44,362 nucleotides of DNA, from positions 1 to 44,362 of the forward strand of contig JAJRRC010000043.1 in assembly GCA_024279865.1 (NCBI GenBank). The letters are read 5' to 3'. Made by a program: the position numbers and the translations under genes. Below the pieces are notes generated by a model. It had not been told where the DNA came from and made no database searches. It saw only the letters and a program-made list of their open reading frames with translations. Shown here piece after piece: positions 1-44,362 of this stretch (its first letter is position 1; each line of letters opens with the position of its first letter). Origin of the DNA: Planctomycetota bacterium. GTDB lineage: Bacteria; Planctomycetota; Phycisphaerae; Phycisphaerales; Phycisphaeraceae.

Positions 1-71
1 AGTTCGCCTCGAATCGCTTCAAGGGCAACCTTCGCCTTAAAATCCGTTGAAAATTGACGTCGTTTTGCCAT
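1..71 (-). CDS. IS3-family transposase OrfA, N-terminal fragment at window edge
   Basis: The first codons encode MAKRRQFSTDFKAKVALEA, which matches the typical start of IS3-family OrfA (IS911-like helix-turn-helix transposase subunit). In this family OrfA binds the terminal repeats and OrfAB is usually made by programmed frameshifting; neither the rest of OrfA nor OrfB is in the window. The ATG at 69-71 is preceded by GAAAGGA at suitable spacing. The gene continues beyond base 1, so intactness cannot be judged. Family assignment rests on about 23 residues. Confidence 0.75.
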   Translation of the reverse strand, partial: MAKRRQFSTDFKAKVALEAIRGE

Positions 72-135
72 TAGATATTCCTTTCAAATCTAGAAGACAG
101 TCCACCTTAACCGACTGTCCGAGATTTGGGGACCA
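1..135 (-). mobile_element. IS3-family insertion sequence, left end (partial)
   Basis: The element runs off the window's left edge. Read on the minus strand, the probable terminal end starts TGGTCCCCAAATCTCGG at about 135, followed by a 7-bp inverted repeat (GACAGTC at 96-102 with GACTGTC at 113-119), then a Shine-Dalgarno-like GAAAGGA and the start of a transposase gene. Only one end is visible, so the exact boundary and the target-site duplication cannot be read. The insertion lies inside the coding region of a CBM9-like gene. Confidence 0.75.
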
Positions 136-821
136 CCTCTGAGTGTGGCGTAACGCTCACGGCAAAAGGAGGTTCGCCACGTCTGACCCGCTGTCGGCGC
201 AGACATCCCCAAACCCTCATAAGGAATCGCCATTTCGAGATACCATTCATCCACACCACGCCCCGTTGCAACACGCAATCCTTCACACGTCCAGCCAACG
301 TCCGTTTTATTGTCCGTGTGACGGCCATCCCAAACCACCCCCGCACAAGTCACAACCAGTTGCAGGATCGGACTGCCCTGTTCTTTCGTCTCCAAAAACC
401 ATTCGAGACAATCATCTTCCCAAGCTTTGTCATCGTGATTTTGGGCTTTGCTCACCAAATAATTCATCTCAGGCTCACTCATGCGAGCCGCCACATACAG
501 ATGCGTCGCATCGTACGTCACCAAAATCTCAGAAGCGGCATCAGCAGCATCCAAACCCGCTATTTTTTGATTCGAACCTCCACCGACGCGGATGAAATTT
601 GTCATCACCGAGGCTACCGCCCAAGCATCGTCATTGAGCTGACCGTCGATTGTCGGGGGCTGATCACAGGGAGCTAAGCACAACTGAGGGCGAGGTAAGT
701 CTCCCCAAATATGCGCCATGATTTGAACGGGAGTTTCGGCTGCAAAAGACCACGCGCACCACATTGACAATACACACACAGCCACACAATTCGCTTGTTT
801 TTTCTTCAAAGGGGATCCCAT
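90..821 (-). pseudogene. CBM9-like secreted protein, 3' truncated by IS insertion
   Basis: The 243-residue reading frame begins with a signal peptide (MGSPLKKKQANC, then a hydrophobic stretch ending SFAAE) and contains a family 9 carbohydrate-binding-like domain: IDGQLNDDAWAVAS, VTYDATHLYVAARM, DDCLEWFLET, EWYLEMAIPYEGLG. It is very similar to the adjacent intact 438-aa protein until RYAT; its last 13 or so residues are encoded by the insertion sequence and end at the stop at 90-92. The roughly 200-residue C-terminal part present in the paralogue is missing. A TTG 23 codons upstream (890) could extend the frame, but the ATG at 821 gives a normal signal peptide. The shortened product might still be made and exported, but I treat it as a disrupted copy. 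Confidence 0.75.
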
Positions 822-900
822 CACATCACGGCATTGATTGTTTTTCCACCCACAACCCACTCCAACACATACGCAGGAATCCCCCTTCAAACAGGTTTTT

Positions 901-2217
901 CTATCGCCAAATTGATTTCAGAGGTTTTGCTGGCGGCTTGGGAACATTGACTTTCTCAAACCGAGTCGCCAACTGCGACCAAGATTCCTTCATGGCTGCT
1001 TGCTCTGCGAAATCTTGATAAAAACGTTTTTTTAAATCATTCATTTCATCTAGAATCACTTCCAAAACCTTCACCTGTGTGGCCATGTTTTGACGAAAAG
1101 TTTCGCTTTGTGATTGAGCTTCAACCAATATCCGGGCGTAAGCCAATCGGGCTTGGATTTGTTCGGTCAAGGCGGGAATGTGATAGCTTCGCCGCACCAC
1201 CGCCATCAAGTCACTGCCACGGTAAACCGCGATGGCATTGACATGCGTCCCTTCTGCGCGAACCAACATGGGGACCACTATTTTTTGATGCTCCCCCGCT
1301 GCGAGGATCACCGATTGAACTTCGCCCCTGTTTTCCGAGGAGGTGCTCATCGGCACAAGCGTTAATTTCATGGGCTTTGAACTACTATTCCAAAAAGCCA
1401 ACTGGGTTTTTAACACACCAAAATAAGCGTGAGGCATATTGGCTTCGGTCAATGCCAACTCATCAAACCGCAACTGGCCAAAACGGGACGGTGTTTTAAA
1501 GGGGTATTCAGGCTGGCCAACCCAGGCACTCACTTCACGCCTTTTGCCGGTGGGCGTGGCGTAGCGTTGGCGATTAAAGGACGTCCGCCACACCTCTCCG
1601 TGTTGAGGCGTCGGCACGCCTAGCCCTTCATAGGGAATGGCTATTTCAAGATACCATTCATTTTCACCCCGCCCTGTCGCGGCACGCAATCCTTCACAAG
1701 TCCAACTGACATCTTGCTTTCGTTTCCAATCGTGGCCGTCCCAGATCACCCCAGCCCAATTCACGATGATCTGAATAATTTCATCGCCTTTTTTGTTTGT
1801 ATCGAAGAACCACTCCAGACAATCATCTTTCCAGGCGGCATCATCCCGATTTTGCGCGGTACTGACCAAATATTCCATATTAGGTTCACTCATCCGAGCC
1901 GCGATATACAGATGCGTCGCATCGTAGGTCACCCGAATTTCTGAAGCGGCATCAGCAGCATCCAGCCCCGCAATTTTTTTACGAAGCGTCCCTCGCGTAC
2001 GAATAAAATTCGTGGCAACCGAAGCCCCCCGCCAAGCGGCATCGTTGAGCTTCCCATCAATCACCGGGGGCTTAGAACAGGGAGCCAAACAAAGCTGCGG
2101 TCGCGGCAAATTGCTCCAAAGACCAATCAACGCTTTATGGGGATCAGCCGAGGCTGAAGTATAAAAACACAATACCCACAAAACCCCTGCCACATAGCTC
2201 ATTCGACTTTTTTTCAA
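901..2217 (-). CDS. secreted CBM9-like domain protein
   Basis: This 438-aa protein starts with a Sec signal peptide (hydrophobic core up to SASA-DP, about residue 25). Residues about 40-240 resemble the family 9 carbohydrate-binding (CBM9/DOMON-like) fold, with IDGKLNDAAW near the start, VTYDATHLYIAARM, DDCLEWFFDT and EWYLEIAIPYEGLG. In this family the domain binds sugars or heme-like ligands and is often attached to xylanases; no catalytic domain is seen here. The C-terminal half has no recognised domain and ends with a coiled, charged segment. The next gene downstream is its IS-disrupted paralogue, so the pair is a tandem duplication. The location is probably periplasmic or extracellular; the ligand is unknown. 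Confidence 0.75.
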   Translation of the reverse strand: MKKSRMSYVAGVLWVLCFYTSASADPHKALIGLWSNLPRPQLCLAPCSKPPVIDGKLNDAAWRGASVATNFIRTRGTLRKKIAGLDAADAASEIRVTYDATHLYIAARMSEPNMEYLVSTAQNRDDAAWKDDCLEWFFDTNKKGDEIIQIIVNWAGVIWDGHDWKRKQDVSWTCEGLRAATGRGENEWYLEIAIPYEGLGVPTPQHGEVWRTSFNRQRYATPTGKRREVSAWVGQPEYPFKTPSRFGQLRFDELALTEANMPHAYFGVLKTQLAFWNSSSKPMKLTLVPMSTSSENRGEVQSVILAAGEHQKIVVPMLVRAEGTHVNAIAVYRGSDLMAVVRRSYHIPALTEQIQARLAYARILVEAQSQSETFRQNMATQVKVLEVILDEMNDLKKRFYQDFAEQAAMKESWSQLATRFEKVNVPKPPAKPLKSIWR

Positions 2218-2314
2218 CGAACCTCCACGATCATCAAACCTACTTGCATTTTACAGGCCACAGAGCCAATCCATGACCAACCCTTACAAACGCTCTTACA
2301 ACTCTTGGCCCAAA

Positions 2315-2563
2315 CTATTCTTTTTCATCTTCCTGACGCTTGGCGGATTCATGCCAAGGGTCCAGTGAAAGGGATTTTTGGGACGTTAAAACCCCTGACT
2401 TGGGTTTTAGCCTGCCAAGCCAGCGAAACAACACCACCGTGCCGAACAACACCCCAAGCAAAGCCACCACAAATGACAACAGCCAAAAATAGCGAAATAG
2501 CTTCTCAAGAGGCAGCGTCTGAACGACGATAAATGTACAATACAATGGGAAAAATGAATTCAT
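2315..2563 (-). CDS. small single-pass membrane protein, unknown function
   Basis: An 82-aa frame starting with ATG and MNSFFPLYC. Residues about 25-50 form a strong transmembrane segment (WLLSFVVALLGVLFGTVVLF) followed by basic RWLGRLKPK and a charged tail ending RQEDEKE, which suggests a cytoplasmic C-terminus. It lies between the CBM9-like gene (same strand, 97 bp downstream) and the divergent STAS gene. No convincing ribosome binding site precedes the ATG; a TTG three codons upstream is an alternative. I do not recognise the family. The overlapping plus-strand frame is proline-poor and featureless, so this strand is favoured. Confidence 0.55.
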   Translation of the reverse strand: MNSFFPLYCTFIVVQTLPLEKLFRYFWLLSFVVALLGVLFGTVVLFRWLGRLKPKSGVLTSQKSLSLDPWHESAKRQEDEKE

Positions 2564-2661
2564 TCTTGACAATCACGCTAAAAACCCGACGATGCTAGTT
2601 TCAATGATACCTTTCTTCCATCCATCCCGTCATCTGATTATTCGACAAAGGTTCTTTTGTT

Positions 2662-3027
2662 ATGGCTGAATCCAAATCCGGCTCTCTTATGATACAACGT
2701 ATCGGCGATGTCCATATTATCGAATTTATGGAAACCAACATCCTCGACCAGATTGTCATTGAACGCATCAAAGAAGAGATGCTCGACTTGATCGAGCGTT
2801 GTGGTGTTCCCAAACTGCTCATCAGCTTTGAAAATGTGAAGCACATTTCCTCGGCCATGCTAGGCACACTCATGGCGGTCAACAAATCCGTCAAAAACGC
2901 CGGCGGCGAACTGCGTGTTTCTTCCATTGATAAAAATCTCATGGAAGTCTTTAAGCTCACACGACTGGACAAGGTCCTCAAAATCTTCAAAAATTCGACC
3001 GAAGCGATGAATAAATTCGTCAAATAG
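2662..3027 (+). CDS. STAS-domain anti-anti-sigma factor-like protein
   Basis: A 121-aa single-domain STAS protein of the SpoIIAA/RsbV type. The usual phospho-acceptor loop is recognisable as HISSAMLGTL at residues 61-70, with Ser63/Ser64 at the position of SpoIIAA's conserved serine. In this family the unphosphorylated protein sequesters an anti-sigma kinase, and phosphorylation releases it. AAAGG lies about 10 nt before the ATG. The next gene on the same strand encodes an FHA-PP2C phosphatase of the class that dephosphorylates such proteins, so the two probably work together. No HATPase anti-sigma kinase or sigma factor is in the window, so the output of the switch is unknown. Confidence 0.85.
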   Translation: MAESKSGSLMIQRIGDVHIIEFMETNILDQIVIERIKEEMLDLIERCGVPKLLISFENVKHISSAMLGTLMAVNKSVKNAGGELRVSSIDKNLMEVFKLTRLDKVLKIFKNSTEAMNKFVK

Positions 3028-3120
3028 GTTCGATGCCCCCGTCTATTTTCATCCCCTTGATTGATGTTCAAAACACCCAATGGCATTAATCCATCCGCTA
3101 GTCACAACCCACGCAAGCTC

Positions 3121-3152
3121 TCAACACCCGTGGCATAAGACGCGGGTGTTGA
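3121..3152. repeat. 10-bp perfect inverted repeat between STAS and phosphatase genes
   Basis: TCAACACCCG at 3121-3130 is complementary to CGGGTGTTGA at 3143-3152, with a 12-nt loop. No T-run follows, so it is a poor intrinsic terminator on the plus strand. It could be a transcript-processing or attenuation hairpin that sets the STAS:phosphatase ratio, or an operator. The function is inferred only from its position. Confidence 0.5.
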
Positions 3153-3188
3153 AATAGTTCGCAAAAAAGCCTTACAATATCTTCCATT

Positions 3189-4901
3189 ATGACCCAGACG
3201 CCCCAGTGCTTCTTTAATGTCAGTGGACCTGAAGACTTTTCCTGCCGCGTTCTGTTGGCTGGCGGATCGATGATTCTGGGACGAGCCAGCGACATACAAA
3301 TCCCCCTGCCAGCGAGAACCGTCTCACGCCAACACGCAGAGGTGTTTAGCGATCCCTTTGGACGATGGTGGATCAAAGACCTTGGTAGCCGCAACGGTAC
3401 ACTCGTCAACGGCGAGACCATCCATGGCGACTATCTCCTAGCGCCCAACGATCAAATTCAAATCGAAGAATTTTCGATCCAATACGAAGTCGTCGGCGAA
3501 TTAGCCACACGCAACAACCCTCGGTCCGCTACCTACAATCCAGAATTAACCGTGGCCATTGCCGAAACAGGCCCGCAAAACGTCACAAGGCTTGACCAAC
3601 TCAAATCACCCAAAATTGATGCCAGCCACTTGGCCTCGCTCACCGACTTTTCCAGTGATCTACTGGCAACAGAAGATCCCCAAGAACGCCTGCTCAAACT
3701 CGCAAGACTGCTGGTCGCCAAGCAATTCCATGGCAACACCGCTCTGGCGTTCCAATTAGACCTCAATGACCCGGCCACGCCCCTGACGATGTTGCTTGAA
3801 CCTCAGTCCAATCACAATTGGCGAAGCGGTGAAGAACCCTATATCTCTCGCACGCTTCTCAACGGCATCCGACAAAACCAAGTTCCCGTCATTGCCAGCA
3901 ATGTCAATACAGGATCAAGCCCTTTAGGTGATCCCGAAGCCTCGGATGTCATGAAGCTCTCCCTCGCGGGCGATGTACAACAACTGGCCGCACTGGCGTG
4001 CCCAATCCAGATTACCGACACGGTCATGGAAGTCCTGTATGTAACCTTCCCCGGCGAGTTTGGAACCCCCGAATGGCTCGCTCTGGCATCCTTGGCGGTC
4101 GATCAGTACAAACAGGCCCAGACAGCCTGGCAAGCCCGCCAACAGGCACAACAACAAGCGATCTTAGAAAAAGAACTCCAGCACGCATCCACCATCCAAA
4201 ATGCGATGATCCCCGATCAAATTGACATCACAGGAACCGACACAGCCATCGGATTTGAACCCTGCAAATGGGTCGGCGGAGACTACGTCGATGTCATCAC
4301 CGCACCCAATGGCAAAGTCTATCTCACCGTCTGCGATGTCTGTGGCAAAGGCATCCAGGCGGCCATCATCACCGCAAGCCTCCACTGCCTGTTCCACAAC
4401 ACCGCCACCGCAGGCATTCCCCTCGCGGATCTGATGCAGCAGTTCAATGACTATCTCGAACAAATGCTCCCCGATGAATCATTCGTCACTGCCATCAGCA
4501 TGATCTATGACCCGGACACCGGACACCTCCAAGCATCCAATGCAGGTCACCCCCCCGCCTTTATCATCTCTGCCGACGGCAAAGCAACCGAACTGTCCAG
4601 CGGCGACAACCCGCCACTGGGCTTTATCCCCACCCCCTTCGTCACCACCACCCACCAACTCCAGCCCGGCGAACTACTCAGTATCTTCACCGACGGCCTC
4701 ACCGAATCTGTCAATGAAGCCAATGAAATGTTAAACATTGATGGCGTGGGTAAAATGCTCGAACAGGTCTACATCCCTGCCCATCACAACGACCACACGC
4801 AAATTCTCTGCAATCGTTTCGCCAAGCTGCTTGATGACTACGAAGGCAACGCAGCCCGAACCGATGACCGAACGTTTTTGCTGCTCAAACGACTTCCCTA
4901 A
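3189..4901 (+). CDS. FHA - GAF-like - PP2C (SpoIIE-type) serine phosphatase
   Basis: A 570-aa cytoplasmic multidomain protein. Residues about 20-95 form an FHA domain (MILGRASD, VSRQHAEVFSD, DLGSRNGTLVNG), which binds phosphothreonine peptides. About 130-310 looks GAF-like, followed by a short Gln/Ala-rich coiled coil. From about 330 to the end is a SpoIIE/RsbU-type PP2C domain with the metal-binding acidic residues in GGDYVDV, VCDVCGKG and FTDGLTESVN. Such enzymes dephosphorylate STAS anti-anti-sigma factors, and a STAS gene sits 161 bp upstream on the same strand. The FHA domain suggests that a Ser/Thr kinase feeds into it. No clear Shine-Dalgarno precedes the ATG at 3189. Confidence 0.88.
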   Translation: MTQTPQCFFNVSGPEDFSCRVLLAGGSMILGRASDIQIPLPARTVSRQHAEVFSDPFGRWWIKDLGSRNGTLVNGETIHGDYLLAPNDQIQIEEFSIQYEVVGELATRNNPRSATYNPELTVAIAETGPQNVTRLDQLKSPKIDASHLASLTDFSSDLLATEDPQERLLKLARLLVAKQFHGNTALAFQLDLNDPATPLTMLLEPQSNHNWRSGEEPYISRTLLNGIRQNQVPVIASNVNTGSSPLGDPEASDVMKLSLAGDVQQLAALACPIQITDTVMEVLYVTFPGEFGTPEWLALASLAVDQYKQAQTAWQARQQAQQQAILEKELQHASTIQNAMIPDQIDITGTDTAIGFEPCKWVGGDYVDVITAPNGKVYLTVCDVCGKGIQAAIITASLHCLFHNTATAGIPLADLMQQFNDYLEQMLPDESFVTAISMIYDPDTGHLQASNAGHPPAFIISADGKATELSSGDNPPLGFIPTPFVTTTHQLQPGELLSIFTDGLTESVNEANEMLNIDGVGKMLEQVYIPAHHNDHTQILCNRFAKLLDDYEGNAARTDDRTFLLLKRLP

Positions 4902-4948
4902 AGCACCTCACGCGCAGGTATCGCGAGCAGGTCTTTTATTTTGCGCTG

Positions 4949-6361
4949 CTACCGGTGAATCACACCAATATCTACAATTGTTTTACCATTTTGGTAATAG
5001 TCCACATTCATGCGATTGGCATCGAGAAACGTAAAGACCAGACAAGCAAAATGGTTGCGTTTGGAAAATTTCATATCGCCAAGCCCCGGCCCCGCGTAAT
5101 CGGCATTGCGAATGTGCTGCGCGTGAAAATGGTAATGAGCAATGCCTGTATACAAATCCCGGTACATGGCTTCGGTGGGATAAAATTTCAGGTCATGCTT
5201 GCGAATGCGAGGCTTGTAGAGTTTGATCTTGAAGCCAATGTCCGCGTGACGCAAAACGCCCCCATATTCAGTGCCTCGGTCCCGGTGGTCTTCATCGGCT
5301 TGTGCGAATAACGCAGCAACAATCTGCGGCTCCTTCAGGGCTTGGATTACCAACTGGATCGTGGCCAAATCAGCCCAATGAAGGTCTTTGGCACCTTGGG
5401 TAAAACGCTGGGGATAATCGCGCATCGGGCCATCAAATTGGGGACCTGTCAGATAATGCTTCGTGGTCTTGAGGCTTGCGGTAATCGAGGCAATCCACTG
5501 GGCGCGACTTTGATTGAGCTGAGACTCGGTCAAAGCTGCCAACACCGGGAGATGCCTCATCTGAAGCCCCTGCCGTTGCTCTGGAGATAACACCGCAACG
5601 CATTGCTTCACAGCAGACCACCAAGCTTTGCGAACAGGGTCCCGCCAATAAGCAAGCCACAACATTCCTTCTTTGTTCGTTGGCAAAACACCGAGGTCTC
5701 TACTGGCTGTTTGAAGATTGGCGACCAAGGTGGTTTTAGCAGGTGCTTTTTCAAGGAAGGCAATCAATTGCGAAGTTGAACAAATCCGAGCGAGCAGGTC
5801 CCATGTCTCTTTTTCACGTTTGACTTGACCTTGTTCGCCAGCTTGGAGAAAAGATTCAAACACCACCTGCTCCACGGTTTTGTCTGGATACAAGTCTTGA
5901 ATCACTTTGCGTTCAGGGCGTTGTTCTTCACGCATCCCATGCACAAAACGAGCATACTGGCGTATCAATGTGGGCGTAAATTCTTTTCCCCAGCCATGTT
6001 TGATCGCCGTTTTAAAAAGATAGTCAAGGGTTTTCCAGTTCTGGACGAGAACGATTCTGCGATGCAGTTTTTTTCGGAAGGCTACTTCATCGTGTGCGAT
6101 CAGTTGGTCAATGGCATAGGCTCGCATCTGGTGGGGGTGGCCTCGTTCCCAGACCAGTTGATGCAATGCAGCGAGACGTTTGGGATCGGTGGGATTTTGT
6201 TGTTTGGCTTGATCTGCTGCACGCAGGCGCGTTGAGGGACTTTCGAGTTGATCCATCATGGCTGCTACGGGATCTTCAAAGGTTTGAGGTCCGCTTTGGC
6301 AAGCTGTCAGGCCCACGAGTAGAAAAAAGATTTGTAGGGTAATAAGTGGATGTTTGTGCAT
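4949..6361 (-). CDS. putative lipoprotein of unknown function
   Basis: This 470-aa protein has a lipoprotein signal peptide with lipobox LTAC at Cys21, so it is probably lipid-anchored in the outer or inner membrane. The N-terminal half is rich in Ala, Leu and Glu helices (for example residues 40-110) and may be a HEAT-like helical repeat region. The C-terminal 130 residues contain aromatic and basic motifs (YPTEAMYRDLYTGIAHYH). I recognise no catalytic signature. It is convergent with the phosphatase gene (47 bp between stops) and is separated from the upstream minus-strand gene by a strong terminator, so it has its own promoter. Confidence 0.75.
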   Translation of the reverse strand: MHKHPLITLQIFFLLVGLTACQSGPQTFEDPVAAMMDQLESPSTRLRAADQAKQQNPTDPKRLAALHQLVWERGHPHQMRAYAIDQLIAHDEVAFRKKLHRRIVLVQNWKTLDYLFKTAIKHGWGKEFTPTLIRQYARFVHGMREEQRPERKVIQDLYPDKTVEQVVFESFLQAGEQGQVKREKETWDLLARICSTSQLIAFLEKAPAKTTLVANLQTASRDLGVLPTNKEGMLWLAYWRDPVRKAWWSAVKQCVAVLSPEQRQGLQMRHLPVLAALTESQLNQSRAQWIASITASLKTTKHYLTGPQFDGPMRDYPQRFTQGAKDLHWADLATIQLVIQALKEPQIVAALFAQADEDHRDRGTEYGGVLRHADIGFKIKLYKPRIRKHDLKFYPTEAMYRDLYTGIAHYHFHAQHIRNADYAGPGLGDMKFSKRNHFACLVFTFLDANRMNVDYYQNGKTIVDIGVIHR

Positions 6362-6377
6362 GGTTCATATCATAAAA

Positions 6378-6410
6378 AAAAAAACTGCCGTACGTGACGG
6401 CAGTTTTTTT
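6378..6410 (-). terminator. intrinsic terminator, bidirectional in form
   Basis: AAAAAAACTGCCG at 6378-6390 pairs with CGGCAGTTTTTTT at 6398-6410 around the loop TACGTGA. On the minus strand the hairpin is followed by a run of ten or more T, so it terminates the 178-aa membrane protein gene that ends at 6437. On the plus strand it is also followed by T-rich sequence. Confidence 0.9.
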
Positions 6411-6436
6411 ATTTTTTTATTTCAAAGGTCGCATCA

Positions 6437-6973
6437 TCAGCGGCCAGGGAAACAAGGCTTCGGAGGTTGACCATCACATTTGGTCTGAATCTGTTCCATG
6501 ACACGGAAACCCTTTTCGCTATTGGCAGGAACCCATTTCTTGCCACTGGCATCAGAAACGAGGTGGCCCCGTTCCATGGCTTCAAACATATCCATTTCAT
6601 TGGCTATTGGATCGCCTTCAGCACCTTCTATTGGAGCTGGAGCAGTCATGATCTTTTTAGCTTGAGGTGTATACATTTCGAGCCAACCCACAAAATGGGA
6701 TTCTTCATCGGAACATTCACCACAGGAAAAGACAAACGCGCGAACGCCTTTATTTTCACCTGAGGGGGCATCAATTGGAGAGAGCAGATCACTTTTTTCG
6801 GTAAAGAGTGAGCCATCACTGATGTCCATAAAGTACACGTCTACAATACGTGGCGTGTAACGATTTCCGCTGAGTGACATAATGATGACACCCAAAGAAA
6901 TCAACATCAACACAACTGCAACGATGGTCACCACCGCTGAGTTCTGATTCATCCAGTCTCGCATGTTTTTCAT
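6437..6973 (-). CDS. membrane-anchored hypothetical protein
   Basis: A 178-aa protein with a short cytoplasmic N-terminus (MKNMRDWMNQNSA), one transmembrane segment (about residues 13-33, TIVAVVLMLISLGVIIMSL) and an extracytoplasmic domain of about 140 residues. The domain contains a Cys pair in VFSCGECSDEESH and later CDGQPPKPCF, so it could form disulfides or bind metal. The arrangement resembles planctomycete proteins of unknown function with a single anchor. Transcription ends at the hairpin at 6378-6410. An internal ATG three codons downstream is an alternative start. Confidence 0.7.
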   Translation of the reverse strand: MKNMRDWMNQNSAVVTIVAVVLMLISLGVIIMSLSGNRYTPRIVDVYFMDISDGSLFTEKSDLLSPIDAPSGENKGVRAFVFSCGECSDEESHFVGWLEMYTPQAKKIMTAPAPIEGAEGDPIANEMDMFEAMERGHLVSDASGKKWVPANSEKGFRVMEQIQTKCDGQPPKPCFPGR

Positions 6974-7267
6974 AATTCAAAACCCCATATCCATAAGCAT
7001 CTATACAAATTTTATTCTTGCTTGGAGAAGCATGATGCAATCTGCTTGCTCCAAAACCACATTTTACGCTAACACGATTTTTAGTCAGTTCCAAGTCATT
7101 AAAAATGATGAAAATTTGAAAATCTGTACACCTTCAATTTCAAACTGTATCAAGACAAGATATGTCCACTCTTTAAACAAACCCTATTGAAATGTTCATC
7201 TTAATGATATCGAAATACCAGCTAGAAGCAAGATATTCCTTTTTATTTTGTCATATTTTACAACTTT

Positions 7268-8380
7268 TTATGGCAATGGAGCAACCCGGTATTCCACGCG
7301 TGGCACCGTCATTTGTCCCAGCCAACGGCGAAGTGTCTGAGCATCAACTTGCTGAGAAAACGGCGAAGTCACTCCCATCAAACCCAATATCCCAAGTGAA
7401 TGGGACGGCTTCATGAGCAAAATCTGTGGATCACTTGCGTCCGATAACTTGGCAAGCGCCTTGGCTTTGCTCAAAGCTGCCTCGATATAGCCTTCACTGT
7501 CAGCTAATTTATTTTCCAAGGCCTGTGCTGCGGTATAGGGTTCTCCCGTGGCCAAACGTTGAACATCAGCCACCTCAAGGTCCACTCTGCCTTGGGCGAC
7601 GATTTGAATAAACCGGTCATGTGCCTGATCTAAAATAAACCGAAGCTCGCCTCGATCATTTTCAGTCCAAGCTCGAAATGGGCTGAGCGTGTCTTTTTTC
7701 GTTGAACGCGTCGCCACGATCACCTCAGGGGTCACACCGACCTTTTCCAGCATTTTTTCCACGGTAAACGCTTGTGCAATCACACCGATGCTGCCTGTGA
7801 TGGTGGTGGGTTCAATCACAATGTGATCCGCTACTGAGGCAATGTAATAACCGCCGCTGGCAGCCATTGCACCCAAGCTCGCAACCACGGGGACGCCTGT
7901 ATCTTTTTTGAACTGGTCTAGAGCGTGCCAAATTTGATCTGAAGCAGTCACTCCCCCGCCGCCGGAGTCGATCCGCAGCACCACGGCACTGGGAATATTA
8001 TCACGCAAACTCCAAATAGCCTGATTCACAAACGCAGCCATCTGTGAATCGATCATGCCTTGAATGGGGATAATGACAATGCGTATTGAAGCGTCTGACC
8101 CACGTTGAGGCATTTCCATGGGGCCAGCCATGCTCGATGCGAAAAAGATTCCCAGATACACATTTAACATAATAGAAAACAGCAGCACTGTACTGATCAA
8201 GCCAATCATAACACGGCTAAGAATCGCCCCTATCCCACGTCCGGCAGGCGGCGCAGGATAAATCGGGCCATAGCCTGGCAGTGGTGCCGAAGGGGGAACC
8301 GGGGGGACCGGGGGAACCGGGGGGGCTTGGCCCATTCCCTGGGTATTGATTGGTTTTTGTGGGTCAGATGAGTCAGGCAT
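7268..8380 (-). CDS. sppA: signal peptide peptidase SppA (S49 family serine protease)
   Basis: A 370-aa short-form SppA. A cytoplasmic Pro-rich N-terminus (PPVPPVPPVPP, residues about 20-35) precedes one transmembrane helix (about 58-82) and the S49 protease domain. The nucleophile is Ser175 in AMAASGGYYIAS and the general base is Lys228 or Lys229 in RSTKKDTLSP, a spacing of about 53 residues, as in Bacillus SppA. SppA degrades cleaved signal peptides in the membrane. I chose the ATG at 8380 rather than a start 12 codons upstream because the upstream residues look non-native. The Pro repeat gives a strongly G/C-biased coding stretch at 8285-8330. Confidence 0.88.
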   Translation of the reverse strand: MPDSSDPQKPINTQGMGQAPPVPPVPPVPPSAPLPGYGPIYPAPPAGRGIGAILSRVMIGLISTVLLFSIMLNVYLGIFFASSMAGPMEMPQRGSDASIRIVIIPIQGMIDSQMAAFVNQAIWSLRDNIPSAVVLRIDSGGGGVTASDQIWHALDQFKKDTGVPVVASLGAMAASGGYYIASVADHIVIEPTTITGSIGVIAQAFTVEKMLEKVGVTPEVIVATRSTKKDTLSPFRAWTENDRGELRFILDQAHDRFIQIVAQGRVDLEVADVQRLATGEPYTAAQALENKLADSEGYIEAALSKAKALAKLSDASDPQILLMKPSHSLGILGLMGVTSPFSQQVDAQTLRRWLGQMTVPRVEYRVAPLP

Positions 8381-8617
8381 AAAAGCGTCTTTCTTAATTA
8401 AGAATATCCGGGGCAATCATCATACCACTGATACCCATGACGTACCTTATGCGACATGCTCCGCTTTTTATTCAACCCGCCCCCCGCAAGTTCCCCGCGT
8501 ACGCTGTTGGCGCGCAGCTATTTTCAAACAATCAACCAAGTGAACGACGGCAAAAAATCATCCCAAACATTCTATTATCAAATAAACCTGCCACGCGTGG
8601 ATTCCGTTTTACCAAAT

Positions 8618-9598
8618 CTAAAACCCATTTTGAACACGGGCGGCAGCTTGCTGGCCAGCGGCACGTTCACGCAATAAATCGAGCATGTTGTGCACTTCAT
8701 CTGCCATCTTGGTGTTGGGAAAGTCTGCAATGATCTGCTCGCCCACGTGCAAGGCATCGATCCATTCATGATCCGCAATGGCCATCTTAAATTGCACGCC
8801 TAGATTTTGACGTTTTTTACCAATGATGCCACGGGCGACTTCCAACAAAGGAGCTGCTTCGTTTTCAGTTAGATAATGGTCTAGCTCTTTAAGCAGGTCC
8901 ATGGCTGTTTCAACGTCATCACGGTGGGACGCTTCGAGGAATTTACGTTCGAGCTCTTTTTTATGCGATTCACGCGCTTCAGCCACCCGCTGAGGCAAGG
9001 CTTGGACGTGTGGAGAATCGCCGAAATCGCCTTGCAGTTTTTTGGCTTCTTGCAAGGCATGGTCCCATTCCCGCCTTGAAAGCATTTGCTCGAATAACGT
9101 AATGGCATCAAGCACTTTTTTATCGATCTGTTCTGTTTTGGCAGTCATAATTTGCAATTTAAGATATTGGCCCTCTTGTTGATAGCCATGGGTTTGAATC
9201 ATGTCTTCAGCCAGAGCCAAAGCGAGATCAAGGTGCCCTTGTCTCATTTGTTCGCTGACGGCTTGGCGAAGGGTTTGCCTATCGTGCTCTCGGTAGGCAA
9301 TGCGTTTGGCAATATCACTGATCATCACCCGATCATTAATCGAACGAAGCAGTTCTATTTGCTCTTGAATCCCGTCCCCCGATGAGTCGGTTTTGTCTCT
9401 GTTCAGACTGGCCAATGCACTGGCGATGGGAAACAGGCCTGCGGTAATAATGACCGCCAAAGCGCCCAGACCCACGAGCATTGAATCTTGTTGATTACGT
9501 TGTTCGATAATGCCGACGGCAAAGATCAGCAGAGATGACAAAAGCAACATGCCATACAGAATCGGAACGGTGTAATCATTTTTGGATTTCTTGAGCAT
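8618..9598 (-). CDS. membrane protein with TPR-like helical repeats
   Basis: This 326-aa protein has two N-terminal transmembrane segments (VPILYGMLLLSSLLIFAVG and LVGLGALAVIITAGLFPIA). The long cytoplasmic C-terminal part, residues about 95-326, consists of alternating amphipathic helices with TPR/bacterial-transcription-activator-like character (LALALAEDMIQTHGYQQEG, IDALHVGEQIIADFPNT). Such domains serve as protein-interaction scaffolds; no enzyme motif is seen. GGGAGGA sits 12 nt upstream of the ATG at 9598, which decides that start over upstream codons that overlap the cupin gene. The cupin gene lies 61 bp upstream on the same strand, so they may be co-transcribed. Confidence 0.7.
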   Translation of the reverse strand: MLKKSKNDYTVPILYGMLLLSSLLIFAVGIIEQRNQQDSMLVGLGALAVIITAGLFPIASALASLNRDKTDSSGDGIQEQIELLRSINDRVMISDIAKRIAYREHDRQTLRQAVSEQMRQGHLDLALALAEDMIQTHGYQQEGQYLKLQIMTAKTEQIDKKVLDAITLFEQMLSRREWDHALQEAKKLQGDFGDSPHVQALPQRVAEARESHKKELERKFLEASHRDDVETAMDLLKELDHYLTENEAAPLLEVARGIIGKKRQNLGVQFKMAIADHEWIDALHVGEQIIADFPNTKMADEVHNMLDLLRERAAGQQAAARVQNGF

Positions 9599-9659
9599 GG
9601 CGTTGGGTATCCTCCCTATTTGGGATCGATCCATCGGATTGTAAAGCCACGATTCGGTT

Positions 9660-10046
9660 TTATGAACCGGGCGTGGGCTGGCAAGCGTTTCCGCAATCAA
9701 ACGAGTTGGGTATTAAACAAAGAAATCGTAAAACCTGCGTCCCGGTATTACGGAACTGGTGCATTTCATTGGCAGCAATAAAGATGGCATCCCCTGGCCC
9801 GATGGGACGGATCGTTGAGCCGTCGATTCCGCCGATGATTTGCCCTTGTCCTTCAAGGATGAAGGCTTCGTGTTCATAGTTGTGTTGGTGTCGCGGGGTA
9901 TGGCCTTGGGGTTGTACTTGGAATTGCCTCATGGCAAAGGTGGGGGTCTGATCCTCGCGGCCGAGCATCAATTGCATGGTGACATCTTTGGCACCGGGCA
10001 TGGTCATTTCCTGATATGATGTCTCTTCGGTTCGACGGATGAGCAT
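9660..10046 (-). CDS. cupin-domain protein
   Basis: A 128-aa single-domain cupin. Motif 1 is GHTPRHQHNYEHEAFILEG (His53, His55 and a nearby Glu as probable metal ligands) and motif 2 is PGDAIFIAANEMHQF with His96. The family includes metal-dependent dioxygenases, isomerases and sugar-binding regulators, and the substrate cannot be read from sequence. A perfect AAGGAGGTCAC precedes the ATG at 10046, fixing the start. It is divergent from the flippase-like gene at 10124, with only 77 bp between the starts, so their promoters must be close or overlapping. Confidence 0.85.
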   Translation of the reverse strand: MLIRRTEETSYQEMTMPGAKDVTMQLMLGREDQTPTFAMRQFQVQPQGHTPRHQHNYEHEAFILEGQGQIIGGIDGSTIRPIGPGDAIFIAANEMHQFRNTGTQVLRFLCLIPNSFDCGNACQPTPGS

Positions 10047-10123
10047 GTGACCTCCTTGTCGCCAATGGTATTGTACTCGCAAGTTCGCATTTTACCATTG
10101 CCTCGTGGACAATAGGGTTGTCT

Positions 10124-11002
10124 ATGATAAAGTCGATTCGATCACATCCTCTGTGGCGTATTTCTCTTGGTCTGATTGGCGTGGTCGCTTTTGTGGCGGC
10201 TGTGGCATTGGCCTTTGGGGGAATTGATTTATCTTCATTAAGTGTCAAGCAGCTGCCGCATGCTTGTGGGTTGGCGTTGGCAATTGGGTTGAACCTGACA
10301 TTGACGGGGTTGTTGTTCTGGTCGGTGACTTTATCGTTTGATGCGATGCCGGCGGTGGGACCGAGACGGATGATTGTTTTGATTTTCGCGAGCAGTCTGC
10401 TCAACTATTTACCTTTTCGTGCGGGGTTATTTGGTCGGGCTGCGTATTTGAAAACTCACCACAAGTTGCCGTTGTCGCAGTCGGCATTGATTTTAGCTGC
10501 GGTGCTGGTGGTGGGCGCGATTGTGTTGGGTGTAACTGCGTTGTCGGTCATCTTGTGGCCTACGGCACATCAGGCGATGACATGCCTAGCTGCGATTGGG
10601 GGCTTGTTGGTATTGGGTCTGGGGACCAATCAGATTGGTTCTAAATTACTGGGGCGTCCGATTCAAGGGGGCTGGGTTTGGTTTTTTCTACGGATCGTGG
10701 ACATGTTGGTCGTCGGGGGACGGACTTGGCTGGCGTTTGCGATGATCGGCTCGCCGTTGACCTATTGGCAGGCAGTGGCGGTCGGCGCGGGCGGCATGCT
10801 GGTAAGTCTGCTGGGATTAACCCCCAATGGTTTGGGGTTGCGTGAATGGGCCATCGCAGGAATCACCTTGGCGGTATCCCCTTATCATGCGGCAGTGGGC
10901 ATGGCAGCAGCCTTGGTCGACCGAGCCATCGAAGCCTTGGTTGTCGTCGCATTGGGAACCCCCTCAATCCTCCATTTAACCCGCTCAAGCAAAACTTCTT
11001 AA
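10124..11002 (+). CDS. LPG-synthase-TM/UPF0104-type integral membrane protein
   Basis: A 292-aa polytopic protein with about eight hydrophobic segments. It has signatures of the lysylphosphatidylglycerol synthase transmembrane (UPF0104/AglD-type) family: NYLPFRAGLFGRAAYLK in the middle and GLTPNGLGLREWAIAG in the C-terminal third. Family members flip lipids or lipid-linked sugars; the soluble aminoacyl-transferase domain of MprF is absent, so lysyl-PG synthesis itself is unlikely. I start at the ATG at 10124; a TTG two codons earlier is also in frame. Stop at 11002 is followed by a 130-bp gap and then the oxidoreductase gene. Confidence 0.75.
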   Translation: MIKSIRSHPLWRISLGLIGVVAFVAAVALAFGGIDLSSLSVKQLPHACGLALAIGLNLTLTGLLFWSVTLSFDAMPAVGPRRMIVLIFASSLLNYLPFRAGLFGRAAYLKTHHKLPLSQSALILAAVLVVGAIVLGVTALSVILWPTAHQAMTCLAAIGGLLVLGLGTNQIGSKLLGRPIQGGWVWFFLRIVDMLVVGGRTWLAFAMIGSPLTYWQAVAVGAGGMLVSLLGLTPNGLGLREWAIAGITLAVSPYHAAVGMAAALVDRAIEALVVVALGTPSILHLTRSSKTS

Positions 11003-11055
11003 CTATATTGGATAGACAAATACAGAGAGAATACGCTTTATTTTTGCGAACCCCC

Positions 11056-11083
11056 TTGTATCCTCACAGTGAGAGCGCATAAT
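11056..11083 (+). promoter_or_regulatory. candidate sigma70-like promoter for the oxidoreductase gene
   Basis: TTGTAT at 11056-11061 and CATAAT at 11078-11083 are separated by 16 bp, about 50 bp before the predicted start. The match is modest and was found by eye, so this is weak evidence. Confidence 0.3.
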
Positions 11084-11133
11084 ACCCCTCAACGTTTTAA
11101 CTTTCTTTTTCTATGGATAAGGTTGGATTAGTA

Positions 11134-12195
11134 ATGGCTAGCAAACAAGTACGCTACGGCATTGTGGGTTTGGGACGATCGGGTTGGGGGATTCATGTGG
11201 CAGGCTTGCGTGACCGCAAGGATTCTCGCATTGTGGCGGTGGCGGACCCTTCGCCGGACAATCAGGCTCAGGCTCAAAAGGAGTTAGGCGCTCGGCCGTA
11301 TGATTCCCTCACTGCGATGCTCAAAGAGAGCAAGGACATTGACGTGGTGGTGGTGGCAACCCCCTCATTTTGCCATGGCCCTGATGCCAAGCAAATTCTC
11401 AAAGCAGGCAAACCTGTGGTGGTTGAGAAGCCCATGTCCATGTCCCTGCGTGAAGCAGACAGCATGATTTTGGCTGCCAAGAAAGCTCGCAAGAAACTTT
11501 TTATTCACCAGAATTACCGCTTTAACAAAGCCTATACCGTGCTTGAAGATGTGGTCAATTCCAAGGTACTGGGCAAGTTGTTTATGATTAAGTTTCAGGC
11601 TGATTCTTTTAGCCGACGCAACGATTGGCAGTGCCTCGCCAAAAACGGCGGCGGCGTACTAAATAACACAGCCCCCCACTTCATTGACCAGATCGTCCAA
11701 CTCGTCGGATCGCCCATCACCAAAGTGCTTGGCGACCTACGACAAATTGCCGCCGCAGGTGATACGGAAGATCATGTCAAAGCCTTTATGAAAGCCAAAA
11801 ACAGCTGCACCGTGGATCTGGAAATTTCATCCTGTGTGAACAACGCCCTCGTTAGCGGCCTACACTGGATCATCGCAGGCCAATACGGCACACTCACCAG
11901 CGACAACGGCAATATCACACTGCGTTATTTTGATCCTAAAAAAACCAAGAAACTCAAAGTCGCCAAGGGACTCCAAGCACCCGGCCGTCAGTACGGCAAC
12001 GATGACAAACTTCCTTGGCAAGAGAAAAAACTCACCACCGATGATGGGACCGATGTGGGGAACTTCTATGACAATGTGTATGACGTGCTTCGCAATCGCA
12101 AGAAAATGCGCGTCACACCGGAATCGGTCCGCGAAGTCATGCGCGTGATGGGAGAAATCCGAAAAGGAACCGAATTCTCCGGAAAAATCAAGTGA
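11134..12195 (+). CDS. Gfo/Idh/MocA family NAD(P)-dependent oxidoreductase
   Basis: A 353-aa oxidoreductase. The N-terminal Rossmann fold begins YGIVGLGRSGWGIH (dinucleotide-binding GxGxxG) and VVVVATPSFCH; the catalytic Lys is in VVEKPMSMSL. The C-terminal alpha/beta domain includes GGGVLNNTAPHFIDQIVQL with a likely catalytic His. The family oxidises or reduces sugars, inositols and sugar acids; the substrate is not evident. AAGG about 11 nt upstream supports the ATG at 11134 over an ATG at 11113 that lacks a ribosome binding site. The sequence shifts from G-rich third positions to C-rich ones about midway, without any break in the frame. Confidence 0.88.
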   Translation: MASKQVRYGIVGLGRSGWGIHVAGLRDRKDSRIVAVADPSPDNQAQAQKELGARPYDSLTAMLKESKDIDVVVVATPSFCHGPDAKQILKAGKPVVVEKPMSMSLREADSMILAAKKARKKLFIHQNYRFNKAYTVLEDVVNSKVLGKLFMIKFQADSFSRRNDWQCLAKNGGGVLNNTAPHFIDQIVQLVGSPITKVLGDLRQIAAAGDTEDHVKAFMKAKNSCTVDLEISSCVNNALVSGLHWIIAGQYGTLTSDNGNITLRYFDPKKTKKLKVAKGLQAPGRQYGNDDKLPWQEKKLTTDDGTDVGNFYDNVYDVLRNRKKMRVTPESVREVMRVMGEIRKGTEFSGKIK

Positions 12196-12198
12196 TTT

Positions 12199-12451
12199 TA
12201 AGAAGCTATCAACTGTCAGCGTTCAGCTATCAGTAAAATATAGATTTTGAAATGTGGCGACAGAACCAATCCGACTCTGCGGCAGACCTTAGAGTTCGGC
12301 GTTGTGATAGCTGTCCCTAAAAACAGTGACGCATCAAAGACGCGTTTCCCAAACAACCGAAAACGCGACCCATGAATTTGTCACGCTCTAAATCTCGAAA
12401 TCTTTTCTTACTGAAGGCTGATAGCTGATAGCTTGAAACTGATCGCTTCTT
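12199..12451. repeat. heptad-terminated dispersed element, copy A
   Basis: This 253-bp stretch fills the gap between two convergent genes. Its ends are inverted repeats of AGCTATC-type heptads: AGAAGCTATCAACTGTCAGC at the left and, on the complementary strand, AGAAGCGATCAG followed by CTATCAGCTATCAG at the right. The interior holds a hairpin module (12268-12310, core TTCGGCGTTGTGAT) and the sequence GCGTTTCCCAAACAACCG that recurs in copy C. No gene is seen inside. It looks like a non-autonomous, MITE-like or REP-like element. Confidence 0.8.
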
Positions 12452-13057
12452 TCAAACAATATCAAACATTGCACCGCAATCGGGGCAGGTCAATGTTTGG
12501 ATTGCTGCGGGGTTGTCTGATTCGCCTGCCACTTCTTTGGCGTAACGCAAACAACAGGGCGCGGGTGTCACCACTGAAAGGGTTAAAGACGTTGATGCTT
12601 GGGGCGCGACAGGCGTTGAAGTTCCGGGGGCTGCGGTGCTTTGAGCCACAATGTCTCGCTTGGCATCCATTGCCAAATTGGCCACAGCATCGGCACGTTG
12701 ATTGTGCGCCCGCTTCACATGTTCAAACCGCCAGTTATCAAATTGAGCAAACAGCTCCGTTGCCTGACGATGCAGAGGTTTGAGATTGTCTGCTTTGACT
12801 TTGTATTGGCCGAGGATCTGACGCACCATCAATTGTGAATCACTAATCACGTGAACCTGTTTGAGATTCATCTCCAGAGCCACTTGAAGTGCTTTGATGA
12901 GGCCTTGATATTCAGCCACGTTGTTGGTCGCCTCGCCGATGAAATACCCCGCTTCATGCAGGATCAGATCGTGCGACGCATCCTGAATCACAATGCCACA
13001 AGCGGCCGGCCCAGGATTGCCACGTGAACCACCATCAATATGAATTAAAATCCCCAT
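12452..13057 (-). CDS. ribonuclease HI with zinc-ribbon-like C-terminal tail
   Basis: A 201-aa protein. Residues 1-135 are an RNase HI domain with all four catalytic acids: Asp8 (IHIDGGSRGNPGP), Glu49 (NNVAEYQGL), Asp73 (ISDSQLMV) and Asp123 (NQRADAVANLAMD). It should cleave RNA in RNA:DNA hybrids. The tail has an Ala/Thr/Pro-rich linker (140-165), then Cys168-Cys169 and Cys191-Pro-Asp-Cys194, a likely metal site not found in standard RnhA. The zinc-ribbon coiled-coil gene ends 10 bp upstream, so the two form an operon. The element that follows overlaps the 3' end. Confidence 0.85.
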   Translation of the reverse strand: MGILIHIDGGSRGNPGPAACGIVIQDASHDLILHEAGYFIGEATNNVAEYQGLIKALQVALEMNLKQVHVISDSQLMVRQILGQYKVKADNLKPLHRQATELFAQFDNWRFEHVKRAHNQRADAVANLAMDAKRDIVAQSTAAPGTSTPVAPQASTSLTLSVVTPAPCCLRYAKEVAGESDNPAAIQTLTCPDCGAMFDIV

Positions 13058-13067
13058 GGTGCAGCAA

Positions 13068-13838
13068 TCAGCTTTTGGATTTGGTAGATCGGCTGCTCAT
13101 GGCCTCTTCCAATTCTGCTGCCATATACAGCATACGGCTACAACTAGGACAAGTCGTGACGCTGTCCTTCCGCATCACCACGGAGTTGACACATTCCAAA
13201 GGCAACGCCATGTAGCATCCACCACAGCTATATTCCATACGTCGAGCATTTTCTTCGACAATGGAAGCCAAGGCTTCGCCGTCATGCTGTTCGCTGAGAC
13301 GGATAAAGATCGCCCGGGCATCGACGGGAATATCTTCAGCCGCTTCGTCGCGTTTGGTGATTCGTTCAGCCAACTCGGCACCGACTTCTTCTTGGCGTTT
13401 ACCAACTTCAGCAGCGGCGGCGACTGCCATTTTCTTCTGTTGCTCGACTTGTTCTTTGAGTTCATCAGATTGTTTCTGTAATTCCTCAAGACGTCCCATC
13501 TCGGCGAGGGCTTCGTCTTCGACATTGCTCTTTTCAAGTTTGATCGTATTCACTTCCACCAGCAAGGCAGAGTATTCTTTGTTGTTGGTCACGGTGTTCA
13601 TCTGATTCCGCAGGGTCGTGATCCGTTCGCCGATATCGCGGGCCTGATGCTCTAGGTTCAAGCTGGTGACCTGCGTGTGTTTGAGCTGTTCGTTTAGTTC
13701 GCTGTGCTGCGTTTGCAGCTGCCCGAGCTTCTTTTCCAACACCGTCTGCTGATAAGTCGCGACTTCCAGGCGGCGGCTAAGGCCACGTACTTGGCCTTCG
13801 AGTAAAAAAAGCTTATAAATCTTGTCCTGAAGAGTCAT
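13068..13838 (-). CDS. coiled-coil protein with C4 zinc ribbon (zf-RING_7/CT398-like)
   Basis: A 256-aa protein. Residues about 10-160 form a long antiparallel coiled coil (Leu/Glu/Gln/Lys heptads), and the C-terminal part has a C4 zinc ribbon: CGGCYMALP and, 20 or so residues later, CPSCSRMLY. This is the architecture of Pfam zf-RING_7 (Chlamydia CT398, Helicobacter HP0958/FlgZ), whose members bind RNA or act on sigma54 and secretion components. Its exact role here is unknown. GGAG seven nt upstream of the ATG at 13838 selects that start over ATG and TTG codons just upstream. The RNase HI gene follows after 10 bp. Confidence 0.8.
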   Translation of the reverse strand: MTLQDKIYKLFLLEGQVRGLSRRLEVATYQQTVLEKKLGQLQTQHSELNEQLKHTQVTSLNLEHQARDIGERITTLRNQMNTVTNNKEYSALLVEVNTIKLEKSNVEDEALAEMGRLEELQKQSDELKEQVEQQKKMAVAAAAEVGKRQEEVGAELAERITKRDEAAEDIPVDARAIFIRLSEQHDGEALASIVEENARRMEYSCGGCYMALPLECVNSVVMRKDSVTTCPSCSRMLYMAAELEEAMSSRSTKSKS

Positions 13839-13860
13839 ACCCATCTCCAAAGTGCGGGAA

Positions 13861-13889
13861 TTGAATTGAATCGAATCGAGTATTATAAC
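13861..13889 (+). promoter_or_regulatory. candidate promoter of rpsD
   Basis: TTGAAT (13861-13866) and TATAAC (13884-13889) are separated by 17 bp, about 235 bp before the rpsD start, which would give a long 5' leader. Near the start, CTTCGCC (14088-14094) can pair with GGCGAAG (14108-14114), close to the ribosome binding region. Leader-mediated control by S4 is known in other bacteria; here it is only a possibility. Confidence 0.35.
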
Positions 13890-14123
13890 AAAATTTTAGA
13901 TGCGTGTTAATCTAGTATCAAAAGCCGTTTCTTTATTCTTCATCGAAAAGGACCTTCTTTGCACATACGTCATTTGACCCTCACGCCTTGAGCGGTTCTA
14001 ATGTGCAGCTCGACTTCGCAGGATCGCTGTGATTCTGAAGTTTCGTAAAACTGTTACGCCGCAGCCGCGGCCGAGACGCAACGGAGCCTTCGCCTCAAAC
14101 AATAAAGGGCGAAGCCAATCATT

Positions 14124-14723
14124 ATGGCCAACTATACCGGTCCCAAAGTCAAACTGTCTCGTCGCGTCGGTGTTCCCATCAGCGACACCCCCAAGCACAC
14201 AACCAAACGTCAATTGAATCCCAATGGTATTCACGGTTTCCGTGGTCGTCGTCTGCGGGATTACGGCATCCGTTTGAATGAAAAACAGAAGCTCCGATAT
14301 CACTTCAACGTGCTGGAAAAACAGTTCCGTCGTTATGTGGCTCGTGCCGGCCGCACCAAGGGTAACACCGGTGAAGTGTTGATCCAGTTGCTCGAACGAC
14401 GCTTGGATAATGCGATCCGTCGCATGGGCTGGGCTCGCACCATCTGGGCTGCACGACAAATCGTCTCCCATGGACACATTCTCATCAACGGCAAAAAAGT
14501 TGACCGACCTAGCTTTGAATTGAACGTGGGCGATACCATCACGATCAAAGAAAAAAACCAAAAGCTCGTTCGTGAAAACATGGAATCACTGGCCGGCCAC
14601 GAAGTCAGCGGATGGCTCAACTTTGACCCCTCCACCCTGACCGCCAACGTGCTAGCAACTCCTAGCTCTGACCAAGTGCCATTCGATGTGAACATGAACC
14701 TGATCGTCGAATTCTACAGCTAA
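14124..14723 (+). CDS. rpsD: 30S ribosomal protein S4
   Basis: A 199-aa S4 protein. It has the N-terminal helical domain (KHTTKRQLNPNGIHGFRGRR, KLRYHFNVLEKQFRRYV) and an S4 RNA-binding domain at about 95-160 (RRLDNAIRRMGWARTI, RQIVSHGHILINGKKV). S4 nucleates 30S assembly and represses its own operon in many bacteria. The N-terminal zinc-binding cysteines of the C+ type are absent, so this is the zinc-free form. It stands alone here, not in the alpha operon with rpsM, rpsK and rpoA. The stop TAA is directly followed by 11 C residues. Confidence 0.97.
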   Translation: MANYTGPKVKLSRRVGVPISDTPKHTTKRQLNPNGIHGFRGRRLRDYGIRLNEKQKLRYHFNVLEKQFRRYVARAGRTKGNTGEVLIQLLERRLDNAIRRMGWARTIWAARQIVSHGHILINGKKVDRPSFELNVGDTITIKEKNQKLVRENMESLAGHEVSGWLNFDPSTLTANVLATPSSDQVPFDVNMNLIVEFYS

Positions 14724-14760
14724 CCCCCCCCCCCGGACCCCCGGCAGTTTCCATCTGGAA
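14724..14760. repeat. C-tract motif directly after the rpsD stop codon
   Basis: After TAA come 11 C, then GGACCCCCGGCAGTTTCC. It resembles the motif at 41825 and 44186 (C-run, CCGGAAGTTTCC). See the G/C-tract family at 25346, 32155 and 41825. Confidence 0.6.
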
Positions 14761-14812
14761 TCTTCCCCAAAGCCTCTGGAACTACTTTTTGGAATTCCAC
14801 TGAAATTCAAAT

Positions 14813-14855
14813 ATACAAAAACAGCCACAGGCATTGTCTGTGGCTGTTTTTGTAT
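14813..14855 (+). terminator. intrinsic terminator after rpsD, bidirectional
   Basis: An 18-bp perfect inverted repeat, ATACAAAAACAGCCACAG and its complement, with a 7-nt loop (GCATTGT), at 14813-14830 and 14838-14855. It has T-rich flanks on both strands, and lies between the convergent rpsD and the minus-strand gene ending at 15101, so it probably serves both. Confidence 0.92.
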
Positions 14856-15100
14856 CGAAAAAACTTGGGAACGAAAACATTTCGCATGTTGCATTACCAT
14901 GCTTGAACGGATGTTTGGTGCTAAAAACAACGGCAAGAAAATTCGCAAGAATGCTTTTTTTAGAGCATTTAACAGTCATCTGTCGCATTCAGAAAGAATC
15001 CAACTTTTCAGAGTGTGGCGTTGTTTTAGCCACAAGCATGCTTGCGCCCGGGGTGCGTCTGCAAAAATATCCAAAACGCGAGATGTGGTTTTGTGACGCT
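14856..15100. other. non-coding gap between terminator and next gene
   Basis: I see no supported gene here. Overlapping plus-strand frames are short, have no ribosome binding site and no recognisable domain. Confidence 0.5.
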
Positions 15101-16021
15101 CTAGTTTTCTGTCTCAGACAGGTCGTCCATTAAGAGCGTATCGGCGAGCGTGGCGTATCGCCTGCGGCGCATGACCTTTCGAACGCCCGCGACGGCGAGA
15201 GCCACCGCAAGCCCGCCGCCAACCCCCAGAAACAAAGGCAAAGGGCTTTCTGGCTGCGGGCCGATTAAGACCACTTCAGGCTGAGGCAAAACATTCACGG
15301 TGGCTGAGACAGACTGAACCTCGGGTAAATTCAGTGTATAGGTCATCTTTAGATCAAACGATGTTTGCGTCCCCATCAATGCCAGAATGACGCCATCGAT
15401 TTGAGCCTGCTGCTCTTTTTTCTGAGACGGTAGTTTGCCAGGTTTCATGCCGATGCCGACACCGAGATATCGAATTTCATCCACAGGTAAAATAGAGGGT
15501 TCATTATCTTTGAATATTTTATCGTCTGCGGTGTTCCGCTTGCCGTCGGGGCCGTAATCAATTCCTTGGCGATAGATGGAATAGGTCGAGGCTTTAAAAT
15601 TGCCTTGCTCATTCATCGCGTTCAAGGCATCGGAGCTTTGGAGGTCAAAGGCAAGGTCAGCCAATCGTATTTTTTGTCCATTGCCCAAAATCTGCAAGCT
15701 AAAATGGACTCGGCTACCGCGTTCCTTCTCAAACCCTTTGATGCCATGGCCTGCCACGCCTGACCATGAAACAAAGCCTGAGACAATCAGTTGTCCCACC
15801 GTAATTTCATCCACCTGTTTAAAGGCAAGCGGATCACGTAAGGGGTCGCCGACGACTTGCTTGCCTTGGGCTAGAGCCGTCATCGCGTTCTCACCAAAGG
15901 CTCTGAGGTTGGAAGAAAAACCGGGCCCCACAGCCGGCCGAACAATCATTTCAACCTTGCCATAAGCCACCAGAGGCAGCATCGCAATTAAGATTCCCAG
16001 ACATAACCCACGGTTGACCAT
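15101..16021 (-). CDS. secreted protein with C-terminal membrane anchor, unknown function
   Basis: A 306-aa protein with an N-terminal signal peptide (ending VAYGKVE, about residue 22) and a C-terminal transmembrane helix (LFLGVGGGLAVALAVAGV, about 263-282) followed by a basic KVMRRRRYA and a short acidic tail. The order resembles a PEP-CTERM-like sorting signal, but the PEP motif is missing (QPESPLP instead) and the tail is longer than usual, so I do not claim it. The extracytoplasmic part is rich in beta strands and includes GPDGKRNTADDK, a possible Ca-binding loop. GAGAGAAG precedes the ATG. It is convergent with rpsD. Confidence 0.7.
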   Translation of the reverse strand: MVNRGLCLGILIAMLPLVAYGKVEMIVRPAVGPGFSSNLRAFGENAMTALAQGKQVVGDPLRDPLAFKQVDEITVGQLIVSGFVSWSGVAGHGIKGFEKERGSRVHFSLQILGNGQKIRLADLAFDLQSSDALNAMNEQGNFKASTYSIYRQGIDYGPDGKRNTADDKIFKDNEPSILPVDEIRYLGVGIGMKPGKLPSQKKEQQAQIDGVILALMGTQTSFDLKMTYTLNLPEVQSVSATVNVLPQPEVVLIGPQPESPLPLFLGVGGGLAVALAVAGVRKVMRRRRYATLADTLLMDDLSETEN

Positions 16022-16314
16022 ACTTCTCTCTCAGCCCCCCATACCACAAAGCTTACCCGGCAACGCCAAACAAACCTTCATATCGTTTGCCTTCAAGTGG
16101 CCCGTAGTATACCCAAATCCACATACCCCATGCCTGCAACTCACCCATCTGTGTGGCATCCCGTCAACAAACGGCATAACCGCTACGCACAATGATCTCC
16201 TTAAAAACTGCGTAAACCCCTCGCACAAAACCCATTGCATGCACCATTGCAAAACAATGATTTCTCTGGCACGCCCTCTGCCATGTTGTTAAGCAGCACA
16301 AAGGGAGCTATACC

Positions 16315-16617
16315 ATGCAAGGAATTTCTGGAACATCCAACGTATCTGCCGCCATGCCAGGCAACATGCCTCAAACATCAGGCCAATCAGAGGCCCAGTC
16401 CGCCACGGACCTTGGCAAATTGCTGACGACCACCCTGATCATGTCCACACTCATGGGCGATGATGAGGAAAAAAACGATCCCGAAAGTAATTTCTTTGCG
16501 GGAATGCTCTTGGCTGCGGGTATGAACCAGCAAAACCAAGGCAACACGTACGATGCCAGTGGCACCGTGGGCGCAACAGGCTCCTCCGTCGGCAGCCAAC
16601 TCGACATCGCAGGCTGA
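16315..16617 (+). CDS. small hypothetical protein
   Basis: A 100-aa protein rich in Gly, Ser, Gln, Asn and Ala, with a central hydrophobic stretch (LGKLLTTTLIMSTLMG) and an acidic patch (DDEEKNDPES). AAGGGAGC lies nine nt before the ATG, a good ribosome binding site. It ends 21 bp before queA on the same strand, so the two may be co-transcribed. I do not recognise the family; a low-complexity, possibly disordered protein. Confidence 0.65.
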   Translation: MQGISGTSNVSAAMPGNMPQTSGQSEAQSATDLGKLLTTTLIMSTLMGDDEEKNDPESNFFAGMLLAAGMNQQNQGNTYDASGTVGATGSSVGSQLDIAG

Positions 16618-16638
16618 ACAACGCTACCATTGGCGGCC

Positions 16639-17724
16639 ATGCTCACCAACGATCTTGATTTTACCTTGCCCCCGGGGCATTTGGCCACCACCCCCACCCA
16701 CCCGCGCGACCATGCCAAGCTCATGGTCGCCCACCGCCACAGTGGCCAGATCGAACACCTCCAAGTTTGCGATTTGGCCACGCGCGAAGATTTAATTCGG
16801 CCGGGCGACTTACTTGTTTTTAATCAAAGCAAAGTGCTACCCGCCTTTTTAAAAGGCACACGCACCGCCACCGGCGGCCGCGTCAGGGGCCTGTTTCTCG
16901 AAGCTTCCGACGACCAGCACTGGGAAATCATGCTCGAGTCCGGCGGCAAACTACAAGAAAACGAAACCATCATCCTAGGCAACGACACGCCCATCAAACT
17001 CATCGAACGTCTTCACGCAGGACGCTGGCGTGTTCAAACCCAAAGTGTTTTATCCATGGTGGCCTTGCTGGAAAAAGTCGGCTCGACCCCGTTGCCCCCT
17101 TACATCCAAAAAGCTCGACGCCAACTGGGACAAGACCCCATCTGCCAAGAAGACGCAGCCCGATACAACACCGTCTATGCGTCGAACCCCGGATCGGTCG
17201 CAGCCCCCACCGCAGGCCTGCACTTTACAAACCCGCTACTCAAAGCCCTCGCTGATCGCGGCGTCGAACGGGCCTTTGTCACGCTCCATATCGGCGTGGG
17301 AACGTTTGAACCCGTGCGAACCGAACGCGTGGCAGACCACAATATTCACGCTGAACCAATCACGGTCAACCAAGAAGCTCTCGCCCAACTTCGTCAAACC
17401 AAAGAGCGAGGCGGACGCATCATCCCCGTCGGCACCACCACGGTCCGCACGCTTGAAAGCCTCCCTGAAAATTGGATGGATATTGCCGATGATTTTCAAT
17501 TAAATACCCGGCTGTTTATTCATCCGCAAACGGGCAAAGAAGCTTTTACCTTTCGCTTTACAGACTCTTTGATGACCAATTTCCATTTGCCTCAGTCAAC
17601 GCTCTTGGCCATGGTCGCCAGCTTGCCTGGCGTGGGACTTGACCAACTCAAAGCATGGTACGCCCTGGCTATCGAGCAACAGTACCGCTTCTACTCCTAC
17701 GGCGACGCGATGTTTGTTTTATGA
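16639..17724 (+). CDS. queA: S-adenosylmethionine:tRNA ribosyltransferase-isomerase
   Basis: A 361-aa QueA. It transfers and isomerises the ribosyl part of SAM onto preQ1-modified tRNA to give epoxyqueuosine. Signatures are YDLP-like N-terminus (NDLDFTLPPGHLA), RPGDLLVFNQSKVLPA, STPLPPYI, the conserved AAPTAGLHFT, LHIGVGTFEPV and TNFHLPQSTLLAMVAS. Length and motif order are normal. Start at ATG 16639; a TTG three codons earlier is in frame. No other queuosine gene (tgt, queG) is nearby. A repeat element begins directly after the stop. Confidence 0.96.
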   Translation: MLTNDLDFTLPPGHLATTPTHPRDHAKLMVAHRHSGQIEHLQVCDLATREDLIRPGDLLVFNQSKVLPAFLKGTRTATGGRVRGLFLEASDDQHWEIMLESGGKLQENETIILGNDTPIKLIERLHAGRWRVQTQSVLSMVALLEKVGSTPLPPYIQKARRQLGQDPICQEDAARYNTVYASNPGSVAAPTAGLHFTNPLLKALADRGVERAFVTLHIGVGTFEPVRTERVADHNIHAEPITVNQEALAQLRQTKERGGRIIPVGTTTVRTLESLPENWMDIADDFQLNTRLFIHPQTGKEAFTFRFTDSLMTNFHLPQSTLLAMVASLPGVGLDQLKAWYALAIEQQYRFYSYGDAMFVL

Positions 17725-17725
17725 T

Positions 17726-17985
17726 GAGCTATCGGCTTCTAGCTATCAGCCTTCAGCAAGAAGGGAAATAGAATCGCGTTTCGAACCTCTGCGCGGTGCT
17801 TGGCAGAAATCAGACTCTGCGGCAGACTTCAGCATGCGGCGTTGTGATCGTTGTGTCTAAAAACAGTGACACCCCAGAGGCGCGTCTTCTTAAAGAGCCC
17901 AAAACGAGACAGAGAGATTCATCATGCTCCAAAGCTAGCAGTCTTTTCTTACTGATGGCTGATAGCTGATAACTGACAGCTTCTT
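17726..17985. repeat. heptad-terminated dispersed element, copy B
   Basis: A 260-bp element starting two bases after the queA stop. Left end GAGCTATCGGCTTCTAGC, right end GGCTGATAGCTGATAACTG. The interior contains the hairpin module at 17809-17850 (core GCGGCGTTGTGATCG) and TGTCTAAAAACAGTGAC, shared with copies A, C and D. The right end abuts the convergent cupin gene. Confidence 0.8.
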
Positions 17986-17988
17986 GAC

Positions 17989-18330
17989 CTACTTCTTTAA
18001 CAAGGTCAGTAAAAAACAGCACGGTTCGGTGGCGACCACGCGGTGGGTTTCGCTGGGCTTCATGATGAGCCAGTCGTTGGGGCCCATGGTTTGGGTGTGG
18101 CCTGTGTCTTTGATGGTGAATTCAATTTGCCCGCTGAGGACCGCGACCGTGGCTGAAAACGGGGCGCAGTGTTCAGAAAGTTCTTGGCCTTTATCCATGG
18201 AAAAGAGAATTTGCTTAACGCTTGGGCTGTCGATCAACGGCTTGGTGACAATGGCTCCATCAATGACCGGGGCCATGTCGCAAAGGTTGTCAAAGGAGGT
18301 TTGGTCAGGTGTGTATAGTGGAGGGGCCAT
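17989..18330 (-). CDS. cupin-like small protein
   Basis: A 113-aa protein with the cupin beta-barrel pattern: MDKGQELSEHCAPFSATVAVLSG, then a turn, then GPNDWLIMKPSETHRV. The first motif has only one of the usual two His (His54) and lacks the Glu, while the second motif keeps His96, so metal binding may be weak or lost. AAGGA about 10 nt upstream selects the ATG at 18330. It stands alone between repeat copies B and C. Cupins of this size often act as barrier-type regulators or dioxygenase-like enzymes, but the function is unknown. Confidence 0.75.
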   Translation of the reverse strand: MAPPLYTPDQTSFDNLCDMAPVIDGAIVTKPLIDSPSVKQILFSMDKGQELSEHCAPFSATVAVLSGQIEFTIKDTGHTQTMGPNDWLIMKPSETHRVVATEPCCFLLTLLKK

Positions 18331-18364
18331 TCGATGCGTTCCTTGTACCAATGGTGAATCAAAT

Positions 18365-18558
18365 TTCAGCGACCAGTTATTAGCGATCAGTTGTCAGCTA
18401 TCAGCCTTCAGTAAGAAAAGGCTGCTCGATTTCGAGTGTCATGAATTCATTTGTCACGTTTTCGGTTATTTGGGAAACGCGCTTCTATCGCGTCACTGTT
18501 TTTAGACACAACGATCACAACGCCGCATGCTGAAGTCTTCTGAAGCGTCGGATTCTTT
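18365..18558. repeat. heptad-terminated dispersed element, copy C (inverted)
   Basis: It lies in the opposite orientation to copies A, B and D. The heptad end is at 18365-18420 (GATCAGTTGTCAGCTATCAG); the hairpin module is at 18511-18554 and AACCGAAAACG-type sequence is shared with copy A. The second heptad end is missing, so the copy is truncated near 18558. Confidence 0.75.
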
Positions 18559-18588
18559 ATGATGCGTGACGCTTTGAGTGAGGTTGCG

Positions 18589-19326
18589 TTAGACTGTTTT
18601 GGTGGTTGGTTTTGCGTTGGCCGTGGCCGGCTGGGACTGTTGCATAATCAGGCCGATGACCGTGGGCACTGCGATGAGCATGGGAACCACGATGGGATGT
18701 GCGGTGAGGCTTGTTGAGACCGCGTCTTGCCAAGCAGGCACTTGCAACAGCAGAGCAATCGCGCCCATAACTGCGATGGTGGAACCGCCAAAGGAGGTGA
18801 ACAGGACCACGGCAACTTTGAACAGAATAAATGAGAGCATGCCGATGATCAGCAGGCCGATCAATGCACCGATCCAGTAGTTGTGAGCCATGGCTTGAGC
18901 ATGTGAGGTGTCTCCAATGAGGCTCGATGAGGCGGACCAGACATTGGCTCCAAGAAACGCGCCCGCCAGGCCGCCGATGAGGGCGACTGCGTATTTCATC
19001 AAAGGCCAGCAACCCACCGCCAGTAGCAAAGACAAACAGCCAGCGACGACATAGGCGGCTTCAATTTGTTTGCCCAGAGCATAGCCCGCAAAAGCGCCAA
19101 CCGAGGCAGCTACCACGATGATGATGGTTTTGTAAAACTTGTAGCCGTTGAGCATGCAGACCAGACCGGCCGTGAGGAAGATCGCTCCCCAGACAATGGA
19201 CATGGATCGCAAGGCAGCCATGAGATCTGCTGGGTGCGCCAGTGCATCACCACGGGAAAAAATCCCTGTGATAATTTCAAAGACGTTATTATTTTCAAAG
19301 GCAGTTTGTGCAATGAAGGGGAGCAT
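18589..19326 (-). CDS. polytopic membrane protein, TMEM198/DUF4203-like
   Basis: A 245-aa protein with six to seven hydrophobic helices, many rich in Gly and Ala (VVAASVGAFAGYALG, ALIGGLAGAFLGANVW). The repeated Gly-rich pattern resembles DUF4203/TMEM198-like proteins, but the assignment is by pattern only. AGGAGG precedes the ATG at 19326. The next upstream gene (19375-20262) encodes a protein of similar topology on the same strand with a 48-bp gap, so both likely belong to one transcript and may form a complex. Function unknown. Confidence 0.7.
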   Translation of the reverse strand: MLPFIAQTAFENNNVFEIITGIFSRGDALAHPADLMAALRSMSIVWGAIFLTAGLVCMLNGYKFYKTIIIVVAASVGAFAGYALGKQIEAAYVVAGCLSLLLAVGCWPLMKYAVALIGGLAGAFLGANVWSASSSLIGDTSHAQAMAHNYWIGALIGLLIIGMLSFILFKVAVVLFTSFGGSTIAVMGAIALLLQVPAWQDAVSTSLTAHPIVVPMLIAVPTVIGLIMQQSQPATANAKPTTKTV

Positions 19327-19374
19327 TCGGAGGCCTCCTGGAAATTTCTATAGGGTTCTAGCCGTATCTATGAA

Positions 19375-20262
19375 CTATCTATCGGCTTTTTTTCGCCAAG
19401 TGATCCACTGTAACCCAATGCCCGCGACGGTTATCAGACTCAAACAAATAATTCCCTGTTGTGGGGTGTCAATTAGCGGGCTGGATAGCGATTCAGACAA
19501 GCGAGGCAACAGGTGGTGCGCACTGATGAGCATCATGCCCGACCCGACCAAGGCCGTCTGGCAAGAGACCGCCCAGTAAGGTGCAATGAGTCCAATAAAA
19601 AGGCCCAGCACCGCGCCGCACAAGGCCAGCACCACCGTCGCCCGACGTGCTGACTCATCGAATTGGTTGATCCATTGCTTGATGATTTCGCCGGGTGTTT
19701 TTTCGGCGGTCCAAGTGGGGATTTTCAGTGAATTAGTCAGGCCTGAAGAAATTTTCATGGTATCAAGGGCTTGAAAAGATTCGTAGACTTTCTCGTATTC
19801 AGGGGGCATGTTGGGTTCTTTTGTAAAAAAATCAGAACCTATTGGGGGGGCGGTCTCAACTTCAGCAGATTCTTTGGTGGGAGCTTGCATTTGGATCCCA
19901 ATATCGGGAAATTGGGGAAAGTGGTCACTTTGCCAAGCCAATTCCGCTGCAGGCAAGACCACCGCCAGTGTGACCGCGAGGGTGAACCCTGTGGCTACGC
20001 GAAACATCAGCCATGCCAGGAGCATGCCGACGAGGCTTGCCACGAGGATCGCAACCATGAGGGTTTGTGTATTTTGGCGGGCTTGTGGGATCGCCAGTGC
20101 AAACACCACGCCGCCGAGTAGGCCCGATAACGCATAGCCCGGCCGAGCGAGCTTGCGACCCATCGCCCAAAGTACCAGTCCAACGAGCGCAACAACAGCC
20201 AAGCCTACCGTTTGGGGTGAGCCGGTCATGCCCATTGAGTTGATCCATGTGGCCGGGTCCAT
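19375..20262 (-). CDS. polytopic membrane protein with central soluble loop
   Basis: A 295-aa protein. About four N-terminal transmembrane helices (residues 15-115) are followed by an extended polar region of about 90 residues (QMQAPTKESAEVETAPP...), then two or three more helices (VVLALCGAVLGLFIGLIAP and LICLSLITVAGIGLQW). The Gly-rich helices resemble those of the following gene's product. The start is uncertain: I use ATG at 20262; a TTG at 20328 would add 22 residues with no better ribosome binding site. Its upstream region is repeat copy D. Confidence 0.65.
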   Translation of the reverse strand: MDPATWINSMGMTGSPQTVGLAVVALVGLVLWAMGRKLARPGYALSGLLGGVVFALAIPQARQNTQTLMVAILVASLVGMLLAWLMFRVATGFTLAVTLAVVLPAAELAWQSDHFPQFPDIGIQMQAPTKESAEVETAPPIGSDFFTKEPNMPPEYEKVYESFQALDTMKISSGLTNSLKIPTWTAEKTPGEIIKQWINQFDESARRATVVLALCGAVLGLFIGLIAPYWAVSCQTALVGSGMMLISAHHLLPRLSESLSSPLIDTPQQGIICLSLITVAGIGLQWITWRKKADR

Positions 20263-20345
20263 CTTTAAGTCCAAGTCGACCGTTGCATGGCACGTCTGAA
20301 CCCAATTCCCATGCCCCCCGAAATACAAGGAACGTCTGGAAGGAT

Positions 20346-20637
20346 TATAGCTTTTGAGCGATTGGTTGCGAGCTATCAGCTGTCAATTATCAGCCTTCAG
20401 TAAGAAGGGAAAGGGGATCGCGTTTCACACATCTACTTGGTGTTTAGAAGAAATCCGACGCTTCAGAAGACTTCAGCATTCGGCGTTGTGATCGTTGTGT
20501 CTAAAAACAGTGATATCCCAGAGGCGCGTCTTCTTTAAAGAACCCAAAACGAGGCAGAGAGATTCCTGACGCTCTAAATCTAGCAGCCTTTTCTTACTGA
20601 AGGCTGATAGCTAGAAGCTGACAGCTGATCGCTCAAA
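20346..20637. repeat. heptad-terminated dispersed element, copy D (most complete)
   Basis: Both ends begin TTGAGCGAT: TTGAGCGATTGGTTGCGAGC at the left and, on the complementary strand, TTGAGCGATCAGCTGTCAGC at the right, followed by CTATCAGCCTTCAGTAAGAA on both sides. The interior has the hairpin module at 20451-20494 (TCCGACGCTTCA, loop GAAGA, CTTCAGCATTCGG) and TGTCTAAAAACAGTGA. The right end reaches the pyrK stop codon and overlaps its last bases. Confidence 0.85.
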
Positions 20638-21565
20638 AAATAACTTGATCTGCGTTGAAGACGGGGCCATCGGTGCAGGTCAATCGGTATCGCCAAGGAC
20701 GGCCATCTTCGGTGGTGCCTTGGGGGTTGTCTGGCTCAGCAATCTGGACGATGCACGATTGACAGGTTCCCATGCCGCAAGCCATCGCCTGTTCAAGACA
20801 GACCTGGCAATCCACGCCATGCTTTTGAGCCAGCTTGGCTGCTGCGTGCAGCATGGGGTGCGGGCCACATGTAAACAGCACCACTCGCTGACGATCTTCC
20901 TCACTCAACGTATCAAAATACCGCTCTAGGCCAGCGGTGATTCGACCCGCCAAACCTACAGACCCATCATCTGTGGTGACTGCTGAAGCAATGGACAACT
21001 TGGAAAATTCTTCAATGCAAAGAGAGGGTTCCCCCGAAGACTCTGCCGGCTCTGATCCACCAAAGGTGACCGCGAGCAAATCCTCGGTCAAAGCCCCGAC
21101 AAACGCAACCGCATCCCAATGAGCCTGCTTCAAAGCCTCCGCCAAATAAAACATCGGCGGCAAGCCAACGCCCCCCCCCACCAACAGGCCCAAACTTTTA
21201 CCCTCAGGCAATTGAAACTGATTCCCCAACGGCCCCAGTAAATCCGTCGTATCACCTGCCTGTAACTGAGCAAGCCACCGCGTTCCCACCCCCACCACAC
21301 GGTAAACAATCTGCAACTCCACACGACCCTCAGCCAAATCTTTGCGCCCCGCCAAACTAAACGGCCGTCGCAACAACGTCGCAGGCTGACAACCCAATTG
21401 AATAAACTGACCCGGACGCGTGGCAGGAAATGGTCCACGTTCATCAGGATCAATCCCCAGTGTCAAACAAAAATGCTCCCGACACACCGACGTATTAGAA
21501 ACGACTTGCGCATCAAAACGCCTACGGGTATTAGAAACGGACTGGGGTTGTGTGGCTGTCAACAT
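20633..21565 (-). CDS. pyrK: dihydroorotate dehydrogenase electron-transfer subunit (PyrK-like)
   Basis: A 310-aa protein with an FAD-binding domain (RPGQFIQLGCQ, RRPFSLAGR), a NAD-binding domain (GLLVGGGVGLPPMFYLAEAL, VVLFTCGPHPML) and a C-terminal [2Fe-2S] site in VCLEQAMACGMGTCQSC plus a later Cys (RLTC). PyrK passes electrons from the PyrD flavin to NAD+. No pyrD is nearby, so its partner lies elsewhere in the genome; another iron-sulfur flavoprotein role is less likely. GAGG five nt upstream supports the ATG at 21565. Length is slightly above the usual 250-260 aa because of the N-terminal extension and an insert rich in acidic residues near 190. Confidence 0.88.
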   Translation of the reverse strand: MLTATQPQSVSNTRRRFDAQVVSNTSVCREHFCLTLGIDPDERGPFPATRPGQFIQLGCQPATLLRRPFSLAGRKDLAEGRVELQIVYRVVGVGTRWLAQLQAGDTTDLLGPLGNQFQLPEGKSLGLLVGGGVGLPPMFYLAEALKQAHWDAVAFVGALTEDLLAVTFGGSEPAESSGEPSLCIEEFSKLSIASAVTTDDGSVGLAGRITAGLERYFDTLSEEDRQRVVLFTCGPHPMLHAAAKLAQKHGVDCQVCLEQAMACGMGTCQSCIVQIAEPDNPQGTTEDGRPWRYRLTCTDGPVFNADQVIF

Positions 21566-21695
21566 ACGGACCTCTATCACGATGAATGTTTGGAAAAGCT
21601 CGTTTTTAGATCGAATTGAAGCCGATCAACTATTTATAAAGCTTCAATTGTAATAAAACTATACGCAATACATAGCAGGCAGTATAACGACTACC

Positions 21696-22400
21696 ATGAG
21701 CTTGCCGACCTGGATCAAACATCACCTCGCAAACCCCTGCCAACAGCAATGGCGTCAAGCCCAGAGCCTCGGCTGGGACATTGATCAATCTGAGGTCTAT
21801 TGCCCACGGTGTGGGTCATCGATTAATATTCAGGCTGTCACCAAGCGGGGCTGCGTTTTTTGTGTGAACCAAAAGCTTCCTTGGCAAAGCCTCCATCGGC
21901 TCAGTGCTTATCACCCGCCGATGAGTGACTGGATTCTCAGCATGAAATTTGCCAGGCAATGGCGATGGGGAACCCATTTGGGAAAAATCATGGCCCAGCA
22001 ATGGGATTGGCTCAATCACCTTGACCAAGTGGTCGTCTGCCCGGTCCCCATGCACTGGCTGCGACGATGGCATCGTGGGTTTAACCAAGCAAGTCTCATG
22101 GCACACAGCCTGGGAAAAGCACGTCAATGGCCTGTCACTTCGCTGCTCAAACGGACCCGTCATACCCCGCCTCAGACGCAAGTGGTCCCCTCTCAACGAG
22201 CGATCAATGTCCAAGGTTCGGTAACCGCCAAAACAATAGACCTCGCCGGCTGGACCGTGCTTCTGATAGATGATGTTAAAACCAGCGGCTCAACGCTCAA
22301 AACTTGCTGTCAGGTCCTTCGAAAAATGGGGCCCTCTGAAATCCATGTGGATGTCGCAGCAGTCGCAGACCCCAAAAAAAGCGATTTTACAACGATTTAG
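21696..22400 (+). CDS. ComF family phosphoribosyltransferase-like protein
   Basis: A 234-aa ComFC-type protein. The N-terminal zinc finger is CPRCGSS...CVFC (residues about 36-56), the middle has VVVCPVPMHWLRRWHRGFNQ, and the PRPP-binding loop is VLLIDDVKTSGST near residue 190. ComF proteins help DNA uptake and processing in competent bacteria, with the biochemical role still unclear. The stop at 22400 is 11 bp from the convergent stop of the aminotransferase gene. No other competence gene is in the window. Confidence 0.88.
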   Translation: MSLPTWIKHHLANPCQQQWRQAQSLGWDIDQSEVYCPRCGSSINIQAVTKRGCVFCVNQKLPWQSLHRLSAYHPPMSDWILSMKFARQWRWGTHLGKIMAQQWDWLNHLDQVVVCPVPMHWLRRWHRGFNQASLMAHSLGKARQWPVTSLLKRTRHTPPQTQVVPSQRAINVQGSVTAKTIDLAGWTVLLIDDVKTSGSTLKTCCQVLRKMGPSEIHVDVAAVADPKKSDFTTI

Positions 22401-22411
22401 AGCCTTGCCCC

Positions 22412-23353
22412 TTATTTCCTGCCCCCGGAAGCCCCCCCTTGTTCATCATCAACAAGCTTGTGCGGATTTTTGGTTTGTGTTTCGATCTGTTCAAGCAGAG
22501 CTTGACGCAAAGTCAAAGTGGTTGGACCGGCCTTGCCTTGGGCAATCGTCTGCTTCTCAATGCGACTCACAGGCAGGACCTGCCAACTGCTGTTGGTGAG
22601 AAAAACCTCATCTGCATCGAGCATCTCCTCGACGCTAAGCATTTTTCGCTGCACGTCGAGTCCTTGCTTCTGGGCAAGATCGATGATGATCTCCCGGGTG
22701 ATCCCAGGCAAGACCGGAGCAGGCAACGCCCCTTGGGCCTCTTCCCCACGCGCAAACGGGGTCAAAAGTGTTTGACCCTTCACCAAAAACACGTTCGACA
22801 CCGCTCCACTGGCCAGATGATTGGAGACGTTGAGCCAAATTGCTTCGCCAGCCCCCACCGAGGCTGCCTGACGCAACGTCCGCAAACGAGGCCAATAGTT
22901 CAATGTTTTATGGCCTGCCATGGCATCAAAAGGATTCGCCCCGCCGGGCACAATCAAAGCCAAAATCCCCTCTTCAAAATACTTGAGGTCATATTGCGTT
23001 GGCGGTGTCACCTCGATCATCAACGTGGGCATGGGCTCTGAGCTGGACGTTTTTTTAAGCAATGAAACCTCACCTGCCGTGAGGGTCAACCTCAAACGAG
23101 CGTCTGTAACTTCATTATGAGAAATGGTTTGCTCCACTGCCTGGGCCAACGGGGCCACATCCAGCATCTTGGTCAACCCCAGCACCATGGCACTGTTTTG
23201 GATGCGTTTTAAGTGAGCCTCCAATGCAAAAGCGACCCCATTTTGGACGTGCATCGTCTCAAAAAGGCCCACCGCATGTTGAAACGCAGCATCGTGAACT
23301 GAAAGTGTCGCCTGCTCGGCATTGACCATTTGGCCGTTAAGATAAATATCCAT
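22412..23353 (-). CDS. class IV PLP-dependent aminotransferase
   Basis: A 313-aa class IV aminotransferase with the catalytic Lys149 in AGHKTLNYWPR, and the signature GAVSNVFLVKGQTLLTP with PGITREIIIDLA later. Relatives include branched-chain aminotransferase (IlvE), D-amino-acid aminotransferase and aminodeoxychorismate lyase (PabC); sequence alone does not decide among them. CAGGA seven nt upstream supports ATG 23353. The C-terminus (EQGGASGGRK) is encoded by a G-tract motif with the core GCTTCCGGGGG, so the repeat family has become part of the coding sequence or arose there. Confidence 0.88.
   Translation of the reverse strand: MDIYLNGQMVNAEQATLSVHDAAFQHAVGLFETMHVQNGVAFALEAHLKRIQNSAMVLGLTKMLDVAPLAQAVEQTISHNEVTDARLRLTLTAGEVSLLKKTSSSEPMPTLMIEVTPPTQYDLKYFEEGILALIVPGGANPFDAMAGHKTLNYWPRLRTLRQAASVGAGEAIWLNVSNHLASGAVSNVFLVKGQTLLTPFARGEEAQGALPAPVLPGITREIIIDLAQKQGLDVQRKMLSVEEMLDADEVFLTNSSWQVLPVSRIEKQTIAQGKAGPTTLTLRQALLEQIETQTKNPHKLVDDEQGGASGGRK
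22423..22436 (-). repeat. G-tract motif inside the 3' end of a coding region
   Basis: On the minus strand this is GGGGGGGCTTCCGGGGGC, lying in the last nine codons of the aminotransferase gene. It matches the TTCCGGGGG motif of the intergenic family. Confidence 0.45.
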
Positions 23354-23458
23354 GAGATATCCTGATTTGAAGGAAGTGATAGAGTTGATATAATGTCCGA
23401 TTCCCCGTCAATTGGCAATTGCGGGTCATTGAACCCTTCGAATTTATAGAGGTTGGCC

Positions 23459-23677
23459 ATGAAAGCTGATATTCATCCTGATTACGTCGAATGCAAAGTT
23501 ACCTGTGCTTGTGGGAATAAATTTACCACCCGTAGCACGACACCTTCAGTCCACTTGGACATTTGCAACGAGTGCCATCCGTTCTTCACGGGCAAACAAA
23601 AGTTCTTGGATACCGCTGGCCGTGTTGAGAAATTCCAACGCCGCTTCCAAGGTAACTACTTCGGCACTAAAAAATAG
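23459..23677 (+). CDS. rpmE: 50S ribosomal protein L31
   Basis: A 72-aa L31 of the zinc-binding (C+) type: [16 protein letters not shown] and [19 protein letters not shown] provide Cys for zinc. The protein starts at ATG 23459; a TTG two codons upstream is in frame, but AGAGG sits 8 nt before the ATG. L31 is an outer protein of the large subunit. It is followed by a hairpin and then prfA, so the two probably have separate transcripts. Confidence 0.96.
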
Positions 23678-23798
23678 CTTGTACCTGCTTTATACCAATC
23701 GCAATTGAGTTCCCCCGTTTGCTTACGTATGTGGCGTCTTGTTTTAAGCATCCAAACGACTTGCATCGCGGGAATTCTCATACCCGATGGGTATAAAT

Positions 23799-23838
23799 CA
23801 AAACCGCAGTGGAGCCAAGTGCATTCGCTGCGGTTTTG
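23799..23838 (+). terminator. putative terminator between rpmE and prfA
   Basis: CAAAACCGCAG (23799-23809) pairs with CTGCGGTTTTG (23828-23838): 11 bp perfect, 18-nt loop, four T in the 3' arm. The T-tract is short, so termination may be partial. Confidence 0.6.
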
Positions 23839-23930
23839 TGTGCGCAATGGAACCACAAAGAAGAAGCTAGCTTGGTAAAATGCACGTCATGTGCTGGGGA
23901 GCCCAAACCAAAACGCTCTAAGGGATTTTT

Positions 23931-25013
23931 ATGTCAGATTTTCACAGCAGACTCATCGGCAAGCTCGACGAATTGGCCGCCCAATACAACCAGATCCAAG
24001 GACAACTCATGGAGATGGAGGTGGTTTCCAAACCTGCGATACTGCGTGATCTGGGAATCAAACGCGCCGCCCTAGAACCTGTCATCAGGCAATACGAACA
24101 ATACCAAAAGCTCGCTCAACAAATCCAGGAAAACACCGAAATCATCGAACAAGAAGATGATGCGGAACTCATTGCCATGGCCAGGGAAGAACTCCCCGCC
24201 CTGAAGCTTGAAGCAGACACACTGCTTGAAGCCGTCACAGGCGAACTGGTCACCGCTGATGACAAATCCGTGGGATCGGTGATTGTCGAAATTCGCGCAG
24301 CCTCCGGCGGCGACGAAGCAGGCATCTGGGCTGGCGACCTACTCCAAATGTATCAACGCTTTGCCACGACCCGTCGCTGGAAAATTGAAATCTTTGACCT
24401 CGCTCACGGCGAAATGGGTGGCATCCGCCACGCAGTCTTCGGCGTTCGAGGCGAAGGCGTTTGGCAAGGACTCGGCTACGAAGGCGGCGTTCACTGCGTC
24501 AAGCGTGTGCCAGCCACTGAAACCCAGGGCCGCGTCCATACCTCCACGGCAACGGTGGCAGTCTTGCCTGAACCTGAAAAACTCGAAATCGAAATCCCCG
24601 ACAGTGAAGTGGAAATCCATGTCACCACCGCCCAAGGTCCCGGAGGCCAGAACGTCAACAAAGTCGCCACCGCCGTCCACATGATCCACAAGCCCACCGG
24701 CGTTGAAGTCCGCATGCAAGAATCCAAAAGCCAAGCTCAAAACCGCCAAAAAGCCTGGACCCTCCTCAGAGCCCGCGTTTTTGCGATCTATCAACGAGAA
24801 AAAGATGCCCAGCGATCTGAACAACGTTCAGCTATGATCGGGTCAGGAGGACGCAGCGAACGCATCCGTACCTATCGCTACAAAGACAATATGGTCGTGG
24901 ACCATCGAATCAATGCCTCCTTTGCCCTAAGCCCCCTGCTCAATGGTGAAATGGACCATCTCGTCGAAGCACTCATCAGCCACGACCGCGCCCAGCGCCT
25001 TGCTGCGTTGTAA
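23931..25013 (+). CDS. prfA: peptide chain release factor 1
   Basis: A 360-aa RF1 that recognises UAA and UAG. The codon-recognition region has the PAT-type motif (VPATETQGRVHTS), which separates RF1 from RF2. The GGQ motif is in TTAQGPGGQNVNKV (about residue 237), which triggers peptide release. AAGGG precedes the ATG at about 7 nt. The usual partner gene prmC, which methylates the GGQ Gln, is not next to it. Confidence 0.97.
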   Translation: MSDFHSRLIGKLDELAAQYNQIQGQLMEMEVVSKPAILRDLGIKRAALEPVIRQYEQYQKLAQQIQENTEIIEQEDDAELIAMAREELPALKLEADTLLEAVTGELVTADDKSVGSVIVEIRAASGGDEAGIWAGDLLQMYQRFATTRRWKIEIFDLAHGEMGGIRHAVFGVRGEGVWQGLGYEGGVHCVKRVPATETQGRVHTSTATVAVLPEPEKLEIEIPDSEVEIHVTTAQGPGGQNVNKVATAVHMIHKPTGVEVRMQESKSQAQNRQKAWTLLRARVFAIYQREKDAQRSEQRSAMIGSGGRSERIRTYRYKDNMVVDHRINASFALSPLLNGEMDHLVEALISHDRAQRLAAL

Positions 25014-25018
25014 GGGAA

Positions 25019-25200
25019 ATAGCCACAAAAAACACAATAAAGACACGAAAAAAGAGCACGCTTTTTTTGTGTTTGCTTTTCATCGCTGTCATGGCGAGTT
25101 GGCAACGAACCTTGCTTTTTTGCCTTGCATCAATACTTGCCGCCTACTTTCATGGACAAATTTTTATTTTTTGTGCTTTTTTGTGTTTTTTGTGGCTATT
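25019..25200. repeat. dispersed element with AGCCACAAAAAACACAA ends, copy 1
   Basis: The left end is ATAGCCACAAAAAACACAA (25019 on) and the right end is its inverse, TTGTGTTTTTTGTGGCTAT (to 25200), with more A-rich/T-rich sequence inside. A hydrophobic plus-strand frame inside (MCLLFIAV...) is a by-product of T-rich sequence. It begins just after the prfA stop. Confidence 0.75.
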
Positions 25201-25231
25201 GATTCTGCTCTGCATCTTCTGGAAAACAACA

Positions 25232-25267
25232 GAATCCGGCCCTTCGGAAGACCTCAGGACTCGGCTT
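25232..25267. repeat. solo hairpin module, GGCCCTTCGG variant
   Basis: AATCCGGCCCTTCGGAAGAC followed by CTCAGGACTCGGC resembles the hairpin module in the heptad elements (compare 20451), but without the GTTGTGAT tail. It sits just right of the CACAAAA element. Confidence 0.5.
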
Positions 25268-25345
25268 GAAAAAACTTTTCAATCAAAAAAATAAAAAACA
25301 ACTTCCGAGAGTTCGCATTTTCAAAGAACCTCATGTTGCCGTATG

Positions 25346-25419
25346 AAAACTTCCGGGGGGCTTCCGGGGGGCTTCCGGGGGGACTAGGTGACCCCAAGGG
25401 AAAACTTCCGGGGGGGGGG
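25346..25419. repeat. tandem CTTCCGGGGGG repeat, G-quadruplex candidate
   Basis: Units AAAACTTCCGGGGGG, CTTCCGGGGGG, CTTCCGGGGGG, then an 18-nt spacer (ACTAGGTGACCCCAAGGG) and AAAACTTCC with ten G. Runs of 6, 6, 6 and 10 G on the plus strand could form an intramolecular G-quadruplex. It lies 40 bp before the large secreted-protein gene. Confidence 0.75.
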
Positions 25420-25460
25420 AATTTGTAGTGGGTTGTGGCAATGATCCGATAATACATTCT

Positions 25461-28211
25461 ATGGTTCATTACCCCCACAGGCTTGGGGTCGCTGTTTTTC
25501 TAGGGCTGCTTTTGGCAGTCGGGCTGTCTTGCGCCCAAGCTCAGCACAAACGTTTGATCCATCGGTTCGATTTTGAAGAGGCTGCCTTTGGCAACTTTGA
25601 AACGATGCCTAACTTTTGGCATCGCATTGGACAGTCCCCCGATCATGGCAAACCCCACTTCACCCGCCAACCCTTGCACCAAAAATTAAGCCAACTCAAA
25701 GGATACCCCTCCTTTACACAAGTGCGTTTTGATCCGCCTCAACAAGTCCAAGGCAACCATAGTCTGTATCTGGGACTCAACGGCTACAACGCGGGCGCCT
25801 TCCTGGAAGTCGGTGCGGTCCCGGCCATTCCCCACAGTGATTACCGAATAACCGCCAAAGTCATGACCCATCAACTCGAACATGCCCGGGTGCGTTTAAC
25901 AGCTTACTTTGTCGATGGCGAAGGCAAACGCATTGAGTCGAGCGTCACGGATTCAGGATTACTCGTCAGTGAAGGCCGCTGGCAAACCATCAGCTTGCCA
26001 CTCAACGGCGACTTTAGCCAAGCAGCGTGGTTGGGAATGCAAGTCCAATTACTCCAATCAATCCACAAAAACAAAAACACACTGCTCGGCGAGCATGAAG
26101 TCCTGTTCAATGAAGTCGATGGCGGCGTATGGCTTGACGACATTGCCATTTGGCAGTTACCCAATATTTCTGTCACCACCCAAAGCCCCGTCAATATCAT
26201 CCGTCAACCCAATCATCCCAAATTAAGTGTTAAGGTCCGTGATCTGACCGGCCGTCAACTGGTGTCTGAATTGACGATTTACGACCATCAGCGAAATAAA
26301 ATAGCCCAGCGGGCTCAACGCGTGGGCGCGGGCGCTCCGACGACGTGGCACTGGGAACCCACCTTGCCACAAATGGGCTGGTACCTCGTGGATCTTTCGG
26401 TCATGGAAACCGAATCTGACAACGGCTCCGCCATCAACCTTCCCATCTCTCGCACACTCAGCTCCTTTTTATGGCTACCAGATGAATGGACCGCCAATCT
26501 CGAAGATGCCAGGCTATTTGGAATTCGGGCTGAAGGACTGCCCCCCAAGCCCATGACCTTGCTACCGATGCTCATGGAACAAGCCCGTTTGCATGGCGTG
26601 GTTCTAAGCGCATGGGGGAAAGACACCACCCTTCAAAACCTTGAATCTCAACAAACAGCCATGGACAAAGTCCTACTTAAACTCTTGACAAGCCAACGAG
26701 AAGTGACCTTTAGCCTCAACCCCGTCCCGACGAGCCTTGGCCATCAACGTCATTCAGGTGAACTGACGCCGCTCACGCTGTTTGAGCAAGATGATGCCAA
26801 ATGGATGCCTCTGCTGCGTCCGATCCTCCTGCGGCACAGCCAGCGTATTCAACGTTGGCAACTCGGATCAACCGAGACACCTGAAGGCTTTTTCCTCAAA
26901 AACGCAACCTCTGTTCTAAGCCAAGCCAAGCAACGATTTGAAAGCTGGATTCCCAAGCCTCTACTGTTGTTGCCTTGGTCTGCTTTAGAGCCACATCGCC
27001 CCTCCATCGGGCAGTCCGTGGGATACGTGCTAAAGGTTCCTTATGGCATTCGTCCCCAACATTTGACCGATTTTTTACAGGAATGGAAAGACACCAACTA
27101 CACTTTGGATTGGCATGAACCCCCTGCCACGGAGCTTGCTCATCATCGTCGCATCACGGACTTGGTTTTGCGGATGCTCCATGCGTGGGAATTAAAACCT
27201 GCGAATCAAACCCTGACAACGCCTTGGGCCATGTCCAACCGACGACATCTGGCATTGTTGCCCGACCCTTTGCTTGGTGCGTTCGTAGGCGTCTCCCAAA
27301 GATTGGCTGGCCGACGGGCCACAGAACGGCTAGACCTGGGCGAAGGCTTGTCCTGCATTGTTTTTGATGGTGATTCCGATGGCATGCTGGCGTTATGGAA
27401 CCGCTCGGCTCCGCAGAACAAGGTCGACCAACATCTCTACCTTGGCAGTTCCCAACCCCAGCAAATAGACATCTGGGGCAACCGAAAAATATTGCCACTG
27501 GAAAATAACCGCCATCACTTCACTCTCAACCATGAACCGATCTTCATTGAAGGCATCGACCTGAATCTTGCTCGATTCCGCGCTTCATTTCGGGTCGATG
27601 AACCTTTTATCGAATCCAGACAAACGCCTCACGAGCGAACTTTACACCTGAAAAACCCTTGGCCTCGTACGATTAGCGGGCATATCACCATCACCGGCCC
27701 ACCACGCTGGCGTATTGAACCCAAGCGAACTTTCTTTTCCATCGCAGCAGGTCAACCGTACGAAATCCCCATCAAGCTCGCCTTTGCCGTCGCCGAGACC
27801 GCAGGCCCCAAAATACTCACCGCCAAGCTTACCTTCAACACCACCGAAGCCTACCAAGTCCAGTTTCATACCCCCTTGGAACTTGGCCTTAAAAATATTG
27901 ATTTCCAATCCCACCTGATGATCAGAGAAAATTCCAAAACAGGAAAACTCGATGCGGTCATCACACAAATGATCGCCAACAAAGGCACCCAAACGCTGTC
28001 GCTTTACGCCTTTGCCAACATGGCTGGATTTTCACGTCAAGAACGACTCATCTCCCGCCTGCAACCAGGCCAACGAATCGTCAAACAGTTTCGATTCCCC
28101 GACGGCGCGAAAAATCTCGTCACCGGCAAAGTCCGCACAGGACTGAGGGAAACCAATGGACCCGCTATTTTGAATCATGTCCTATCGGCCAAGAATCTGA
28201 CCGGTGGATAA
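25461..28211 (+). CDS. large secreted protein of unknown function
   Basis: A 916-aa protein with a Sec signal peptide (hydrophobic LGVAVFLGLLLAVGL, cleavage near AQA-QHK). Residues about 80-240 look like a galactose-binding/CBM-like beta-sandwich (SLYLGLNGYNAGAFLEVG, FDGGVWLDDIAIWQ-like pattern), residues about 260-350 an Ig-like region, the middle an alpha/beta region with no active site I recognise, and the C-terminus beta-rich (SGHITITGPPRWRIEPK). A role in polysaccharide binding or processing is plausible but unproven. I chose the ATG at 25461 because it begins the signal peptide; an upstream start at 25428 adds unlikely residues. It is a single gene flanked by repeats. Confidence 0.75.
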   Translation: MVHYPHRLGVAVFLGLLLAVGLSCAQAQHKRLIHRFDFEEAAFGNFETMPNFWHRIGQSPDHGKPHFTRQPLHQKLSQLKGYPSFTQVRFDPPQQVQGNHSLYLGLNGYNAGAFLEVGAVPAIPHSDYRITAKVMTHQLEHARVRLTAYFVDGEGKRIESSVTDSGLLVSEGRWQTISLPLNGDFSQAAWLGMQVQLLQSIHKNKNTLLGEHEVLFNEVDGGVWLDDIAIWQLPNISVTTQSPVNIIRQPNHPKLSVKVRDLTGRQLVSELTIYDHQRNKIAQRAQRVGAGAPTTWHWEPTLPQMGWYLVDLSVMETESDNGSAINLPISRTLSSFLWLPDEWTANLEDARLFGIRAEGLPPKPMTLLPMLMEQARLHGVVLSAWGKDTTLQNLESQQTAMDKVLLKLLTSQREVTFSLNPVPTSLGHQRHSGELTPLTLFEQDDAKWMPLLRPILLRHSQRIQRWQLGSTETPEGFFLKNATSVLSQAKQRFESWIPKPLLLLPWSALEPHRPSIGQSVGYVLKVPYGIRPQHLTDFLQEWKDTNYTLDWHEPPATELAHHRRITDLVLRMLHAWELKPANQTLTTPWAMSNRRHLALLPDPLLGAFVGVSQRLAGRRATERLDLGEGLSCIVFDGDSDGMLALWNRSAPQNKVDQHLYLGSSQPQQIDIWGNRKILPLENNRHHFTLNHEPIFIEGIDLNLARFRASFRVDEPFIESRQTPHERTLHLKNPWPRTISGHITITGPPRWRIEPKRTFFSIAAGQPYEIPIKLAFAVAETAGPKILTAKLTFNTTEAYQVQFHTPLELGLKNIDFQSHLMIRENSKTGKLDAVITQMIANKGTQTLSLYAFANMAGFSRQERLISRLQPGQRIVKQFRFPDGAKNLVTGKVRTGLRETNGPAILNHVLSAKNLTGG

Positions 28212-28798
28212 GACCAATCCTATTTAAAACTCATGCCAATGGTTATTCGCCGAGACTCAATTGATAAGGCTTTCTGAAAGTCTCAACGCGACATCATCGA
28301 TGCGATGCATCTAGAGCACCCTGTCAGTTCTGATTTGATGGATCATGGCAAGAAAGTTTTTGTACTCCCAATACGACTTTATTCGTCAATTGAAAAGGAA
28401 GATGTTGTGAGCCACAAAAAACACAAAAAGGCACAAAAAAAGCTGGTTTTTGTTTTGTCATCCGCATCTTGAAAAAATAATTTTCGAAACCCTTCACCCA
28501 TCTCTTGGTTCTCTGTGATTCTCAGAAAATTCTGGTTTCGTGTCTTTTTGTGGCTATCAGCTTCAATCTCCGAAGCCTTTGGCGGGAGCTATTCGCATGC
28601 GTGCTGGTGTTCCAGTCATCTATAAAAGCGGCAAGTCACAATAAAAAAGGTTCTTATCCGTCAATTGATGGGGTGCTAGGTCACTTCATACTCCGGTATA
28701 GCGGTTTGATGATCCGTGATCGCCTTTGGCAACCTCGTTCATGCAGATTTCCCAGTTGCCCGACCGCTACAAATGACCGTTAAACGCTCTAAAAACTC
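28212..28798. other. long intergenic region with one repeat element
   Basis: Apart from the CACAAAA element (28409-28557), I see no supported gene. A 92-aa plus-strand frame at 28505 overlaps the repeat and has no ribosome binding site or recognisable domain. Confidence 0.5.
28409..28557. repeat. dispersed element with AGCCACAAAAAACACAA ends, copy 2
   Basis: The left end GAGCCACAAAAAACACAAA (28409 on) matches copy 1, and the right end GTGTCTTTTTGTGGCT (to 28557) is inverted to it. The interior differs from copy 1. Confidence 0.75.
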
Positions 28799-30016
28799 TT
28801 ACGAAATGGCACGCAAACGCAAAACCTCATCGAGATCTTTGTCGCCGCGTCCTGAAAGATTCACCAGCACAATCTGGTCGGCAGGCAATGATTTCGCCAA
28901 CGCCATCGCATGGGCCACCGCATGGCTCGATTCCAAAGCAGGAATAATCCCCTCGGTCAATGTCAATGCTTCAAAGGCGTCCATCGCCTGAGCATCGGTC
29001 ACGCTCACATAATCCGCTCGATTGGTCTGCTTCCAAAAGGCATGTTCAGGTCCAACGCCCGGATAGTCCAGCCCCGCAGAAATCGAATGTGCCTCGGCAG
29101 TTTGACCATCATCATCCTGAAGCACATAGCTTCGTGAGCCGTGCAACACCCCTGCTTTGCCAGCCCCAATCGAAGCCGCATGATCGCCCCGAGCAGGACC
29201 ACGCCCCCCCGCTTCAACGCCCGTAAGGCCCACGGTTAAATCATCGACAAACGCAAAGAACATCCCTGCTGCATTGGACCCGCCGCCCACACAAGCAATC
29301 ACATGGTCAGGCAAACGACCGATCTGATCCAAACACTGAGCCCGAGCTTCACGGCCAATGACTGCCTGAAAATCACGCACAATCATGGGATAGGGATGAG
29401 GCCCCACCACCGAACCAATAATGTAATGGGTGTCCTCACTGGTCTGCATCCAGTTACGCATCGCTGCGTTGGTCGCATCCTTGAGTGTTTTAGAACCCGA
29501 TTCCACAGAGATCACCTTCGCGCCCAGCAATTCCATTCGCTTGACGTTGGGCTGCTGGCGACGAATGTCCTCTGAACCCATAAAGACATCACATTCAAGA
29601 CCAAACACCGCAGCGGCAGTGGCTGTGGCCACGCCATGCTGGCCTGCCCCGGTTTCAGCAATGACCCGACGCTTGCCCATTCGCAAAGTCAGCAATGCCT
29701 GTCCCAGTGAGTTGTTAATTTTGTGTGCCCCGGTGTGAGCGAGGTCTTCACGTTTGAGATAAATTTTCGCACCGCCAGCACGTTCGGTTAACCGACGCGC
29801 AAAGTACAACGGCGTCTCGCGGCCCACATAATTGCGCAACAACCCATTAAATTCATCCCAAAAGGCTTTATCCCCCTTCACCTGCGCATAAACATCTTCA
29901 AGCTGACGGACCGCAGCCCGAAGCGTTTCGGGAATAAAAATGCCCCCAAATTCACCAAAATAACCCCGCTCATCAGGAACGTGGCTCAAACTACAAGATG
30001 CGGAAGGATCACTCAT
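28799..30016 (-). CDS. trpB: tryptophan synthase beta subunit
   Basis: A 405-aa TrpB of the standard type (TrpB1). PLP is held by Lys99 in [13 protein letters not shown]; the conserved [13 protein letters not shown] and [10 protein letters not shown] (phosphate binding) are present, as is SGRGDKDL near the C-terminus. It makes tryptophan from indole and serine. The usual partner trpA and the rest of the trp operon are not in the window, so trpB is an orphan here. Confidence 0.97.
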
Positions 30017-30091
30017 CCCCTCATTTTAAGGGGGGCCACAGGTTTAAGCCAACAAGCAAGTGAAATACATGGCAATCGCCCAAGCCTTGCT

Positions 30092-31147
30092 CTAGGCTCG
30101 GGGGAATCCTTCTTGGCGTAGGCGTGCGCCAACGTTTCTCAAAACCTGCTCATCTTCAGGGTCCAAAGAGCCATCAGGCAGTGGGCCTGTATTTAAGAGC
30201 AGGTTGTAGCCTTGAGACCCCGCCTCGCAGAGCTTGTCCCAAATCTGGTCTTCGTTGAGGTGATCGCCATCTTTCATATAACCCCAGCCTTGGGGGCACA
30301 TGGTTGTACAAACCTCAATGGATTTTTGCGAGTCAGCCCCCATCTGGCCACGCAACTTGTCATTGGGATCTTTGCTTGGCACGCCATGCTCTGGCGCGAA
30401 ATAGTCTTCGGTCCCGGTGATGCCTTGCTTGTAGGAAACAAGGACCTGAGGCTGAAGGCTATGAACATGATCATAAAAATCCTGCATGCCAAAAGCATCG
30501 GTATCGCCATTAAGTGGAACAGCAATACCATCGAGCCAGATCGAAGCAATCGGGCCATACTGGGTTAATAATTCGGTCACTTGGCGTTTCATAAAATCGA
30601 TGTATTTTTGCAGGTCATGTTCATCACCATAGGCATAAGCGGGCTCTGGCGTTGAGTATTCTGGCCGAGCAGCACCGCCCCAGTGGTCATTGTTCGGGGC
30701 ATGGGGATGCTTCCAATCTCGCCCATGAGAATAGTACAAGCACAGACCCAGCCCCCGTTTTTCACATGCCACAGCCAACTCTGCGACCAGATCCCGACCA
30801 CTCGGCGCGTTCAAAGAGTTGAATGGAGTTTCCTGCGTTCGGAACAGGCAAAAAGAATCATGATGTCGCGTCGTCAGGTTGATGTATTGCATACCCGCAT
30901 CAACCGCGAAGTCTGCAATATAGTCTGCGTCAAATCGATCCGCTTTAAAATCAGCTTCGAGTTTGGCATATTCTGCAACAGGGATTTTTTCGTTGAGTTG
31001 GACCCATTCATGCCTTCCCAGCAATGAATAGAGGCCGTAATGCAGAAACAGGCCGTAACGTGCTTCTTTGAACCATGTCTGGGCTGCTTGCCGAGGGTTC
31101 ACATGATAAAGATCTTCGTCATTCTTGAGGTAACTGGGCACGGTCAC
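30092..31147 (-). CDS. alpha-L-fucosidase-like glycoside hydrolase (GH29)
   Basis: A 351-aa GH29-type enzyme. It has the family pattern WFKEARYGLFLHYGLYS near the N-terminus, TTRHHDSFCLF and the probable nucleophile Asp206 in IASIWLDGIAV. The acid/base is less certain. No signal peptide is seen, so it may act inside the cell on short oligosaccharides, and no C-terminal binding domain is present. No ATG start is available near the N-terminus; I use the GTG at 31147 behind AAGGGA, with a TTG at 31198 as alternative. Confidence 0.85.
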   Translation of the reverse strand: MTVPSYLKNDEDLYHVNPRQAAQTWFKEARYGLFLHYGLYSLLGRHEWVQLNEKIPVAEYAKLEADFKADRFDADYIADFAVDAGMQYINLTTRHHDSFCLFRTQETPFNSLNAPSGRDLVAELAVACEKRGLGLCLYYSHGRDWKHPHAPNNDHWGGAARPEYSTPEPAYAYGDEHDLQKYIDFMKRQVTELLTQYGPIASIWLDGIAVPLNGDTDAFGMQDFYDHVHSLQPQVLVSYKQGITGTEDYFAPEHGVPSKDPNDKLRGQMGADSQKSIEVCTTMCPQGWGYMKDGDHLNEDQIWDKLCEAGSQGYNLLLNTGPLPDGSLDPEDEQVLRNVGARLRQEGFPRA

Positions 31148-31285
31148 GACAGAGTCTTCCCTTTGCACTTGTAAAAAAACACAATCGCAATCAGCCAACT
31201 CGCGTTAAAAGATCACAACTAGAACTGCTAATATGCGGGGGCACACATCACCAGTCAAGTTCTTCTCCGCTCTGCGGCGGTGTTT

Positions 31286-31795
31286 TCAACCATCACTTCG
31301 ACGAATGATAATGTGCAGAAAAAACCAGCTCACACCCACGATTTTAATGCCAAACATCAACCAATGGGTACCCAGCATGGCACTCACGACCGCCAACACC
31401 ACCAACACGCTCGCACAAAGACATTGGGTCACCACCGCTCGCCCAAAACTCGGCCGAGTCGTCCAAATCGAGATCACAAAAATCGCTAGGTAAGGCCAAT
31501 ACAACATGCACCAGATCATCCAACTCGCACCCCAAGGCAACTGCCCTTCGTGCGTGGAATAAACCACAACCCCCACCACCAACAAATAAGCAGCAAACAT
31601 CGCAGCAGTAAGCTTAAAACTCTTTAACGTATAAGGCGTGATCCACATAATCCAACAGCTCAACAAAAAAACAAAGACTTCACAGATCGCGTTTGATTGT
31701 ACCGCTTCTGTTCTGAACTGCCGCACATGAAGAAAGAGAGTGTCCCCATGGTTTGTCGTGGGCAGTTGTTGACTGTCGGTCAAATTTGTGTCCAC
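31286..31795 (-). CDS. small polytopic membrane protein
   Basis: A 169-aa frame with four clear hydrophobic segments (IWITPYTL region, AAMFAAYLLVVGVVVYS, YWPYLAIFVISIW, VLVVLAVVSAMLG and WFFLHIII near the end). The start is a GTG at 31795 with a weak ribosome binding site, so the N-terminus is uncertain. It lies downstream of an RHS-like remnant and upstream of the GH29 gene. I do not recognise the family. Confidence 0.6.
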   Translation of the reverse strand: MDTNLTDSQQLPTTNHGDTLFLHVRQFRTEAVQSNAICEVFVFLLSCWIMWITPYTLKSFKLTAAMFAAYLLVVGVVVYSTHEGQLPWGASWMIWCMLYWPYLAIFVISIWTTRPSFGRAVVTQCLCASVLVVLAVVSAMLGTHWLMFGIKIVGVSWFFLHIIIRRSDG

Positions 31796-31802
31796 TGCAT
31801 CA

Positions 31803-31968
31803 AATAAGATTGTCGATCATGTTCCCTTAATTGGTAAGGTAATTGCAGGTGGCAAAGTGGGTGCCATCGGTGACGGTGCCTAGGCGAGAGGCTGCGTTGT
31901 CGGTGTCGCCGACGGTGGCGTAAGAGGTCTTCACGCTGCTGGCCATGCAGGGAGGCGGTGGTGCTTTG
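31803..31968 (-). pseudogene. possible RHS/YD-repeat protein remnant
   Basis: The minus strand encodes TSYATVGDTDNAASRLGTV, TDGTHFATCNYLTN, then a stop, and after it GNMIDNLI. The pattern (Y-D-x-A-S-R-L-x-T-V-T-D-G-T) resembles RHS/YD repeats as found in large secreted or toxin-carrying proteins. Only about 55 codons remain, with a stop inside and no start region, so I call it a fragment of a lost gene. The similarity is by eye and short; chance resemblance is possible. Confidence 0.45.
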
Positions 31969-32018
31969 GCGGCGTAACATGGAAAAAGCTGGGGTCGGGG
32001 ACAGGGTCGCTGCACCTG

Positions 32019-32069
32019 ATATCCGGCCCTGCGGCCCCGGAGGGCCTTAGGGCTCGGCGTTGTGATTGC
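32019..32069. repeat. solo hairpin module with GGCGTTGTGAT tail
   Basis: ATCCGGCCCTGCGGCCCCGG followed by AGGGCCTTAGGGCTCGGC and GTTGTGATTG is close to the module in copy A (ATCCGACTCTGCGGCAGACC...). The heptad ends are absent here, so the module exists on its own. Confidence 0.6.
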
Positions 32070-32154
32070 CATCGGTTTAAATAAGTATCGCATCTAGAAA
32101 CAACCTTTAAGCCAAACGGGCAAAATAAAACTCGCCCAAATCAAACCTTCTGGG

Positions 32155-32287
32155 AAACTTCCGGGGGAGCTTAGAGAAAATTTACGGAGAGGTTCGAACA
32201 AAACCCTTGGCAAACTTTCAGGGTGCTTGACGAAAAGTTACGGAGGGGTTCAAGCAAGACCCTTCGCAAGCTTCCGGGGGGGGGGGG
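32155..32287. repeat. imperfect 57-bp tandem repeat ending in 12 G
   Basis: Unit 1 (32155-32211) starts AAACTTCCGGGGGAGCTT; unit 2 (32212-32267) starts AAACTTTCAGGGTGCTT and has the same order of blocks (TTTACGGAGAGGTTCGA vs GTTACGGAGGGGTTCAA; AACCCTTGGC vs GACCCTTCGC). A third, partial unit (32268 on) is AAGCTTCCGGGGG and merges into a run of 12 G. It lies upstream of the bamD-like gene. Confidence 0.8.
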
Positions 32288-32350
32288 TTTTTTGCTGATT
32301 TTGGCTTTGCCCCGTATCATCAGTGGCTATCTGCTGTGGAGGCATGAGCA

Positions 32351-33328
32351 ATGATTAAAGTGGGTCGGCAACTTGCCGCTGGATGGATTCTTGGGATGGT
32401 CTTAATTGCTGGGGTCGCGCACGCCCAGGAACGGTACCAACTGACCGAAGATCAATGGGTCCAACAAAAAACCTTTGTGCCGGGCACGCCCGAAGCTAAA
32501 CTGCAATTGATCCGCAAATTGATCGCTCAGGAAAAAGGGAAAGAAGCTCAAAAAGCCATCAAAAAATGGATTGATACCCATCAGGGACATGCCCTGATGC
32601 CTCAGGCGTATCTCATCTCAGGCGATGCGAAGGTCGCTCGCAAACATTATTACAAAGCATTGTTTGATTATGAACTGCTGATTCGGATGTTTCCTGCCTC
32701 GGAGGATTTTCATACGGGTCTTGAGCGGGAATATGAAATTGCGTTGCTCTTTAGCAACGGCGTTCGACGACGCTGGCTCGGAGCTCGTACACTCAGTGCC
32801 GCAGGCGAAGCGGAAGAAGTTTTCATTCGCATCCAAGAACGCGCCCCAGGCAGCCAAATCGGCGAGAAGGCGAGTCTGGCCTTGGCGGACTTTTATTTCA
32901 GGCGTGGCGAGATGGCCAGTGCAGCGGAGGCTTACCAGCTTTTTCTGGAGAACTATTCCACGAGCAACCATCGTGAACGGGTGATGCTTCGTCGCATTGA
33001 AGCGGACCTTGCGTCGTTCCAAGGGCCGGTCTTTGATCCGACTGGCTTGCTTAATGCCACGCTGCACATCAAACAATTTGCTCAGGAATTCCCAGCCTCA
33101 GCTGAGCGGATGGGGTCCGATGCCCTGCTCATCCGGGTGACGGATTCACTGGCACTCAAAGATTTTTATACTGCCAAATGGTACGAATCTCAGAAAAACG
33201 GGGATGTCAGCGCTGCCTATATGTATCAGCGTGTGATGCAAGACTATCCCCAGACCTCGGCCGCGAAGTTGGCCCAAGACCGTCTTGCGAAATTGGACCC
33301 TCAGGTCCAGGGAGGCCCTTTACAGTGA
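32351..33328 (+). CDS. BamD-like outer membrane assembly protein, TPR repeats
   Basis: A 325-aa protein with an N-terminal signal peptide (AGVAHAQERYQ, cleavage near residue 26) and several TPR-like helix pairs (KHYYKALFDYELLIRMFPAS, SAAEAYQLFLENYSTSNHRE, SAAYMYQRVMQDYPQTSAAK). The pattern matches BamD/YfiO, which helps insert beta-barrel proteins into the outer membrane. Unlike typical BamD, the signal peptide lacks a lipobox Cys, so it may be periplasmic and soluble. GGAGG stands about 9 nt before the ATG. Its stop overlaps the next gene's GTG by 4 bp, so the two are translationally linked. Confidence 0.7.
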   Translation: MIKVGRQLAAGWILGMVLIAGVAHAQERYQLTEDQWVQQKTFVPGTPEAKLQLIRKLIAQEKGKEAQKAIKKWIDTHQGHALMPQAYLISGDAKVARKHYYKALFDYELLIRMFPASEDFHTGLEREYEIALLFSNGVRRRWLGARTLSAAGEAEEVFIRIQERAPGSQIGEKASLALADFYFRRGEMASAAEAYQLFLENYSTSNHRERVMLRRIEADLASFQGPVFDPTGLLNATLHIKQFAQEFPASAERMGSDALLIRVTDSLALKDFYTAKWYESQKNGDVSAAYMYQRVMQDYPQTSAAKLAQDRLAKLDPQVQGGPLQ

Positions 33329-33831
33329 TCAAAGTGACCCGATGGACCCTGATGCTCTGTCTGATGAGCTTGTGCCTTGGTGGGTGTGGGTATCAGCAAC
33401 AGTCGCTGTTCCCTGAAGATATCAAGACGGTGGCTGTTCCGATTTTCCAGAACCGCACATTTTATCGCGGCGTGGAATTTGATCTCACCGAAGCACTGAT
33501 CAAGGAAATTGAGCTGCAAACGCCTTACAAAGCCATCAAAGCGCCGTCAGCCCAAACGCGCATCGAAGGTGAAATCGTCAATATCAGACAGAACAGCCTC
33601 AGCCACACCCGCGAAGGCGGACTGGTTCAGGAAATTGAGCTACAGATCGTGGTGAATTTTGCATGGAAACATGAAAACGATGGTCCAACGATCTGCCAAA
33701 ACAATGGACTGGTTGCCACGGGCCGCTATGTGGTCTCTAGCCCCATTGGCGAACCTCTGGAACTGGCCAAGCACACGGCCGTTCAGAATTTGGCTCGAAA
33801 AATCGTTTCTGCCATGCGTGCAGACTGGTAA
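33325..33831 (+). CDS. LptE-like LPS-assembly lipoprotein
   Basis: A 168-aa lipoprotein with signal peptide and lipobox LGGC at Cys21, followed by GYQQQSLFPEDIKTVAVPIF, a pattern typical of LptE (YajC-free Gram-negative LPS-assembly lipoprotein) with a downstream ALIKEIELQTPYK. LptE plugs LptD and helps place LPS in the outer membrane. The start is GTG at 33325 with GGGAGG upstream; the 4-bp GTGA overlap with the BamD-like gene suggests coupled translation. LptD is not in the window. Assignment is by pattern, so other lipoprotein families remain possible. Confidence 0.72.
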   Translation: MIKVTRWTLMLCLMSLCLGGCGYQQQSLFPEDIKTVAVPIFQNRTFYRGVEFDLTEALIKEIELQTPYKAIKAPSAQTRIEGEIVNIRQNSLSHTREGGLVQEIELQIVVNFAWKHENDGPTICQNNGLVATGRYVVSSPIGEPLELAKHTAVQNLARKIVSAMRADW

Positions 33832-34066
33832 ATTCCCCAAGACAATGCTTCTGGGAATTTTCTGATCGCAACCACGACGGACACATAGAAGTAAGTATGC
33901 TCGAGGCTACTTTTTCTTTTCTGCTCCTCCCCGGACCCATCCTCGGATGATTGCCCTTTCGGACATTTTGGAGCACATCCCTCTTAACCGCGTTTTAATC
34001 GCGTAGGTTTTGAGTATGTCCAAAGGAAAAACAGCCGATAGAATAGAGATACAACCCGAAAGGTAA

Positions 34067-36133
34067 ATGGCTATGTCGGACCCCAATCAGCAAGACCCTC
34101 AGAATAATCAGCCCAACAACGGACCCAATGGGAAAGGTCCGAATAATCAAAAGCCTCCTCAGAACCTCATGTCCCGAGGCGTGTTTGGCTGGTTGATGCT
34201 AGGCAGCTTGGCTATCCTGCTGCTGTATTTAATGACCAGCGCCCAGCACCAGGCTCGCCCGATCAGCCGCACCGCCTTTAACAACCATGTGAAGAACGGC
34301 GATTTTGCCGAGGCTGTCACGGTTGAAGATGACCGCGTGGTCGGCGTGCTCAAGGAAGACATCCCAGGCCCCGCCAACAGCCGTACCCAGCGTGTGACGG
34401 CTCGAATTAGCCGCGAGACCAAAGAAGGCCTTGTCACCTTTTTAGAAAAATCAGGCCAGGAGTTTGAAGAAAAGCCAGGCAGTAGCATTTGGCTGCACCT
34501 GATGGTGAGCTGGGGGCCGGTGATTCTCATCGCCTTTTTGATTTACTTTTTCGTTTTTAGATCGATTCGCAATGCCGGTGGCGGACCTGGGGGGATGCTG
34601 GGGAACTTTGGTCGTTCAAAACACAAGTTGCTCACCAAAGAGCATTCCAGCGTCACGCTAGACGACGTGGCTGGCATTGAAGAAGCCAAAGATGAAATCA
34701 ACGAGATTATTGAATTTCTCAAGCACCCCAAAAAGTTTCAACGCCTCGGCGGCCGTGTGCCTCGGGGGGTGTTGCTTGATGGCACGCCTGGCTGTGGTAA
34801 AACGTTGCTCGCCAAAGCGATTGCCGGCGAAGCGGATGTGCCGTTCTTTTCCATTTCCGGTTCGGACTTTGTGGAAATGTTTGTGGGCGTGGGTGCGTCG
34901 CGTGTGCGGGACTTATTCAAACAGGCCAAGGAATCATCACCTTGCATTATTTTCTTAGATGAGATTGATGCGGTGGGTCGTCGCCGCGGCAGTGGGTTTA
35001 GTTCTGGTGGCCATGATGAACGTGAACAAACGCTGAATGCGATTCTCGTTGAGATGGATGGTTTTGAGACCGATGACCAGGTGATTGTGGTGGCTGCGAC
35101 GAACCGTGTGGACGTGTTGGACCCTGCGTTAACGCGTCCGGGTCGTTTTGATCGCCAGATTCATGTTCCGCTGCCTGACCTAAATGGTCGCGTGGAGATC
35201 TTTAAAGTTCATAGCCGCAAGGTGAAGCTTGGTCCTGATGTGGACCTTGAGAAGGTTGCTCGTGGCACGCCGATGTTCTCCGGTGCAGACATGGAAGCGA
35301 TGATTAACGAAGCCGCCATTGCGGCGACTTTGGCTTCTAAAGATTTTGTAGAGCAGGAAGACCTCGAAGAAGCCCGCGACAAGATTCGTTGGGGTCGCGC
35401 TCGCAAAAGTCAAAAGATTGAAGATGAAGAACGCCGCGTCATTGCCTATCACGAAGCAGGCCATGCCATCATCATGTTCCACGATGAATACTCTGAACCG
35501 CTGCACAAGGTTACGATCATCCCACGTGGCCCGTCTTTGGGAGCGACCTATCTGCTTCCTGAGAAGGACCGTCACCTCAGTAGCCGTAACCAATTGCTCG
35601 GCCGGATGAGATCAGCTTTCGGCGGGCGTATTGCTGAACACATGTTCTGTGGTGATATGTACAACGGCACAGCCGGGGACATCCGCACCGCCAGCACCAT
35701 TGCTCGCGCGATGGTCACTGAGTACGGCATGAGCGAACGGGTGGGCTTCTTATTCCTCGGTGAAAACGATTCCCAACAACCCTGGGAAACAGCCGACAAG
35801 CCCAGTGATGAAACAGCACGCGTCGTTGATGAAGAAATCAAACTGATCATTGACAACACCTATGGCGAAGCCAAAAAAATCATTGAAACACATCGTGAAC
35901 AATTAGAAGCTCTTGCTCAAGCGTTGCTTCGCTACGAAACCCTAAGCTCCGACGAGGTCGATGACATCATGAGCGGCAAGGGTCTTAACAAACCCACCGT
36001 TGCCCAGTTGCTTGCAGCAGAACAAGAAAAAGAATCTGCCAAAAAAGTCGCTGAGCCCACCGTCGCCGCTGAAGACAAACCTCAAGCCTCTTCCGATGAT
36101 TCATCCGACGAGGGACTCCCCTCTCCGGCGTAA
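34067..36133 (+). CDS. ftsH: ATP-dependent zinc metalloprotease FtsH
   Basis: A 688-aa FtsH with a Gln/Asn/Pro-rich N-terminus, transmembrane helices at about 40-60 and 145-165, an AAA+ domain (Walker A TPGCGKT at about 239-246, Walker [10 protein letters not shown], second region of homology [18 protein letters not shown]) and a zinc site HEAGH at about residues 462-466 with a third ligand Asp in [11 protein letters not shown]. It degrades membrane and short-lived cytoplasmic proteins as a hexamer. GTPGCGKT differs from the usual GPPGTGKT. AAAGG lies just before the ATG at 34067; an ATG two codons on is also possible. A terminator follows. Confidence 0.97.
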
Positions 36134-36160
36134 TCGTCGATTGTAAAATTTGATTATTTC

Positions 36161-36195
36161 AAACCAGCCGTATGCGATAAGCGTGCGGCTGGTTT
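36161..36195 (+). terminator. intrinsic terminator after ftsH
   Basis: AAACCAGCCG (36161-36170) pairs with CGGCTGGTTT (36186-36195) with a 15-nt loop, followed by TG and mixed sequence. It lies 28 bp after the ftsH stop. Confidence 0.8.
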
Positions 36196-36242
36196 TGTAA
36201 TCATACGCATCATCAACTAAAACATCTAAAGACTTTGACTGC

Positions 36243-36280
36243 GTCCGGGGGGCTCCGGACACGCAAGCTGTTAGCTTGCG
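36243..36280. repeat. two adjacent hairpins in the ftsH-kinase gap
   Basis: GTCCGG/CCGGAC at 36243-36248/36255-36260, and CGCAAGCT/AGCTTGCG at 36262-36269/36273-36280 with a 3-nt loop. They sit between the convergent ftsH and kinase-like genes. They may be a REP-like unit. Confidence 0.55.
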
Positions 36281-36303
36281 GCTAGTTTCTAATTGTTTTG
36301 TCT

Positions 36304-36332
36304 CACTGACAACTGATACCTGACAACTTCTT
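36304..36332. repeat. solo end of the heptad element family
   Basis: CACTGACAACTGATACCTGACAACTTCTT resembles the right end of the heptad elements (TGATAGCT/TGACAGCT units). No left end or interior is seen. It abuts the kinase-like gene's stop. Confidence 0.5.
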
Positions 36333-37084
36333 CACAACATACCTGCCCAGTCAAATGTTTCGAGGTATCGACGTAAGCCTGTGACATTGCCAAAACGCTT
36401 GATGATCAAATCTCGCCGCATTCCTGCACAAATATGCTTGATCGGAATAGGCAGTTTTGCGTAACACGCCCGGCCGCCGAGGCATTCATAAAAGACCGCC
36501 ACGGCATCACACAAATCTTGACGCTGTTTGTATAACGCAGGACGACCCCAGTCGTAAAAGTCCACAAGTTTGAGATTAAAACGCACGCCACAGGGTTGAA
36601 TTAAAATATTCTGGCTATGAACGTCTGCGTGATATTCACCCATCATGTGAATGGCTTCGAGCCCTCGCATCAGGTTGTATAACACATGTAGTGCTGTATA
36701 AAACGGCAATCGACCACCAGGATAGCGACCAATCCAATGCTCTAACGGTTCCCCTTCACACAACTCTGAAATCATGGCGACGACCTTTTGGCGTCGGACG
36801 GTAATGATTTCCGAATGGTGGTACTGAAGTACAATCGGGCAGTACCGCAGTGTGTTGAGCTTGCGTGCATGACGGGTGGATATTTTTTGTTTTGGATCAC
36901 GATGGGGATAGTAAAATTTGCCCGCCCGCTTAATGCGGGTTTCGATTTCATGCAATTGATAGACTTCGCCTTCGGTCCCACGTCCCAGACAAGATTCAAT
37001 CACATAACGCTTACCTACCTTACGACCAGGCGGGAAGTTAAAGCTTTCAATGCGTGAAGCTGTTTTTATTTTTTTAGCCGTCAT
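36332..37084 (-). CDS. protein-kinase-like protein with atypical catalytic loop
   Basis: A 250-aa kinase-fold protein. The glycine-rich loop is LGRGTEGEVYQLHE (about 33-46), a Lys in RAGKFYYPH probably binds ATP, the catalytic loop reads YHADVHSQNILI (about 150-161) with Asp kept but HRDLKPxN altered, and the metal Asp is in LVDFYDWGR in place of DFG. It may be an active Ser/Thr kinase, a small-molecule kinase or a pseudokinase. It starts 31 bp after the glycogen synthase gene's stop on the same strand, so it probably follows it in one operon. Confidence 0.8.
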   Translation of the reverse strand: MTAKKIKTASRIESFNFPPGRKVGKRYVIESCLGRGTEGEVYQLHEIETRIKRAGKFYYPHRDPKQKISTRHARKLNTLRYCPIVLQYHHSEIITVRRQKVVAMISELCEGEPLEHWIGRYPGGRLPFYTALHVLYNLMRGLEAIHMMGEYHADVHSQNILIQPCGVRFNLKLVDFYDWGRPALYKQRQDLCDAVAVFYECLGGRACYAKLPIPIKHICAGMRRDLIIKRFGNVTGLRRYLETFDWAGML

Positions 37085-37114
37085 ACCACTCCCGAAAAAG
37101 ACACCCTCTGTATC

Positions 37115-38962
37115 TTAGTCGATTCTTTCCAGTGCCATTGCGTAGGCTTCCTGGTAATGCTTGCCTAGGTTTCCCCAGTCAAAATGGGGGCTGAATGCTT
37201 CGACACGGTTGCGGTTGGCCACGCGTTCGCGTCGGTTCATTCCCACGAATTCAAAGAGGAAGTCGGTCAATTGTTCTGCGGCTTCAAACCAGTTGTGATG
37301 CCGACGATTGACGACATATAGACCTTTGTCTTCATGGTCTTCTAGCACTTGATTGAGGTAAGAGCCAAAGCCCGACAAGTCGCTGGTCACGGCCGGGATT
37401 CCCATCGCCGCACATTCCAGTGGGGTGTAACCCCATGGCTCGTAATAACTGGGAAAAATGCCCAGGTGACAGGCTCGCACGAACTGTTCATATTCCAAAC
37501 CAAACAGTGGGTTCGTCGGCGTGATAAAGTCCGGATGGTAAATCACCTTGACGGGACTGTCTTTTTGGTTCCACAATTGACACGTCCGCAACCGATCCAA
37601 AACCGCATCATCCGAATCATCCACCAGGTCATGGGTCACAACGCCCGGGGGCAGTTCACGTTTCCAAACGTGAATCATACGCTTCAGTCGCACGAGCCAG
37701 TATTCATCGACCAACTGATTAAAGTCAGGCACCGTTCCCTTGGCGGCCTCTTGGAACAAACGGTCGCCGATTTGTTCTTTGATGGCTTCACTGATGGTGT
37801 GAAATTCTTTGCGCATCGCATGTGTGGACAACGCGCCAACGTTCAACGACCGAACCGGTCGTTTGGTGATAATGAAGGCCACCACCGTTTTCTTGCTACC
37901 CGTTACTTGCAGGCGATGGTTAAGCCTCGCGAGCGCTTCGATGGTCAGGTCCATGCCTTTGTTTTGGAATTCATACCGACCGGAAGTGAACATATAAATC
38001 GTATTGTCCAAATCGAAATGATAGCTGGGAAAGAAGTGGCCAATGGTAAATTCGTGGAGTTGTTCTTTGTAATCTCGATGTAAATTTTGAAATTCATGCA
38101 CTGCTGCAAAGCGTTTGATGTTCAGGCCGTTGGGCAAAAGCACGTCGGGCGATCTCCCTAGGAGATGGCGACATTCCTCAGCAGTCACATCCGAGACGGT
38201 GGTAAACACCTGCGCACCGTGGGCTGCGGCTCGCTCAATGCGATACTGAGGCGTGACATTAAATTGCTCAGCTTCGGTGTCGGCGTGATAGTCTTGAAGA
38301 TGCTCATAAAACTTGCTGTCATTCATCGCCAGGTAACGACCGAGCAACGTCGCATGCGTGGTAAAAACAATCGACCCGGGCCATTGTTCCTGACGGAGCA
38401 TGGGAATCGCAGTCCCAGCCATCCATTCATGAAAGTGGGCAATGATAGGACGTCGGCCTGATTCACGATGCGCCAAGACCTGCAAAAATCGGCGACAAGC
38501 TTCACCAAACGCGACCACGTCATTGATCATCTCATCATCGGCTGGCGTTGGAATGTCATGTTCATTCCAGAGCCTGTATTTGATCTTGTCGAGTTCACCA
38601 AACAAATTGCGGTAATCCAACAGAACCACATGCGGCCGCCCCGTGACCAGCCATCGACCGTAATGAGCTTCGAGCCCCTGCTCACGCAAGGCCTTAACCA
38701 CCTGCCCCATCGCACCGGTCAAAGGCGCGGGCTCAAATTCCGTGGCCATCGCATGATCCGTGTACGGCCCCACCGCCACGTAACGGTTGCCCCACTGCTC
38801 AATCATGTTGGGAACTTTTGAACGAATCACGGTATAAATACCGCCAAGTTGATTACAAACTTCCCATGCAATTTCCAGTAGCAACGGCTCACCCCGCCGG
38901 GTGCGGCTACGTCGAACTTTGCTTGTTTTTCGAGTTCGCTGAGCTTGCGTCGCTTTGGCCAT
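37115..38962 (-). CDS. glycogen synthase, eukaryotic type (GT3-like)
   Basis: A 615-aa glycosyltransferase. Near the N-terminus LLLEIAWEVCNQLGGIYTVI and RYVAVGPYTDHAM match GT3 glycogen synthases (yeast GSY type); PIIAHFHEWMAG, TTHATLLGRYLA, VLLPNGLNIKRF and, near the C-terminus, SYYEPWGYTPLECAAMGIP give the GT-B fold with the nucleotide-sugar site. These enzymes extend alpha-1,4-glucan from UDP-glucose. Bacterial glycogen synthases are usually GT5, so the GT3 type is notable. AAGG about 10 nt upstream fixes the ATG at 38962, after a Lys/Arg/Thr-rich lead. The TauE/SafE gene lies 70 bp upstream. Confidence 0.88.
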   Translation of the reverse strand: MAKATQAQRTRKTSKVRRSRTRRGEPLLLEIAWEVCNQLGGIYTVIRSKVPNMIEQWGNRYVAVGPYTDHAMATEFEPAPLTGAMGQVVKALREQGLEAHYGRWLVTGRPHVVLLDYRNLFGELDKIKYRLWNEHDIPTPADDEMINDVVAFGEACRRFLQVLAHRESGRRPIIAHFHEWMAGTAIPMLRQEQWPGSIVFTTHATLLGRYLAMNDSKFYEHLQDYHADTEAEQFNVTPQYRIERAAAHGAQVFTTVSDVTAEECRHLLGRSPDVLLPNGLNIKRFAAVHEFQNLHRDYKEQLHEFTIGHFFPSYHFDLDNTIYMFTSGRYEFQNKGMDLTIEALARLNHRLQVTGSKKTVVAFIITKRPVRSLNVGALSTHAMRKEFHTISEAIKEQIGDRLFQEAAKGTVPDFNQLVDEYWLVRLKRMIHVWKRELPPGVVTHDLVDDSDDAVLDRLRTCQLWNQKDSPVKVIYHPDFITPTNPLFGLEYEQFVRACHLGIFPSYYEPWGYTPLECAAMGIPAVTSDLSGFGSYLNQVLEDHEDKGLYVVNRRHHNWFEAAEQLTDFLFEFVGMNRRERVANRNRVEAFSPHFDWGNLGKHYQEAYAMALERID

Positions 38963-39032
38963 CAACAGCACCTTCCCCTCAACATAAAATATTTGTGCCT
39001 TGATTCTATATTCTTCTGCCGACTCGTGCAGG

Positions 39033-39773
39033 TTATTGCAAAACCGCACCCACCGCGAGCAAAGTCAGCAAGGCCATCGTGACCCGACGAAGCTGCTGAC
39101 GTGAGAGACGATTGCCGATCCGCAGGCCAACCCAAACGCCTGTTAAAACAGCGGGAAGCAAGACCACCCCCAATCTCGCAGCAGGGAAAGTTGTTTCGCC
39201 AAACTTCCAGAAAAGAGCCCACAACAACAAAGGACCCCATAAAAAATACGTTGCCATCAACAACGCGCGACTACGCTTGGCGGGCCAATCATGAGCCATC
39301 GTCCACAACACCAAAGGAGGCCCGGACATCGCTGCCACCCCACTTAAAATCCCCGATGCCCCAAAGGCCACAAGCCCCCAACCCCAAGCCACCCGCTTGT
39401 GGGGCTTGACCTGAAAGACCCACATCAAAACCAATAAAAAAAGTAAAATGCCACCAAAAACCTGACGAATTTGACCCGGCTCCAACATCCGAATCTGACC
39501 CAACAGCCACGTCCCCACAGGCAACATCAAAGCCCCCCAAATCGCCAACGGCAACAACAACCGCCAAGGAACGTGCTCACGCAAATGCCACGCATTTACC
39601 GCATTCATCACCATCGCAGTCAACACCGTCAACACCACTGCCTGCTCAGGAGCCATCCCCAAATAAATCAACGAAGGCATCAAAAGAAGCGCATAGCCAA
39701 ACCCCGCAGCAGATTGAACAACCGCAGCCCCAAACAAAAGTAAGCCAAGTAGAGGTAACTGATCCCAATGCAT
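39033..39773 (-). CDS. TauE/SafE family (TSUP) membrane permease
   Basis: A 246-aa protein with eight hydrophobic helices and the TSUP pattern: an N-terminal AAGFGYALLLMPSLIYLG, and in the second half SGILSGVAAMSGPPLVLW. Members export or take up sulfite, sulfoacetate or other organosulfur anions; the substrate is unknown here. Start at ATG 39773; an in-frame start eight codons upstream (39797) is less likely. It lies upstream of glycogen synthase on the same strand, so it may head that transcript, though functional relation is not evident. Confidence 0.85.
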   Translation of the reverse strand: MHWDQLPLLGLLLFGAAVVQSAAGFGYALLLMPSLIYLGMAPEQAVVLTVLTAMVMNAVNAWHLREHVPWRLLLPLAIWGALMLPVGTWLLGQIRMLEPGQIRQVFGGILLFLLVLMWVFQVKPHKRVAWGWGLVAFGASGILSGVAAMSGPPLVLWTMAHDWPAKRSRALLMATYFLWGPLLLWALFWKFGETTFPAARLGVVLLPAVLTGVWVGLRIGNRLSRQQLRRVTMALLTLLAVGAVLQ

Positions 39774-39882
39774 AGAGCCACATTTTAGCACAAACAAATC
39801 AACCCACGCCCCAGCAAAAGAACAAGCCTTTTCAAGAATGCTACAATCCCCTTAAACCTTAACGCATAGGCCCACAAACCCA

Positions 39883-40584
39883 ATGAACCAACCCAACCCC
39901 CACAACCCCACACCTCCCCAGCAACCCGCCAAACCAAAACGCAATGGGTGTTTTCTTGCGTCAGGCATCGGATGCTTAAGCATGATGGCAATCGCCATTG
40001 TCTGTGCGGTCTTTCTTGCACTCAATGCAAGAAAGCTCGTGATCAGTGGCATCAACATCACCGCAACCTCTGCCATTGAATCTTCAGATTTACCCCCTGA
40101 ACAACAAAAAGGGATCATCACCCAGATCGACCGACTCACCGAAGCCTTCAATGAAGGAACCATCGTGATCGAAGACATCGGCCCACTTGTAGAAAATTTA
40201 GCTGAAGGGCAACTGCTTGTTTTTGGAGCAGCTTACTTCCAAGCCACCCAATATATCCAAGCATCAAACATGACCGATGCCCAAAAACAGAATGCTCAAA
40301 AAATAATGGGACGGTTCGCCCAAGGCGGGATTGAAGATAAAATTTCCACAGAAACTCTTCAGCTCATATGGGACCTGACGTTCGAACAAACAAGTGCGGA
40401 CAACAAAACGCTCAAAAAAACGCTCACTGCCGAGGAACTCCAGCAGCTCTTGGAACTAACCACTAACGCGGTCACCGAAGCGAACATTCCAGACGAAACC
40501 TATCAAATTGATATCGCAGACCATGTTCGCAAAGCTGTCGATAAAATTTTGGGATCAGACGAAGCTTTGACTACCAACCCCTGA
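39883..40584 (+). CDS. membrane-anchored hypothetical protein
   Basis: A 233-aa protein: a Pro/Asn/Gln-rich cytoplasmic N-terminus (NPTPPQQPAKPKRNGC), one transmembrane segment (about 27-47, GIGCLSMMAIAIVCAVFLAL), and a mostly helical extracytoplasmic region with acidic residues (TAEELQQLLELTTNAV). I do not recognise the family. Its 3' end overlaps the 3' end of the GlmU-like gene on the other strand by 30 bp. Confidence 0.7.
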   Translation: MNQPNPHNPTPPQQPAKPKRNGCFLASGIGCLSMMAIAIVCAVFLALNARKLVISGINITATSAIESSDLPPEQQKGIITQIDRLTEAFNEGTIVIEDIGPLVENLAEGQLLVFGAAYFQATQYIQASNMTDAQKQNAQKIMGRFAQGGIEDKISTETLQLIWDLTFEQTSADNKTLKKTLTAEELQQLLELTTNAVTEANIPDETYQIDIADHVRKAVDKILGSDEALTTNP

Positions 40585-41808
40585 AGCTCCCACACGCCCA
40601 CGCACACCAGCGGTAAGATCCAAGAGACGTTTGGCTTCGCTGTCAAGCAATTCACAACCCCGACGCTGCATCATCGTACGAGCCGTCTGCATGAGCTTTT
40701 CAACGTCATAAGGCGCGCGGCCGGCCTCGGTGTAAAACCCAAAGCGATCTGCAAACACTGGTGCAAAACCACTCACCGCCAGCATACAAGCGGTGCCAAT
40801 GACGCTGCCTGTCAACAAGCGTGTTCCAATGGCGGTTCGTACATAGTCCCCGATCAGTGGGCCGAGGGTGATGCGGCCGGTGTCTTCGCGTGCATGTGAA
40901 AATTCCAGTTGCATACGGACCGGCCCATAGGTGTTTTTAAGATTGCTCACCGTGGTGTCCGCGCCAAGATTCACCCAGTAGCCCACGAGACTGTTGCCCA
41001 GATAGCCAGCATGAGCTTTATTGGAAAAGCCCGCAAGGATACTGGCACTAATTTCTCCACCCACCTTGCACATCGGGCCGATCACCGTGTCCGGACGGAT
41101 GTAACAACCTGCTGCGACATGAGCATTGGACCCAATGTAGCATGGCCCCTGAAGCACGGCCGTCGGCTCAATGCGAGCGCCCCGACCAATCACCACAGGC
41201 CCCTCTTCACTGCATAAAACACATGCAGGCGAAACCGTTGCCGTGGGATGTATACGGACTGGATGTTCCCCAAAAATCGTCACACCTAGCAGGCCCTTGG
41301 GCAATTCCACCAGACGTTTTTCAGGAGAACACGCAAGCAAGTCCGACATTAAATTATCACGCAGTTCATCATGAATATGCCAAGGACGTTCCAAAAGCAC
41401 ACGGCCAGTGAGCGTGGTGACCTGAATCTGACGGGGCAATTCCCAATCATCGCCAAGCTGAACATGGGCGCCAATCAACGTGCGGTCTTCCTGGAGAATC
41501 GCATGACCCACAGGCAACTTCGCCACCTGCTCAAGCACCTTGGCACTGGCGCATCGGCCATTGACCATGTGCCAACTCGCAGAGACCGGAGGCGACACGT
41601 TCACACTCAACTGACGATGCCTCGCACCGACAATCGAGGCCATCGGGTCTGGAACAATCAAGACCTCTGTATGCTGGCCTAAAATCCGCTCAATCCGCCG
41701 CAAGGTCGTAGCCGCCCCGGTGCGCAGTTCAAAGGCTGTCCGTAAATCCGTCAACGGCCCAAACATGCCCCGCCCATCATCAAAAATCATCAGTCGTGAT
41801 ACAGTCAT
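40555..41808 (-). CDS. GlmU-like sugar nucleotidyltransferase with left-handed beta-helix
   Basis: A 417-aa protein with an N-terminal domain like NTP_transf_4 (LMIFDDGRGMFGPLTDLRTAFELRTGA), a linker, and a C-terminal left-handed beta-helix of hexapeptide repeats (about residues 180-360: IHPTATVSPACVL, IEPTAVLQGPCYIGSNAHV, AAGCYIRPDTVIGP). Related bacterial proteins are annotated as glucose-1-phosphate or N-acetylglucosamine-1-phosphate transferases; the substrate is not certain. AAGGA about 10 nt before ATG 41808 fixes the start. It follows the GT4 gene, with a 130-bp G/C-tract spacer, so both may be used in cell-surface polysaccharide synthesis. Confidence 0.82.
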   Translation of the reverse strand: MTVSRLMIFDDGRGMFGPLTDLRTAFELRTGAATTLRRIERILGQHTEVLIVPDPMASIVGARHRQLSVNVSPPVSASWHMVNGRCASAKVLEQVAKLPVGHAILQEDRTLIGAHVQLGDDWELPRQIQVTTLTGRVLLERPWHIHDELRDNLMSDLLACSPEKRLVELPKGLLGVTIFGEHPVRIHPTATVSPACVLCSEEGPVVIGRGARIEPTAVLQGPCYIGSNAHVAAGCYIRPDTVIGPMCKVGGEISASILAGFSNKAHAGYLGNSLVGYWVNLGADTTVSNLKNTYGPVRMQLEFSHAREDTGRITLGPLIGDYVRTAIGTRLLTGSVIGTACMLAVSGFAPVFADRFGFYTEAGRAPYDVEKLMQTARTMMQRRGCELLDSEAKRLLDLTAGVRGRVGASGVGSQSFV

Positions 41809-41824
41809 CGCTATCAATCCTTCT

Positions 41825-41938
41825 CCCCCCCCGGAAGTTTCCAAGGCAAGACCGAGGGGGGGGCTGGGAAAATACCTGAAAATTCCCGGAAAATATTCCG
41901 AAGTCTCAAATTCCGGGGTCTTATAATTCCGGGGGGGG
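41825..41938. repeat. G/C-tract spacer with ATTCCGGGG repeats
   Basis: On the plus strand: eight C (41825-41832) then GGAAGTTTCC, eight G (41856-41863), CCCGGAAAATATTCCG, AAATTCCGGGGTC, and AATTCCGGGGGGGG ending at 41938. C8 and G8 could form a hairpin. The last G-run is immediately before the (minus-strand) stop TAA of the GT4 gene, giving TAACCCCCCCCGG in the gene's direction, as after rpsD. Confidence 0.75.
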
Positions 41939-43069
41939 TTATTCTATACTCAACATCTGATCATAGACATCCGAAAAGGCTTTGTGCATCCGATCTTGGG
42001 TAAAATCTTGATTCACACGAGCCTGCCCCGCGAGCGCATAACGCTTACGCAAATCATCCGAAGCCAAAAGCGATCTTAAATTCGCCCCCAATGCCTCAGC
42101 GTCCTGACGCGGACTCAATAACCCCGTCTGTTCATGCAGCACCACCTCGGCATTGCCGCCCACCTCCGTCGCGCAAATGGGACAACCTCCCGCCATCGCC
42201 TCGAGCAAGGTCACCGAAACCCCCTCACTCAAACTACTCAATACAAACACATCCGCCCCTGCCACCAGCTCGGCAATATCGGTGCGTACACCTAAAAACC
42301 GAACCTGCGGAGCAATGCCCAATTCCTTTGCCAACTGTTTCATTGCTGACTGTTCGTTGCCGTCACCCGCCAACAGTAACACCGCATCGGGGCGTTGCTC
42401 AATGACTTTGGCCATGGCTTTAATGGCTGTGGCATGATCTTTGACCGAATGGAACCGTGCGACCTGCAAGACCACTGGTTGATCTGGGGTCAATCCCAGT
42501 TCGCTGCGGATCGCGGGCCTCGTTGACGTTGGCCTCACAAATTTCTCTGGGTTAATCCCGTTGTAGATCACCTTGATCCGCCGAGCGGGAATCCCCTCGT
42601 TTTTGACCAGGGCATCTGCCACGAACTGCCCCACGGCCGTGGCCCGGTCGGTGGGACGAAAAAGAAGTTGATTGGCGATCACCCGCTTGAGTTTTCGGAC
42701 GTCTGGATAATGACGGCCATGCTCGGTAAACAACAATCGAGGCCGACTACGCCAACCCCGTGAAACAGACCCATAAAAAAATGGGGTGTACTGATGGGCA
42801 TGTAACAAGTCCACCTGATGCTCCCTCGCCGCGTGGCGAATCCGCTTGGCGACCTTCCAATCCACCCCCGGCTGACGGCCCAGTGTAACAACCGTAAACC
42901 CTTCACTGGCAAGCTCTTCACCCAAATCACCCACCCCGTCAAGACAGAAATAAACCGTACGATAACGGCCACGCAATTGACGACCCAACGCCCCAGCTAA
43001 AACCTCTGCCCCCGCAAAAGCCAAACGGTGCAACACATGAGCAATCACAGGCAATTTTTGTTCAGACAT
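41939..43069 (-). CDS. GT4-type glycosyltransferase
   Basis: A 376-aa GT-B fold glycosyltransferase. The N-terminal domain starts VIAHVLHRLAFAGAEVLAGAL and contains LLHAHQYTPFFYG; the C-terminal nucleotide-sugar domain has VIYNGINPEKFV, VLQVARFHSVKDHATAI and LSSLSEGVSVTLLEAMAGG with the conserved Glu. The donor and acceptor are not evident; lipopolysaccharide, exopolysaccharide or a glycolipid are typical products. It is upstream of the GlmU-like gene in the same direction. Repeat copy E lies right upstream of its start region. Confidence 0.9.
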   Translation of the reverse strand: MSEQKLPVIAHVLHRLAFAGAEVLAGALGRQLRGRYRTVYFCLDGVGDLGEELASEGFTVVTLGRQPGVDWKVAKRIRHAAREHQVDLLHAHQYTPFFYGSVSRGWRSRPRLLFTEHGRHYPDVRKLKRVIANQLLFRPTDRATAVGQFVADALVKNEGIPARRIKVIYNGINPEKFVRPTSTRPAIRSELGLTPDQPVVLQVARFHSVKDHATAIKAMAKVIEQRPDAVLLLAGDGNEQSAMKQLAKELGIAPQVRFLGVRTDIAELVAGADVFVLSSLSEGVSVTLLEAMAGGCPICATEVGGNAEVVLHEQTGLLSPRQDAEALGANLRSLLASDDLRKRYALAGQARVNQDFTQDRMHKAFSDVYDQMLSIE

Positions 43070-43098
43070 ATATAAAATCCAAAAAACTAAGCAGTTTT

Positions 43099-43247
43099 AA
43101 GAAGCTATCAGTTGTCAGCTATCAGTAAGAAAAGAAGCAGAAAGAGACGAAAAATCCGAGCAAAACTAAAAAACCGCTTGCAAGTTCCCCCTCTTATCTG
43201 ACAACTGATCGCTGATCGCTGATCGCTGATAGCTGATAGCTTCTTTA
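43099..43247. repeat. heptad-terminated dispersed element, copy E (short)
   Basis: About 150 bp. Left end AAGAAGCTATCAGTTGTCAGC, right end GATCGCTGATCGCTGATAGC (heptads TGATCGC three times, then TGATAGC twice). The interior is unlike that of A-D and lacks the hairpin module, so it may be an internally deleted derivative. Confidence 0.75.
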
Positions 43248-43363
43248 ATATATCGGCCAACAGGATCGATTCAATTGCAATAAAAATCGGACCGCTACGA
43301 ACAGTTTTTTATTGTTTCTGTTATGCTTAAGAAACTAGACCTAAAACAATCCGGAGTACCACC

Positions 43364-44362
43364 TTGACTACCAACCTTTTCAACGTCGCCAACAAAGTCG
43401 TTCTCATCACCGGCGGAGCCAGTGGCATCGGCAAAGCCATTGCCACAGCCTTCGTCCAATCCGGAGCCAAAGTGGTCATCGGATCACGCACGCTCGAAAA
43501 AATTGAACAAGCAGTCACCGAACTCAATCAAATCAATCCCGCCAACGAGGACAGCCCCGCTGCCATCGGCGTAGCGTTAGATGTGACCTGTGACAACAGC
43601 GTCCAACGAGCTGTCCGAAAAACACTCGATGCCCACAACCAACTCGACATCGTCGTCAACTCCGCAGGCATCATGATGCGAAAGCCTACCGTTGAACTCA
43701 CCGCTGAAGAGTTCAACCTCGTCCACGAAACACACGTCACAGGCACCCTTCGCGTCTGCCAGGCGGCCCACAAAATCTTCCACGAACAACATCACGGCTG
43801 CATCATCAACCTCGCCTCGATCAGCTCCTTCGTCGATCTCGTCGAAGTCACCGCTTACGCAGCAGCTAACAATGCCATCCTCGGACTCACCCGATCTCTC
43901 GCCAACGAATGGGCCAGTCATGGCATCCGAACCAATGCCATCGCACCGGGCTTTGTCCCCACCGACATCAACCGCAAGATGATCGAGAACACCGACCGCG
44001 GCCGCCGCATTCTCGAACATACACCCATGGGACGATTCGGCTCAGGTGATGAAATTGCCGGCTCTGCTGTCTTCCTCGCAAGCCCCGCTGCCAAATTTAT
44101 CAACGGACACACCCTCGTCGTCGACGGTGGTTACCTCGCCAGCGGTATCGGCGACAGCTTCGCACCATGGGCCACCCCCCTAGACTACCCCCCCGGAAGT
44201 TTTCACGGGAAAATCTTCGTCAAAAAAAAAAACGATCCCCAAGCAAGTCTCCTTGCTGAGATAAACGAACCACAAGTCAAGAAAAACGTAATGAATCTTA
44301 TCGATGTTCAAGTCAACGGCTACGCAGGGATCAGCTTCAACGATCAACCCTTAACCGACGAA
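43364..44362 (+). CDS. SDR-family oxidoreductase, frame open to window edge
   Basis: The natural SDR part is about 274 aa (to 44185), starting at TTG 43364 with GGAG upstream. It has the Rossmann motif ITGGASGIGKAIA, VNSAGIMM and NLASISS with the catalytic Ser. The catalytic YxxxK is YAAAN (Tyr-Ala-Ala-Ala-Asn), so the Lys is missing. Sequence resembles gluconate 5-dehydrogenase-type SDRs. After residue 274 the codon where a stop is expected reads TAC within TACCCCCCCGGAAG, and the frame stays open through the linker into the NagA-like start at 44291. The lack of stop may be a true fusion, a stop loss, or a sequencing error in the C- or A-runs. Confidence 0.75.
   Translation, partial: MTTNLFNVANKVVLITGGASGIGKAIATAFVQSGAKVVIGSRTLEKIEQAVTELNQINPANEDSPAAIGVALDVTCDNSVQRAVRKTLDAHNQLDIVVNSAGIMMRKPTVELTAEEFNLVHETHVTGTLRVCQAAHKIFHEQHHGCIINLASISSFVDLVEVTAYAAANNAILGLTRSLANEWASHGIRTNAIAPGFVPTDINRKMIENTDRGRRILEHTPMGRFGSGDEIAGSAVFLASPAAKFINGHTLVVDGGYLASGIGDSFAPWATPLDYPPGSFHGKIFVKKKNDPQASLLAEINEPQVKKNVMNLIDVQVNGYAGISFNDQPLTDE
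44186..44215. repeat. C-tract motif at the expected SDR stop position
   Basis: TACCCCCCCGGAAGTTTTCA, followed by CGGGAAAATC. It is the same motif as TAACCCCCCCCGG after rpsD and the GT4 gene, but here the stop triplet is TAC. Confidence 0.6.
44291..44362 (+). CDS. NagA-like N-acetylglucosamine-6-phosphate deacetylase, N-terminal fragment
   Basis: The first 24 residues are MNLIDVQVNGYAGISFNDQP and LTDE, which fits the start of NagA-type amidohydrolases (D-x-Q-V-N-G-Y-A-G-x-x-F-N). These deacetylate GlcNAc-6-phosphate or related sugars. The gene runs off the window. The ATG at 44291 is in frame with the SDR gene and has no strong ribosome binding site. The metal ligands lie outside the window. 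Confidence 0.6.
   Translation, partial: MNLIDVQVNGYAGISFNDQPLTDE

Follow-up and report, generated by a model that had tools for sequence, protein, structure and literature searches.

A C-rich dispersed repeat at the expected stop codon of an SDR gene that reads in frame into a NagA-like gene

Introduction

Rickettsia palindromic elements are short dispersed repeats that occur both between genes and in frame inside housekeeping genes (PMC10969869, PMC2229807). They are palindromes of about 100-150 bp and encode one conserved peptide. In-frame fusions of open reading frames (ORFs) have also been described for several MITEs and other small mobile bacterial repeats (PMC2229807, PMC10969869). Here, we analyze a stretch of 44,362 nucleotides from an uncultured Planctomycetota bacterium of the family Phycisphaeraceae (referred to as the window), at the end of which an SDR gene is followed directly by a C-rich repeat (CCCCC-GGAAGT, often in tandem with a 12-bp period) and reads in frame into a NagA-like gene. 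No description of the C5GGAAGT repeat was found among open-licence papers. Like the Rickettsia elements, it is present between genes and in frame in housekeeping genes, where it adds protein segments; unlike them, it is built from a 12-bp C-rich unit that is read in several frames, and in this planctomycete family it is enriched directly behind stop codons. In its effect on proteins the repeat resembles the Rickettsia palindromic elements, but by structure it is not one of them. It resembles MITEs in that inverted C5GGAA / TTCCG5 ends flank some of its copies, whereas it lacks a constant length and many of its copies are single-sided or tandem. The inverted ends of some copies (e.g. window 41824-41941) suggest mobility; no target-site duplication has been demonstrated. 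The genes themselves correspond to an ordinary pair, an SDR of the gluconate 5-dehydrogenase type and a short NagA-like deacetylase, whose order and strand are shared with four relatives (G027, G007, G002 and G016). However, the relatives retain the SDR stop codon and the catalytic lysine, and neither is present in the window.

Results and discussion

The SDR gene and its open reading frame

The protein scores above the curated cut-offs of two SDR profiles (PF13561, 201.7 bits against a cut-off of 27; PF00106, 166.6 bits against 26.6), its classical SDR domain spans residues 11-257, and among PDB proteins it is close to gluconate 5-dehydrogenase-type enzymes. The TGxxxGxG cofactor motif is present as TGGASGIG (residues 16-23). 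In SDR chemistry the lysine of the YxxxK motif is catalytic. The window protein reads YAAAN at this site, where a lysine is found in 19/19 orthologues (counting YxxxK, or SxxxK-free variants in which the lysine is kept, at the same column). Because this lysine is catalytic, the protein may be inactive or altered in function; judged from its sequence it is an SDR by descent whose activity is doubtful and which, having lost the lysine, may be decaying. Advanced decay was rejected, as the frame is intact and only two private changes (G92N and K169N) occur at positions that are invariant in the 19 orthologues; the protein is otherwise conserved like its relatives, which show 0-4 private changes each. 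The K169N change fits relaxed selection on the 3’ end of the SDR gene, and it could itself be a second miscall.

No stop codon interrupts the frame between TTG 43364 and position 44362, where after 333 codons it runs off the end of the contig. The first-pass annotation had described a frame that stays open from this TTG through ATG 44291 to the window edge, over 927 nt to the ATG and hence a multiple of three, and both statements hold (44291 minus 43364 is 927). It had also located the site of a possible lost stop, and it did so correctly: codon 275 of the SDR gene is a TAC that adjoins CCCCCCGGAAGTTTTC, at the position of the stop in the nearest orthologues, which are 274-275 residues long. 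The 3’ end of the gene encodes SFAPWATPLD, followed by TAC and then directly by the C-run and GGAAGTTTTC. In the three nearest orthologues with a covered gene end (L039, L040 and L041; 82-83% identity) SFAPW is followed by ATPEEA, AMPEEA or APEEA and the stop, and the remoter orthologues (59-74% identity) stop at about the same place, so that across the family the SDR orthologues (59-83% identity) share approximately the same end. All of the SDR relatives compared lie outside the organism’s own genus. Coordinates of the features are collected in Table 1. Upstream of the SDR gene, the intergenic region (window 43100-43241) contains an array of repeats (CTGATCG and GCTGATAGCT types), which also have inverted counterparts.

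Table 1. Positions of the features in the window.
Feature	Position	Strand	Evidence
SDR gene, 274 residues to the expected stop; TTG start, GGAG upstream	43364..44185	+	PF13561, E=1.7e-59
AAC (Asn169) replacing the catalytic Lys of YxxxK	43868..43870	+	Lys in 19/19 aligned orthologues
TAC codon at the position of the orthologue stops	44186..44188	+	5’ edge of the C-run; L039, L040, L041; parallel in purL
Dispersed repeat copy, C5+GGAAGT(T)	44188..44204	+	genome count and consensus; GGAAGTTTTC 3 times in window
A11 run	44222..44232	+	read from the sequence
NagA-like (N-acetylglucosamine-6-phosphate deacetylase-like) gene, first 24 codons, cut by contig end	44291..44362	+	
TAA stop of gene 14124-14723, adjoined by C-run then GGA	14721..14737	+	
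Repeat pair, inverted arrangement	41824..41941	-	C-run on the - strand adjoins the TAA of gene 41939-43069

The 105-nt segment that links the two genes, which begins with the TAC and ends just before ATG 44291, is stop-free in the SDR frame and holds stops in the other two frames. Openness as a sign of coding was rejected, since 31% of intergenic windows of the same length (105 nt) in the sampled genome show no stop in a given frame anyway. With a mean codon score of 0.06, the linker falls between the averages of coding and intergenic sequence: 89% of coding windows score higher, and 28% of the intergenic windows that are free of stops reach or exceed its value. The score is therefore ambiguous, neither proving nor excluding that the linker is coding. 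A one-base slip at the A11 run would cause the SDR frame to meet a stop before the NagA start. A structured RNA at the junction was considered and rejected (fold z-score of -0.52, and no Rfam match within the window). What does stand above chance at the junction is the C-rich motif and its location at the expected stop.

A C-rich repeat is dispersed through the genome

The sequence CCCCCCCGGAA (C7GGAA) occurs 304 times in the organism’s own 3.42-Mb genome, as compared to 0 occurrences of the reversed control. The core of the repeat is a run of five or more C followed by GGAAGT, and copies form short arrays with a commonest spacing of 12; the 12-bp unit, CCCCCGGAAGTN, is read in several frames (PGS, SGG, PPE and FRG). 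The repeat is present across the family, with 210 copies in one relative (G015) and 37 in the complete genome CP087563 (G030), and elsewhere in the order it is rare. In an 816-kb sample, 173/273 C5+GGAA copies lie within predicted ORFs, a figure inflated by over-extended ORF starts; on this count the idea that the repeat is a strictly intergenic mark was rejected. The spacing between successive GGA triplets is a multiple of three in 69/81 cases inside ORFs and in 23/52 outside, which suggests that the C-runs are correctly assembled, the in-ORF spacing being partly selected by the ORF-calling procedure. Examples of copies within the window are those at 25351-25415, 32272 and 41827-41936.

The repeat adjoins stop codons, and purL shows a parallel change

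The first-pass annotation pointed to two other genes that keep their stop at the motif. This was borne out, as TAACCCCCCC is found twice in the window (14721 on the + strand and 41932 on the - strand, against 0.09 expected), each occurrence coinciding with the stop codon of a predicted ORF. The arrangement is widespread. In the 816-kb sample, 15/566 genes have a sense copy that starts exactly at the first base behind the stop, as compared to 0-4 for any other offset close to the gene end. Of the 15 stops adjoined in this way, 14 are TAA, which accounts for 53% of stops overall. Genome-wide, TAACCCCCCC occurs 43 times, and most of the occurrences that were read come after a long ORF. Other genera of the family, including the complete genome CP087563, show the same stop-adjoining arrangement.

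A second gene independently carries the change seen in the SDR gene. In purL (G000:C38:85227-88334; L122:5227-8334) the codons for LDW are followed by TAC, the C-run and GGAAG, and a further 14 codons are read before the next stop; purL ends in LDW* in 16/16 relatives with a covered end. Among the TAC5+GGAA sites read genome-wide, only those in the SDR gene and purL continue a long ORF in frame. The suggestion that a stop codon was lost with the motif thus gains support, both from the nature of the motif, a genome-wide repeat that adjoins stops, and from the TAC of purL set against its 16 relatives.

We consider it probable, on the strength of these observations, that the two genes belong to a tandem pair in which the SDR stop, at the edge of the repeat, has become TAC, yielding an SDR with a tail and occasional read-through. 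In the proposed sequence of events, an SDR gene and a NagA-like gene that form a tandem pair conserved in part of the family would have come to hold the C-rich repeat directly behind the SDR gene, and the arrival of the repeat, or growth of its C-run, would have replaced the last base of the SDR stop to give TAC. Translation of the SDR would then continue into the repeat, and an SDR with a C-terminal tail would be the likely product. The 34 codons that follow happen to be open and in phase, so reading would continue into NagA, and some SDR-NagA read-through polypeptide may also be made; NagA would still be able to start at its own ATG 44291. Loss of the lysine has perhaps relaxed selection on the SDR, allowing the loss of the stop to persist.

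The alternative that bears most directly on the TAC is an error of base calling or assembly at a homopolymer edge close to the end of a contig, in which case the real stop would be kept and the genes would be separate. At the SDR gene, the evidence for stop loss is the consensus of one assembly at one site 176 bases from the end of the contig (C61, 44362 bases, in a 122-contig assembly), a proximity that favors an error. Furthermore, the changed base follows a G-run on the other strand, and Illumina substitution errors are commonest after GGG and CGG (PMC4787001), and a stop is present here in all relatives. Against this, the purL change is found at 88 kb in a contig of 209 kb; this mid-contig position speaks for a real process at the repeat edge and against a pure contig-end artefact. 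Two changes among roughly 20 stop-adjoining copies in the sample would also represent a very high consensus error rate, and copies inside ORFs retain triplet spacing. On this ground we favor a real change and regard an error as unlikely, while still giving it appreciable weight.

The NagA-like gene and the question of a fusion

Because the window ends with the contig, the NagA-like part comprises only 24 codons. They encode MNLIDVQVNGYAGISFNDQPLTDE and match the starts of the short SDR-linked NagA-like genes in G027, G002 and G007, and the gene’s own start, ATG 44291, is conserved. The G027 relative (306 aa) matches TIGR00221 (E=9e-49) as well as PDB NagA chains; its score of 166.3 is below the equivalog cut-off of 225.65, its match begins at profile position 58, and the window itself contributes just the 24 codons. 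A search of the rest of the assembly for the remainder of the gene returned a 31% paralogue as its sole match, so completion from another contig was rejected; the missing remainder lies in an assembly gap.

The SDR and NagA-like genes are neighbours, in the same order and on the same strand, in all four relatives noted above, and the junction between them varies. In G027 the gap is 108 nt and the frame is the same, with a TGA in between; the gap is 37 nt in G002 (frame +1), 8 nt in G007 (frame +2) and about 270 nt in G016. Such variation in the offset speaks against a fusion that was inherited. In the nearest relatives (L039-L041) the two are not adjacent, as a search up to 4 kb from the SDR gene gave no NagA motif. 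No fused SDR-NagA ORF was found in 60 relatives or in 397 genomes of the class; the latter search scored three candidates per genome, and a rare fusion could escape it. With separate genes in the relatives and none joined in the class-wide search, a conserved SDR-NagA fusion was rejected.

These data also bear on the first-pass proposal of a bifunctional SDR-NagA protein, i.e. one polypeptide with a 35-residue linker that the cell uses as such. The frame is open and in phase, adjacency of the genes in four relatives makes a functional link plausible, and MurC and RimO are examples of proteins in this genome that tolerate repeat-coded segments. Nevertheless, the proposal does not stand up well: in addition to the separate genes, the differing offsets and the conserved ATG of NagA, the linker is repeat-derived, its codon score is ambiguous and its openness is expected by chance in nearly a third of cases, while the A11 run would make a fusion frame unstable. 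The SDR part lacks its catalytic lysine, which is at odds with a refined bifunctional enzyme, and NagA is visible for 24 codons only. We therefore judge a true two-enzyme protein very improbable; it would be a curiosity if real. The preferred reading remains that of a tandem pair with a lost SDR stop.

The repeat inside other proteins

Many genes carry the C-rich repeat internally and at their ends, which is unusual. As for the Rickettsia palindromic elements, it forms in-frame inserts in conserved proteins whose homologues are without them. In MurC (G000:C38:102885-104534; L123:2885-4534), an insert of about 68 residues separates two blocks aligned to PDB MurC, with oppositely oriented repeat copies at both of its ends. 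In RimO (G000:C42:7405-8928; L149), about 48 unaligned linker residues, including the repeat-coded TSGGSGGG, separate two aligned blocks. The joining of other normally separate proteins by the repeat was not borne out: Pfam searches of 19 repeat-bearing ORFs gave no obvious further gene fusion, three of them being without a Pfam match. We tentatively propose, as a possibility that falls short of probable, that a C5GGAAGT repeat shared by this planctomycete family (Phycisphaeraceae-type MAGs), which comes to lie in sense orientation immediately behind TAA stops and inside genes, at times removes a stop, and thereby lengthens proteins and occasionally joins neighbours in one frame. If true, this would constitute a route of repeat-driven protein extension outside the Rickettsiales. 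The copies at stops and inside MurC, RimO and PurL offer a testable system for protein extension and stop loss, and the complete genome CP087563 from the same family aids such tests.

Further copies within ORFs were observed. In PurL, a variable linker around residue 635 also contains repeat-coded residues. A DnaA-like ORF (G000:C33:4782-6533; L146) contains a copy between its ATPase and DNA-binding domains, and in an MnmE-like ORF (G000:C54:2625-4097; L157) a copy is located in the N-terminal part.
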